Shown: in pieces, positions 1-53,461 of the stretch
Numbering within the stretch: position 1 is the first letter of the stretch
How the letters are laid out: each line of letters opens with the position of its first letter
Assembly (NCBI GenBank): GCA_018714625.1
Contig: DVNE01000046.1
Location: 1 to 53,461 of the forward strand
DNA: 53,461 nt
Reading direction: 5' to 3'
Origin: Candidatus Coproplasma excrementigallinarum
Lineage (GTDB): Bacteria > Bacillota > Clostridia > Christensenellales > Borkfalkiaceae
Notes under the pieces: model-generated
The model's input: only the letters and a program-made list of their open reading frames with translations
Database searches by the model: none
Told to the model about the DNA's origin: nothing
Translations under genes and position numbers: made by a program

Positions 1-18
1 CGGCGCAAATTTGCGCCG
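1..18. terminator. Perfect palindrome at window edge, possible end of a terminator
   Basis: The first 18 bases form a self-complementary sequence, CGGCGCAAATTTGCGCCG, which looks like the stem of a terminator belonging to a gene outside the window. No T-tract follows on the plus strand, so it may serve a minus-strand gene or be a plain palindrome. Bases 19-186 hold no gene that I can support. Confidence 0.3.
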
Positions 19-186
19 CCCTCCCGTTATGCATTGTCAATGCACCCCTTGCGTGCCGTCCGAGTGTCTTGCGTATGCGCCCGCCATAATGCTTTCCGCA
101 ATTCGGCACATGATTTCGGCGGTCGCAACCTCTGCGCGCGGCGGCGCGGCGTTTGCCAAAATTTAAAATTTATAGCCCTTTTGCAT

Positions 187-215
187 TTGCCATAAACGGC
201 GTTGTGTGGTATACT
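187..215 (+). promoter_or_regulatory. Predicted sigma-A promoter of pyrG
   Basis: TTGCCA at 187-192, a 17-base spacer, then TATACT at 210-215, preceded by TGG to give an extended -10. Transcription would begin near 222 and leave a leader of about 65 nt before pyrG. Confidence 0.6.
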
Positions 216-286
216 TGTAGAGAGTTTAAATATCTACATTTTTCGTCATACAAGCCCGCAGTTGCGGACGGGGAGATTTTTCATTT

Positions 287-1894
287 ATGACAAAGTATAT
301 TTTTGTAACGGGCGGCGTAGTGTCCGGCCTCGGCAAAGGAATAACGGCGGCGTCCCTCGGCAGACTATTAAAGTGCAGGGGATATAAGGTAGCTTCGCAG
401 AAGCTCGACCCCTATATCAACATAGACCCCGGCACAATGAGCCCCTATCAGCACGGCGAGGTGTTCGTTACCGACGACGGCGCGGAGACCGACCTCGACC
501 TCGGCCACTACGAAAGGTTCATCGACGAAAACTTGAACAAATACTCCAACCTTACCACGGGTAAGGTATATTGGAATGTGCTCAACAAGGAGCGCAACGG
601 CGAATACCTCGGCCAGACGGTGCAGGTAATTCCCCACATCACCGACGAAATCAAGACCTTTATATATAACGTCGGCAAAACGACGGCCGCAGACGTCGTA
701 ATAACCGAAATAGGCGGCACTATCGGCGACATAGAGAGCCAGCCCTTTATCGAGGCGATAAGGCAGGTTGCGCGCGAAGTGGGCAGGGACAACTGCTGCT
801 TCATTCACGTCACGCTCGTGCCCTACATATCGGGCTCAGAAGAGTTCAAAACCAAGCCCACCCAGCACTCCGTAAAGGAGCTTCAGGGAATGGGCATAAC
901 CCCCGATATAATAATAGCGCGCGTCGATTCGCATATGCCCAAGGATGTGCGCGCAAAGATTTCCATGTTCTGCAACGTTGCACCCGAGTGCTGCATAGAA
1001 AATCTTACCCTTCCCGTGCTCTACCAGGCGCCCATAATGCTGGAAAAGAGCCATTTTTCGCAGATTGTATGCGAAAGGCTCAAGCTCGACCCCAGGGTTA
1101 TCGACCTCACCGAATGGAACAAGATGCTTGCCCGCATAGACGCGCGCGACAAGATGGTTAAAATAGCGCTCTGCGGAAAGTACGTGCAGCTGCACGACGC
1201 CTACCTCTCCGTTGCGGAGGCGCTTGCCCACGCCGGCTACGAAAACGCCGCCAAGGTGGAGATAAAGTGGGTGGACAGCGAAATTGTAAACGATAAAAAC
1301 ATTGCCGAAGTTCTCGGCGATATAGACGGCATACTCGTGCCCGGCGGTTTCGGCGGCCGCGGCATAGAGGGCAAGATAGCCTGCGCAAAGTACGCTCGCG
1401 AAAATAACATACCCTACCTTGGCATCTGCCTCGGCATGCAGACGGCGGTTATAGAATTTGCGCGCAACGTGCTCGGCTACAAGGACGCCAACTCGTCCGA
1501 ATTCGACCCCGACTCCGCGCACTGCGTAATAGACCTCATGCCCGACCAGCACGGCGTCAAGATGGGCGGCACAATGCGCCTCGGCGCTTATCCCTGCAAG
1601 GTAATAGGCGAAAAAATGAAGAAGGCGTACGGCAAGAGTGAGATTTCAGAGCGCCACCGCCACAGATACGAATTCAACAACGACTTCCGCAAGGAGGTAG
1701 AGGCGGCAGGCATGAAGATTGCCGGCACTTCGCCTTCGGGATTGCTCGTAGAGGCGGTGGAGATACCCGCAAACGACTTCTTTGTAGGCGTGCAGTTCCA
1801 CCCCGAATTCAAGTCCCGTCCCCAGTCTGCGCACCCGCTCTTCCGCGAATTTATCGCAGCTGCGGTAAAATACAATAAAAAGCACAGCAAGTAA
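287..1894 (+). CDS. pyrG: CTP synthase
   Basis: Converts UTP to CTP using ATP and glutamine, the last step of de novo pyrimidine nucleotide synthesis in the cytoplasm. At 535 residues it has the normal family length. The N-terminal synthetase domain opens with the P-loop [17 protein letters not shown]. The C-terminal class I glutamine amidotransferase domain has the nucleophile C381 in LGICLGMQ and H505/E507 in QFHPEF. The ATG at 287 follows GGGGAGAT at a good distance. It stands alone behind its own promoter, with a possible terminator at 2032-2060. No reiterated-G leader of the kind that controls pyrG in Bacillus is obvious. The assignment is essentially certain. Confidence 0.98.
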
Positions 1895-2342
1895 TTTGTC
1901 TGCGCCGCTGTATCCGCGCTGACTGCCTAGGCGGACAGCTGGGCTGCAAACTGTATATAATGTATTGAAAGCAAAATTATAATTAAGGCATTATCGGTTA
2001 ATTTTTTAAAAAGTAAAAAAGCGGCCGTAACAAGCGCGGCGGTAACTGCCGCGCTTTAATTGTTATGGCGGTATTGAGCACCGATTACACCCTGTTTCCT
2101 TTATCAGGCGTTTGTCGTTTGAATACTTTTTGCCGCACTTATAATGCCTTTTTTTAAGTTTAAATTACGCGCCGCGCGGCGGCAAAAAACGTGTTCTGCC
2201 CTAAGGCTTTCGGCATACAGTTTGCCGCATATAAAAAAGAGTGGCACATATGCCCGAACTAACATATTTTTACGGGCTTTTCGCGCGCGGCAAAGCAGCG
2301 GGGTTCGGCACTATTTGTGAATGAATTTTAAAAGGTATATAT
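1895..2342. other. Intergenic region between pyrG and dapL
   Basis: 448 bases with no supportable gene. It holds a hairpin terminator candidate (2032-2060) and one copy of the short palindrome family, CACATATGCCC, at 2245-2256. I see no lysine riboswitch ahead of dapL. Composition is AT-rich compared with the flanking genes. Confidence 0.6.
2032..2062 (+). terminator. Probable terminator after pyrG
   Basis: AAGCGCGGC (2032-2040), a 7-base loop, then GCCGCGCTT (2048-2056). The following T-run is weak (TAATTGTT), so efficiency is uncertain. Confidence 0.45.
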
Positions 2343-3533
2343 ATGAAGCTGAATACTAACTATTCCAACATCAACGATAGCTATCTCTTTTCAACGGTAG
2401 CCAAAAAGGTTGCGGCATATCAGGCCGCCAATCCCCAGAAGAAGGTGCTTCGCCTGGGCATAGGCGACGTAACTCTGCCGCTTGCGCCCGCGGTAATCGC
2501 CGCGCTCCACTCCGCCGTGGATGAGATGGCTCATAAAGAGACCTTCCGCGGCTACGGCCCCGAACAGGGCTACGCCTTTTTAAAGGACGCCATAGCGGCC
2601 TACTACGCCGAACGCGGCGTATCATGCGTCGCCGCTGACGAGATATTCATTTCAGACGGCGCCAAGTCCGACCTCGGCAACATACTCGACCTGTTCTCAA
2701 ATTCCAACACGGTGCTCGTGCCCGACCCCGTTTATCCCGTATATGTGGATACCAACGTAATGGCGGGCAGAAAAATCATATATATGAACGCCACCGCGGA
2801 AAACGGCTTTTTGCCCATGCCCGACTATTCGGTGGACGCCGACATAATCTATCTCTGCTCGCCCAACAACCCCACGGGCGCGGCATATACCAAGGCGCAG
2901 CTCAAGGAGTGGGTGGACTACGCCAACAAAAAGGGCGCGGTAATTCTTTACGACGCTGCCTACGAATGTTTTGTGTCGGACGAAGAGCTCGCCCGTTCAA
3001 TCTATCAGGTGGAGGGCGCAAAGACGTGTGCCATCGAGTTCTGCTCGTTCTCTAAAATGGCGGGCTTCACAGGTACGCGCTGCGGCTGGACGGTCGTTCC
3101 CGACGAGATTATATCTGACGGCCTTTCGGCCAACAAAATGTGGCTCCGCAGGCAGACTACAAAGTTCAACGGCGTGCCCTATATCGTTCAGCGCGCCGCA
3201 GCGGCGGTATTCACCCCCGAAGGCCGCAGCCAGATTGCCGAAAACCTCGGCTACTACAAAAAGAATGCAAAACTCATTGCCGACGGCCTCAAAGAGGTCG
3301 GCGTATGGTTCACGGGCGGCGAACATTCGCCCTATATCTGGTTCAGATGCCCCGGCGGAATGAAGAGCTGGGAGTTCTTCGACTATCTTTTGGAAAATGC
3401 CCAGGTTGTAGGCACGCCCGGCGCGGGCTTCGGCGTCAACGGCGAGGGCTTTTTCCGCCTGACGGCGTTTGGCAGTCACGAGGTTACTGCCGAGGCTATG
3501 GAGAGAATTAAAAAGTTGCTTGCGGCGAAGTAA
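2343..3533 (+). CDS. dapL: LL-diaminopimelate aminotransferase
   Basis: PLP-dependent class I/II aminotransferase that makes LL-diaminopimelate directly from tetrahydrodipicolinate and glutamate. This short route supplies lysine and the peptidoglycan cross-linking residue and is common in Clostridia. The protein is 396 residues. The N-terminal stretch LNTNYSNINDSYLFSTVAKK and the segment around GDVTLPLAP are characteristic of DapL rather than of general aspartate aminotransferases. K238 in SFSKMAGFTGTR is the expected PLP Schiff-base lysine, and the NNPTG motif of the fold is present. The ATG is preceded by AAAAGG. It is followed 50 bases later by malQ, but a functional link is not obvious. 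Confidence 0.93.
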   Translation: MKLNTNYSNINDSYLFSTVAKKVAAYQAANPQKKVLRLGIGDVTLPLAPAVIAALHSAVDEMAHKETFRGYGPEQGYAFLKDAIAAYYAERGVSCVAADEIFISDGAKSDLGNILDLFSNSNTVLVPDPVYPVYVDTNVMAGRKIIYMNATAENGFLPMPDYSVDADIIYLCSPNNPTGAAYTKAQLKEWVDYANKKGAVILYDAAYECFVSDEELARSIYQVEGAKTCAIEFCSFSKMAGFTGTRCGWTVVPDEIISDGLSANKMWLRRQTTKFNGVPYIVQRAAAAVFTPEGRSQIAENLGYYKKNAKLIADGLKEVGVWFTGGEHSPYIWFRCPGGMKSWEFFDYLLENAQVVGTPGAGFGVNGEGFFRLTAFGSHEVTAEAMERIKKLLAAK

Positions 3534-3583
3534 GCCGCTCAATGTGCGTATAGTGCGCACGGTTTATCCGTTGGGTTATCTGT

Positions 3584-5092
3584 ATGGAAATGGAAAGGTT
3601 TGAAAGGGGCGCGGGCGTACTTCTTCACATCTCGTCCCTGCCTGGTAAATACGGTATAGGCTCTCTCGGCAAGGAGGCCTATGAATTTGTCGACTTCCTC
3701 GAAAGGAGTAAGGTTAAATACTGGCAGATACTGCCGCTCGTGCAGACGGGTTACGGCGATTCGCCCTACCAGTCGGTGTGCTGCATATCGGGCAATCCCT
3801 ATTTTATCGACCTTGAAACGCTTGCAAAGCAGGGGCTTCTGGACGAAGAGGAGCTCAAAGATGCCGAAATGCCTGAGGGCGACGTCGACTACGGCGAGCT
3901 TTACAGGCGCCGCTATGCCACGCTCAGAAGGGCGTATGCAAGGTTCAACATAAACAACAGCGAGTTCAGGAAGTTTGTGCAGAGCGGCATTTTTGACGAC
4001 TACGCGCTGTTTATGTCGCTCAAGTCGGTATACGGCGGCACGTTCAGGGAATTTCCGCGCGCCTATAAATTCAAAGAGGAGCTAGCCATATCGGAGTTCC
4101 GCGAAAACGCCTACAGAAAGGAGTACTGCTTCTGGCAGTTTTTGCAGTTCGAGTTTGAAAAGCAGTGGCTTGCCTTAAAGCAATACGTCAATTCCAAGGG
4201 CATAAAGCTGATAGGCGATATTCCGCTGTACGTCGCCTGCGATTCCGCCGACGTGTGGGCTCACCCCGAAATGTTCCTTCTGGACGAGGACCTCAACCCC
4301 ATCGATGTGGCAGGCGTTCCGCCCGACTACTTCTCGGCCACGGGACAGCTGTGGGGCAACCCGCTCTACGACTGGAAGAAGATGGAGGCGGACGGCTTCA
4401 AGTGGTGGATATGGCGTATGCGCCGCGCAACCAAGCTCTATGATATTGTCCGCATAGACCATTTCCGCGGGCTGGACAGATATTTTGCCATACCTTATGG
4501 CGCGCCCACTGCTGAAAAGGGCGAGTGGAGGCAGGGCCCCGGCGTAAAGCTGTTCAACGCAATAAGGGCGGAGCTTGGACCTGTCAGAATAGTGGCGGAG
4601 GACCTCGGCATAATAGACGACGGCGTCATCGCCCTGCGCAAGGCCACCGGCTTTCCCGGAATGAAGATAATGATGTTCGCCTTTGACGGCGACGAAGAGA
4701 ACGAATATCTGCCCTGCAATATCACCGAAAACTCGGTTACATATACGGGCACGCACGATAACGATACCTCGCTCGGCTTTGTGCTCGCAATGGATAAAGA
4801 GCGGTTTGCGGAGTTTGTAAAGATGCTGCGCGCCGCGCTCAGGTACGAGGGGCTGAGTTATCCCGTAGTTTCGCGAGTGGAGGCGGCCCGTGCGATAATG
4901 TGGTGCGCGCTCGGCACAAGGTCTGATATGTGCATAATCCCCATTCAGGACGTGCTCGATTTGGATAATTCCACAAGAATGAACGTGCCCTCTACCTCGT
5001 CGGGCAACTGGCAGTTCAGACTGAAGAGTATGCCCTCGCGCAGGGTTGCCGCGTGGCTGAGGAACGTACTCAAAGAGACGGGCAGGGCGTAA
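3584..5092 (+). CDS. malQ: 4-alpha-glucanotransferase (amylomaltase)
   Basis: GH77 enzyme that transfers alpha-1,4-glucan segments between maltodextrins, used in glycogen and maltodextrin turnover. It has 502 residues, the usual length. It opens with GVLLHISSLP, the GH77 signature. The nucleophile is D292 in VRIDHFRG, the acid/base E339 in IVAEDLG, and the transition-state stabiliser D392 in THDNDT. The start codon is not well marked: there is no clear Shine-Dalgarno, and ATG occurs in frame at both 3584 and 3590. It lies 50 bases after dapL and is closed by a very strong terminator, so the two may be co-transcribed. No glycogen genes are adjacent. Confidence 0.96.
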   Translation: MEMERFERGAGVLLHISSLPGKYGIGSLGKEAYEFVDFLERSKVKYWQILPLVQTGYGDSPYQSVCCISGNPYFIDLETLAKQGLLDEEELKDAEMPEGDVDYGELYRRRYATLRRAYARFNINNSEFRKFVQSGIFDDYALFMSLKSVYGGTFREFPRAYKFKEELAISEFRENAYRKEYCFWQFLQFEFEKQWLALKQYVNSKGIKLIGDIPLYVACDSADVWAHPEMFLLDEDLNPIDVAGVPPDYFSATGQLWGNPLYDWKKMEADGFKWWIWRMRRATKLYDIVRIDHFRGLDRYFAIPYGAPTAEKGEWRQGPGVKLFNAIRAELGPVRIVAEDLGIIDDGVIALRKATGFPGMKIMMFAFDGDEENEYLPCNITENSVTYTGTHDNDTSLGFVLAMDKERFAEFVKMLRAALRYEGLSYPVVSRVEAARAIMWCALGTRSDMCIIPIQDVLDLDNSTRMNVPSTSSGNWQFRLKSMPSRRVAAWLRNVLKETGRA

Positions 5093-5176
5093 AAATTTGT
5101 ATCTGAAATAAGTTTTGGCTTAAATATCGGGTTAAAATTTTCCGATTAAATATGAGTTGAATATGAGTTGAATATG

Positions 5177-5220
5177 ACGGCGGGCGCAGCTTTTGCTGCG
5201 CCCGCCGTGTTTTATATTTC
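5177..5220 (+). terminator. Strong intrinsic terminator after malQ
   Basis: Perfect 14-bp stem: 5177-5190 pairs with 5195-5208 around a TTTT loop, followed by GTTTTATATTT. Two direct copies of AATATGAGTTG lie just upstream. Confidence 0.85.
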
Positions 5221-5368
5221 TTGACCTTATAAATTTCCCGTCTTTATTTAGGGGGATAAGTTTTGCCTTACAAGTTTTTAACAGACAAATAAAACTTTAA
5301 TCTGATAATTCGGCTGAACATCGGTGCTGTATTAAAAACGTATTTTGCAGATTTATATATGATTAGTT

Positions 5369-5453
5369 GCGGTATATGTGCCGCTGTTTTCAGTTTTTGT
5401 AAGTTCGGGCATATGTGCGTGGCAATTAAAATTAGTACGCATATATGCCCGAT
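5369..5453. repeat. Cluster of CATATG/CATATATG palindromes between malQ and spoIIE
   Basis: Three short palindromes sit in the otherwise empty 5221-5457 interval: GCGGTATATGTGCCGC near 5369, GGGCATATGTGCG near 5407 and ACGCATATATGCCCG near 5438. The last two are followed or flanked by AATTA-like sequence. They belong to the dispersed family described in the findings. No gene is supportable in 5221-5457. Confidence 0.6.
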
Positions 5454-5457
5454 TTAA

Positions 5458-7767
5458 TTATGCAATGGCGGCGTGTTCGTCGTCTTCTTCCTCGTCGGCA
5501 ACCGTTCTGAATATCCGAGTGCAAAGCACGGTCATATCGTCTTCGGCAACGCCGTCCGTCCGCTTCAGAGCGCCCTGGAGCACGGCGTCCGCAAGGTTCT
5601 GCGGGTTGAGCGGTTTAAGCGGCTGCATAAATTCCAGAAGCTCGGGCGTGGAATTGAATGCGGCGGTCACGCCGTCGCTCATAAACACAAGCATATCCCC
5701 GTCCTTAAGCTGCTCTTTAAGAGTGGTGGGGCGCAGACTTTCGAGTATGCCCATCGGCAGGCTCTGGCTTTCGAGCACCTTTATCTTGCCCTCGCGCAGT
5801 ATCAGCGCTATCGGCGAACCTATCTTAACAAATTCCGCGCCGCCTGTATTCAGGTCTACGGAGCATATGTCTATGCAGGCAAACCTCTCCTCGCGCGAAA
5901 AGGCGAGCAGTTTGTTTATAGTCTCCAGCACCGTGCCTTCGGGCATTTCGGCGCGGTAGAACGCCTCTATAAGAGATATGGCCGTGCGCGAAACTTTGCG
6001 CGCGTACTCTCCGCTGCCCATTCCGTCTGAAAGCGCCATAAGAAAGCGGTGCTCGTTTATTCGGATTACCGAGTGTGTGTCGCCCGAGGCTTTTTCGCCC
6101 TTTTTCCTCTTCGAGGCCACGCCGAAGACCGCGTCGAGCAGTGGAGGGCGGCAGAACATATAGCAGCTCCTCTCGTCGCCGTAGTCGGTCTTGTCCTTGA
6201 GCATAAACTTCTGTCCCGTGGCGCGCTCCATTGCGGCAAGGGCGTCCGCAAGGTTGAGCTTGCCTATAATGGTTGCTCCTATCGCCTGCTGTTCGTCGTC
6301 TATGAATACCTCGGTGCAGGCAATACCGCAGGCTGCCAGCGCGGCGGAAATAGCCCTTTCGGTGTCTCCTCCGCCCCGACGCCTGCGGCAAAGCTCCACG
6401 GCGTTGTTTTTAAGTACGGCAGAAATGCCCCTTGCCTGGTCGGCCAGCATCAGCCTGCCCGAGCGCACATTCTCCGCCTCGGTCATAAACCGTCTGTATT
6501 CGGCAAGCAGGGCGTTGAGCTCGCCTATAACTTCAGCGGGGCGCGTGCAGTTCTGCGTAACGGCGGGCGGCAGGTCAATAAGGTTTACCTTGCCCTTTAC
6601 GGCACCCGCCTCTACAAGTTTGGCTATGCCCGTGTAGACGACGCTTTTTTCGCACTTCTGCCGTCTTTCGCAATGCGAGCACAGTCGTCCCTTGAGTTCG
6701 GCGGCAACTCTCTTCTTTGCGCCCGCCTCGTCGGCAACGCCGTCCATCTCTTTAAAGGCGCACTCCACCTCGCGGAAGACCTCGCTTATTTTAAATAGCT
6801 GTTCGCCGGTGCGCCCGCGTTCGCGGTTTATTTCGTCCTCGGCGAGCACTTTTTTTACGCTTAAAACGTTATTCAGCTCGTCCAGCCTTTTCTTTGAAGG
6901 TATTGCGGCCAGCGCGCAGGCTATGCAGGCGGCCGTGGCGCGGACGGCGGCAAGGGTAGCGCCCTGGGTAAACCAGTCCTCGGTGTAACTCCATCCGCAG
7001 AACAGCGCGCACACTACAAGCGATACGGTAAACCTGCCTGCCCGCACAAACAGCAGAGCTACGGCGCTTATTATCGTAAGCGCCGTTACGGGCATAAGCA
7101 CAAGTTGAGCCGCGGCGAGCGGCGCGCCCAATGTAATGGCGCACAGCAGGCAGGCGGGGCCTTTAAAAAACCGTACGGCAAGCGCCACTGAAAAGGCGCA
7201 GAACACGCAGTATGCAAACTGCCCCGCAAGGTTTATTGCGCCGTAGCCCATTCCGAAAAACAGCGCTGCAAGGCAGAACAGCTCGTCCTCTTTAAGGCGG
7301 CACCTGCCCACCCTGAACACGCAGGCATATACGCTTTTATAGGCAAACAAAAAGGCAATCAGCACTACCGCGGCGGCTATGCCGCGAACTATGTAGTCGC
7401 TGCCAAGGACTTCAAGCGTGCCGCCGGCATTCCAGTGCGAAAAGGCAATAAAGGGCGCAAGCGCCATTGCCGCGTAAACGGCCGCCTCAAAACGCATTTT
7501 TCTTCCCGTTCTGCGGTAGGCAAAGGTAATGGCAAGCAAAAAGCCTGCCTCTGCAAGCGAACACAAAAAGGCCTCTGTGCTTATGTGGACGGTGGAGGCC
7601 GCTATGTAGATAATCGGCGTCACGATAAGGTTGCCGCCGCATATCAGCAGCGAAAAGTACAGCCCCAGCGAAAGGGGTACGCCGCTCGCCGCGCCGTTCA
7701 ATAATACGCAAGCCGCGCCGTAACCTAAGTACATCAGCGCGCTTTTTAAACTTATTCTTATACGCAT
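5458..7767 (-). CDS. spoIIE: Stage II sporulation protein E, membrane PP2C phosphatase
   Basis: SpoIIE dephosphorylates the anti-anti-sigma factor SpoIIAA in the forespore to release sigma-F, and also takes part in asymmetric division. At 769 residues it is close to the Bacillus length. The order fits: about ten hydrophobic segments in residues 1-300, a central regulatory region with Cys pairs (CSHCERRQKC), then a PP2C-type phosphatase domain. That domain carries ALSDGMGSGEYAR and MLVFMSDGVTAAF, which hold the metal-binding aspartates. The ATG at 7767 has only a weak GGGA upstream. It is a single gene read from minus. Its presence implies a spore-forming lineage, although one gene does not prove sporulation. 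Confidence 0.95.
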   Translation of the reverse strand: MRIRISLKSALMYLGYGAACVLLNGAASGVPLSLGLYFSLLICGGNLIVTPIIYIAASTVHISTEAFLCSLAEAGFLLAITFAYRRTGRKMRFEAAVYAAMALAPFIAFSHWNAGGTLEVLGSDYIVRGIAAAVVLIAFLFAYKSVYACVFRVGRCRLKEDELFCLAALFFGMGYGAINLAGQFAYCVFCAFSVALAVRFFKGPACLLCAITLGAPLAAAQLVLMPVTALTIISAVALLFVRAGRFTVSLVVCALFCGWSYTEDWFTQGATLAAVRATAACIACALAAIPSKKRLDELNNVLSVKKVLAEDEINRERGRTGEQLFKISEVFREVECAFKEMDGVADEAGAKKRVAAELKGRLCSHCERRQKCEKSVVYTGIAKLVEAGAVKGKVNLIDLPPAVTQNCTRPAEVIGELNALLAEYRRFMTEAENVRSGRLMLADQARGISAVLKNNAVELCRRRRGGGDTERAISAALAACGIACTEVFIDDEQQAIGATIIGKLNLADALAAMERATGQKFMLKDKTDYGDERSCYMFCRPPLLDAVFGVASKRKKGEKASGDTHSVIRINEHRFLMALSDGMGSGEYARKVSRTAISLIEAFYRAEMPEGTVLETINKLLAFSREERFACIDICSVDLNTGGAEFVKIGSPIALILREGKIKVLESQSLPMGILESLRPTTLKEQLKDGDMLVFMSDGVTAAFNSTPELLEFMQPLKPLNPQNLADAVLQGALKRTDGVAEDDMTVLCTRIFRTVADEEEDDEHAAIA

Positions 7768-7846
7768 ATTCCCATTTTAGAACGCCGCCCGTTAAAAATT
7801 ATCTGTAACCGTGTCTTAACGCGTCGCTTTTTGCCGCGTGCATTTA

Positions 7847-8004
7847 CCCGCATATATGCTTTAGTTATGGCGGGGGTATGCTTTGCGCCGTATTTGTGAG
7901 GTGTGCTTTGCAGGACATATATACCGCGGACAGAGGGAGTACGCATTGCCCTGCATATATGCCGTAATTATTGATGCGGAATAGTAATTGACCCGCATAT
8001 ATGG
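7847..8004. repeat. Palindrome cluster between the 244-residue lipoprotein gene and spoIIE
   Basis: The 311-base gap 7768-8078 contains no gene. It has three good copies of the family: ACCCGCATATATGC at 7847, CCTGCATATATGCC at 7950 and ACCCGCATATATGG at 7991. Two are followed by TAATTA or GAATTA. A weaker copy, GACATATATACCGCGG, lies near 7913. Confidence 0.6.
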
Positions 8005-8016
8005 CTGAATTATCTT

Positions 8017-8058
8017 TAAAATAAAAAGCCGCGGCGGGCCTTAAAGCCCGCCGCGGCT
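8017..8058 (-). terminator. Terminator of the 8079-9888 unit
   Basis: 13-bp perfect stem: 8027-8039 pairs with 8046-8058. On the minus strand it is followed by TTTTTATTTT, so it ends the minus-strand transcript. Confidence 0.85.
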
Positions 8059-8078
8059 GCAATAAACTTAAACAGATA

Positions 8079-8813
8079 TTATAAAAAGTTATATTGTTTA
8101 AATAAGCTTGTTATGTAGTCGCTCGTCTCGTCGTCAAAAATATCGTAAAAGGAGGAAAGATTGTCCTCGGTAGTGGCGCCCGGTATGTACAGACGGTCGT
8201 TATAGATGGCAAGCTCCAGATGTATCGTCGTAAATAAGCCGTCCTTGCTGACGCGGTAAACGGTGGGGCGCAGCCAGTCTAAAAACTCTACGTCGTATTC
8301 CACTTTATAATCCTTGTAGGGGTCGAACAGCCCGCCCACAAATTTTTCATCTTCAAACTGCATTATAGTTGATACGGCCCGCTCTAAAAGCTGTCTGTTG
8401 CCGTCCTGCACCTCAACGTGCTCATCGTCTTCAAGGTATATGCCTATGTAATAATCGTAGTTTACTGCGCTCTCGTAATAGGCCTTGGCCGCGTCAAACT
8501 GCTCCTCGGCGCAATAAACTGCGGGCGCCCATATAAGCGCCTCCTTGTTCTCTGCGCAGTACAAATCAAAGGGCGTGCCCTCAATCTTCCACCAGTGGTG
8601 GTAGCGGCTCTCAAAGTCTGCCGTTTCGTCCTCGCGGTAAGGTATGCCGTTCGTCCATAAATTTTTATAAAAACCGGTGACATAGGTCTTTCCGTCTATG
8701 TCCATGCTCTTCGGGTCTCTGTATTTGGGCAGCAGGGAGCAGCCGGAAATAACTGCCGAGCCAACCGCAACGGCAATCGCTGCGCAAAATACTTTAAATA
8801 TTTTCCTCATCAT
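8079..8813 (-). CDS. Predicted lipoprotein of unknown function
   Basis: 244 residues. A basic start and hydrophobic stretch lead to a lipobox ending in C25 (VISGC), so the mature protein should be lipid-anchored outside the membrane. The remainder is acidic and rich in Tyr and Trp, with no family that I recognise. The ATG at 8813 follows AGGAG by six bases and lies 20 bases inside the 3' end of the upstream membrane-protein gene, so translation is probably coupled. A strong terminator follows. The two genes look like one expressed unit, possibly a surface or membrane complex, but the function cannot be named. Confidence 0.8.
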   Translation of the reverse strand: MMRKIFKVFCAAIAVAVGSAVISGCSLLPKYRDPKSMDIDGKTYVTGFYKNLWTNGIPYREDETADFESRYHHWWKIEGTPFDLYCAENKEALIWAPAVYCAEEQFDAAKAYYESAVNYDYYIGIYLEDDEHVEVQDGNRQLLERAVSTIMQFEDEKFVGGLFDPYKDYKVEYDVEFLDWLRPTVYRVSKDGLFTTIHLELAIYNDRLYIPGATTEDNLSSFYDIFDDETSDYITSLFKQYNFL

Positions 8814-9888
8814 TGCCTTCTCCTACGCCTTGTTTTGCCCCAAGTTCTGCGGTGTGACCGCCGTCTGTGCTCTGGTTTGTTCCGTCCGAACTTTCCGCGA
8901 AACTTGTAATTTCCGTTTTGCCTGTAATTTCTGCGTTTGCTGTATCTTTTGCACCGCTCTGCACAGTCGCAGTTTGCTCCGCGGTGCGTGCGGCGTACTG
9001 TTTATCTATCTCCCTTTCAATGGGTTCGGCTTTTGCGCGCAGTCCCCTGACGAGCAGGATATTTATAACAAGTCCGATTATTATTATAAGGAGCGGCAGA
9101 ACAGACCACAGCAAAGAGGGGAACAGAACGGCAAGCACCCAGCTTGCAACTATCCCCACGGCAACAAAAATTAAATATATCTTGCCCTTGAATTTATAAA
9201 AGTCAGTATAAAGAGTAAACAGTTCAAGATTTTTTGCGTATGCGGGGTTGTTTTCAAGCTGAATTTTCTGCCTGCTTTCCACATCTTTGAGTCTGCGCGT
9301 AAGCAGTAATGAAAAAGGCAGTACAATCGCAAATAAAAGCGTGATTGCCACAGGCATGGCGTACCCCTCAAGGGAGTTTCCGTTAATGTCTGCAGATATA
9401 AAAAATATTGCGGCAATTATGGCTATTATTCCTGAAATTGCCGAAACTGTCGCATATGTTGTGGTGTTGCTTTTTCTGATGCCGTCGGCTTCGGCGCGCA
9501 GCGCTTCATCAGGGAAAAAATATGTATAGAGGTAACCTGCAGGGTCAGACATCTGTCTGCGGAGCTTTGCCGTTTCTGCGGGCTCGCCCATAGACGGCGC
9601 ACGGCTGAGCGCCTTTTTGTAGTTAAAGCCCAGTAAAATCAGAAGTATAAAGGTGGCAACTATTGCAGAGAGCCACAATAAAAGCAGTACAAGTAATATA
9701 ATTGCTACAAAAATATTAGTCGGCTCACTTTCGCTGCCAAAGATAAATACACAAACTATCAGGGCTGCGGTCAGCACCAAAGAGGCTATAAGCGTTGCTA
9801 TGCACGCACAAAAAAGCTTGTAAAAGCTCTCTCTTTCGCGTTCGTTGGCAATCGCCCGCGCATATCTTTCAAATAATTTTTTAAACAT
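8794..9888 (-). CDS. Multi-pass membrane protein of unknown function with hydrophilic tail
   Basis: 364 residues. Six hydrophobic segments are visible: two near 30-85, two near 145-200 and two near 240-285. The last 80 residues are a hydrophilic, Thr/Ala/Glu/Gly-rich tail likely to be disordered. I do not recognise a family. It overlaps the downstream lipoprotein gene by 20 bases. The DNA encoding the tail (8947-8975) resembles a tandem repeat in the gap just upstream of this gene (10104-10132), suggesting that this sequence has been duplicated and has decayed. Confidence 0.75.
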   Translation of the reverse strand: MFKKLFERYARAIANERERESFYKLFCACIATLIASLVLTAALIVCVFIFGSESEPTNIFVAIILLVLLLLWLSAIVATFILLILLGFNYKKALSRAPSMGEPAETAKLRRQMSDPAGYLYTYFFPDEALRAEADGIRKSNTTTYATVSAISGIIAIIAAIFFISADINGNSLEGYAMPVAITLLFAIVLPFSLLLTRRLKDVESRQKIQLENNPAYAKNLELFTLYTDFYKFKGKIYLIFVAVGIVASWVLAVLFPSLLWSVLPLLIIIIGLVINILLVRGLRAKAEPIEREIDKQYAARTAEQTATVQSGAKDTANAEITGKTEITSFAESSDGTNQSTDGGHTAELGAKQGVGEGNDEENI

Positions 9889-10307
9889 AGGTAGTCGTTC
9901 CTTTTTTAGGCATATATAAATTTATAATGTGTCTGCAAAAAATTATTCCGTCAACTGCCGTTTTTACTTATAAGTTTTATGCTTTCTGCATTCTTATTTG
10001 TATAGTCTGTGATTGCTGTGCCGTGTTGCTCACTTGCGGCTTACTGGCCGCTTGTGCTTTTTGCGTTGCTTTGCCTGGCCGCAGGTTGCTAGCTGTACGC
10101 ACTTTTTGCGCCGCTCTGCGTAGCCGCAGTTTAACTTATTTTTATGTTAACCTCGGTAGATATTTAAATATATTATATCTTTTAAATCAGAAAAAATCAA
10201 TTAAATAATTAAAATTAAATAAATAATTAATTAAATTGTGCAACTAAATAATTAATTTAATGAGGTAAATTGATAAACAAATTAATTAAATTAATAATTG
10301 AATTAAT
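9889..10307. other. Gene-free gap: degenerate repeats and a very AT-rich tract
   Basis: 419 bases. The left part (about 10010-10132) holds two or three degenerate copies of a 45-base unit built on CTTTTTGCG, GCT and GCCGCAG, related to coding DNA at 8947-8975. The right part (about 10133-10307) is extremely AT-rich and full of TTAATTAA-like sequence, ending at the mnmG stop. No DnaA box was seen. A 93-codon plus-strand frame at 9927-10208 follows these repeats and is not accepted as a gene. Confidence 0.6.
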
Positions 10308-12164
10308 TTATTTAAGGTAGAGTATAAGCACGGCAATGTCGGCGGGGTTGACGCCGGGAATGCGCGAGGCCTGCCCCAAAGACGCGGGGCGGATTCGCTC
10401 GAGCTTTTCGCGTGCCTCCAGTCTGAGGCCGCTTATTTCAAGATAATTTATGTCTGCAGGAAGCTTCTTTGCCTCGAGTTTGCGCATACGCTCTATCTGT
10501 TCAAGTCCCTTCTTCAGATAGCCTTCATACTTTACATAAACTTCCGCCGACTGCACGGCGCTTCTGTTGCTGACGGCAAGTTTCCCAAAGGCGTTTTCCA
10601 CCATAAAAAGCGGCACTCCGCGCCTGATAAAATCGGCATATGTGAGGGGCTTTTCGCTCCCGTCCATGCCCTCGCCCTTCAAAAACGCATCGGCCTCGCC
10701 CGCGCCTATTTTTCTCTCTTCAAGCTCTTTCAGCGCGCTCTCATAGGCGGCCTTTCTCTCTTTATAGCGCTTGTAGCGCTCCTCTGTGACAAGTCCGCAG
10801 GCGTAACCTTTTTCCGTAAGGCGGAAGTCGGCGTTGTCCTGCCGTATCTCCAGTCTATGTTCTGCGCGCGAGGTCATCATTCTGTAAGGCTCGTCCGTTC
10901 CCTTTGTAACAAGGTCATCTATCAGCACGCCTATATATGCCTCGTCGCGCCCTAAAATGAGCGGCTCTTTTCCGCGCAGTTTAAGGCTGGCGTTTATGCC
11001 AGCCATAAGTCCCTGCGCCGCCGCCTCTTCGTAGCCCGAAGTGCCGTTTATCTGCCCCGCCGTGTACAGCCCTTCAACCTTTTTGAATTCAAGGGTGGGG
11101 TAGACGTCGAGCGTGTCTATACAGTCGTACTCTATGGCGTATGCATAGCGCATAATGTCGCAGTCCTCAAGCCCCGCAACGGTGCGGTACATATCGCGCT
11201 GAACGTCGTAGGGGAGGGAGGAGGACATACCCTGCACGTACACCTCAAGCGTGTCCTTGCCCTCGGGCTCCAGAAACAGCTGGTGCCTCTCTTTATCGGC
11301 AAAGCGTACAACCTTTGTCTCTATCGATGGGCAGTAGCGCGGCCCCGTGGAGAGTATTGTGCCGTTATACAGGGGCGAACGGTCTAGGTTGGAGAGTATT
11401 ATCTCGTGCGTGCGCTTGTTCGTATATGTGAGGTAGCAGGGCATGGTGTTTTTTACGGGCTCGGTGCTCATAAACGAGAAGGGGAAGATGTCGTCGTCGC
11501 CGTACTGCGCCTCGCACCGCTCGAAGTGTATCGTCCTGCCGTCCAGCCTTGCGGGTGTGCCCGTCTTGAAGCGGCGCACCTTGTAACCGAGTTTTATGAG
11601 GTTTTCCGTGAGGGCGGTGGCGGGGGCAAATCCGCTCGGCCCGCTGCTCTTTTTGACGTCGCCCGTTATTGTTTCGGCGTTTAAATATACGCCCGTGCAG
11701 AGTATGGCCGCGCGGCAGTAAAGTATTCCGCCGTACGTCGTCTTAACGGCGCACACTCTGCCGTTTTCGGCCATAATTTCAGCCGCTTCGCCCTGCAATA
11801 TGCGCAGATTATCGGTATGTTCAAGCGTGCGCTTCATCTCTGTATGGTATGCGTTTTTATCCGACTGGCACCTCAGCGACTGCACCGCCGCGCCCTTGCC
11901 TACGTTCAGCATACGCATCTGGAGGGCGGTTTTGTCGGCATTTAAGCCCATCTCGCCGCCGAGGGCGTCTATCTCCCTGACGAGGTGACCCTTTGCCGTG
12001 CCGCCTACCGAGGGGTTACAAGCCATAAATGCAATGCTGTCCAGGTTGAGCGTAAGCATTGCCGTCTTAAGTCCCGTGCGTGCGCAGGCAAGCGCGGCCT
12101 CGCACCCTGCGTGCCCCGCGCCTACTACTACGACGTCAAATTTTCCTTCTTCAAATTCAAACAT
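10308..12164 (-). CDS. mnmG: tRNA uridine 5-carboxymethylaminomethyl modification enzyme MnmG
   Basis: FAD-dependent partner of MnmE that modifies U34 of several tRNAs. The FAD-binding GAGHAGCE motif lies near the N-terminus and the conserved Cys/Gly-rich blocks SSGPSGFAPATAL and NGTSGYEEAAAQG are present. A frame is open from an ATG at 12203, but I prefer 12164 (MFEFEEGKF, 618 residues) because AGGA lies six bases upstream and this matches the usual family start. It lies downstream of dnaA on the same strand, 150 bases apart. mnmE, its usual neighbour, is not in the window. Confidence 0.95.
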   Translation of the reverse strand: MFEFEEGKFDVVVVGAGHAGCEAALACARTGLKTAMLTLNLDSIAFMACNPSVGGTAKGHLVREIDALGGEMGLNADKTALQMRMLNVGKGAAVQSLRCQSDKNAYHTEMKRTLEHTDNLRILQGEAAEIMAENGRVCAVKTTYGGILYCRAAILCTGVYLNAETITGDVKKSSGPSGFAPATALTENLIKLGYKVRRFKTGTPARLDGRTIHFERCEAQYGDDDIFPFSFMSTEPVKNTMPCYLTYTNKRTHEIILSNLDRSPLYNGTILSTGPRYCPSIETKVVRFADKERHQLFLEPEGKDTLEVYVQGMSSSLPYDVQRDMYRTVAGLEDCDIMRYAYAIEYDCIDTLDVYPTLEFKKVEGLYTAGQINGTSGYEEAAAQGLMAGINASLKLRGKEPLILGRDEAYIGVLIDDLVTKGTDEPYRMMTSRAEHRLEIRQDNADFRLTEKGYACGLVTEERYKRYKERKAAYESALKELEERKIGAGEADAFLKGEGMDGSEKPLTYADFIRRGVPLFMVENAFGKLAVSNRSAVQSAEVYVKYEGYLKKGLEQIERMRKLEAKKLPADINYLEISGLRLEAREKLERIRPASLGQASRIPGVNPADIAVLILYLK

Positions 12165-12256
12165 TGGCATTCCTAAATAAAATGCCGAGCTGCGCTCAGG
12201 CATAAAACCTTATTTTCTGTTGTGCGCCGCTTTCGGCGCAAAATCTGCCGTCCGCC

Positions 12257-12283
12257 TCTATATAAAAGTCGTATTTATATAGA
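12257..12283. repeat. 10-bp inverted repeat between dnaA and mnmG
   Basis: TCTATATAAA (12257-12266) and TTTATATAGA (12274-12283) are perfect arms around a 7-base spacer. A second hairpin, TGCGCCG-CTTT-CGGCGCA, lies at 12223-12240. Neither has a T-tract in the transcribed direction. They could be an operator, an RNA processing site or structural remnants. Confidence 0.4.
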
Positions 12284-12314
12284 ACTGAATTGCAGGCAGA
12301 GGCGCAGGCGGTAT

Positions 12315-13667
12315 TTATTTCTTTAAAATAATGTTTTTAATATCGTCTACGTCTTTTGCTATTCTGTCGTTTATGCGGCACATTTCCTCCACCTTATCGC
12401 GCGAATATAGCACGGTGGTGTGGTCTCTGCCGCCCAGCTCCTTGCCTATCGAAACGAGGGGCAGCTGCAACAGCTCGCACATAAGGTAGCAGCATATCTG
12501 CCTGGGTATGACTACCTCTTTCTTCTTGCTCTTGCCCGTGAGGTCGGATTTGTTCATGTGGTAGAACGACGTCACCGCCGAAATGACGGAGGCGGGGGTT
12601 ATCTCCTCGTTTCCGTCCTCGGATACGGCCTCGTTGAGCGCGCTGCGCGCAAGCGAAATGGTAATGGGCACTTCGTGCAGGCGCGAGGCAAATATAACCT
12701 TTGTAAGCCTGCCTTCAAGCGTGCGCACGTCGTCGCCGCTGTCCTTTGCAAGGAAATTGAGGACGTCGTCGGGCACAATGCACTTCTTTTCAAAGGTCTT
12801 GCGCTTTAAAATGGCAATCTTTGTTTCGTAGTCGGGGGGAAGAATGTCGAACAGCAGTCCGCCCGAAAAGCGCGTTTTAAGCCTTTCTTCAAGCGCGGCC
12901 AGCTCCCTCGGCGAGTGGTCTGAAGAAATTACAATCTGCTTTCCCTTGGAGACCAGCTCGTTGAATGTGTGGAAGAACTCCTCCTGAACGGCCTTTTTGT
13001 TCTCTATAAACTGAATGTCGTCTATAATAAGCACGTCGGCCGTGCGGTAGTGCTGGCGGAGTTTGCCAGCTTTGTCGCGCGTGTCGGGGCCGCGGCTGGT
13101 GAACATTGTGTCTATAATCTCGTTTACAAACTGCTCGCAGGTGACGTAAATTACCTTGAGATAGGGCTTTTCGCGCACTATCTTATTGGCTATGGCCTGC
13201 ATAAGGTGGGTCTTGCCCAGACCCGTTCCGCCGTATATAAACAGCGGGTTGTAAGTGCCTGCGGGGTCGCTCGCCACAGACTGCGCCGCGGCATACACGT
13301 ACTCGTTGCTCGGGCCTACAACAAAGCTCTCGAACGTGAATTTGGGGTCTAAATTTTCGGGCGCGGAAAAGGTCTGTTCCTCTTCGGGGCCGTTGTAGGC
13401 GTAGCCCTCCTGACCCTCTACCTTGATGCGGAAGTCGGTTATTCCTACGTTTGCCTCGGCGATGGCCTCGCGCATTTTTTCGGCAAGAGTGCCCGTAATA
13501 TACTTTGCAAAACTTTCTGTGGGCGCCTGAAGAATTATGTACCTTCCGTCAACGTCCACCGGCACGAGCTTTTCTATAAAAGTCGTATAATTGATGTGAG
13601 AAACAAGTTCGCGCATCTTTTCCTTTATCGGGTTGTATAAAAAATCGAAGTTTCCCTGTCCTGCCAT
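12315..13667 (-). CDS. dnaA: Chromosomal replication initiator protein DnaA
   Basis: AAA+ ATPase that binds DnaA boxes and opens oriC. It is 450 residues with the full four-domain layout. Domain I is N-terminal, and the Walker A motif GGTGLGKTHLM and Walker B motif LIIDDIQFI lie in the AAA+ domain. A C-terminal helix-turn-helix carries the DnaA signature, ELGGRDHTTVLYSRD. The start has only a distant AAAGGAA. The gene points away from recF, and dnaN is absent, unlike the usual dnaA-dnaN-recF order. No DnaA box cluster was found on either side. Confidence 0.97.
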   Translation of the reverse strand: MAGQGNFDFLYNPIKEKMRELVSHINYTTFIEKLVPVDVDGRYIILQAPTESFAKYITGTLAEKMREAIAEANVGITDFRIKVEGQEGYAYNGPEEEQTFSAPENLDPKFTFESFVVGPSNEYVYAAAQSVASDPAGTYNPLFIYGGTGLGKTHLMQAIANKIVREKPYLKVIYVTCEQFVNEIIDTMFTSRGPDTRDKAGKLRQHYRTADVLIIDDIQFIENKKAVQEEFFHTFNELVSKGKQIVISSDHSPRELAALEERLKTRFSGGLLFDILPPDYETKIAILKRKTFEKKCIVPDDVLNFLAKDSGDDVRTLEGRLTKVIFASRLHEVPITISLARSALNEAVSEDGNEEITPASVISAVTSFYHMNKSDLTGKSKKKEVVIPRQICCYLMCELLQLPLVSIGKELGGRDHTTVLYSRDKVEEMCRINDRIAKDVDDIKNIILKK

Positions 13668-13686
13668 AAGTTTTGCTTAAAGTTCC

Positions 13687-13715
13687 TTTGAAATTTATAA
13701 AAAATGTGGTATAAT
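13687..13715 (+). promoter_or_regulatory. Predicted promoter of the recF operon
   Basis: TTTGAA at 13687-13692, a 17-base spacer, then TATAAT at 13710-13715 with a TGG extended -10. It points toward recF, with a leader of about 125 nt. It lies in the short divergent region next to the dnaA start. Confidence 0.6.
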
Positions 13716-13846
13716 GCGTTTAAAACCGCAGAAAAATATACTGCGCAAAAACGTCAGGCGCCAGCCGTAATTTCACGTCCGCACGCCGCCGCTGCCCTTT
13801 GATTATACTACAAGGCGCGGCTAAAATAAAGTGTTTTCGTAAAAAA

Positions 13847-14932
13847 ATGCAGATAAAAAATTTAACATTAAAAAACTTCAGAAACTATTCAGAGGAAACG
13901 TTTGCCTTTACCGACGGGCTGAATGTGCTGTTCGGCCGCAATGCCCAGGGCAAAACCAACTGCGCCGAGGCGGTGTTTTACCTCTGCACGGGCGTTTCGC
14001 CCCGCGCGCGGAGGGACAGGCAGATGATAAAGCAGGGCGAGACCTCGGCCGAAATTTCCGCCCTCGCCTCTGGCAGGTACGGCGACGTAAAGATATCTGC
14101 AACCATCTTCGAAAACGGGCGCGAGGTGCGCGTAAACGGCAACAAAATAACGCGCAATGCCGACCTCCTCGGCAATGTGTTCAGCGTGTTCTTCTCCCCG
14201 TCTGAGCTTAGGCTCATTCAGGACGGTCCCGACGAGAGGCGCAGGTTTCTGAATATCTCAATATCTCAGCTCTCAAGGCCGTACTATACGGCGCTGCTGC
14301 GCTACAACAAGATACTCGAACAGCGCAACAACCTCTTGAAGAACAGAGATACCGGGCTGGTGTTCGATACCCTGCCCGTGTGGGACGAACAGCTTGCAAA
14401 ATACGCGGCCGTGGTCATACGCCACCGCACCGACTTTGTCTGCCGCCTTTCGCCGCTTGCAGAGGAGGAACATTTCCGCCTCACGGACGGCGCTGAAAAG
14501 CTGGAGGTAAAGATGGACTGCCGCTATTCGGGCAGCGACGAAGAGATAGCAAAGGCAATTTACGGCGACCTTCAGCGCAACTACGAGCGCGACGTCCGCC
14601 TTGGCTTTACGGGTACGGGCCCGCACCGCGACGACCTCGGCTTTTTTATAAACGGCCAGGACGCAAAGAATTTTGCCTCGCAGGGGCAGACGCGTACGGC
14701 GGCGCTCTCTGTAAAGCTCGCCGAGATGGAAATTTTCAGGCAGCTTTCCGGCGAGTACCCCATACTAATTTTAGACGACGTAATGAGCGAGCTCGACCTG
14801 CCCCGCCGCAAAAAGCTGGTAGAGCGGGCGCAGGGCATGCAGACCATACTCACCTGCACGCACGCCGAGCGCGTGCTGTACGGCAAGCAGGCCAACAAAA
14901 TAAGGATAGAAGGGGGAGCGATAAAGCGATGA
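13847..14932 (+). CDS. recF: DNA replication and repair protein RecF
   Basis: SMC-like ATPase that helps load RecA at single-stranded gaps. From the ATG at 13847 it has 361 residues, the family length. It opens MQIKNLTLKNFRNY and has Walker A GRNAQGKTN near residues 30-38. The C-terminal Walker B region reads YPILILDDVMSELD. A frame opens 16 codons earlier at a TTG (13799), but those residues are not RecF-like. No clear Shine-Dalgarno precedes the ATG. The stop overlaps the next gene by ATGA, so recF, the PHP gene and the VanW gene form an operon. Confidence 0.95.
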   Translation: MQIKNLTLKNFRNYSEETFAFTDGLNVLFGRNAQGKTNCAEAVFYLCTGVSPRARRDRQMIKQGETSAEISALASGRYGDVKISATIFENGREVRVNGNKITRNADLLGNVFSVFFSPSELRLIQDGPDERRRFLNISISQLSRPYYTALLRYNKILEQRNNLLKNRDTGLVFDTLPVWDEQLAKYAAVVIRHRTDFVCRLSPLAEEEHFRLTDGAEKLEVKMDCRYSGSDEEIAKAIYGDLQRNYERDVRLGFTGTGPHRDDLGFFINGQDAKNFASQGQTRTAALSVKLAEMEIFRQLSGEYPILILDDVMSELDLPRRKKLVERAQGMQTILTCTHAERVLYGKQANKIRIEGGAIKR

Positions 14933-15756
14933 GGGCAGATCTTCATACACATTCATATTATTCCGACGGCCAGCTCTCGCCCGAAGACATTGCGGATATG
15001 TGCGTAAAAAACGGCGTGGGGCTGTGCGCGCTCACCGACCATGATAATATGAACGGTTGCGCCGAATTTGAGCGTGCCTGCCGCGAGCGCGGCGTAAAGA
15101 GCGTGCGCGGACTGGAAATTTCCGCCTATACCGAAGTAAAGGTGCATATACTCGGCTACAACCTCGATTGCAGTTGCGACGAATACAAAAAGTTTGAAAA
15201 GTTTGTATGCGAAGGCTCGGTCAACCGCACTGCGGATATACTTTCCAAACTTAAAAAGCGGGGCATTGCGCTCACTTTCGACGATGTCCTTCGGGAAAGG
15301 AAGTGCAGTCTTTCGCCCGTGCATACAATGTATGTGGCGCGCGCCGCCGCGCGCAAGGGCTATTCTTCCTCGCCCTCTGCGTTCTACGGCGAGATGCTCG
15401 CCCCTGGCAGACCTGCCTATTCGGCGGTGGGCAGACCTTCGCCCGAGTACGCGCTTGAGGTGATAGAGCGTTGCGGCGGATTTTCCTCGCTCGCTCACCC
15501 CGGCAGACTGGAACTTTCTCCCAAAGAGCGGTTCGCCCTTACAGAGCGCCTCGCCGCCTGCGGATTGCGCGGCATAGAAGCCGTGTATTCGGGGCATACT
15601 GAGGGGGAGACGGCATATTTTATGGAGGTAGCCGCAAAGCTCGGCCTGCTCGTCACGGGCGGTTCCGATACGCATTATCCTGAGGGCACGCGCACCGTAG
15701 GTACGCCGCCCTTCACCCCGTCGGAGGAGCTTTTGTCGGCGCTCAGAGTAATTTGA
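14929..15756 (+). CDS. PHP-domain phosphoesterase (TrpH/RNase AM-like)
   Basis: 275 residues. The polymerase-and-histidinol-phosphatase fold is clear from its metal-ligand motifs: DLHTHSYYSDG, LTDHDN, GLEISA, KVHILGY, SLAHPGR and GSDTHYP. Proteins of this size and arrangement include nucleoside 3',5'-bisphosphate phosphatase and 5'-3' exoribonuclease AM (TrpH/YciV). The exact substrate cannot be fixed from sequence. It starts with an ATG overlapping the recF stop (ATGA), indicating translational coupling, and its own stop overlaps the TTG start of the VanW gene. Confidence 0.88.
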   Translation: MRADLHTHSYYSDGQLSPEDIADMCVKNGVGLCALTDHDNMNGCAEFERACRERGVKSVRGLEISAYTEVKVHILGYNLDCSCDEYKKFEKFVCEGSVNRTADILSKLKKRGIALTFDDVLRERKCSLSPVHTMYVARAAARKGYSSSPSAFYGEMLAPGRPAYSAVGRPSPEYALEVIERCGGFSSLAHPGRLELSPKERFALTERLAACGLRGIEAVYSGHTEGETAYFMEVAAKLGLLVTGGSDTHYPEGTRTVGTPPFTPSEELLSALRVI

Positions 15757-17006
15757 AATATTTATTCTGCAAATTTTTATGTGCAATAAGTGTGCCCGCG
15801 CTCGTCGCGGGCATTTTTGGTTGCGCGGGCTGGGGCGGTAAGCTTGCCCGCGGAGTGGTGATAGAGGGGCTTGACGTGGGTGGAATGTCCCGTCCGCAGG
15901 CGGTGGAGGCGGTGAGGGAGCGCGTCGTTGCCGATTTGAAGGGCAGGACGCTCAGGATATGTTCGGATGCAAATGTGTACGCCTATTCATATCCCGAAAT
16001 TTCCTTTAAAGACAACATTGCCTCCGTGGTTTCCTCGGCTCGCCGCGCGGGGGAATACAGCGTGCAGACGGACTGCTATTTAAACGGGCTTGAAGAGGTT
16101 GTTTCCGATATATGTACGGCCGAATTTATAAAACTGCGCGAGCCGTGCGCCATATTCAACGGCGGCGAGGGGCAGCCCTTTTACTATGAAGAGGGCGCAG
16201 GCGGCGCTGTTGCCGACGGCGCAAAGCTGAGGGGAGATATTCTTTCCTCCCTGCGTGAAAGGGGGTTCGGGCAGGAGTTTAAGGAGGTCAGGCTGGAAGT
16301 CGAGCGCAGCTCTCCGCATACAGAGTTGCAGGAGCTTAAAGAAAGAACCGCCCGCCTTTCGGCATTCACTACCTATTTCGACAGTGAAAATTCTCCGCGC
16401 GTCGCCAACATAAAGCTTGCGGGCGGCAAAATAAGCGGCTGCGTGCTTTCGCCCGAGGAAAGTTTTTCCTTCAACGCGCGCGTCGGCGCACGCACGGAGA
16501 AGAACGGCTTCAAAAAGGCAAAAATCATAGAGGACGGCCGCTTTGTCTACGGCGTGGGCGGGGGAGTGTGCCAGGTCAGCACCACGCTCTACAACGCCGC
16601 ACTGCTCGCAGGGTTAAAAGTTACGGAATTTCACCCGCACAGCCTTGCGGTGAGCTATGTCAGCCCATCGCGCGATGCAATGGTGAGCGGCACTTACAGC
16701 GATTTGAAGTTTGTAAATACCACAAATTCCCCCGTATATATACGCGTTTTAACAGGGCTCTACTATGTCCGTTGCGAAGTTTACGGCCTCTCTGACGGCG
16801 CGGAATATTCGCTCTCTTCAGTGGTGACGGGAGAGGAGGACGGAGTGGTTTCAAGCGAGTGTTATCTCACCGTTACTCGCGGCGGGCAAAGCAGCAAAAA
16901 ACTTCTCCGCAGGGATAATTATCTCCCGCAAAAGACCTTTGCGCCGCAGCCCGGCTATACGGCCGCAAGCGTCGGTGCACGGCACATGATGCGGTGCGGA
17001 GTATAA
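15753..17006 (+). CDS. VanW family protein, secreted or lipid-anchored
   Basis: 417 residues. An N-terminal hydrophobic segment ends near a possible lipobox at C24 (GIFGC), so the protein is probably outside the membrane. A middle region resembles the peptidoglycan-binding domain often found with VanW. The VanW domain carries the typical GVGGGVCQVSTTLYNAAL block near residues 267-285. The molecular function of VanW proteins is not well established, although a cell-wall role is usual. The start is a TTG at 15753 overlapping the preceding TGA (TTGA), chosen because it restores the full signal sequence. It is the last gene of the recF operon. Confidence 0.85.
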   Translation: MKYLFCKFLCAISVPALVAGIFGCAGWGGKLARGVVIEGLDVGGMSRPQAVEAVRERVVADLKGRTLRICSDANVYAYSYPEISFKDNIASVVSSARRAGEYSVQTDCYLNGLEEVVSDICTAEFIKLREPCAIFNGGEGQPFYYEEGAGGAVADGAKLRGDILSSLRERGFGQEFKEVRLEVERSSPHTELQELKERTARLSAFTTYFDSENSPRVANIKLAGGKISGCVLSPEESFSFNARVGARTEKNGFKKAKIIEDGRFVYGVGGGVCQVSTTLYNAALLAGLKVTEFHPHSLAVSYVSPSRDAMVSGTYSDLKFVNTTNSPVYIRVLTGLYYVRCEVYGLSDGAEYSLSSVVTGEEDGVVSSECYLTVTRGGQSSKKLLRRDNYLPQKTFAPQPGYTAASVGARHMMRCGV

Positions 17007-17060
17007 TTTTAAGCGCGGCAAAAAGCTCAGATATAATCTGCGTAAAAGTGCTGAATATAG

Positions 17061-17110
17061 AAAAAAGTGGCGGCGCCTGCTATCCGATAGCAGGCGCCGC
17101 CGCTTTTTAT
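17061..17110. terminator. Bidirectional terminator between VanW gene and glycosyltransferase gene
   Basis: 18-bp stem with one mismatch: 17066-17083 pairs with 17087-17104 around CCG. A-run on the left and T-run on the right let it serve both convergent genes. Confidence 0.85.
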
Positions 17111-17153
17111 AAATAATTTAATTAAAAAAAACTGTTTGCGGAAGAAAAAAATC

Positions 17154-18764
17154 TTATTTGAATACTATGGTGTATTCGTCACACTTCAGCCTGGGCTGAA
17201 TGTTGTGTGCCCTGCCGTATGCGATGAAGTCCTTGCGCGGCTCTTTTACGGGTATATTGGAGAGCAGTATTATAAACGGCGCAGAGATGCAGCCCGCAAA
17301 TATGAACAGCACGGGCAACAGGCTGCCGCTCGCAGCAAAGCAGGTCGCGCCGATGGCTGCGGCAAATACAATCGAACTCCAGGAGTATTTCAGAACTTCC
17401 TTTATTCCGAACTTTTCAGACGTCTTGGGCGTCACTATGAACACCGCTTTCTTGCCGCAAAGTCCAAGGAATATGGTGCGCAGCATCATCGGCGCAAGCG
17501 AGGCGTAGGTCGCTATGTTCAGAATAAAGTAGGGGATAAGCAACAGTATGTTGCGGTCCTTGTGGTAGACGAACAGGTCGGGCAGCAGCGGCGAGCAAAG
17601 GAATACTATCATTATCACATATACCGCCAGCGAATAATTAATTATGGGGTAGCCCAAGAAGCTCAGCGTGATGGTGCATACGGTGAGCAGCAGACTGAGC
17701 ACGGGCACTATGGGCAGGCTGTAATGGGATAGCACTAGGTCGAGCTTTTCAAACCAGCGCATCTTGGAGCGGCGTATCTCTTTGCCGAACTTCTTCATAT
17801 ACTCAAGATTGCCCTGCGTCCACTTGCACTGTCTCTTTTTAAGCGAAACATAGTCTACGGGGAACTCTTCAAAGCAGAGTATGTCGGGCGCGTACACAAC
17901 GTTAAAGCCTGCGTTCTTTATCTTTACGGCAAAGGATATGTCCTCGGCAACCACAAGCGGGAACCCGCCCGTTGCCTCGTAGCACGCCCTGCTCACCGTC
18001 ATTCCGTGGCCGATGAGCGCGTTTGCGCCGTAAAAGTTTTTTACAACCTGCATAGTCTGTCCGTTGCTGCCTACGCTGAGCCCCATAAGCCGCTGAAATA
18101 CGTTCTGGCCGTGCGTAGCTCTGTGCCTTGCCTGAACGGCGCCGCAGTCCTTGCAGTGGATAAAGTACTTAAGCACTCCCTGAATATAGTTTTCGGGTAT
18201 TACCTCGTCGCTGTCCAGCACAACAAAGTAGTCGTAGTCCGTCCTGCCGCAGAGGTAGTTGTTCAGGTTGCCCGCCTTATAGCCCTTGCGCTCCTTTCTC
18301 CTTATAACTTCCGCGCCGTGCTCGGCGGCAAACTTGTCTATGCGCGCTTTGTACTCCTCGTCAGAGCTGTCGTCAAGTATAACCGTCTTGTAATTTTTAT
18401 ACCTCTGTCGCATGCAGCTTTCAAGCGCCTCGGCGTTGAAGTCGTTGCAGGTGCAGTACAAAAGCAAAAATCTCGGCTCGCCGTCGGTTTCCGCGTCATA
18501 CTTTGCTATCTCCGCGTACCGTTTGTTGAATTTTTTGTGCATTATTGCGTACGCGGCGGAAAACATAAAGTCCTTTATGCTTCCCAGCCACATCAGGCAC
18601 AGTACCGCGGTGTTTATGGCAAGCAGGGCAATTATAAATGCCTTTTTTACGGGCGTGTATTCACCCAGCCCCGCAATCAGTCGCCACAGTGCAACGCCCA
18701 AAACGGCCGCGCAGCATGCCCATGCCGCCAGAACGATGGCATAGACGGTAGGTTTTTTCTTCAT
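17154..18764 (-). CDS. Membrane glycosyltransferase, family 2 (processive type)
   Basis: 536 residues. Two hydrophobic segments (residues 5-60) precede a cytoplasmic GT-A domain, and five to seven hydrophobic segments follow, as in cellulose, chitin or hyaluronan synthase-like enzymes. Visible catalytic motifs are LDDSS, LDSDE (the DxD type), VAEDIS and QCKW in place of QxxRW. It probably extends or transfers a sugar polymer across the membrane, but the sugar and product cannot be told. The ATG follows AAGGAG closely. It is a single gene, convergent with the VanW gene. No partner polysaccharide genes are adjacent. Confidence 0.85.
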   Translation of the reverse strand: MKKKPTVYAIVLAAWACCAAVLGVALWRLIAGLGEYTPVKKAFIIALLAINTAVLCLMWLGSIKDFMFSAAYAIMHKKFNKRYAEIAKYDAETDGEPRFLLLYCTCNDFNAEALESCMRQRYKNYKTVILDDSSDEEYKARIDKFAAEHGAEVIRRKERKGYKAGNLNNYLCGRTDYDYFVVLDSDEVIPENYIQGVLKYFIHCKDCGAVQARHRATHGQNVFQRLMGLSVGSNGQTMQVVKNFYGANALIGHGMTVSRACYEATGGFPLVVAEDISFAVKIKNAGFNVVYAPDILCFEEFPVDYVSLKKRQCKWTQGNLEYMKKFGKEIRRSKMRWFEKLDLVLSHYSLPIVPVLSLLLTVCTITLSFLGYPIINYSLAVYVIMIVFLCSPLLPDLFVYHKDRNILLLIPYFILNIATYASLAPMMLRTIFLGLCGKKAVFIVTPKTSEKFGIKEVLKYSWSSIVFAAAIGATCFAASGSLLPVLFIFAGCISAPFIILLSNIPVKEPRKDFIAYGRAHNIQPRLKCDEYTIVFK

Positions 18765-19296
18765 TTTTTCTCCTTATAAAAGTCCGCCGCGCATATGCCT
18801 CAACGGGCAATGCAGACGCGTTTTTGCGGCGGGCAAAATGTTTTATGGCGTATCTTCAGACTGCGCATATGCTACAATGTCGCATATGTTCCGCGATGCC
18901 GCGGATATGCTCCCGCGTGTCGGGTAAAATGGTTTGCGCGCAAGTTGAAGACCGCTCTTTTCCGCCTGCCCTGCGGCCGCTATGCACTTTGGTGTGCAGG
19001 GGTCGCTGTCGTCTCATTTTTTGCAGGCGGTCGCCCGGTATCCGGCGGCAGCCTCAGGCTGTCCGCCGAAATGTGTAAGGCCGGCGTTATTTCTTTTATT
19101 GCCGTTATATTATAAAAACAGTCGCAAAGCCGCCTTTGTCCACATTTTTTGTAAAAAATAAATATAAATGCGCCGCGCGCACGCTCAGAATTGTGCGCAG
19201 CGCCCGCAGAAAAAGCGCTTTTTGCCTTTTTTTAAGCGTTCTTTCTGTTTCTCCGTCGTTTGACAAACCAATTCTGTTATTATAAAATATATCCGT
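18765..19296. other. Gap with several CATATG palindromes, no supportable gene
   Basis: 532 bases upstream of the sigma-factor gene. Members of the palindrome family lie at about 18786, 18864, 18881 and 18901. A 106-codon frame (18795-19115) has no Shine-Dalgarno, unusual composition and no recognisable family, so I reject it. The sigma-gene promoter occupies the right edge. Confidence 0.55.
19260..19288 (+). promoter_or_regulatory. Promoter of the ECF sigma gene, apparently leaderless
   Basis: TTGACA at 19260-19265, a 17-base spacer, TAAAAT at 19283-19288. The expected start point (about 19295) falls within two bases of the ATG at 19297, so the message would lack a leader and a Shine-Dalgarno. 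Confidence 0.6.
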
Positions 19297-19827
19297 ATGC
19301 AAAAGGAAGTATATAAAAAAACCGAAATGGCGCTTTCGCTCATAGCAAAAGGCGAACGTAGCGGCGTGGAATTGCTCTATGAGTGTATGGGCGGAGTAAT
19401 GATGTTCATAGCCCAATCCGTAGTAAAGGATAAGTTTGCCGCCGAAGACGTCGTCCAGGAGAGCTTTTTAAAGGTGGTGCGCAACATTGAAAAGTACAGG
19501 CGCGGCACAAACGGCTATGCCTGGGTATGCCGCATAGTACATAACACCGCTTTAAACGCGCTAAAGGCGGAGAAACCTTCGGAAGACCTGGCAGATTACC
19601 AGTTTGTACCCTGCGGGGAGGACAGCGAGGAGCGGACCGCCGCGCGGCTGACCGTGCAGAGCCTTCTTAATTCCTTGCCGCCCGCCGTGCGCGATATGGT
19701 GTATATGAAGTACTATCTTGATATGACCGTGCGTGAGATTGCCGCAAATCTCGGGGTATCAAAATCGTATGTTTCCAAAGAAATTGTTAAAGCCGAACAA
19801 ATTATGAGGGAAATGTTAAACAAATAG
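19297..19827 (+). CDS. ECF-type RNA polymerase sigma factor
   Basis: 176 residues. Region 2 spans roughly 25-90 (FAAEDVVQESFLKVVRNIEK, then AWVCRIVHNTALNAL). Region 4 at the C-terminus has the helix-turn-helix TVREIAANLGVSKSYVSKEI. No regions 1 or 3 are present, as in group 4 sigma factors. The ATG at 19297 is not preceded by a Shine-Dalgarno. The next ATG (19327) lies 18 bases after AAGGAAG, which is too far, so I keep the first. The gene 68 bases downstream encodes a single-pass membrane protein and is probably its regulator. Its regulon and signal are unknown. Confidence 0.88.
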   Translation: MQKEVYKKTEMALSLIAKGERSGVELLYECMGGVMMFIAQSVVKDKFAAEDVVQESFLKVVRNIEKYRRGTNGYAWVCRIVHNTALNALKAEKPSEDLADYQFVPCGEDSEERTAARLTVQSLLNSLPPAVRDMVYMKYYLDMTVREIAANLGVSKSYVSKEIVKAEQIMREMLNK

Positions 19828-19894
19828 TGGACAAAACTGCTTTGCTGCTGTTTATTTAGTGAAAGATGCAACGCATGCAGGTAGGGGAACATAA

Positions 19895-20659
19895 ATGAAA
19901 GGTAACAAAAAAGATAAAAGAATTGAAAAACTGTTTGATGAGTGCGCCGAAGGTCACCCTATGCCTGACAGACGCGTGATTTTTAAGGCTGAAGACGAGC
20001 TTGCCGAAAAAAGCGTGCCTGACGAGGTTTTCGGCGAAGTGCCCGTTGCGGCTGGCGCAACCTGCGGCAACACGGTAAGTTCGGGCGGTGTCGGCAGGCT
20101 GTTCGGCAGAATTCCTATTTTTGCGTGGTACATTGCCTTTGTGCTTATAATAGCGGCGGTGGTGCTTGCCACTCTGCTGCCTGTTGCGCTAAGGTCTAAC
20201 AACAACTCTGTTGATAAACTTTCCGAAAGCCCCTATATCACCCGTTCGCAACTTCTTGAAAGCAATGTTCAGTTAGACGAAAAGATGGCAGAGATAATTC
20301 CGTTTATCGGCGAAGAGGCGCTTGAAAGGTTTACGCAGTTTGCGCTCGCCTCGCCTGCAATGGGCTACGATGACGGCGATGTCGTTATGTGGCGCGCTGA
20401 ATATACCGCGTACGAGGGCGTGGACGTCTGCCTCTATGTGGAGGCGCGCAACATTTTTTACGATAAGCTGAGTGAATACAAGAATATTCAGAGCACATAT
20501 ACTTCGGGCAGAATAACTTTCAGGTTCCACATATCCGCCAGGGAAAAGGCCACGCGCATATACTTTTTAAAGGGCGGCTACGGCTACAATATAGAGGCGG
20601 AGACGGCAGACCTTATTGAAGTGGACGCCATTATAGAAAATATTGCCGCAAGCTTTTAA
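19895..20659 (+). CDS. Single-pass membrane protein, candidate anti-sigma factor
   Basis: 254 residues. A charged cytoplasmic part of about 75 residues (MKGNKKDKRIEKLFDECAEG) precedes one strong transmembrane segment near residues 76-100, then an extracytoplasmic part of about 150 residues. This layout, directly after an ECF sigma gene, is that of an anti-sigma factor. The N-terminal part lacks the zinc-binding HxxxCxxC motif of classical ZAS domains, and I recognise no known family. The ATG follows AGGGGAA. A strong terminator lies downstream. The functional label is inferred from position and topology only. Confidence 0.7.
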   Translation: MKGNKKDKRIEKLFDECAEGHPMPDRRVIFKAEDELAEKSVPDEVFGEVPVAAGATCGNTVSSGGVGRLFGRIPIFAWYIAFVLIIAAVVLATLLPVALRSNNNSVDKLSESPYITRSQLLESNVQLDEKMAEIIPFIGEEALERFTQFALASPAMGYDDGDVVMWRAEYTAYEGVDVCLYVEARNIFYDKLSEYKNIQSTYTSGRITFRFHISAREKATRIYFLKGGYGYNIEAETADLIEVDAIIENIAASF

Positions 20660-20813
20660 CGTTTTTTTGGTGCGCCTTTGGTGCGCGCTGTAAGGGGTGC
20701 GGCGTTCTGTAAACAGGCGCTGTCCGACCGAAGTTATCAAACGGCTTTTGCTTAAAAAGCGTGTGCTTTAGGCTGATTTTCGCATAAAACTATAAAATTG
20801 AAGATTTAATCAA

Positions 20814-20846
20814 GGCCGCCGCGGCTTGCCCGCGGCGGCCTCTTTG
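20814..20846 (+). terminator. Terminator of the sigma/membrane-protein unit
   Basis: 11-bp perfect stem: GGCCGCCGCGG (20814-20824) with CCGCGGCGGCC (20830-20840), followed by TCTTT. The T-run is short. Confidence 0.65.
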
Positions 20847-21121
20847 CGTACAGAATAATGGGCGTTTTTATCCGTGCCCGCACCGCAAATTGCTGGTAAT
20901 ATTTTTTAATTTTTGCGGCAAAATTTGCATAACGAGCTTTGAATTAAGCCGTAAAAATTTCTACAACGCGCTTTTAGTTGTGCCTGAAAAATGCACACTC
21001 TTCCTTTCGTCTGCGCAGGCCGCTAAAAAAACTGTGTATGCGATAACTGCAAAAATCCCGTCCGTTCGCACGCTCCCGCGCGCGTAAGCGCGCATATTCT
21101 GCAAAAAGTCGGGCAATTCTA

Positions 21122-21150
21122 TTGTGTTTTGCAAGCAAATGTGTTACAAT
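21122..21150 (+). promoter_or_regulatory. Predicted promoter of asnS
   Basis: TTGTGT at 21122-21127, 17-base spacer, TACAAT at 21145-21150, giving a leader of about 80 nt. Confidence 0.5.
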
Positions 21151-21235
21151 AATTTGAGTATATTATTTGTTTGCAAAAAATATCCGCGCGTCGGGCGGCA
21201 AAAGCTCCGTCCGCGCCGTCAGGCAAAGAGGAATT

Positions 21236-22615
<1,380 letters not shown>

Positions 22616-22706
22616 TAGCTGCGGCATATACAGGCCTGCACGCCCCTTTGCGGCAAAACTTCAGTTTGGTAAGATTTGCACGGGCGCGCAATTTTGAGGA
22701 GATTTC

Positions 22707-23738
22707 ATGATTAAGATTATAGTTGACGCCATGGGCGGCGACAACGCCCCCGCAGCCATAGTGGAGGGTGCTGTAAAGGCTCTCGAGGGCGATAAAGAGC
22801 TTTATTTGATACTTGCAGGCAGACAAGAGGTTGTGGAGGAAGAGCTTAAAAAGTACAGCTACGATACTTCCCGTCTGGAGATAATGGACTGCCGCGACGT
22901 GATAGACATGAACGACATTCCCACCGAGGCTGTCCGCAAGCGCGAATCCTCACTTGTAAAGGCGTTCAGGGCACTCAAGGCGGAGGAGGACATTGCGGGA
23001 CTTGTAACGGCGGGCTCTACAGGCGCCACGATAGCCGCAGGTCAGCTTCTGCTCGGCAGAATAAGGGGCATAAAGCGCCCCGCGCTCTGCCCTGCAATAC
23101 CCAACGTACATGGCGGATATACCCTCTTGTGCGACTGCGGCGCAAATGCCGAGTGCAAGCCCTCCATGCTCTGCCAGTTTGCAGTGCTTGCCACGGCCTA
23201 TGCGGAGGCGGGCTTCGGCGTAAAGAACGCAAGGGTTGGTCTTCTGAACAACGGCACGGAGGAGCACAAGGGCGACCCCCTGCACCAGCAGACCTATCAG
23301 CTGCTTAAAAAGATGGACGTAATCAACTTTGCCGGCAATATCGAGGGGCGCGACATAATGCTCGGCGACTGCGACGTCGCCGTATGCGACGGCTTTTCGG
23401 GCAATATCGCGTTAAAGTCGATAGAGGGCGCGGCAAAGCTTGTACTCTCCGTAATAAAAAAGGAGGCCACAAGCTCGGTCTCTGCCAAGATAGGCAGCCT
23501 CTTCCTTTTAAAGGCGTTCAAGCGCATGCGTGCCAGCCTCGACTTCGAGGCGGTCGGCGGTGCACTTCTTCTGGGCGTAAAAAAGGTGGTAATAAAGAGC
23601 CACGGCTCGTCCAAGGCGCGCACGATTACGGCTGCCGTCAACAATGCCGCCAACATATACCGCGGCAACCTCATAGGCAGGGTGGAGGAGATGCTCTCAA
23701 AAGTGGACTGGGATAACCTTATCCCCAAAGAGGAATAA
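22707..23738 (+). CDS. plsX: Phosphate acyltransferase PlsX
   Basis: Converts acyl-ACP and phosphate to acyl-phosphate, the first step of membrane phospholipid synthesis in most Bacillota. It is 343 residues. It starts with IIVDAMGGDNAPAAIVEG and has the family blocks GLVTAGSTGATIAAG and RPALCPAIP, and VCDGFSGNIALKSIEG later in the protein. GAGGAG precedes the ATG well. The stop codon shares its last base with the rnc start (TAATG), so the two are coupled. No fabD, fabG or acpP lies between them, unlike the Bacillus plsX-fabD-fabG-acpP-rnc-smc order. Confidence 0.96.
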   Translation: MIKIIVDAMGGDNAPAAIVEGAVKALEGDKELYLILAGRQEVVEEELKKYSYDTSRLEIMDCRDVIDMNDIPTEAVRKRESSLVKAFRALKAEEDIAGLVTAGSTGATIAAGQLLLGRIRGIKRPALCPAIPNVHGGYTLLCDCGANAECKPSMLCQFAVLATAYAEAGFGVKNARVGLLNNGTEEHKGDPLHQQTYQLLKKMDVINFAGNIEGRDIMLGDCDVAVCDGFSGNIALKSIEGAAKLVLSVIKKEATSSVSAKIGSLFLLKAFKRMRASLDFEAVGGALLLGVKKVVIKSHGSSKARTITAAVNNAANIYRGNLIGRVEEMLSKVDWDNLIPKEE

Positions 23739-24385
23739 TGGCTAAAATTTTTGATAAGGGCGAACTCGCCGCGCTTGAAAAAAAGCTCGGCTATAAATTC
23801 AGGAACAGAGAGCTGCTCGTGCGCGCTCTCACTCATTCCTCGGCCTCGCGCAGGGAGAATTTTGAACAGCTTGAATTTTTAGGCGATTCGGTAATTCAAC
23901 TCATTGTCACAGTCAAGCTCTATGAGGAGGGCGGCGACGAGGGCTATATGACGGCCAGGCGCCAAAAACTCGTCTCCCACGCGCCGCTCAAGGCGGCTTC
24001 GCTTGCGTTAGGCCTTCCCGATTATGTTGTAAAGGGCGTGCCCGACATAGGCGAAAAGGCGCTCTCCTCGATTTACGAATCGGTTGCGGGCGCAATCTTT
24101 GCCGACGGCGGATATAAAAGCGCGCAAAAATTTGTTGCAAAAACGCTGCTCTCCGCGCACTTTCTTGAGCAGGAAAACTTCAAGGGCGAACTTCAGGAGT
24201 TTGTTCAGGCGCGCGGCGAAGAGCTGCCGCAGTACAATACCCGCCTTTGCGGCGGTACTTCCAACAAGCCGGAGTTTGTGTGCGACGTGCTTGTGTGCGG
24301 CAAAAGCTTTTCGGGCACGGGCGGCAGCAAGAGCGAGGCGGAAAAGCGCGCCGCAAAGAGCGCGTTGCAGGCGCTTAAAAGCTGA
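23738..24385 (+). CDS. rnc: Ribonuclease III
   Basis: Double-strand-specific endoribonuclease for rRNA and mRNA processing. 215 residues. The catalytic domain contains ENFEQLEFLGDSVIQL, the family signature with metal-binding acidic residues, and ESVAGAIFADGGY. A C-terminal double-stranded RNA-binding domain covers about the last 70 residues (FKGELQEFVQARG onward). It overlaps plsX by one base. The gap to the next gene is filled with degenerate tandem repeats. Confidence 0.95.
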   Translation: MAKIFDKGELAALEKKLGYKFRNRELLVRALTHSSASRRENFEQLEFLGDSVIQLIVTVKLYEEGGDEGYMTARRQKLVSHAPLKAASLALGLPDYVVKGVPDIGEKALSSIYESVAGAIFADGGYKSAQKFVAKTLLSAHFLEQENFKGELQEFVQARGEELPQYNTRLCGGTSNKPEFVCDVLVCGKSFSGTGGSKSEAEKRAAKSALQALKS

Positions 24386-24386
24386 T

Positions 24387-24513
24387 TTGCCCGCATGTAT
24401 GGCTTAATTATTGCCTTATACCTGCATTTCCGCATTCTATCCGCTTGAATTACCCGCATTTTATCAACCTGAATTTCCGCGTTTTAATCGCCTGATTTTC
24501 CGGGTTTTAAGCT
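24387..24513. repeat. Degenerate 22-24 bp tandem repeat between rnc and the unknown gene
   Basis: At least four units are readable, each starting with CCGCAT, CCGCGT or CCGGGT, with a TTTTA- or TCTAT-like core and ending CTTGAATT, CCTGAATT or CCTGATT. The first unit, CCCGCATGTATGGC, is a member of the CATATG palindrome family, so this array may have grown from one copy. Confidence 0.6.
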
Positions 24514-25047
24514 ATGGAAACTTTTAAAAATATAGTAGAAAAGAATACATTATACGAAATTTATACCGACAGTAGCGACAGCCGCCGCTTCGACGTCGGG
24601 TACATAATAGGCTATAACGACGACTGGGCGCTCATAGAGCGCATCTCGCCAGACGGCCTGCACGACGGCTACAGACTTACCGAGATCGAAGCCGTCATAA
24701 GGTTGCAATACAACACGCAGTATCTCGGCAAAATAGCCAACCTCGCCGCGGCAAAGGGTACGGAGCGCAAGCCGCTCAACCTGCCCGAAAGCAGTCTTTT
24801 CGTGTCTGTGCTCGAATTTATCTCCACCAACAGGTTTGTATGCACTCTCGAGCTGATAGGCGAGAGGGGATATACCGAGAGCGGCTTTATAGAGGAGATA
24901 GGCGTGGATACAATCCGCCTTGCCGTGGTGGACAGCTACGGCAAGCCTGACGGCACAATGGTGACCGACCTGGACGACGTAAGCTGCGTAACATTCAATT
25001 CGGGCGACGAACTCAACCTCGCCATCTTAAATCTGTTCAACAAATAA
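24514..25047 (+). CDS. Unknown protein, two tandem similar beta-rich domains
   Basis: 177 residues with no family that I can name. The two halves look alike. Residues about 28-70 (FDVGYIIGYNDDWALIERIS, then DGLHDGYRLTEIEAVIRLQY) line up with about 122-170 (GFIEEIGVDTIRLAVVDSYG, then DGTMVTDLDDVSCVTFNSGD). Each has a glycine turn, a hydrophobic strand, an acidic turn and a 'I/V-hydrophobic-F/Y' strand, suggesting a duplicated small barrel such as an Sm-like or PRC-like fold. It sits between rnc and smc, where other Clostridia have no fixed gene, so a role in RNA or chromosome biology is possible but only inferred. Confidence 0.75.
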   Translation: METFKNIVEKNTLYEIYTDSSDSRRFDVGYIIGYNDDWALIERISPDGLHDGYRLTEIEAVIRLQYNTQYLGKIANLAAAKGTERKPLNLPESSLFVSVLEFISTNRFVCTLELIGERGYTESGFIEEIGVDTIRLAVVDSYGKPDGTMVTDLDDVSCVTFNSGDELNLAILNLFNK

Positions 25048-25053
25048 ATTGCC

Positions 25054-25195
25054 CCGCACATATGCCCGTTTCACGGCAAAAAATGTGCGCGGATTTGCGG
25101 TTTTTAAGCTGTAAAGTTATGACTTTTTAGCCTTTGTCCGCAAAAATAATCCGATTACTGTTTTTAAGTAATTAACCCGCACATATGGCTGTTTT
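25054..25195. repeat. Two palindrome-family copies upstream of smc
   Basis: GCACATATGCCCG near 25054 and CCCGCACATATGGCTG near 25179 lie in the 205-base gap before smc. Nothing else is recognisable there. Confidence 0.5.
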
Positions 25196-25252
25196 ACGGC
25201 CTTTAAAGCGCACTTTATCTGCCGCGGCGCGCCGCGCTCTGTAAGGAGTTAT

Positions 25253-28200
25253 ATGGTAACTTTCAAACAAATAGAACTTGTCGGCTTCAAGTCGTTTGCC
25301 GATAAAACTGTAATTCCGTTGCAGGACGGCGTAACCTGCATAGTCGGACCCAACGGGTGCGGCAAGTCCAACGTTGCCGACGCAATCCGCTGGGTACTCG
25401 GCGAACAGTCGGCAAAAATGATGCGCGGCTCGCAGATGCTCGACGTTATCTTCAACGGTACGGAAAAGCGCCGCCCCACATCGTTCTGCGAGGTCACTCT
25501 GTCGTTCGACAATGCCTCCCGCATATTCGATATAGACTGCGACGAGGTGGAAATGACCCGTCGCCTCTACCGCAACGGCGACAGCGAATATCTGCTCAAC
25601 CGCCAGCCTTCGAGGATGAAGGTGCTCACCGGCCTTCTGCACGGCGCGGGCGCCGCCAAGGAGGGCTATTCGATTATAGGTCAGGGCCGAATAGAGATGA
25701 TTATGAACGCCAAGCCCGAGGACAGGCGTTCCATCTTTGAAGAGGCCACGGGTATATCCATATACAAGGAGCGCAAGGCGGACGCCGAGCGCAAACTTTC
25801 GGCCGCGCGCGACAATCTGTACGTCTTTCTGCAGCGCATGCACGAGGTTGAACGTCAGCTCGGCCCGGCAGAAAAGGCGGCGGAGAGCGCCATAAAGTAC
25901 GAAGAATTGTACGGCAAACTGCGCGAAATGGAAATCAACGCGTACATCTACAACTACGATACCAGCGCAGAGCGCAAGCAGAAGATAAACGATAAAATAA
26001 CTCACTACACCGCCGAGCTCGAAAAGCTGACGGCGCGCTCGTCTGAAATTTTAAAGGAATACGATGAGTGCCGCGATATGGTTGCGGGTGCGGACGAATC
26101 GCTCGCCGACCTCAACGAAAGGCTGCTGCGCTACACAGTAGGCATTCAGCAGAAGACGGGCGAAGGCAAGGTGCTGCAGGAAAAGGCCAATTCCGTAAAG
26201 GAAAAACTGCGCGCCGCGCAGGAGGACGTAACGTTCTCTTCCCAGCGCATAGACGAAATTGAAAAGGAAATCCGCCGCGCCGAGGACTACAACGCCAAAA
26301 ATTCAGAGCGCGCCCAAAGGCTTGCCGCGGCCTGCGCCGCCGCCGAGGAGGAGCTCTCCGCCCTCTCCAAGGAGATAGGCAAGTTCGAGGCCATGAACGA
26401 CGAAAACAGAAAGAAGGTTATGGATACCTTCCGCGACCTCTCCGACCTCAACAAAAACATGGGCTCGATAGAGGCTCAGCGCGAGCTGTTAAACGAGCGT
26501 CTCGCCGAAGTCAGACAGACGCTCGACGAAATAAAGGGCGTGCGCGACGGCTACAAGCGCGACTATGACGAAGCGATAAAAAAGCACGGCGAGTTTGTAG
26601 ACTTCATATCCTCTGAAAACGAGATTATGGAGCGCGCCACAAAGGCCGTGCGCGACGCAGAGGAGAGCATACGCACATATACGGGCAGGGCTTACGACGC
26701 CCGCTCGCAGATAGCAAGCTTAAACGACAGTCTCGCCACGGTAAAGGCCCTGCGCGACAGGTTCGACGGCTACATATACTCTGTAAAGAGACTTATGACG
26801 GACGCCAAGGCGTACCCCGAAATTTCCGCCAAAATCCAGGGCCTTATCGCCGACATAGTCAGCACGGCGGGCGACTACGAAGTGGCTATCGAGACGGCGT
26901 TCGGCGGCTCTATGCAGAACGTCATCACCGCCACGCGTGAGGACGCCAAGTTCCTCATAGAGCACTTAAAGCGTACCCGCGGCGGCCAGGTCACATTCCT
27001 GCCGGTAGATGCTCTCCGTCCCAGGCTGGAGGGCGACAGCATACGCGCCGCCCGCAGGGAAAAGGGCGCGATAGGCTACGCCGTTGACCTTGTTGAATAC
27101 AACAAAAAGTACGATAACGTCATAAGGTATCTGCTCGGCAACACCCTCGTGTGCGACGATATAGAGAACGCCACGCAGATAGCGCGCAAATACCCCCGCG
27201 CGTTCAAAATAGTCACCCTCGACGGCGACGTGATAAACAGTTCGGGCTCAATGACGGGCGGTTCCCGCAAGGACAATGCGGGCAACCTGCTTGCCAACGA
27301 GCGCAGAATAAAGGAGATAGAGGAGAGCATTTCCGATAAAAAGGCCGCCCTCACCCGCGCCGAAAACCTGCGCGAAAAGGCTCAGGCCGATCTGGAGGAA
27401 AAGAATGCCGAGCTGGAAAAACTGCGCGAGCGCTTCCAGTCCTCGCGCGCTGACCTCGCCGCAAACGAGCAGCTCTCTGAAAGTCTTTTAAAGCAGCTCT
27501 CTTCGGAAGAGAGCAGGTATTCGGTGTTTGCGCAGACCGAACAGATGATAAGCTCCCGTCTTGCCGCCCTCGACGACAAGTACAGCGAAACGACGCGCGG
27601 CGCGAGCGACCTCAACGAACGCTCGTCCGAGGCCTCGTCCGCGATAGAAAATATCTCTACCCAGTACGACGCCATAGTTGCGCGCAGGGACGAAAAGCTT
27701 GAAGAGCTCAACTCCCAGCGCGTGGAAAAGGCCTCGCTCGAGGCGGCGGTGAAGTCGGGCAAGGAGAATACCGAAAGGCTGCGCGGCGAAAAGGAAGATC
27801 TGATAAAGAAGATAGCGGCAACGCGCGCCGCCATACCCGACATAGAGCGCGAGCTTGAAGAGCTCAACCGCCAGGCCGAGCACTCCGCGCTGACCGCCGA
27901 CGAGCAGAAGGTCGTAGACGACATACGCGAGCGCATAAAGAGCACTACCGAAAGCAAGGCCGCCACCAACGCGCGCATAAAGCAGCTCGATATAGAGCGT
28001 TACGAAACAAACAAGAACATCCAGGAATTCACCGATAAGCGCAACAATCAGCAGATAGCGCTCACCAAGCTCGACGCCGACCTCGAAAATATGCAACAAC
28101 GCATATCCGAGGAGTACGGCGAGGACTACGAAGGCTGCCTCAAATACAAGGTGGAGGACTTCGATATATCGGCCGCGCCCGGTCAGGTTGCCTCGCTCAA

Positions 28201-28852
28201 GCGCCAGATAACCATGCTGGGTGCAATCAACCCCAACGCCGTCGCCGAATATAAAGAGGTGAAGGAGCGCTACGACAAGATGGCCGAGGAAAAGTCTGAT
28301 ATGGAAAAGGCGATAGACGACCTCGGCGTAGCTTTAGACGATATAAGGCAGGAGATGCTGCGCATCTTCAACGACGGCTTCTACAAGATAAACGAAAACT
28401 TCAAACAGACATTCAAGGAGTTGTTCGGAGGAGGCAGGGCCGAGCTTCAGCTCGACTATACCGACTGTGAAGACCCTCTCGACGCGGGCGTGGAAATAGT
28501 GGCCTGCCCTCCCGGCAAAAAGCTCACCAAAATTTCCCTTCTCTCCGGCGGCGAGCGCGCCCTCACGGCGATAGCCATACTTTTCGCCATCATAGGCATG
28601 CGTCCCATGCCCTTCTGCGTGCTCGACGAAATCGAGGCCGCCCTCGACGAGGCAAACGTAGGCAGGTATGCAAAGTACCTCAAAAAATTCTCTACACAGA
28701 CGCAGTTCATAGTAATAACCCACCGTAAGCCCACAATGGAAAATGCCGATACTCTCTTCGGCGTAACCATGGAGGAAAAGGGCGTCTCTAAAATAGTTTC
28801 CGTAAAGCTCTCCGACGTGGAAACCCGTCTCGGCGGCGATACGGTTATGTAA
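25253..28852 (+). CDS. smc: Chromosome partition protein SMC
   Basis: Core of the condensin complex (with ScpA and ScpB) that compacts and segregates chromosomes. It is 1199 residues, the normal length. The Walker A motif GPNGCGKSN is at residues 32-40. Long coiled coils flank a hinge near residues 510-680. At the C-terminus are the ABC signature LLSGGERALTAIAIL and the Walker B motif FCVLDEIEAALDEANV. AAGGAG precedes the ATG. ftsY follows by 78 bases, an arrangement common in Bacillota. scpA and scpB are not in the window. Confidence 0.98.
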   Translation: MVTFKQIELVGFKSFADKTVIPLQDGVTCIVGPNGCGKSNVADAIRWVLGEQSAKMMRGSQMLDVIFNGTEKRRPTSFCEVTLSFDNASRIFDIDCDEVEMTRRLYRNGDSEYLLNRQPSRMKVLTGLLHGAGAAKEGYSIIGQGRIEMIMNAKPEDRRSIFEEATGISIYKERKADAERKLSAARDNLYVFLQRMHEVERQLGPAEKAAESAIKYEELYGKLREMEINAYIYNYDTSAERKQKINDKITHYTAELEKLTARSSEILKEYDECRDMVAGADESLADLNERLLRYTVGIQQKTGEGKVLQEKANSVKEKLRAAQEDVTFSSQRIDEIEKEIRRAEDYNAKNSERAQRLAAACAAAEEELSALSKEIGKFEAMNDENRKKVMDTFRDLSDLNKNMGSIEAQRELLNERLAEVRQTLDEIKGVRDGYKRDYDEAIKKHGEFVDFISSENEIMERATKAVRDAEESIRTYTGRAYDARSQIASLNDSLATVKALRDRFDGYIYSVKRLMTDAKAYPEISAKIQGLIADIVSTAGDYEVAIETAFGGSMQNVITATREDAKFLIEHLKRTRGGQVTFLPVDALRPRLEGDSIRAARREKGAIGYAVDLVEYNKKYDNVIRYLLGNTLVCDDIENATQIARKYPRAFKIVTLDGDVINSSGSMTGGSRKDNAGNLLANERRIKEIEESISDKKAALTRAENLREKAQADLEEKNAELEKLRERFQSSRADLAANEQLSESLLKQLSSEESRYSVFAQTEQMISSRLAALDDKYSETTRGASDLNERSSEASSAIENISTQYDAIVARRDEKLEELNSQRVEKASLEAAVKSGKENTERLRGEKEDLIKKIAATRAAIPDIERELEELNRQAEHSALTADEQKVVDDIRERIKSTTESKAATNARIKQLDIERYETNKNIQEFTDKRNNQQIALTKLDADLENMQQRISEEYGEDYEGCLKYKVEDFDISAAPGQVASLKRQITMLGAINPNAVAEYKEVKERYDKMAEEKSDMEKAIDDLGVALDDIRQEMLRIFNDGFYKINENFKQTFKELFGGGRAELQLDYTDCEDPLDAGVEIVACPPGKKLTKISLLSGGERALTAIAILFAIIGMRPMPFCVLDEIEAALDEANVGRYAKYLKKFSTQTQFIVITHRKPTMENADTLFGVTMEEKGVSKIVSVKLSDVETRLGGDTVM

Positions 28853-28930
28853 TCGCGCTCATAGTTTTTTCAGCTTTGAGCAAGGCCTTGCGCTGCGAAA
28901 GCTGTATAATGTAATTCAAAAGGAATATTT

Positions 28931-29827
28931 ATGGGATTTTTTTCTAAAATAAAGGACGCTTTAAAAAAGACCAAACAGACCCTCGGCGGCGCAATAAAGG
29001 CGCTGTTTACAAGGGGAAAGATAGGCGACGAGTTCTATGACGAGCTTGAAGAAATTCTCATTTCCGCCGATATTTCCGTCACGACGGCGGAGGAGACGGT
29101 GGAGGATTTGCGCGCCGAGGTCAAAAAGGAAAAGCTAAAGGACGAGGAGTATGTTGTAAACCTTTTAAAGGACATTCTCGAGGACACGCTCACCCGTGCT
29201 GAAGTACCTGAAATAGAGTATCCTGCCGTAATAGTTTTAATAGGCGTTAACGGCGTTGGCAAGACCACTACGGTAGGCAAGCTTGCCGACTACTTCTTAA
29301 GGAACAAAAAGAGCGTGACCGTGGCTGCGGCCGATACCTTCCGTGCCGCCGCGGCAGACCAGCTCACCGTCTGGGCAGAGAGGGCGGGCGTGCGCATAGT
29401 AAAGCACGAAGAGGGCAGCGACCCTTCGGCCGTCGTGTTCGACGCAATCTCCTCGGCAAAGGCCAAGGGTACTGACGTATTGCTCGTGGATACGGCGGGC
29501 AGACTGCACGTTAAGGCAAACCTTATGGAGGAGCTGAAAAAGATTTCCCGCGTAATATCCCGCGAATACCCGCAGGCGCACGTATATAAACTGCTCGTTC
29601 TCGACGCGACCACGGGAAACAACGCAATAAACCAGGCGCGCCTTTTCGACGAGGCTGTCGACCTCGACGGCATTGTGCTTACCAAGCTCGATTCCACCGC
29701 AAAGGGCGGATTTGTAATTTCGCTGTGCGGCGAGCTTGAAATTCCCGTCATATTTGTAGGCACGGGCGAAAAGATAGGCGACCTTGAAAAATTCAACCCC
29801 GAAGAATTTATAGATTCTATTCTTTAA
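28931..29827 (+). CDS. ftsY: Signal recognition particle receptor FtsY
   Basis: GTPase that docks SRP-ribosome complexes at the membrane for co-translational insertion. 298 residues, so only the helical N and GTPase G domains are present, with no long acidic A domain. G1 is GVNGVGKTT (about 105-113). DTFRAAAADQL, VDTAGRLHVKANLMEELKK and TKLDSTAKGG are the other conserved blocks. AAAAGGAA precedes the ATG. It is the last gene of the asnS-to-ftsY stretch and is closed by a perfect palindromic terminator. Confidence 0.97.
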   Translation: MGFFSKIKDALKKTKQTLGGAIKALFTRGKIGDEFYDELEEILISADISVTTAEETVEDLRAEVKKEKLKDEEYVVNLLKDILEDTLTRAEVPEIEYPAVIVLIGVNGVGKTTTVGKLADYFLRNKKSVTVAAADTFRAAAADQLTVWAERAGVRIVKHEEGSDPSAVVFDAISSAKAKGTDVLLVDTAGRLHVKANLMEELKKISRVISREYPQAHVYKLLVLDATTGNNAINQARLFDEAVDLDGIVLTKLDSTAKGGFVISLCGELEIPVIFVGTGEKIGDLEKFNPEEFIDSIL

Positions 29828-29840
29828 TCTTTAAAATATA

Positions 29841-29886
29841 AAGCCTGCGGCGCGCAAGAATTCTTGCGCGCCGCAGGCTTTTTTAT
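29841..29886. terminator. 40-bp perfect palindrome terminator after ftsY
   Basis: Arms 29841-29860 and 29861-29880 are perfect reverse complements with no spacer, centred on GAATTC, followed by TTTTATTT. Confidence 0.85.
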
Positions 29887-29989
29887 TTAAAATACTTTAT
29901 AGTTTATATTGTATCAGTTTACATATTTTCCCTTGATTTAGCCGAATAGTGCGGGCAAAATCTGCCCAAAATACTTGCGGAGGGCAGTT

Positions 29990-30586
29990 ATGCAATTTGA
30001 AGATACCAAAACTTATTTAAACCTTGCGCGCAGTTTTGCGGGTGAGGCTCAGGCGGGAATGAGGTACCAGCTTGCGGCAAGGCTTGCCACGCAGCAGGGC
30101 TATGTTACGCTCGCCGATACCATTCGCACGCTTGCAAAAAACGAAACGGTGCACGCGCGCAGATTTTTTGAAGAACTTTCCAAAAGAGGACAAAAACTCG
30201 ACAATATCGATCTGGACGCGGGATACCCCTTCCACGGAGGCAGTCTTGAAGAGTGCCTGCGCTATGCCGCACAGGACGAGCGCGCCGAACACACCAAAAT
30301 ATATCCCGACTTTGCGGCTGAGGCCGAGGCAGAGGGCTTCAGCGATGTAGCCGCGCTGTACAGACTGGTCGCCAATGTGGAAAAGCGTCACGAAATGATT
30401 TTCAATTACCTCTACGAGGCATACAAATCGGGTACGCTGTTTTCCAACGAAAGCCCCATGCTCTATATATGCAGCGAATGCGGTTATATGCACACCGGCA
30501 CAAAGGCGTGGGATGTGTGCCCGCTCTGCAAATCTTCGCAGGGGTATGTTGAATTGCACTTGCCCTTTGAAAAGGAGAGAATATGA
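29990..30586 (+). CDS. Rubrerythrin
   Basis: Non-haem diiron peroxidase that reduces hydrogen peroxide in anaerobes. From the ATG at 29990 it has 198 residues. An upstream in-frame TTG at 29975 is rejected because GGAGG lies between it and the ATG at the right distance. A four-helix ferritin-like domain carries the iron-ligand motifs (GEAQAGMRYQ, KNETVHARRF, DERAEH, EKRHEM). A C-terminal rubredoxin domain has CSECGY and CPLCKS Cys pairs. The stop overlaps the ATG of a 30-codon Cys-rich ORF (ATGA) that has a strong Shine-Dalgarno, making an oxidative-stress micro-operon plausible. Confidence 0.95.
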   Translation: MQFEDTKTYLNLARSFAGEAQAGMRYQLAARLATQQGYVTLADTIRTLAKNETVHARRFFEELSKRGQKLDNIDLDAGYPFHGGSLEECLRYAAQDERAEHTKIYPDFAAEAEAEGFSDVAALYRLVANVEKRHEMIFNYLYEAYKSGTLFSNESPMLYICSECGYMHTGTKAWDVCPLCKSSQGYVELHLPFEKERI

Positions 30587-30675
30587 AGAAAGCTAATGAA
30601 AACCAGTCAAAAAACACAAAGTCCAAAAGCTGCGGCTCTAAGGGCGCAAGCGGCTGTGCAAAAAACTGCAAGTAA
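30583..30675 (+). CDS. 30-residue Lys/Asn-rich peptide with three cysteines, coupled to rubrerythrin
   Basis: Reads MKKANENQSKNTKSKSCGSK and then ten more residues, with cysteines at 17, 25 and 29. AAAGGAGAGAAT lies directly before the ATG, which overlaps the rubrerythrin stop as ATGA. That ribosome-binding context is better than for most genes here and argues that it is translated. The basic, Cys-containing composition suggests metal or thiol chemistry linked to rubrerythrin, but this is inference. A second frame (30596-30769) overlaps it in the +1 phase. A one-base change in the six-A run at 30660-30665 would join the two, so a frameshift or sequence error must be considered. Confidence 0.6.
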   Translation: MKKANENQSKNTKSKSCGSKGASGCAKNCK

Positions 30676-30769
30676 ACGCAGTTTTTACAGTCACGACGAT
30701 CCTTCCGGCAGTTATACGGGCGTACCTTCAGACGGGGGAGTGCCCGTGCAGGACGCAGACGATTTGTAA
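30596..30769 (+). CDS. 57-residue ORF ending in a GSYTG...VQDADDL tail
   Basis: ATG at 30596 opens a frame of 57 codons in the same phase as rubrerythrin, overlapping the 30-residue ORF. Its C-terminal part (DDPSGSYTGVPSDGG, then VPVQDADDL) looks like the tail of short conserved proteins that I associate from memory with Clostridia. This needs checking. The N-terminal part is low-complexity Ala/Gln/Lys and the start lacks its own Shine-Dalgarno. Either it is translated separately by coupling, or its tail belongs to the Cys-rich ORF through a frameshift. Confidence 0.5.
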   Translation: MKTSQKTQSPKAAALRAQAAVQKTASKRSFYSHDDPSGSYTGVPSDGGVPVQDADDL

Positions 30770-30987
30770 GCCTTTGGCATAAGACAAAGTATGTTTACTG
30801 TAAAATTTCGCAAAAGAATTTTTGCGTAAAGCTTTGCGGGTTACCGTAAAGAGAGGTAAATTTTATTTTTCTTTAATAAAAAGGACTTAAGGCTTATTAA
30901 AAAAGTTTTTCTGGTATAACACTTCTTTTTCCGTGGGGAGTACGGGGTAAAGCGTTAATTGCGGCATATATGCAGGCCAATTTCAGG

Positions 30988-31079
30988 TTACGGTTTAAGT
31001 AATGGTGCAATAAAACTTATTTTTTTATCAGTTTAAAAATAAAAAAGCTATTGCACTATCCATTACTTTTTAACCGTAA
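30988..31079. repeat. Long imperfect hairpin between rubrerythrin unit and sdaA
   Basis: TTACGGTTTAAGTAATGG (30988-31005) and TGCAATA (31006-31012) pair with TATTGCA (31049-31055) and CCATTACTT...AACCGTAA (31060-31079), with small bulges and an AT-rich loop of about 36 bases. Part of a 360-base gap (30770-31129) that has no gene. A palindrome-family copy, GCGGCATATATGC, lies at 30961. The element could be a structured RNA or a MITE-like remnant. Confidence 0.5.
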
Positions 31080-31118
31080 GCGGCGGCGCGCAGATTTTCT
31101 GCGCGCCGCCGCTTCTTT
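31079..31118. terminator. Terminator downstream of sdaA
   Basis: 15-bp perfect stem: 31079-31093 with 31099-31113, loop ATTTT. A-rich and T-rich flanks exist on both sides, so it could act on both strands. Confidence 0.75.
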
Positions 31119-31129
31119 ATAAAATAAGG

Positions 31130-32355
31130 TTATTCAAAGTGCAGTTTGCTCACGGGGTAATATTTTGCAAGCCCGCCGGAAGAGGTCTCGCGGTAGCTTT
31201 TAAGCAGGTCGCGCCCCGTGTTGTACATAGTTTTGACTATCAGGTCAAAACTTATCTTGCGCGAATCCGCCAGAAAGTTTGCCAGGCTGAGCGCGTTTAT
31301 CGCCCTCATCGCCGCCACGGCGTTGCGCTCTATGCAGGGTATCTGCACAAGTCCCGCAATGGGGTCGCAGGTCAGTCCCAGGTGGTGCTCCATAGCCACT
31401 TCAGCAGCATATTCTATCTGGCCGAGCCCCATCTCGAACAGCTCGCCTAGCGCCGCTGCCGCCATAGAGCAGGCCGAGCCTATCTCTGCCTGACATCCGC
31501 ACTCCGCGCCGCTTATCGAGGCGTTGGTCTTTATTATGTTGCCTACAATGCCGCCCGTCGCCAGCGCGCGCACTATCTGTTCGTCAGAAAAGCCGCGGGT
31601 GTCCTGCATGTAGTGCAGAACGCTGGGCACTACCCCGCAACTGCCGCAGGTGGGCGCGGTGACTACCATTCCGCCCGCCGCGTTCTGCTCGCTCACGGCA
31701 AATGCGTAGCTGCATACCAGTCTGTTCTCTCTTGTCTGCGCCGACTCGTCTATGTGGCGCTGATTGTAAAGGTGCTGCGCACGCCTCTGCGTTCCAAGGC
31801 AGCCGGGCAGCACGCCCGAAGTTGTCAGCCCCTCGTGTATGGTTGTCTTCATTTGTTCCCATACGGTGTGCAGATAGTTAAAAAGCTCGTCGCCCTCGCA
31901 CATATATGCATACTGCCATAAGCGCATGTTGTGCGCGCTGCAATAGGCCGTATTTCGTCGTAGGTGGAGAGGGGGTAGACGTCGTTGTCTATGCCGCAGG
32001 TTTCGTCGGGCTCGCCCTCTATGCGTATCGTGCCGCCGCCAACGCTGTAAAAGCGGGTGACGGCCAGTTTTTTGTCGCCGCGCAGCGCCGTAATGTCCAG
32101 CGTGTTGGGGTGTACGGGGCAGGGCGTCGTCTTATCGAACAAGACCTCGCAGGGGATGGGCTCAAATGTCTTTTTTAGCACCGCGTCGGTGCAGTGCCCC
32201 TTTCCGGTCAGCGCAAGCGAGCCGTAAAGCGTAACGCTGAACTTGTCGGCCTGGGGATAGCGCGCCTTCATAAGCTCTGCGGCGCGTTCCGGGCCGATGG
32301 TGTGTGAACTTGAAGGCCCGCGGCCTATTTTATATATTTCTTTAAGCGATTGCAT
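31130..32355 (-). pseudogene. sdaA: L-serine dehydratase, single-chain form, broken by a one-base frameshift
   Basis: Iron-sulfur L-serine ammonia-lyase, which converts serine to pyruvate and ammonia. The 5' part (32355 down to about 31950) encodes the beta domain with GPSSSHTIGPERAAEL. The 3' part (about 31947 to 31130) encodes the alpha domain with APTCGSCGVVPS and GAECGCQAEIGSACSMAAAAL, where the cluster cysteines lie. The frames fail to join near 31948. Adding one C to the CC at 31948-31949 restores YDEIR-AYCSAHNMRLWQYA without a break and gives a normal-length protein of about 408 residues. No other damage is visible, so this is a very recent mutation, a phase-variable site or a sequencing/assembly error. 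GAGAGG precedes the ATG. Confidence 0.88.
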
Positions 32356-32765
32356 ACAGAAAGCCTCTCGTGCGGCGTAAATTTACATAAAGTTTTGCAG
32401 CATCCTGTTTACATACAGTATTATAATAGCCCGTGCCCTGCAAGTCAACGGCATAGAGTAAAAGAAAAATTATTTTTGCAGCAGTTGATTTTTATCATAA
32501 ATATGAAAAAACAGCCCCGCTTTCAGGGGCTGCAAAAGTTGCTTTTAATTGACTTTATAATTGATTAAAAAAGGCATATTGCGGGGTGTTTTGCGTTGCT
32601 GTTTGCCGTGTAACTTGGTGGGGCGTTTTGTGTGCGGCGGGCTGCCGTAGAACTCAAGCGGAGCGCTTTGCGCGTGGCGGCCTGCCACCTTCAAAGTATT
32701 TTTGCGCGTGGCGCGCCTGCGCAATAAATTCAGTTGGGGCGCATATATGTCGTCTTTAATCGGCT
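32356..32765. other. Gap between sdaA and the DUF1294 gene
   Basis: 410 bases with no supportable gene. A terminator lies at 32506-32532 and one palindrome-family copy, GGCGCATATATGTCG, near 32738. A 134-codon minus frame covering 32545-32949 is a shadow of the DUF1294 gene and its flank. Confidence 0.55.
32506..32532 (-). terminator. Terminator for the minus-strand DUF1294 transcript
   Basis: CAGCCCC (32512-32518) and GGGGCTG (32526-32532) form a 7-bp stem. On minus it is followed by TTTTTTCAT. Confidence 0.65.
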
Positions 32766-33047
32766 TTACGGCAAAAGGTATATGGCGGCAAAAATTATCG
32801 CCGCCGCCTGCCATATAATGCCGAGAGCGTTGACTGCAATAAACAGCGGCTTGCGCGTCTTGTGGCGGCAGAATATCATTCCCGCAATTCCGCCCGCCGC
32901 TCCGCCGAAGAAGGAGAGGGAGAGCAGCACCCTTTCGGGTACGCGCCATTCGCCCCTTTGCGCCGCGCGCTTGTCAAGGGCGTAGAGTATAAAGTTGACA
33001 AGTGAAATTGCGGTGATTGCCACACATATTGCAATAAATATCAGCAT
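32766..33047 (-). CDS. DUF1294 small membrane protein
   Basis: 93 residues. One N-terminal and two further hydrophobic segments flank a conserved middle, YALDKRAAQRGEWRVPERVL, then FGGAAGGIAGMIFCRHKTRK. This is the recognisable DUF1294 pattern (small membrane proteins of unknown function, sometimes fused to a cold-shock domain elsewhere). There is no clear Shine-Dalgarno. It follows radA by 29 bases on the same strand and is probably co-transcribed. Confidence 0.88.
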   Translation of the reverse strand: MLIFIAICVAITAISLVNFILYALDKRAAQRGEWRVPERVLLSLSFFGGAAGGIAGMIFCRHKTRKPLFIAVNALGIIWQAAAIIFAAIYLLP

Positions 33048-33076
33048 AATTAACTTGTTTTCAAGGCAGATTTGGT

Positions 33077-34438
33077 TTATCTGAATAAATTTTTTATCAT
33101 AGTACTTGCATACAGCACGGGCACGACGTCTATTTTATCGAGATACTTTGTCATGGACTTCATATTTTTTGCGGGTACGAGCACCTTTTTAAAGCCCATT
33201 TTAACGCACTCGGCAACGCGCTTTTCGGCATAGGAAACCGCCCTGACTTCTCCCGTAAGTCCCACTTCGCCGAATGCGGCGGTGAACTTGTCTATCGGCT
33301 TATCGTAGTAGGAGGAGGCCAGCGCCGCGCACACGGCAAGGTCGGCGGCAGGCTCGTTGAGCTTTATGCCGCCCATTGCGTTGACGTACACGTCAAACCC
33401 GCCCAGGTTTACGCCGCACCGCTTTTCAAGCACGGCTAAAAGCAGCACAAGTTTATTGTAGTCCACGCCCAGCGGCATTCTGCGCGGCTGGCCGAAACTC
33501 GTCTTTGATATAAGCGTCTGCACTTCAACGTTCATACATCTGTTGCCCGTGCGCGCAGGCGTCACAACCGAGCCCGCCTCTTCGCCGCGGCTCTCCGAAA
33601 GGAATATGCCCGAATAGTCGGTCACGGCTATGATGCCGTGGTCGGTCATTTCAAACACGCCCACTTCCGAAACGTTGCCGAACCTGTTCTTTACCGAGCG
33701 CAGAATACGGTAGTTTTCCTGGTTTTCACCCTCAAAATACAGCACCGTATCCATTATGTGTTCAAGGACTTTGGGACCTGCAAGCGCGCCCTCCTTGGTG
33801 ACGTGGCCTATTATAAAGAATGTTATGCCGCGGCTCTTTGCAATGCGCATCAGCCGCGAGGCGCACTCGCGCACCTGACCTACCGACCCCGAAGAGGAGG
33901 AGAGGTCCTCGGTATATACTGCCTGAATGGAGTCAATCACGCAGAACTCCACGCCGTCAAGCTCGCTTTCAAGGCCGTCTATGCAGGTCTCGTTCAGAAG
34001 CAGCAGGTTGTCTGAAGAGAGCCCCAGCCTCTCCGCGCGTAGCTTCACCTGCGAACAGCTCTCCTCGGCGGAAAAATACAGCACCTTGTGCTTTTGCGAA
34101 AGATGCGCCGCTATCTGCGTGAGCAGCGTGGACTTGCCTATGCCCGGGTCGCCGCCCAGAAGTATGAGCGAGCCCTTGACTATGCCGCCGCCGATTACGT
34201 TGTCGAACTCGGAAATGCCGGAGGGTGTCCGCTCGTAGCTTATGTATTCCACCTGCGAAAGTGGCTTTGCGTGCGGAGTGGAATATACCGTCTTTTTTGC
34301 CGTCTTTACCGCCGGTTCGGGGTTTACGATTTCCTCGGCCATGGTGTTGAATTTTCCGCAGGAAGGACAGCGCCCCAGCCAGCGCGGGCTGGTAGCTCCG
34401 CATTCGCTGCAAACAAAAACAGTTGTGCTTTTAGCCAT
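33077..34438 (-). CDS. radA: DNA repair protein RadA
   Basis: RecA-related branch-migration ATPase in homologous recombination. 453 residues, the family length. An N-terminal zinc finger (C10, C13, C24, C27) precedes Walker A GGDPGIGKST at 95-104. The RadA-specific KNRFG motif follows, and the C-terminal domain is Lon-protease-like with GEVGLTGEVR. No clear Shine-Dalgarno is seen before the ATG. A 228-base repeat-filled gap separates it from ispDF upstream. Confidence 0.96.
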   Translation of the reverse strand: MAKSTTVFVCSECGATSPRWLGRCPSCGKFNTMAEEIVNPEPAVKTAKKTVYSTPHAKPLSQVEYISYERTPSGISEFDNVIGGGIVKGSLILLGGDPGIGKSTLLTQIAAHLSQKHKVLYFSAEESCSQVKLRAERLGLSSDNLLLLNETCIDGLESELDGVEFCVIDSIQAVYTEDLSSSSGSVGQVRECASRLMRIAKSRGITFFIIGHVTKEGALAGPKVLEHIMDTVLYFEGENQENYRILRSVKNRFGNVSEVGVFEMTDHGIIAVTDYSGIFLSESRGEEAGSVVTPARTGNRCMNVEVQTLISKTSFGQPRRMPLGVDYNKLVLLLAVLEKRCGVNLGGFDVYVNAMGGIKLNEPAADLAVCAALASSYYDKPIDKFTAAFGEVGLTGEVRAVSYAEKRVAECVKMGFKKVLVPAKNMKSMTKYLDKIDVVPVLYASTMIKNLFR

Positions 34439-34464
34439 TTAAATGTACCGTAAATACTAATTGC

Positions 34465-34667
34465 CCCGTATATATGGGGCAATTAACAATTTTTTATATT
34501 TTATTATGCTCTGCAATATCCCGCCATATATGCTGCTGGCAAAGCGTGTTGGTTGCCGTATATGCCGCTGGCTAATACTGTTTGTTGCCGCATATTACGC
34601 GGGCAAAGTCAATTAACTGCCGCATATTACGCGGGTAAACTCAACTCATTGCCATATATGCCGCAAT
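34465..34667. repeat. Tandem 32-bp palindrome-containing repeats between radA and ispDF
   Basis: A single copy, CCCCGTATATATGGGGC, lies near 34466. From about 34520 there are five degenerate tandem units of about 32 bases. Each begins GCC and contains ATATATGC, GTATATGCC, GCATATTACGC (twice) or ATATATGCC, then GGCAAA- or GGCTAA-like sequence ending near GTT or ATT. The two central units share GCCGCATATTACGCGGG exactly. The units run into the ispDF stop. Confidence 0.65.
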
Positions 34668-35806
34668 CAAAGCTTTTTCATAAGCACGGCGGCGTAAGCC
34701 GTTATGCCGAGGCCTTCGCCCACAAAACCCAGTCTTTCGCTCGTGCCTGCGGCAACTGCCACGGCCGAGGGCTCAAGGTTGCACAGCTTTGAAAGGGAGA
34801 GTACCATATCGTCTATGCAGGGTGCAAGTTTGGGCTTTTCCGCCTGCACGGCAACCGATAAATTGACGGGCGCATATCCCTGCCCGCGCGCCATATCCAT
34901 AACTTCGAGGAGTAGTTTGGAGCTGTCTGCTCCCTTATATTTTTTGTCGGTATCGGGGAAGTAGTGGCCAATATCTTTAAGTCCGCTGGCCGAAAGTATG
35001 GCGTCCATAACTGCGTGCAGCACCACGTCGCCGTCGCTGTGCGCTATAAGCGAGCTGTCGCAGCTTATCTTCACGCCCGCAAGGGTGACATAGTCGTCCA
35101 GTCCGCCAAAGGCGTGCGTGTCCGCACCTATGCCCACGCGGCAGCCTTCAACGGCCGCAATGGGGGGTATGTCTTTTGTAAAATCTTCGCGGTAAGTGAG
35201 CTTGGTGTTGTGTCTGTCGCCCTCAAATATGTGCGGCAGGCCTATATAATTTGCATACAGCGCGCTGTCGTCCGAGTAGGTCTGGCCGTCGCCGTCTGCA
35301 AGCTCGTACGCCTTTTTGATGTCTGCCGAGCGGAAGCCCTGCGGGGTCTGCACGCTGTACACCGTTTCGCGCTTGGGTACGTCGGTTATAACGCCGTAAT
35401 ATACTGTAGCCATCGTGTCGGTGACGGGTGTGGCGCACACGCCGCTGCCGTAAGTTTTGGTGCACTCTATGCAGTCCTGAATTATCTTGTGTGTAACAAA
35501 CGGCCTTGCGCCGTCGTGTATCAGAACTATATCTCCCGTTACCTTTTCAAGCGCCTTGCGCACGCCGTCCGTGCGCGTCTTGCCGCCTATCGTAACCTCG
35601 TAACCGAAGGGCGCGCACAGCGCCTTTATCTCCTTATAGTCGTGGACGGAGGAGGTGACTATCACCTCGTCGATTTCGGGAATATCAAATTGTTTGAGGG
35701 TGTGATAGAGCGCCGGAGCGCCGTAGAGCGCGGCAAGCAGTTTGTTCCTGCCGAACCCTGCGCGTTCGCCTGTTCCCGCGGCGCAGATAATAGCACTTAC
35801 TTTCAT
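34667..35806 (-). CDS. ispDF: Bifunctional IspD/IspF enzyme of the MEP pathway
   Basis: 379 residues joining 2-C-methyl-D-erythritol 4-phosphate cytidylyltransferase (about 1-220) and 2-C-methyl-D-erythritol 2,4-cyclodiphosphate synthase (about 222-379), two non-consecutive steps of isoprenoid precursor synthesis. The IspD half has ICAAGTGERAGFGRNK and LIHDGARPFV. The IspF half starts RVGIGADTHAFGG with metal ligands D229 and H231, has HSDGDVVLHAVMDAIL, and ends near GEGLGITAYA. Such fusions are known in several bacterial groups. AAGGAA lies seven bases before the ATG. It follows rqcP by 29 bases, likely in the same transcript. Confidence 0.95.
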   Translation of the reverse strand: MKVSAIICAAGTGERAGFGRNKLLAALYGAPALYHTLKQFDIPEIDEVIVTSSVHDYKEIKALCAPFGYEVTIGGKTRTDGVRKALEKVTGDIVLIHDGARPFVTHKIIQDCIECTKTYGSGVCATPVTDTMATVYYGVITDVPKRETVYSVQTPQGFRSADIKKAYELADGDGQTYSDDSALYANYIGLPHIFEGDRHNTKLTYREDFTKDIPPIAAVEGCRVGIGADTHAFGGLDDYVTLAGVKISCDSSLIAHSDGDVVLHAVMDAILSASGLKDIGHYFPDTDKKYKGADSSKLLLEVMDMARGQGYAPVNLSVAVQAEKPKLAPCIDDMVLSLSKLCNLEPSAVAVAAGTSERLGFVGEGLGITAYAAVLMKKL

Positions 35807-35835
35807 AAATATTTCCTTGAGGCGCGCAAAAAAAT

Positions 35836-36078
35836 TCAGCCTACGATTTCATAAAGGTTCTGCGCCTCGTCCTTTTTAACTACTTCTTTAACTTCCTTTA
35901 TCTTGAACTTAAGCGTTCCGCTCTGGTAGAGTATCTCAACAATGTCGCCGGCTTTTACCTCGTGCGAGGGTTTTGCCTCGCGTCCGTTTATCATAACTTT
36001 GCCCGCGGAGCACGCCTCCTGAGCAACCGTGCGCCTTTTGAGTATGCGCGAAACTTTCAGAAATTTGTCTATCCTCAT
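35836..36078 (-). CDS. rqcP: S4-domain protein RqcP (ribosome-associated quality control)
   Basis: 80 residues, almost entirely an S4 RNA-binding domain. The sequence MRIDKFLKVSRILKRRTVAQ closely resembles Bacillus RqcP (YabO), which works with RqcH in poly-alanine tailing of stalled nascent chains on the 50S subunit. AAGGA abuts the ATG with no spacer, an unusually close Shine-Dalgarno. It is the first gene of the minus-strand rqcP-ispDF run. rqcH is not in the window. Confidence 0.9.
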   Translation of the reverse strand: MRIDKFLKVSRILKRRTVAQEACSAGKVMINGREAKPSHEVKAGDIVEILYQSGTLKFKIKEVKEVVKKDEAQNLYEIVG

Positions 36079-36206
36079 TCCTTACCCGTGTATGCCGCAA
36101 TGGCGGCCAGTGAGCTTGTCGGCCTGCATTTTCGCCTTAATTCTCCGCAATGCGCGCTTTTTTGTATGAATTTTATTATAAAGTCGGCAAAACGGCGCAA
36201 AAATAC

Positions 36207-36235
36207 TTGACTTAAGTACTGCGCTTGAATATAAT
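36207..36235 (+). promoter_or_regulatory. Near-consensus sigma-A promoter, 640 bases upstream of rpoB
   Basis: TTGACT at 36207-36212, exactly 17 bases, then TATAAT at 36230-36235. This is among the best promoters in the window. The transcript would start near 36242 and either carry a 635-nt rpoB leader or be a separate short RNA. Confidence 0.65.
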
Positions 36236-36640
36236 GATAGAATGTATTAAAATGCGGTATTTGCCACATTTGGCCATTTTTTTACCGCAAATCGGGCGGC
36301 AATCGGCGAGCTTGTCGGCTGCTAATTGCGCTCAACGTAACAATTATATACCATAAAGCGGCGTTTGTAAAGTGCGCGGCTCAAAAAGGTGCAAAATTTT
36401 TAAAATTTTTTTGCACTCTGCAAAGTAAATTTTTTGCCCGTCAGCCTCGCGCGCGACTATAGTATTATTTTATTTTTATGCACGCTGCGGTTTATTAATA
36501 CTTTTTTAAGAGATTTGTCCCGAAGGGGATACGCCCCCGCCGGAAACCCGGTTTTTTCGCGGCACAAGCGCCGTGCGGAATATGGCGGCATGAGCGCCGC
36601 GGGAAAGCAGCCTTACCGCAGGTTTAGCACGGCGGTTTAA

Positions 36641-36699
36641 AAATTCCGCGCCCGCAAACGCGCCCAGCAGGGAGCGCAGTTCAAATTCCGCGCCCGCAA
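36641..36699. repeat. 17-bp perfect direct repeat in the rpoB leader
   Basis: AAATTCCGCGCCCGCAA occurs at 36641-36657 and again at 36683-36699, a 42-base period. Its meaning is unknown. Confidence 0.6.
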
Positions 36700-36876
36700 T
36701 AGTGCGGTTCATATAATGTGTGCCGCAGGAGTGTACTCCCCCAAATCTTTAATTTTGTTTTGTAGATTTTTTCCGGTGAAAAGATATATACGGATAATCG
36801 CTTGCATATTCAGCCGTGCGCCAGCGCGGCGACCCTAAGAATAACGGCGTAAGCCAAAAGGAGTATTTATCTTTCA

Positions 36877-39800
36877 ATGAATTTACCTGTTCACAAGTAC
36901 GGCAAAACGGAAAGAAGAAAATTCGGCAAAATCAACGAAGTCATAGACATACCCGACCTCGTTGAAATTCAGAAGGCCAGCTACGCCTCTTTCATCAACG
37001 AAGGCATTTCCGAGGTGTTTGAGGACTTCTCGCCCATTACCGACTATTCCGACCATTACGAGCTCTACTTCCTCAACCACTGGTTCGACGAAAAGCCCAA
37101 GTATGACGAAAAGGAGTGCCGCAACCGCGATGCAACGTATGCGCTTCCCCTGCACGTCACCGTAAGGCTGGTCAACAAAGTAAAGGACGAGGTTATAGAC
37201 CAGCCCGTGTTCATGGGCGAATTCCCGCTCATGACGGATAGCGGCTCATTCATCATCAACGGCGCAGAGCGCGTTATAGTTTCGCAGCTCGTGCGTTCGC
37301 CCGGCGTTTACAATGCCTCCACGCGCGACAAGACGGGCAAGGAGATGTTCGGCACAACCGTAATCCCCAACCGCGGCGCATGGCTGGAATTCGAGCAGGA
37401 CGCCCAGGGCGTTCTGTGGGTACACGTAGACAGGAAGCGCAAGCTGTGCGCTACCGTCCTTCTGCGCGCCCTCGGCTTCGGTTCAGACAGAACCATTCTC
37501 GACCTCTTCGCCGACGACAAGATGATTGCCGACACCATAGAAAGGGATACCACCAAGTCTGAATCGGACGGCCTTATAGAGCTGTACCGCAGGCTGCGTC
37601 CCGGCGAAATTCCCACCGAGGCATCGGTGCGCCAGCACCTCAACAACCTCTTCTTCGACCCCAGAAGGTACGACGTGGTAAAGGTGGGCAGGTACAAGTT
37701 CAACAAAAAGCTCAACCTTGCTTACCGTCTTCCCGGCTGCAAGCTCGCAGACGACATCTTCAACCCTGAAACGGGCGAGCTTATGGCAAAGGCAGGCGAG
37801 GTCGTATCCGAAGAGCAGGCTTTCGCCATTCAGGACGCCGGCGTGAACGAGGTGTTCGTCCTCGTATCCGACCCCGAGCGCGGCGAAATAAGGCACAAGA
37901 TAATTGCCAACAACACGATAAACTTCAAGGCCGTAAGCGATAAAAATCCCAAGATGTTCGGGCTGCTGCCCACCATATACTATCCCAACTTCCGCTTTAT
38001 GAAGATGCTGGCCGAAGAGTGCCGCACCCAGACGGTGGAGGACGTTGCAGAAAAGTTCAAGGACGAAATCAACGCTATCTACTATTACAGGGAAGTGGAG
38101 GAGAGCGAGGACGAAAAGCCCGAGGAAAAGAAGAACAGGGAAAAGAGAAAGGATACCCGCGTAAAGTTCGTTGCCGCCTGCAAGGTATTCAATATGTTGC
38201 TCGGCTCGGACAAGACCGAACTGGACGACGACGAAAAGAAGGCCATAAAGCCCATCGTTGAAAAGCTCAACCACAAGCACATCACCGTGGACGACATAGT
38301 GGCCTCTATCTCCACGAACATCGACCTCCAGTACGGCATCGGCACGATAGACAACATCGACCACCTCGGCAACCGCCGCGTGCGTTCGGTGGGCGAGTTG
38401 CTTCAGAACCAGCTCCGCATAGGCATTGCAAGGCTTGAAAAGCTCATAAAGGAGCGTATGGCCACGCAGGACGCAATGGAAGTTACGCCCTCCGCGCTTG
38501 TAAACGTGCGCCCAGTATCCGCCGTAATCCGCGAATTCTTCGGTTCTTCACAGCTCTCGCAGTTCATGGACCAGACCAACCCCGCCGCAGAGCTCACCCA
38601 TAAGCGTAAGCTCTCCGCCCTCGGCCCCGGCGGCCTCAACCGCGACAGAGCGACGTTCGAAGTGCGCGACGTTCACCACTCGCACTACGGCAGAATGTGC
38701 CCCATAGAGACGCCCGAAGGCCAGAACATAGGCCTTATCTCCTCGCTTGCCACATTCGCAAAGGTAAACGAGTACGGCTTTATAATGAGCCCTTACCGCA
38801 AGGTTGTCAAGGACGAAAACGGTATTCCCACCGTCACCGACCACGTTGACTACCTCACCGCGGACGAAGAGGATAAATATATAGTAGCCCAGGCAAACGA
38901 GCCCCTCGACGAGCACAACCACTTTGTGAACAGCCACGTAGGCTGCCGCCATCAGGACCTCATTACGCAGTATCCTCCCGAAAAGATGGACTACATGGAC
39001 GTTTCGCCCAAGCAGCTCGTCTCGGTAGCTACGGCGCTTATACCTTTCCTTGAAAACGACGATACCAACCGTGCGCTCATGGGTTCAAACATGCAGCGCC
39101 AGGCCGTGCCCCTCATGAAGACGGAGTCGGCGATAGTTGCAACCGGTATCGAGGACGCCATCGCGCGCGATTCGGGCGTGCTTGTCACGGCAAAGAATGC
39201 GGGCGTTGCGGTAGGCGTTGCCTCTGACTGCATAAAGATAAAGACGGACAGCGGCTTTATCGACGAATACAAACTCAAGAAGTTCGAGCGCTCCAACCAG
39301 GGCACCTGCCTCAACCAGCGCCCCATAATCAACACGGGCGACAGGGTAGAGGCCGGCGAGATTATCGCCGACGGCCCCGCCACCAACAACGGCGAGCTTG
39401 CGCTCGGCAAGAACATACTCATAGGCTATATGGAGTGGGAGGGCTACAACTACGAGGACGCCATCCTCATCTCCGAAAAGATAGTCCAGGACGATGTGTT
39501 CACCTCCATTCATATCGAGGAGCACGAAACCGAGGCGCGCGATACCAAGCTCGGCGAAGAAGAGATTACGCGCGATATCCCCAACGTATCTGACGACGCC
39601 CTCAAAGACCTCGACGAAAACGGCATAATCCGTATCGGTGCAGAGGTGCAGACGGGCGACATCCTCGTCGGCAAAGTTACGCCCAAGGGCGAAACCGAGC
39701 TCACCCCCGAAGAGCGCCTTCTGCGCGCAATCTTCGGCGAAAAGGCAAGGGAAGTAAGGGATACCTCCCTCAAAGTGCCTCACGGCGAGGGCGGCATAGT

Positions 39801-40944
39801 AGTGGACGTAAAGGTGTTCACGCGTGAAAACAAGGACGAACTCGCCCCCGGCGTAAACAAGCTCGTCCGCGTATATATAGCCCAGAAGCGTAAGGTTCAG
39901 GTGGGCGACAAGATGGCCGGCCGCCACGGCAACAAGGGCGTTATTTCCCGCGTGCTTCCCCAGGCGGATATGCCCTTCCTTGCAGACGGCACTCCTCTTC
40001 AGATAGTGCTCAACCCCCTGGGCGTGCCTTCCCGAATGAACATCGGTCAGGTGCTCGAAGTGCATCTCGGCCTTGTCTGCAAACAGCTCGGCTGGAAGAT
40101 AGCCACCCCCGTATTCGACGGCGCAACCGAGCAGGATATAAAACAGCTGTTCGAAGAAAACAACATCCTCAACCCCGAGGGTGAAGTCGACGGCAAGATA
40201 CAGGTTTACGACGGCCGTACCGGCGAACCCTTCGAAAACAGGGTAACCGTCGGCGTGCAGTATATGATAAAGCTTATACACCTCGTAGACGATAAGATAC
40301 ACGCCCGTTCGATAGGTCCTTACAGCCTTGTAACGCAGCAGCCCCTCGGCGGTAAAGCGCAGTTCGGCGGCCAGCGTTTCGGCGAAATGGAAGTCTGGGC
40401 GCTCGAAGCCTACGGCGCGGCGCACATCCTTCAGGAAATCCTCACCGTCAAGTCGGACGATATTGTCGGCCGTGTAAAAACTTACGAATCAATCGTAAAG
40501 GGCAACAACATCTCCGAACCGGGTATTCCCGAAGCCTTCAAAGTGCTTTTAAAAGAGCTCCAGTCGCTCGCACTCGACGTCAAGGTGCTCACCGAAAACA
40601 ACGACGAACTCATTATCCGCGAGCTTGACGAGGACGACGAGGCCATTCCTACCGCCGCCGCACGCGACGCGGAGGAGCGCGACAAGCAGTCCCCCGTCGA
40701 GGAGTACGACATCTCCGGCGAGGACGAGGACGAAGACGAAGATTTCGAACTCGGCTCCATCTTCGAAACGGACGACGAGGACGATTTTGCCGGCAAAGAG
40801 CTGTTCTCCGGCGACGAGGACGACGACTTTGACGACGACGAACTCGGCGAAAAGTTCTCGCTCTTCGACGACAGCGATGACGAAGAGGACGGCAAGAAAG
40901 AGGACGGCAAAGACAAGAAAGAAGAAGGCAAGGACGAGGAGTAA
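36877..40944 (+). CDS. rpoB: RNA polymerase beta subunit
   Basis: Catalytic beta subunit of RNA polymerase. 1355 residues, longer than Bacillus RpoB (about 1190). The rifampicin pocket [20 protein letters not shown], then [16 protein letters not shown] has wild-type residues at the classical resistance positions (D, H and S retained), so sensitivity would be expected. The excess length is partly an acidic C-terminal extension. After the conserved core (ending near residue 1250) come about 105 residues dominated by Asp and Glu with some Lys, containing repeated ELG...F...DDED patterns. AAGGAG lies 13 bases before the ATG, a long spacing also seen at rpoC. rpoC follows 21 bases later. Confidence 0.98.
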
Positions 40945-40965
40945 CTGGGAGGTAGCAGGTACAAT

Positions 40966-44658
<3,693 letters not shown>

Positions 44659-44715
44659 AAGGCTGCCTCAACCCGCGTAAATGCGGGCACGTGCAGATGA
44701 AAACTCAATAAGCTT

Positions 44716-44758
44716 TAAAAAGAGCGAGCAGGGCATTTTGCCCTGCTCGCTCTTTAAT
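44716..44758 (+). terminator. Terminator of rpoBC
   Basis: 14-bp perfect stem: AGAGCGAGCAGGGC (44721-44734) with GCCCTGCTCGCTCT (44740-44753), then TTTAATT. Confidence 0.8.
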
Positions 44759-44821
44759 TGGCGCTTTAGCTTGAATAAACCCTCAGTTCTGGCTGGGTCG
44801 ATAAAAAACACTTCAGTAAAT

Positions 44822-44888
44822 AAAAACCTCCGTGTTAAAATAAGTGAAGGTTTGGCGACCGCGTCACTTAAAATAACTGGAGGTTTTT
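44822..44888. repeat. 67-base imperfect hairpin after rpoC
   Basis: AAAAACCTCC (44822-44831) pairs with GGAGGTTTTT (44879-44888). Inside, GTTA...AAGTGA pairs with TCACTT...TAAC around a G/C-containing loop. It could be a second terminator (the right arm ends in T5), a structured RNA or a MITE remnant. The rest of 44759-44962 shows nothing recognisable. Confidence 0.5.
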
Positions 44889-44962
44889 AACATTAAAGAT
44901 AAAATAAAGTATAGAGCATACCGCTTGCAAATGCGGGTCTATATAATCTTTGCGCCTGTTTA

Positions 44963-46138
44963 TCAGTATCGCCCGTGCTTGCGGCGGTACTTTACAAAGG
45001 CAAATGCAGCGATAAATCCGACTACAAAGAGGACCGCGCCTATCAGCAGGTCGGGGCCGAACCGCTCGCCCGCCGCCCAGCTGCGGTAGACTTCGTACAT
45101 TTCGGGATTAAAAAACATTGTAATCACCGAACCGACGGCAAGACCCGTCACAAGGTGCATAGCCTCGGTGCGCAGCTTTTTCAAAAGCAGCTCCAGAAGC
45201 TTGGCAAAACAGAGTATTCCTGCCACAAATCCTGCAATCAGGCAGGCATATACGGCAAAAATTTCTGGGTTTTGCTGCCAGTAAGCAATGCTTACCGACT
45301 GCACGAGCGGCACGTAGTGTCCCGTGGTCATAAGCAGCGCGGTTGCGCTTAACCCCGGTATAAGCTGTGTCGCTGCCACGGCAAAGCCGAGCAGCAGATA
45401 TATAATGTATTCATACGCCGCAGGCTGTTCAAGGCTGACTTTGCCGCCAGCAAAGACGGCCGCCAGCGAAAGCGCTATGGGAATTGCTGCGCCGAGTATG
45501 ACAAGCGCTATGCACAGCGGAGTGTGTTTTTTGTGTTTGATTTCGTCGGTAACAGAGGGCAGTGCGCCAAGCATAAGCCCCGCAAAAAGGGCGACTACTG
45601 CAAACATCATAACTTCAAGCAGCAGTTTAACGCCAAAAAAGCCCACAATAAGCCCGACCGCCGCGCCTATTGCAATCGGCAACAGAAAAAGAATGCACCG
45701 CTTGAAGTCGCTGAATATATGCCCTATGGCATACAAAAGCTTTTCGTACAGGCCAAGTATAATGGCGGCTACAGAACCGCTCACCCCCGGCACAATCACT
45801 GCAAGGCCGATGAACGCGCCCAGCGCGCCGCCTTTTGCGACCTGGCGCATACCGTCATATTTCAGATTTATGGATGTATCGGTGTCGTGCCGTGTGTCGT
45901 TTATAGGTTCGGCCACGGCAACCTGAGCGGCAGCGCATTCACTGTCTGCATTTTCCGCCTCGGCTTTTTTGCTGGCGTTTTCGTTGTTTGCGCTTTCCGC
46001 CTCGGACGGATTGGTTGCAGCGCATTCGCTGTCAGTCTTTAACGCTTCGGTTTTGTGTTTGGCGCAATCGCCTGGCTGCTCGTCAGAGATATTGTCTGCC
46101 GTATTTGTGTTTTTATTTGTTTTGCTCTCTGCACTCAT
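44963..46138 (-). CDS. DUF368 membrane protein, PopT-like undecaprenyl-phosphate translocase
   Basis: From the ATG at 46138 it has 391 residues. I prefer this start (MSAESKTNKNT, with GGTGAT upstream) over the frame's first ATG at 46237. The first 85 residues are a hydrophilic Ala/Glu/Asn/Lys region with DSECAA repeated twice. Then come eight to ten hydrophobic segments with the DUF368 hallmark PGVSGS near the first and a degenerate second copy, PGLSAT. DUF368 proteins such as PopT recycle undecaprenyl phosphate across the membrane for cell-wall synthesis, a role known from other bacteria and inferred here. It is convergent with rpoC and divergent from the B12 operon. Confidence 0.9.
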   Translation of the reverse strand: MSAESKTNKNTNTADNISDEQPGDCAKHKTEALKTDSECAATNPSEAESANNENASKKAEAENADSECAAAQVAVAEPINDTRHDTDTSINLKYDGMRQVAKGGALGAFIGLAVIVPGVSGSVAAIILGLYEKLLYAIGHIFSDFKRCILFLLPIAIGAAVGLIVGFFGVKLLLEVMMFAVVALFAGLMLGALPSVTDEIKHKKHTPLCIALVILGAAIPIALSLAAVFAGGKVSLEQPAAYEYIIYLLLGFAVAATQLIPGLSATALLMTTGHYVPLVQSVSIAYWQQNPEIFAVYACLIAGFVAGILCFAKLLELLLKKLRTEAMHLVTGLAVGSVITMFFNPEMYEVYRSWAAGERFGPDLLIGAVLFVVGFIAAFAFVKYRRKHGRY

Positions 46139-46452
46139 TAAATCACCAAAAATTCCGCTCGTTCTCGCTAAAATGCGCTTATGCAAAAGTGCGCATATCA
46201 GCGTATGTATCGTCAACCGACAACAAAATTTTATCATAAGGGGACTATAAAGTCAATAAACCCTCTGCTAATAATTTTACGCACGCGAGGGGTGGCTTAT
46301 TCTGAAAAGGCGGCAACAATTTTATTTGCGTCTGTCAGCATGAAAGGCGCCCGCGTTGTGTGCTTGGGCTGATTAGAGTGAATTGTCGATTTATAAGCCG
46401 TATGCAAAAGTTTAAGCGGAAAAGGCGAGGAAAGGGCTCTTGTAAATTTTAG

Positions 46453-46481
46453 TTGACAATTTATGTAAAAACCTATAAAAT
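46453..46481 (+). promoter_or_regulatory. Promoter of the cobalamin riboswitch operon
   Basis: TTGACA at 46453-46458, a 17-base spacer, TAAAAT at 46476-46481. Transcription should begin near 46488, immediately before the riboswitch. The interval 46139-46452 upstream shows no gene. Confidence 0.75.
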
Positions 46482-46489
46482 AATTAAAA

Positions 46490-46730
46490 ACCTGAGTGCG
46501 GAAAGGTACGCCCTGAAAATGATAGGGGCGTTTAAAAGGGAAGTCAGGGCCAGTTGCCTCGCAGCCCCCGCTGCCGTTCCGGTGGTGCCGCCCTTCACTG
46601 CTTTTGCGGGAAGGAGGGAGGCGTTATATGCCGCCGAGGCTGTTTCAGATAATTTTTGTCTGCAACAGTTTGCAGGTAAAGTAGTCTCTGCTTTGCCGCT
46701 TCAAGCCGGAAGACCTGCCGCCGCACAAAT
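46490..46730 (+). ncRNA. Cobalamin riboswitch
   Basis: The conserved core is readable in order: AAAAGGGAA (about 46534), GCAGCCCCCGC (46561-46571), CACTG (46596-46600), TGCGGGAAGG (about 46605) and the 3' GCCGGAAGACCTGCC (about 46705-46719). The closing stem P1 is GTGCGG (46496-46501) with CCGCAC (46721-46726). These are the hallmark cobalamin-box elements. It lies between a near-consensus promoter and an intrinsic terminator, upstream of a DUF4430 lipoprotein and an ECF S component, consistent with B12-dependent shut-off. A 134-codon frame through this segment is not a gene: its TTG start is the -35 box. Confidence 0.88.
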
Positions 46731-46823
46731 CTGTTTTGCTTTCCGAGGGGATGCGGAAGGGCGGAACTTTGTACCCGCAGGCGCTCTGTATATTTTTGGT
46801 GCGCCGTTCGGGCTGTTTTTGTT

Positions 46824-46858
46824 GCGCTTTTCCATTTGGGAAGGCGCTATTTTTTGAT
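46824..46858 (+). terminator. Riboswitch expression-platform terminator
   Basis: 10-bp stem (46824-46833 with 46838-46847, two G-U pairs) and ATTT loop, followed by TATTTTTTGATTTT. It lies 95 bases after the aptamer and 145 before the first gene, suggesting transcriptional control. Confidence 0.75.
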
Positions 46859-47001
46859 TTTGTGCAGCAATTATTACACGGCACAATTTTTGAATTTAAT
46901 AATTTTATTGTCAATTTTATTATAATTTGCAAATATATATTTGCATTCTTCTTATAATTTTGTAAACTTATATTGTTATTTTATATCAAAAGGAGACTTT
47001 T

Positions 47002-47454
47002 ATGAAAAAATTAATCTTTGCGGCGTTGGCTTCGGCGGCCGCCTGCCTGTGCGTTGCCTTTGCAGCTTGCACGGAAACAGCACCCAGTGGTATTGAATAT
47101 ACCGTGGAAGTAAGCAACAACATCATTGTTGCGTTCGTTGCTCCCCAGTCTGTGGACGAGAAAAATCTTTCTGTAAAGGATTATTTTGACGGTCTGGTTG
47201 AAGCGGGTAAGCTCACATACGAAATATCTGACGGGATGGTTGAAAGTATCAACGGCCAGAGCAATTCCGCGGCCACCATGTCCTACTGGATGTTCTATTC
47301 TGACCTCGGCGAACTTGACGGAGTAGCCTATACCGACCCTTCATATACCTATGACTACAACGGAAAGGAACTTGGCAGCTGTAATTTTGGCTTGGAGCTT
47401 ATGCCCGTGGTTGGCGGGTATACATATGTGGCGGTGTTTGATAGTCTTGCCTGA
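47002..47454 (+). CDS. DUF4430 lipoprotein, candidate cobalamin-binding protein
   Basis: 150 residues. A signal sequence ends at a lipobox with C23 (FAAC), so the mature protein is lipid-anchored outside. The rest matches the DUF4430 pattern, including LSVKDYFDGLVEAGKLTYEI and ATMSYWMFYSDLGELDGVAY. DUF4430 is related to the beta domain of human intrinsic factor and transcobalamin, which contacts vitamin B12. Behind a cobalamin riboswitch and next to an ECF S component, it is best read as a surface B12 capture protein, an inference. AAAAGGAGA precedes the ATG. Confidence 0.85.
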   Translation: MKKLIFAALASAAACLCVAFAACTETAPSGIEYTVEVSNNIIVAFVAPQSVDEKNLSVKDYFDGLVEAGKLTYEISDGMVESINGQSNSAATMSYWMFYSDLGELDGVAYTDPSYTYDYNGKELGSCNFGLELMPVVGGYTYVAVFDSLA

Positions 47455-47478
47455 TGATGCCGTAGTTCGGAGGCGCGT

Positions 47479-48258
47479 GTGAAACGGTTGAGTGACGGGC
47501 GGACTTTGTCCCCCGCAAGGGAAATTGCCGCCGTGGCGGTTATGACGGCGCTGCTTATTGGCGGTCAGCTTGCAATGAGCGCCTTGGTAGGGGTGGAGGT
47601 GGTAACGGTGTTGCTACTCTGTTTTTCGTGGGCGTTCGGTCCGCGTGCTGGTGCGCTTGCCGCCGTTGCTTTTTCTCTTTTGCGCTGTTTTATATGGGGA
47701 TTCTATCCGTCGGCGATAGTCCTATACATAATATATTATCCGCTCTTTGCCCTCACGTTCGGGGCTTTGGGCAGAGCGCCCCAAGGCGTGTTCAAAAAGT
47801 TTCCCGTTTGGGCGGCTGTGCTTACAGATGTGCTGATTGCGGCCATAGCCTGCGGGGCAGCTGTCTGTGCCGCTACCGATGTGCTCAAAATTTCCAGACT
47901 TGCCGTTGTTATGGTAAAAACGCTGCTCTGGGTAGTTTTTGCGCTTTGTTGCGCGCTTTTTGCATTCTTCAACACGCTTATTGTATTGCAGCGACTGGGC
48001 AGACTTAAAAGAGAGAACACTTTAAAAGTGGCAGTGCTTACGGCGCTTGCAACACTTTTTACTATATGTTTTACGCTGCTCGACGATGTGATTACCCCTC
48101 TTTTTATGGGTTGGGGACTTTTTTCTGCCAGCTCTGCGGCGTACTTTTATTCAAATTTCATTGCGCTTGCACCGCAGACAGTATGCACAATTGTAACCGT
48201 TTCAGTGATGTTTCTGCCGCTTTCGGCAATATTTTTAAAGGCGGCAAAACGAACGTGA
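47479..48258 (+). CDS. ECF transporter S component, probably for cobalamin
   Basis: 259 residues with six to seven hydrophobic segments and the general ECF S-component organisation; FSWAFGPRAGALAAVAFSLL is typical of the family's early membrane region. S components bind the vitamin and use a shared EcfA-EcfA'-EcfT module encoded elsewhere. No energising genes are in the window. The cobalamin riboswitch and DUF4430 partner make B12 the most likely substrate (CbrT-like). The start is GTG at 47479, supported by GGAGG five bases upstream, 24 bases after the lipoprotein gene. It ends the operon; no clear terminator follows. Confidence 0.83.
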   Translation: MKRLSDGRTLSPAREIAAVAVMTALLIGGQLAMSALVGVEVVTVLLLCFSWAFGPRAGALAAVAFSLLRCFIWGFYPSAIVLYIIYYPLFALTFGALGRAPQGVFKKFPVWAAVLTDVLIAAIACGAAVCAATDVLKISRLAVVMVKTLLWVVFALCCALFAFFNTLIVLQRLGRLKRENTLKVAVLTALATLFTICFTLLDDVITPLFMGWGLFSASSAAYFYSNFIALAPQTVCTIVTVSVMFLPLSAIFLKAAKRT

Positions 48259-48267
48259 TTTTGTTTA

Positions 48268-48375
48268 AAAATTACGTTAATCGCGGCATATGTGCGGGTG
48301 AATTGCTAAAAATTATATAATAAAATAGTCTGGCCATATATGCCGTTAAATTGCGTTAATCGCGGCATATGTGGC
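48268..48375. repeat. Palindrome-family copies in a 26-bp near-perfect direct repeat
   Basis: A 26-base unit ending CGGCATATGTG occurs at 48268-48293 and 48348-48373 with one difference. Between them, GGCCATATATGCCG (about 48332) is a further palindrome copy. It lies just after the ECF gene. Confidence 0.6.
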
Positions 48376-48483
48376 CTTGTTTTTATGTTGAGGTATGCTG
48401 TAAGTTTAATCCGCACGTAAACCGTTCGCTCCCGCTCACGCCTCCCGCCATCAACTCATGTTATATTTTCTGACACATAACAC

Positions 48484-48518
48484 AAAAAGGGCGACAGCTT
48501 AAGCTATCGCCCTTTTTT
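48484..48518. terminator. Terminator next to the duplicated tRNA 3' end
   Basis: Stem 48484-48500 with 48501-48518, one G-T mismatch, T-runs on both strands. It is adjacent to the extra copy of the tRNA-Leu 3' end and may be the displaced original tRNA terminator. Confidence 0.75.
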
Positions 48519-48519
48519 G

Positions 48520-48540
48520 TGGTGCGGATAACAGGAGTTG
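48520..48540 (-). repeat. Extra copy of the tRNA-Leu 3' end (att-like direct repeat)
   Basis: 21 bases identical to 48819-48839, covering the CCA end, discriminator, acceptor 3' strand and part of the T-arm of tRNA-Leu. A related inverted partial copy lies at 48754-48773. The 5' three-quarters of the tRNA is missing here. Confidence 0.8.
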
Positions 48541-48780
48541 CCGCTTGAGCGCGGCGCACGGAAAACAGCAGGTGTCTGCTGTTTTGTCGTCGGTAGAGCC
48601 CTCCGACCATCACAACCTTCGGTTGTTCGCCTCTCGCAAGGCGCAGGGAGGGCGCCTTGCTCGGTCACCGTTCGCGCGGCAGATATGCGCTCACTCATCT
48701 CGTGCAGAAAAACAACGGGTGTCCGTTGTTTTAAGAACTCTGCACTCGTCCCACAACTCCCATATAATCCGCAAGAAACC
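48541..48780. other. Structured non-coding insert between the two tRNA 3' ends
   Basis: Two matching hairpins with GTGT loops lie at 48562-48585 and 48709-48732; the second is closed by GTGCAGA/TCTGCAC (48702-48708, 48739-48745). Other stems include ACAACC-TTC-GGTTGT near 48618. Frames through here are low-quality read-through and are not accepted. It may be a small mobile element or a remnant. Confidence 0.5.
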
Positions 48781-48819
48781 AAAAGAGATGGGGTGCTTTT
48801 TAAGCACCCCATCTCTTTT
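48781..48819 (-). terminator. Terminator of tRNA-Leu
   Basis: 18-bp perfect stem: 48781-48798 with 48802-48819, TTT loop, immediately after the tRNA 3' end on minus. Confidence 0.8.
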
Positions 48820-48901
48820 GGTGCGGATAACAGGAGTTGAACCTGCACGGGTATCCACAGGATTCTAAGTCCTGCGCGTCTGCCAATTCCGCCATATCCG
48901 C
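48819..48901 (-). tRNA. tRNA-Leu (anticodon UAG), CCA encoded
   Basis: On minus it starts GCGGATATGGCGGAATTGG. The acceptor stem is GCGGATA with TATCCGC, the anticodon stem is CAGGA/TCCTG, and the loop CTTAGAA places the anticodon UAG at 48865-48867. A long class II variable arm and T-arm GTTCAAC follow. The 3' CCA is encoded. It reads CUA codons. The 588 bases upstream (48902-49489) are AT-rich and hold the promoter region of the next gene but no further gene. Confidence 0.95.
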
Positions 48902-49387
48902 ATTTTAAATTTATATTACCGTCTCGTACTTGCGTCCGTACAGCTTTATATACGCTGAACAGTTTAGTATATATTATATGGCTTATTCCGCCATAACTCT
49001 TCAACTTATTTTATAATTTAAGCGTAAAAATGTCAACATAAATCAATGTAAAGTTGCCGCTTTAAGAATGGCAGGCGCCAAAAATATGCTGTTTTGCGTT
49101 GTCTTGTTTTCTTACGGGTTGTATTTTTAGGATATGTATTGTGTCGCAAAAACTTTTATGTCCTAAATTGTCCTGGCCGATAAATTAAGATTTTTATTGA
49201 ATACTTATAGTCTGTAAATAGCATTTTTATAACTTTATACTATTAATGCACACATCACTGTTTATGATATAAGAGCTGTTTTACGCTAAGATTTGTGTAT
49301 TTTAAGTAAAGTAAGACTTGTCTTGACAAAAAATTAAAAAAATTGTAAATTTTATGCAAATTTAATGAAATTTTATTCTGAAATTGC

Positions 49388-49416
49388 TTGTAATGTATAA
49401 TATGCAATGCTATAAT
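49388..49416 (+). promoter_or_regulatory. Predicted promoter of the Cys-module lipoprotein gene
   Basis: TTGTAA at 49388-49393, 17 bases, TATAAT at 49411-49416, giving a leader of about 65 nt. A second candidate, TTGACA at 49323-49328 with TAAATT 17 bases later, lies upstream. Confidence 0.55.
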
Positions 49417-49489
49417 TATTAGGTATTTAACCGTAACTGAAAAAAACGGCATTTACACACGAAAAATTTCACAAAGGAAAGGGCGATAT

Positions 49490-52400
49490 ATGACAAAAAA
49501 ACTTATAATCCTCTTGCTTTCGGTCGTCGCTTTTGTTGCGGCGGCCTTTTGTTTTTCGGCTTGTAATGAGGAACTTCCAACACTTGACGACGGCACGCAG
49601 AATGTCGGCACAGACGGTGGCGGTGCTTCGGATGATGGCGACACTTCAGACGGTGGCGGAAGTGAGGACGACGGCTCTACCGATACTGGTGGCAATACTC
49701 CTTCAGGCGGTGAAGACGACGGCGGTAAGCCCGTTACGCCTGACGACGGCGACGATACCGGAAATGAGGGTGAGCAGGAGCATGTATGCGTGCCCGTTCA
49801 CTTTGACTATGTTGCAGCCGATTGTGTAAATAGCGGCAACATAGAGTACTGGTACTGCGAGGATTGCGGCTGCTATTATGCGGACGCCGACTGCACTGTA
49901 ATTATTGAAGAGGATGATACTATAATTTTGCCATTGGAGCACACATATGCTCAAACTATCGTTCCTCCAACCTGCGAGAGTGAGGGATATACAGACTATG
50001 TATGCACAGTCTGCGGCGACGAGTACAAGGACGATTTTGTGCCCGTTGCTCCTCACGATTATATTGCTCACATTGTGCCGTCTGACTGTGAAGAGCGAGG
50101 TTACACTGAATATATATGCAAAAATTGCGGCTTCAGTTATATAGACGAACAATCTTATACCGAGCCTGTCGGCCATGACTTCGGAGAATGGGAGGTAATA
50201 ACGCCCGCTACCTGCGTAAGCGAGGGCGAAAGCGTGCGCGTTTGTAAATCGTGCGGGCACAGAGAGATTGTGTCTACGCCAAAGCGTGAGCACGACTATG
50301 TTAAAAGCGTGATAGAGGCAACCTGCACATCCCGCGGATATACCCAGTTTAAATGTCGCGACTGCGGCTATTTGTTTATAGACGAGAGTTCTTATACTCC
50401 GCTCGCCGCCCATACTTTCGGCGAATGGGAAATAATTACTTCGCCCTCCTGCGAAACTGAAGGTGAGCAGGTGAGGAAATGTCTTGTCTGCGGCGCGACC
50501 GAAAACCAAATCATTCCCGCATTGGGTCATACATATGAGGCAAATACTGTTGCGCCCACGTGCGAGGAGGACGGCTACACCGAATACACCTGCACGGTCT
50601 GTCACGATAGTTATATTGCCGACAGAGTTCCCGCATTGGGTCATATATATGAGGCGAATACCGTTGCGCCTACCTGTGAGGAGGAGGGCTACACCGAATA
50701 TATCTGCACCGTTTGTCACGATAGCTATATTGCCGACAAAGTTCCCGCATTGGGTCATACATATGAGGCAAATACCGTTGCGCCCACGTGCGAGGAGGAG
50801 GGCTACACCGAATACACCTGCACGGTCTGTCACGATAGTTATATTGCCGACAGAGTTCCCGCATTGGGTCATATATATGAGGCGAATACCGTTGCGCCTA
50901 CCTGTGAGGAGGACGGCTACACCGAATACACCTGCACGGTCTGTCACGATAGTTATATAGAAAATATAGTTCCCGCAGCAGGCCACAGTTTTGTTGAAGT
51001 CGTGGTTGAGGCGACCTGTACGGCCGAGGGCTATGTTGAAAAAGTCTGCACCGTATGTGGGGAAAGATATAAGGTGGAGGGCTCAGAGACGCCGCTTGCA
51101 CCGCACGATATGGTATTTTGCGCTTACACAAAGCAACCTACCTGCGCGGCTGAAGGCGAGGCGCTTTACAGGTGTTCTGTGTGCGGTGCCGAGGAGAGGG
51201 TAGTCTGCGAAAAGACGCCTCATTCATACAAATCCACCGTTGTTCAGCCGACCTGCGAAGAGGGCGGATATACGCTTCACGAATGTTCGGTTTGCGGCGA
51301 CAGCTACAAGGATTGCATGACCTCGCCGCTCGGACACAGCTGCGAGGCAGTGGTGATTGAACCTACCTGCTATTCTGAGGGCTATACCATATACAAATGC
51401 GTGCGCTGTTCGTTCAGTTACACGGACGAACAGTCCTATACGCCTATGCTGCCCCATACGTTCGGAGAATGGACTTCCGATGTTTTGCCTGACTGCACCG
51501 AGAAGGGCAGCGAAAGCCGCACCTGCATTATATGCGGCGCAGTGGAGAGCAGAGTTGTGCCTGCTCTTGGGCACAGTTATGGCGAATGGACGGCAGAAAA
51601 GGAAGCAACCTGCGCCGAGGCCGGGCTCGAGGTGTGCAGGTGTACGGTTTGCGGTAACGAGCTGCACAGGACAACAGCTCCGCTCGGTCACGACTATGAA
51701 GAAATTATTGTGCCTGCCGACTGTACGCACGGCGGCTATACCCTGCACCGCTGCGCAAACTGCGGTGACGAGTTCAGCAGCAACTTTACCGACCCCGTTC
51801 CGCATACCTATGGCGAATGGACTGTGACTTTGCCTTCCACTTGCGAAGAGCAGGGTGAGGAGTGCAGGGAATGTACAGTCTGCGGATTAAAGGATAGCAG
51901 GCCGCTTCCGCTGCTTTCGCACGAGTTCGGAGAGTGGTCTGTGCTCGTGGAGGCCGACTGCGAAAATGGTGGGGTTGATGTAAGGAGGTGCGCACTCTGC
52001 GGACACACTGAGGAGAGAACCACGCAGCCGCTCGGCCATACCGAGGGAGTGTGGGCGGTAATTCAGCCGCCGACCTGCACGGAGAGCGGCATGGGCGCAT
52101 TTGTGTGCGGCCGCTGCAACAAGGCGCTCTCCAGCCAGATAATAGCTCCTTCAGGACATAATTTTGTTGCCTGCACTGTGTATCCTACCTGCACGCAGGA
52201 AGGATATACTCAGTATGTCTGCGCTAACGGCTGCGGCGAGAGCTACTTTGAAGATGTGGTGCCGCCGCTCGGCCACAGCTATGGCGAATGGACTATCGTC
52301 ACATCTCCTTCCTGCGAAATCGAGGGAGTGGAAGAGCGCGTCTGCGAGGTGTGTGGTGATTGCGAGGAGCGTGCAGTTCCTGCAACAGGTCACACCTATA

Positions 52401-53311
52401 CTGCAAGCGTTGTGCCTGCAACCTGCACCGAACAGGGCTATACGCTTATGTTCTGTACACATTGCGGCGAGAGTTATCGCACAAATCTCACCGATGCGCT
52501 CGGACACAGCTACATAAAGACGGAGTTTGCACCCACGGCAGACAGTGCCGGGCTGATAGTATACAGCTGTACGCGTTGCGGTCACAGCTATGAAGAGGCG
52601 CTTGCCGCTCTGCCCGCGACAGAAGGCCTGATATACAAGCTTACGGGCGGGTACTATGTGGTCGTTGGACTTTCGGAAGGTGCAACGGCGGGCTCGATAG
52701 TCATTCCGTCAACGCATAACGGAGTGGCGGTAAAGGAGATTGACGCAGGCGCATTTGCGGGCAACACTTCCATAACTTCCGTTCTGCTCGGCGACGGTAT
52801 AGAGCGCATAGGAGATACGGCCTTTAAAAATTGCAGCATGCTTGCCACGGTAAATATTCCTTCGGCGGCAACATACATAGGCTCGGAGGCGTTCCGCGGT
52901 TGCATTTCGCTTAAAAGGATAGATTATAACGCGGTTGAGGTTACAAGCGCAGAGACAAATATATTCAGCGGCGCGGGCATATCTGACAGCGGCATAACTA
53001 TGTATGTGGGCGCGGGTGTAAAGGTTATTCCAGCCAACCTCTTTTATAGCTATCTTTCGGGCGCGGCAAATGCCGTAAAGCTCACCGGCATAGTCTTTGC
53101 TGAAAACGGCTCGCTTGAAAAAGTGCTTGATTCGGCATTCTATGGCTGCACCTACCTTCATACCGTAATTCTGCCTGATACGGTTTCGCTTATAGACTAC
53201 GCCGTATTCTGTGGTTGCACTTCTATTGAATACATCGCCGTGCCCAAGGCGGCAAAGAGTTATGCGAACTCCTTCGAAGGCGTACCCGCGGACGCAATAG
53301 TTTATATCTGA
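49490..53311 (+). CDS. Large surface lipoprotein: about 24 Cys-pair modules plus C-terminal leucine-rich domain
   Basis: 1273 residues. Signal peptide with lipobox at C25 (FSAC), then a Gly/Asp/Ser linker (30-97). From about residue 98 to 1044 there are about 24 modules of 38-40 residues, each with an internal Cys, a CxxC pair and a final His (pattern TC..GY..Y.C..CG..Y...GH). Two subtypes mix: a Tyr type (VVPTC.E.GYT.Y.C) and a FGEW type (ATC...G...R.C.VCG). Each C/CxxC/H set could hold zinc or disulfides. One module near residue 1010 lacks its first Cys. Residues about 1046-1273 are BspA-like leucine-rich repeats (IDAGAFAGNTSITSVLL). AAAGGAAAGG precedes the ATG. An adhesion or binding role is inferred. 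Confidence 0.9.
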   Translation: MTKKLIILLLSVVAFVAAAFCFSACNEELPTLDDGTQNVGTDGGGASDDGDTSDGGGSEDDGSTDTGGNTPSGGEDDGGKPVTPDDGDDTGNEGEQEHVCVPVHFDYVAADCVNSGNIEYWYCEDCGCYYADADCTVIIEEDDTIILPLEHTYAQTIVPPTCESEGYTDYVCTVCGDEYKDDFVPVAPHDYIAHIVPSDCEERGYTEYICKNCGFSYIDEQSYTEPVGHDFGEWEVITPATCVSEGESVRVCKSCGHREIVSTPKREHDYVKSVIEATCTSRGYTQFKCRDCGYLFIDESSYTPLAAHTFGEWEIITSPSCETEGEQVRKCLVCGATENQIIPALGHTYEANTVAPTCEEDGYTEYTCTVCHDSYIADRVPALGHIYEANTVAPTCEEEGYTEYICTVCHDSYIADKVPALGHTYEANTVAPTCEEEGYTEYTCTVCHDSYIADRVPALGHIYEANTVAPTCEEDGYTEYTCTVCHDSYIENIVPAAGHSFVEVVVEATCTAEGYVEKVCTVCGERYKVEGSETPLAPHDMVFCAYTKQPTCAAEGEALYRCSVCGAEERVVCEKTPHSYKSTVVQPTCEEGGYTLHECSVCGDSYKDCMTSPLGHSCEAVVIEPTCYSEGYTIYKCVRCSFSYTDEQSYTPMLPHTFGEWTSDVLPDCTEKGSESRTCIICGAVESRVVPALGHSYGEWTAEKEATCAEAGLEVCRCTVCGNELHRTTAPLGHDYEEIIVPADCTHGGYTLHRCANCGDEFSSNFTDPVPHTYGEWTVTLPSTCEEQGEECRECTVCGLKDSRPLPLLSHEFGEWSVLVEADCENGGVDVRRCALCGHTEERTTQPLGHTEGVWAVIQPPTCTESGMGAFVCGRCNKALSSQIIAPSGHNFVACTVYPTCTQEGYTQYVCANGCGESYFEDVVPPLGHSYGEWTIVTSPSCEIEGVEERVCEVCGDCEERAVPATGHTYTASVVPATCTEQGYTLMFCTHCGESYRTNLTDALGHSYIKTEFAPTADSAGLIVYSCTRCGHSYEEALAALPATEGLIYKLTGGYYVVVGLSEGATAGSIVIPSTHNGVAVKEIDAGAFAGNTSITSVLLGDGIERIGDTAFKNCSMLATVNIPSAATYIGSEAFRGCISLKRIDYNAVEVTSAETNIFSGAGISDSGITMYVGAGVKVIPANLFYSYLSGAANAVKLTGIVFAENGSLEKVLDSAFYGCTYLHTVILPDTVSLIDYAVFCGCTSIEYIAVPKAAKSYANSFEGVPADAIVYI
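50521..50976 (+). repeat. Four 114-bp tandem repeats arranged as a duplicated 228-bp dimer
   Basis: Units start at 50521, 50635, 50749 and 50863, each 114 bases (38 residues). Units 1 and 3 share CATACATATGAGGCAAATAC, and units 2 and 4 share CATATATATGAGGCGAATAC, so the event duplicated a pair of modules. This is the youngest part of the module array. Confidence 0.9.
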
Positions 53312-53461
53312 AAATTTTTTGCGGCGCACTAACTTTATTATATAGAAATTCGTGTGTTAAGTGCACCTTAAAATGTCGGACAAACTTTCAGGGCGCTTAT
53401 GAGTATACAGGCTGGTTTTAAATTTTGGTTATAGCTTGGTTATAGTTTAGCCGCGCGGCGC
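53312..53461. other. Unassigned right end of the window
   Basis: 150 bases after the lipoprotein stop with no clear terminator or gene. It ends in a GC-rich palindromic start (GCCGCGCGGC) cut by the window edge. Confidence 0.5.

Follow-up and report, generated by a model that had tools for sequence, protein, structure and literature searches.

Organization of the rubrerythrin locus

The investigated window, a stretch of 53,461 nucleotides from Candidatus Coproplasma excrementigallinarum, belongs to a draft genome of 75.66% completeness in 60 contigs. It contains a succession of ftsY, a terminator-like inverted repeat, a rubrerythrin gene and two short open reading frames, ORF1 and ORF2, whose coordinates are compiled in Table 1. 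The repeat probably constitutes the upstream boundary of a unit comprising rubrerythrin, ORF1 and the C-terminal region of ORF2, which we refer to as the tail, as distinguished from the head encoded by ORF1. The product of the rubrerythrin gene scores above the cut-offs of the Pfam families PF02915 and PF21349 and reaches 178 bits with the NCBIfam model RuberyRbr, which is under the cut-off of 200. Its stop codon (30584-30586) overlaps with the start of ORF1 and a first-pass annotation of this DNA, which had described a Shine-Dalgarno-led, ATGA-coupled frame of 30 Lys/Asn-rich residues with three cysteines following rubrerythrin, proved to be accurate in this respect. A degenerate pattern of the end of the tail is found once in the window, which is more than expected by chance, as 100 shuffles yielded 0.00 occurrences on average. 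On the minus strand, an L-serine dehydratase (31130-32355) is seemingly split into two ORFs that overlap, 31849-32355 and 31130-31927, with the second corresponding to the C-terminal half of an L-serine dehydratase model composed of one chain.

Table 1. Features at the rubrerythrin-ORF1-ORF2 locus in window coordinates.
Feature	Position	Strand	Basis or remark
Terminator-like inverted repeat, 19 pairs and T tail	29840..29881	.	between ftsY and rubrerythrin
Rubrerythrin gene, 198 aa, in the frame of the tail	29990..30586	+	TGA stop overlaps ATG of ORF1 (ATGA)
Shine-Dalgarno sequence AAGGAG of ORF1	30572..30577	+	read from sequence
ORF1, Cys/Lys/Asn-rich head of 30 aa, three Cys, end KNCK-stop	30583..30675	+	sequence and relatives
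ORF2, 57 aa, +1 frame relative to ORF1	30596..30769	+	sequence
Possible ATG start of ORF2 in the frame of the tail (rival reading)	30596..30598	+	without Shine-Dalgarno tetramer
Possible second start in the frame of the tail, GTG (rival reading)	30656..30658	+	in the window only, among 13 loci of its clade
A6 run	30660..30665	+	broken in relatives
Candidate +1 slip site AAG_UAA_A	30670..30676	+	Lys codon 30670-30672, stop 30673-30675
Tail, 31 aa and stop, +1 frame	30674..30769	+	pN/pS, invariant columns, profile matches
Conserved core of the tail, DPSGSYTGVPSDGGVPVQDADDL	30698-30766	+	sequence comparison

Conservation of the two-frame arrangement

The arrangement of both frames is a general property of the genus. 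A search for rubrerythrin in 61 genomes returned matches in 56, paralogues counted, and from these 30 loci were taken, including the window. The two-frame arrangement is located downstream of rubrerythrin in 29 of them, the window among these, with the thirtieth (L029) ending inside the rubrerythrin gene. All 29 readable loci share the ATGA junction, a Lys/Asn/Cys-rich ORF1 and a tail in the +1 frame that is open across the stop of ORF1, and an AGGAG sequence upstream of ORF1 is kept in the relatives that were compared. In a subsequent scan, in which the phase was not preselected, the 94 genus loci entered comprised 79 distinct tails, 13 merged duplicates and two unreadable loci (L029 and L137). 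ORF1 is followed by a tail at +1 in 77 of the 79 distinct loci, 75 of which were read directly in the scan and two (L026 and L028) in the rubrerythrin-adjacent set, whereas the other two are cut by contig ends. Neither a different phase nor a loss of the stop that would generate a single frame was found among the genus loci read. The survey of slip sites and start codons described below accepted only phase +1 and resolved 78 of the 79 loci, with L126 being missed by the Shine-Dalgarno rule despite its +1 phase, and 75 of these 78 contain a complete ORF1.

The alignment with relatives, which the first-pass annotation had proposed as a check, shows that both frames are conserved, that they switch at the stop of ORF1 and that there is no uninterrupted frame in the genus. 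Since 77 of the 79 distinct loci of the genus are split in the same way, the sequence error that had been listed as one option is excluded and, given also the purifying selection on both parts, an error of sequencing or assembly, or a decayed gene, is extremely unlikely, despite the draft state of the window genome.

The tail is characterized by the motif DPxGSYTG...PVQDADDL, with 13 invariant columns in the 16 chosen rows that were also used to build a profile. Among the genomes searched with this profile, the tail was detected in 80 of 93 in the genus, 339 of 398 in the family and, at E 0.01, 173 of a sample of 297 from the order. The 57-codon frame at +1 ending in GSYTG...VQDADDL, which had been noticed in the first-pass annotation, is thereby corroborated with respect to its tail, whereas its overlap with ORF1 carries no coding signal. 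Each of the 80 matching genomes of the genus contains a single tail, with one showing two at a looser cut-off. The stretch between the stop of ORF1 and DPxGSYTG varies between clades and in L024 it is lengthened to 25 residues before GSYTG, yet open. In the order, the same tail is found in stand-alone relatives on short, often Lys-rich heads. More generally, small proteins ending in DPxGSYTG...QDADDL, many of about 40-60 residues, occur order-wide (for example L038, L046 and L058).

For the head, the tail and the relatives tested, no curated family in Pfam or NCBIfam was matched above cut-off. The comparison with PDB chains returned no solved match (best E 0.63), the search of plasmid records a single weak match, to the tail, in one record, and no report of the gene was found in open-licence papers.

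Selection switches frame at the stop of ORF1

The frames under selection were identified from pN/pS values obtained as pairwise counts on codon alignments, which are descriptive, as the pairs are not independent. In the region of ORF1, the ratio of 0.34 in its own frame contrasts with 1.06 in the frame of the tail and 0.84 in the third frame, whereas in the region of the tail it is 0.19 in the own frame, 1.68 in the frame of ORF1 and 1.56 in the third frame. The end of ORF1 was examined in three groups of loci that were set by hand from start codons and a tree. In these, the last eight codons of ORF1 show own-frame ratios of 0.31, 0.42 and 0.20, compared to 1.58, 0.82 and 1.00 in the frame of the tail and 0.77, 0.82 and 1.28 in the third frame, the latter two calculated from seven of the eight codons. 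Values around 1 in the frame of the tail upstream of the stop imply that coding switches frame at the stop itself, and the part of ORF2 that overlaps with ORF1 shows no coding signal by this measure, including in the group of loci with a GTG in this region.

Start codons in the frame of the tail

The absence of selection on the frame of the tail in the overlap bears on the question of how the tail is translated. Were the tail to form the C-terminal part of a separate, overlapping ORF2, whose translation begins at an ATG or GTG within ORF1 through coupling to ribosomes that are already translating the transcript, the locus would encode two micro-proteins. In the window, the second would comprise either the 57 residues of ORF2 or, when initiated at GTG 30656, 37 residues. 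This reading, which was among the options of the first-pass annotation, is possible where the frame of the tail contains a start, as is the case in the window. There, none is found at the stop of ORF1, with the possible starts located 17 and 77 nucleotides upstream. Among the 75 complete genus loci, 62 contain a start in the frame of the tail, which in 43 is an ATG or GTG located between -41 and +12 relative to the stop and in 19 occurs only farther upstream. A minority of species has no usual start for the tail, as 13 of the 75 loci lack any ATG, GTG or TTG in its frame (11 if a codon beside GSYTG is counted), which argues against internal initiation. The same holds for the scarcity of Shine-Dalgarno tetramers (GGAG, AGGA or GAGG), which precede a start in the frame of the tail in only two of 78 genus loci (L007 and L039), with a looser pattern also flagging L050 and L185, and for the lack of coding constraint on the frame of the tail ahead of the stop, which extends to the group with a GTG.

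The distribution of starts was related to a rubrerythrin tree of 71 genus loci and three outgroups from a different genus (g27), in which L043 is placed among the outgroups. The frequency of start codons per codon in the third frame, compared to the frame of the tail, is 0.031 versus 0.041, 0.010 versus 0.010 and 0.031 versus 0.030. Due to this similarity the number of starts on its own is uninformative and it is their fixed position that is telling. Such positions are found in two clades and favour internal initiation. In the clade of the window, the ATG at codon 5 of ORF1, composed of the end of an AAT codon and the G following it, is conserved in all 13 loci. However, codon 7, which also encodes asparagine, is often AAT in this clade too, hence the sequence at codon 5 need not be selected, and the GTG at 30656 is absent from the other 12 loci. 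In the largest clade, consisting of 37 loci in the tree and two assigned by exclusion, a start in the frame of the tail is present in 38 of 39 loci (the exception being L123), mostly as GTG 26-32 nucleotides upstream of the stop. Where codons -9 and -10 of ORF1 precede a G, 36 end in T and 10 in C, compared to 45 T and 226 C elsewhere. In sequence comparison, the T-ending codon that generates this GTG thus resembles a start codon that has been retained; GGT is, however, favoured at -12 in the same clade too, where no GTG arises, which weakens this argument. Initiation at a GTG 26-29 nucleotides upstream would place about 18 basic residues before GSYTG, resembling the stand-alone relatives. In the largest clade, translation may truly begin at the GTG, with the tail belonging to an independent gene that overlaps ORF1. 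Taken with the prevalence of coupling in sister genera described below, these features make separate initiation the main, albeit less probable, alternative explanation for the window.

In a clade of 20 loci, 12 lack starts. Two members of this mostly start-less clade, L028 and L066, carry an ATG in the frame of the tail four nucleotides after the stop, as a possible return to coupling.

The loci without a usual start could still produce a separate tail if it was started in an unusual manner near the stop of ORF1, either at a non-standard codon or by a restart without one, in which case no joined protein would be made. The variable stretch between stop and DPxGSYTG, which suggests that the tail may tolerate different starting points, and the rule of coupling in sister genera are consistent with such a process. 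Conversely, CTG and ATN codons in the frame of the tail are likewise absent in seven of the 13 loci without start, the phase is constant at +1 and the stretch is open even at the 25 residues found in L024, and we thus consider this mode of initiation improbable.

Sequence and RNA context of the stop

The codon preceding the stop of ORF1 in the 78 resolved genus loci is AAA in 46, AAG in 26, AAT and AGA in two each and AGG and TCC in one each, and the stop is UAA in 76 and UGA in two loci, while the base after the stop is not fixed. AAR is thus found in 72 of 78 loci and missing in six, including two without a start for the tail (L112 with AAT_UGA and L129 with AGA_UAA). Synonymous codon choice close to the stop is biased, as exemplified by the cysteine codon at -2, which is TGC in 67 and TGT in five loci, compared to 104 and 35 in the body of ORF1 (Fisher p 0.0014, uncorrected for relatedness). 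As the conservation of KNCK-stop is largely shared with relatives that need no shift, it is not specific for shifting. We infer that AAG_UAA, the form found in the window, re-pairs poorly in the +1 frame, so that a low efficiency or a shift driven by the A site may apply. Both tRNA-Lys genes (UUU and CUU) were found in the draft genome by ARAGORN, which was run on 19 of 24 tRNA loci and revealed nothing unusual for tRNA-Lys.

In the first-pass annotation, the A6 run in front of the stop had been singled out as the point where a single base could join both frames. The run is present in the window and not conserved in relatives, where the corresponding sequence is AAG AAC TGC (L011) or AAG AAC AGC (L012 and L014). 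Slippage of the RNA polymerase or of the ribosome (+1 or -2) on this A-rich run upstream of the stop could draw on the fact that all 78 genus loci have AAR at codon -4 and a purine after it. Still, the run is interrupted in many of them (AAG AAC, AAG GAC), codon -4 does not encode lysine in four of 23 loci with a +1 phase in the genus g26, and lysine commonly occupies this position in g27 and g29 as well, two genera that do not require a shift, and we regard slippage on the run as very unlikely. A slip at codon -4 (AAR_R), which is found throughout the genus but encodes Lys in only 19 of 23 loci in g26 and is shared with non-shifting genera, was rejected as a candidate. Classical A-rich frameshifts, such as those of dnaX and insertion sequences, proceed in the -1 direction. 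They resemble the locus in that the frame changes close to a stretch rich in A, which in the window contains A_AAA_AAC, and differ from it since the -1 frame of the window does not reach the conserved tail and the run is not conserved; for dnaX, the -1 direction is described in the consulted part of a survey of prokaryotic frame transitions (PMC3711429).

No Shine-Dalgarno-type stimulator was seen near the junction and RNAalifold detected no consensus RNA structure, with energies near zero in three clades and all sequences together (z of -1.21, -1.70 and 0.48 in the clades and -0.60 together). Rfam returned 23 weak matches over positions 29800-31200, none of which reached the gathering score. 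In the window, a hairpin at 30640-30730 (z -1.98) would hold the stop of ORF1 in its loop, and similar hairpins of varying register are found in relatives. Own arms of these hairpins pair better than swapped ones (permutation p of 0.005, 0.0075 and 0.027 in three clades, uncorrected for relatedness), whereas a synonymous randomisation showed weak or no excess (mean z of -0.12, -0.51 and -0.13), with values in a mid-tail control (-1.35, -1.38 and 0.03) being lower in two clades. In light of the weak excess and the lack of a consensus structure, the hairpin was rejected as RNA stimulator.

Arrangement in other genera

The arrangement was further compared in genera other than that of the window, labelled g26, g27, g28, g29, g127-g131, g133-g136 and g138, where the later scans accepted only an ORF1 out of the frame of the tail, such that phase 0 was detectable only in earlier scans. 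The +1 layout is found in 23 of the 31 resolved loci of g26 (33 in total), and in these the stop is always UAA, preceded by AAA in 18 and AAG in five. Internal initiation at a usual codon is not available to 14 of the 23, which lack ATG, GTG and TTG for the tail, although all 14 contain a near-cognate CTG or ATN such as ATT or ATA. Loci without a start are also found in g135 (two of two) and g136 (two of four).

A different organization prevails in g27, g127 and g29, where most loci read provide the tail with a start of its own, at or beside the stop of ORF1, and in g26 loci of phase 2, where this is the case in seven of eight; exceptions include L253 (g127) and L155 (g26). The phases of the tail in g27 comprise 0, +1 and +2, with the tail mostly starting at the stop of ORF1. 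The stop-start junctions in sister genera take the form TAATG, TAAATG, TAACATG, GTGA or NTGCAAGTAA. Judged from these sequences, the mode of expression appears to have changed from stop-start coupling to frameshifting across genera, with the direction of change being a presumption. In L282, a locus from another family, a K/N/C-rich head and the tail reside in a single frame, and its product corresponds to the one that a shift would make in the genus of the window.

The association with rubrerythrin, for which a small partner had been suspected from the window, extends to 73 of 78 genus loci, with three of the other five located near contig ends, and to eight other genera, where rubrerythrin is found upstream in all loci read (15 in g27, four in g28, nine in g29, five in g130, three in g131, one in g133, two in g135 and three in g138). 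A partnership is not general, as rubrerythrin is not located upstream in g26 (0 of 33), g127 (0 of 8), g128 (0 of 2), g129 (0 of 5) and g136 (0 of 4), and in g134 it is found in one of seven loci. With the link absent in several genera, a role of the gene in oxidative or metal stress is only a guess.

Discussion

The features of the locus are in our view accounted for, with moderate confidence, by a single small gene that would be read in two frames via stop-dependent +1 slippage of the ribosome, mostly at AAR_UAA. Of the options considered in the first-pass annotation, programmed frameshifting is thus the best supported, with the site moved from the A6 run to the Lys-stop pair. In this process, ribosomes would initiate at ATG 30583, in coupling to rubrerythrin, and synthesize the Cys/Lys/Asn-rich head. 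For most of them, translation would end with UAA 30673 and the release of the 30-residue peptide, whereas some would slip by +1 with the last Lys codon (AAG in the window, AAR in most relatives) in the P site and the stop in the A site. The latter would read on in the +1 frame and add the conserved acidic tail DPxGSYTG...PVQDADDL, resulting in a fusion of about 60 residues. When read via one four-letter word with the slip placed one codon early, the joined protein contains 61 residues, for which structure prediction showed no fold (mean pLDDT 55.4). Functionally, the head might act as a disordered segment rich in thiols and lysine that bears a recognition peptide at its C-terminus.

This interpretation is based on the constancy of the +1 phase in genus loci with or without starts, as opposed to the phases 0, +1 and +2 found in g27, on the presence of AAR_UAA in 72 of 78 genus loci and 23 of 23 loci in g26, and on frame-specific selection combined with the existence of loci that lack a start for the tail. 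We infer from these features that the shift is ribosomal, that AAR_UAA is its site, that it occurs in the species of the window and that both products are used. The GTG and ATG signals kept in certain clades limit our confidence in frameshifting to this degree and are the reason why separate initiation retains its smaller share for the window.

Programmed +1 shifts in cellular genes of bacteria are known mainly from prfB. The consulted parts of the respective studies present it as the standard prokaryotic +1 case (PMC5009743, PMC12421855), in which the site CUU_UGA_C is combined with an internal Shine-Dalgarno sequence (PMC5009743, PMC3711429). The described gene resembles prfB in its short zero-frame ORF leading to a stop, the location of the functional part in the +1 frame and the proposed shift at the codon preceding the stop. 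It differs by being unrelated, by the use of mostly AAR_UAA, by the lack of a detected Shine-Dalgarno stimulator and by a variable base after the stop. In the genus itself, no CTTTGA was found near the start of prfB in 14 readable loci (L294-L296, L298-L303, L305-L308 and L311), where prfB reads in one frame. This sequence is present near the start of prfB in L297 and L309, which are relatives from the order.

A closer resemblance of the slip motif is found in the ciliate Euplotes, where, according to the consulted part of one study, AAA is by far the commonest codon preceding the stop at +1 sites, extra stimulators were not found and AAA_UAA is proposed to re-pair as AAU (PMC10235951). Both systems share a Lys-stop pair and the +1 direction, and in neither were additional stimulators found. 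Unlike in Euplotes, where such sites are abundant throughout the genome, held to be neutral and embedded in an organism with altered termination, the site described here concerns one small bacterial gene that is kept in the loci read of one genus. Conserved frame transitions in prokaryotes constitute a known class, in which, as stated in the consulted part of a survey, programmed shifts as well as coupling may be at work and are hard to separate (PMC3711429). In our case, the same two ORFs are coupled in most loci of g27, g127 and g29 and in phase-2 loci of g26, whereas the genus of the window and most of g26 show phase +1, usually without a start at the stop.

Collectively, our results raise a broader scenario, to which we subscribe only tentatively, where in a lineage of gut Clostridia AAR_UAA might have evolved from a stop-start pair into a dedicated +1 site in a cellular micro-protein gene, which would yield a Cys-rich peptide and its tailed version in a set ratio, akin to the Lys-stop shift of Euplotes. 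If true, this would provide a second, unrelated and well-conserved +1 case with a different slip motif in a cellular gene of bacteria. Since the relatives include coupled and shifted forms, they would allow tests of the origin of such a site and of the minimal sequence that it requires. Independent of the mode of its translation, the tail defines an order-wide family of small proteins, often encoded beside rubrerythrin, for which there is no curated model in Pfam or NCBIfam.
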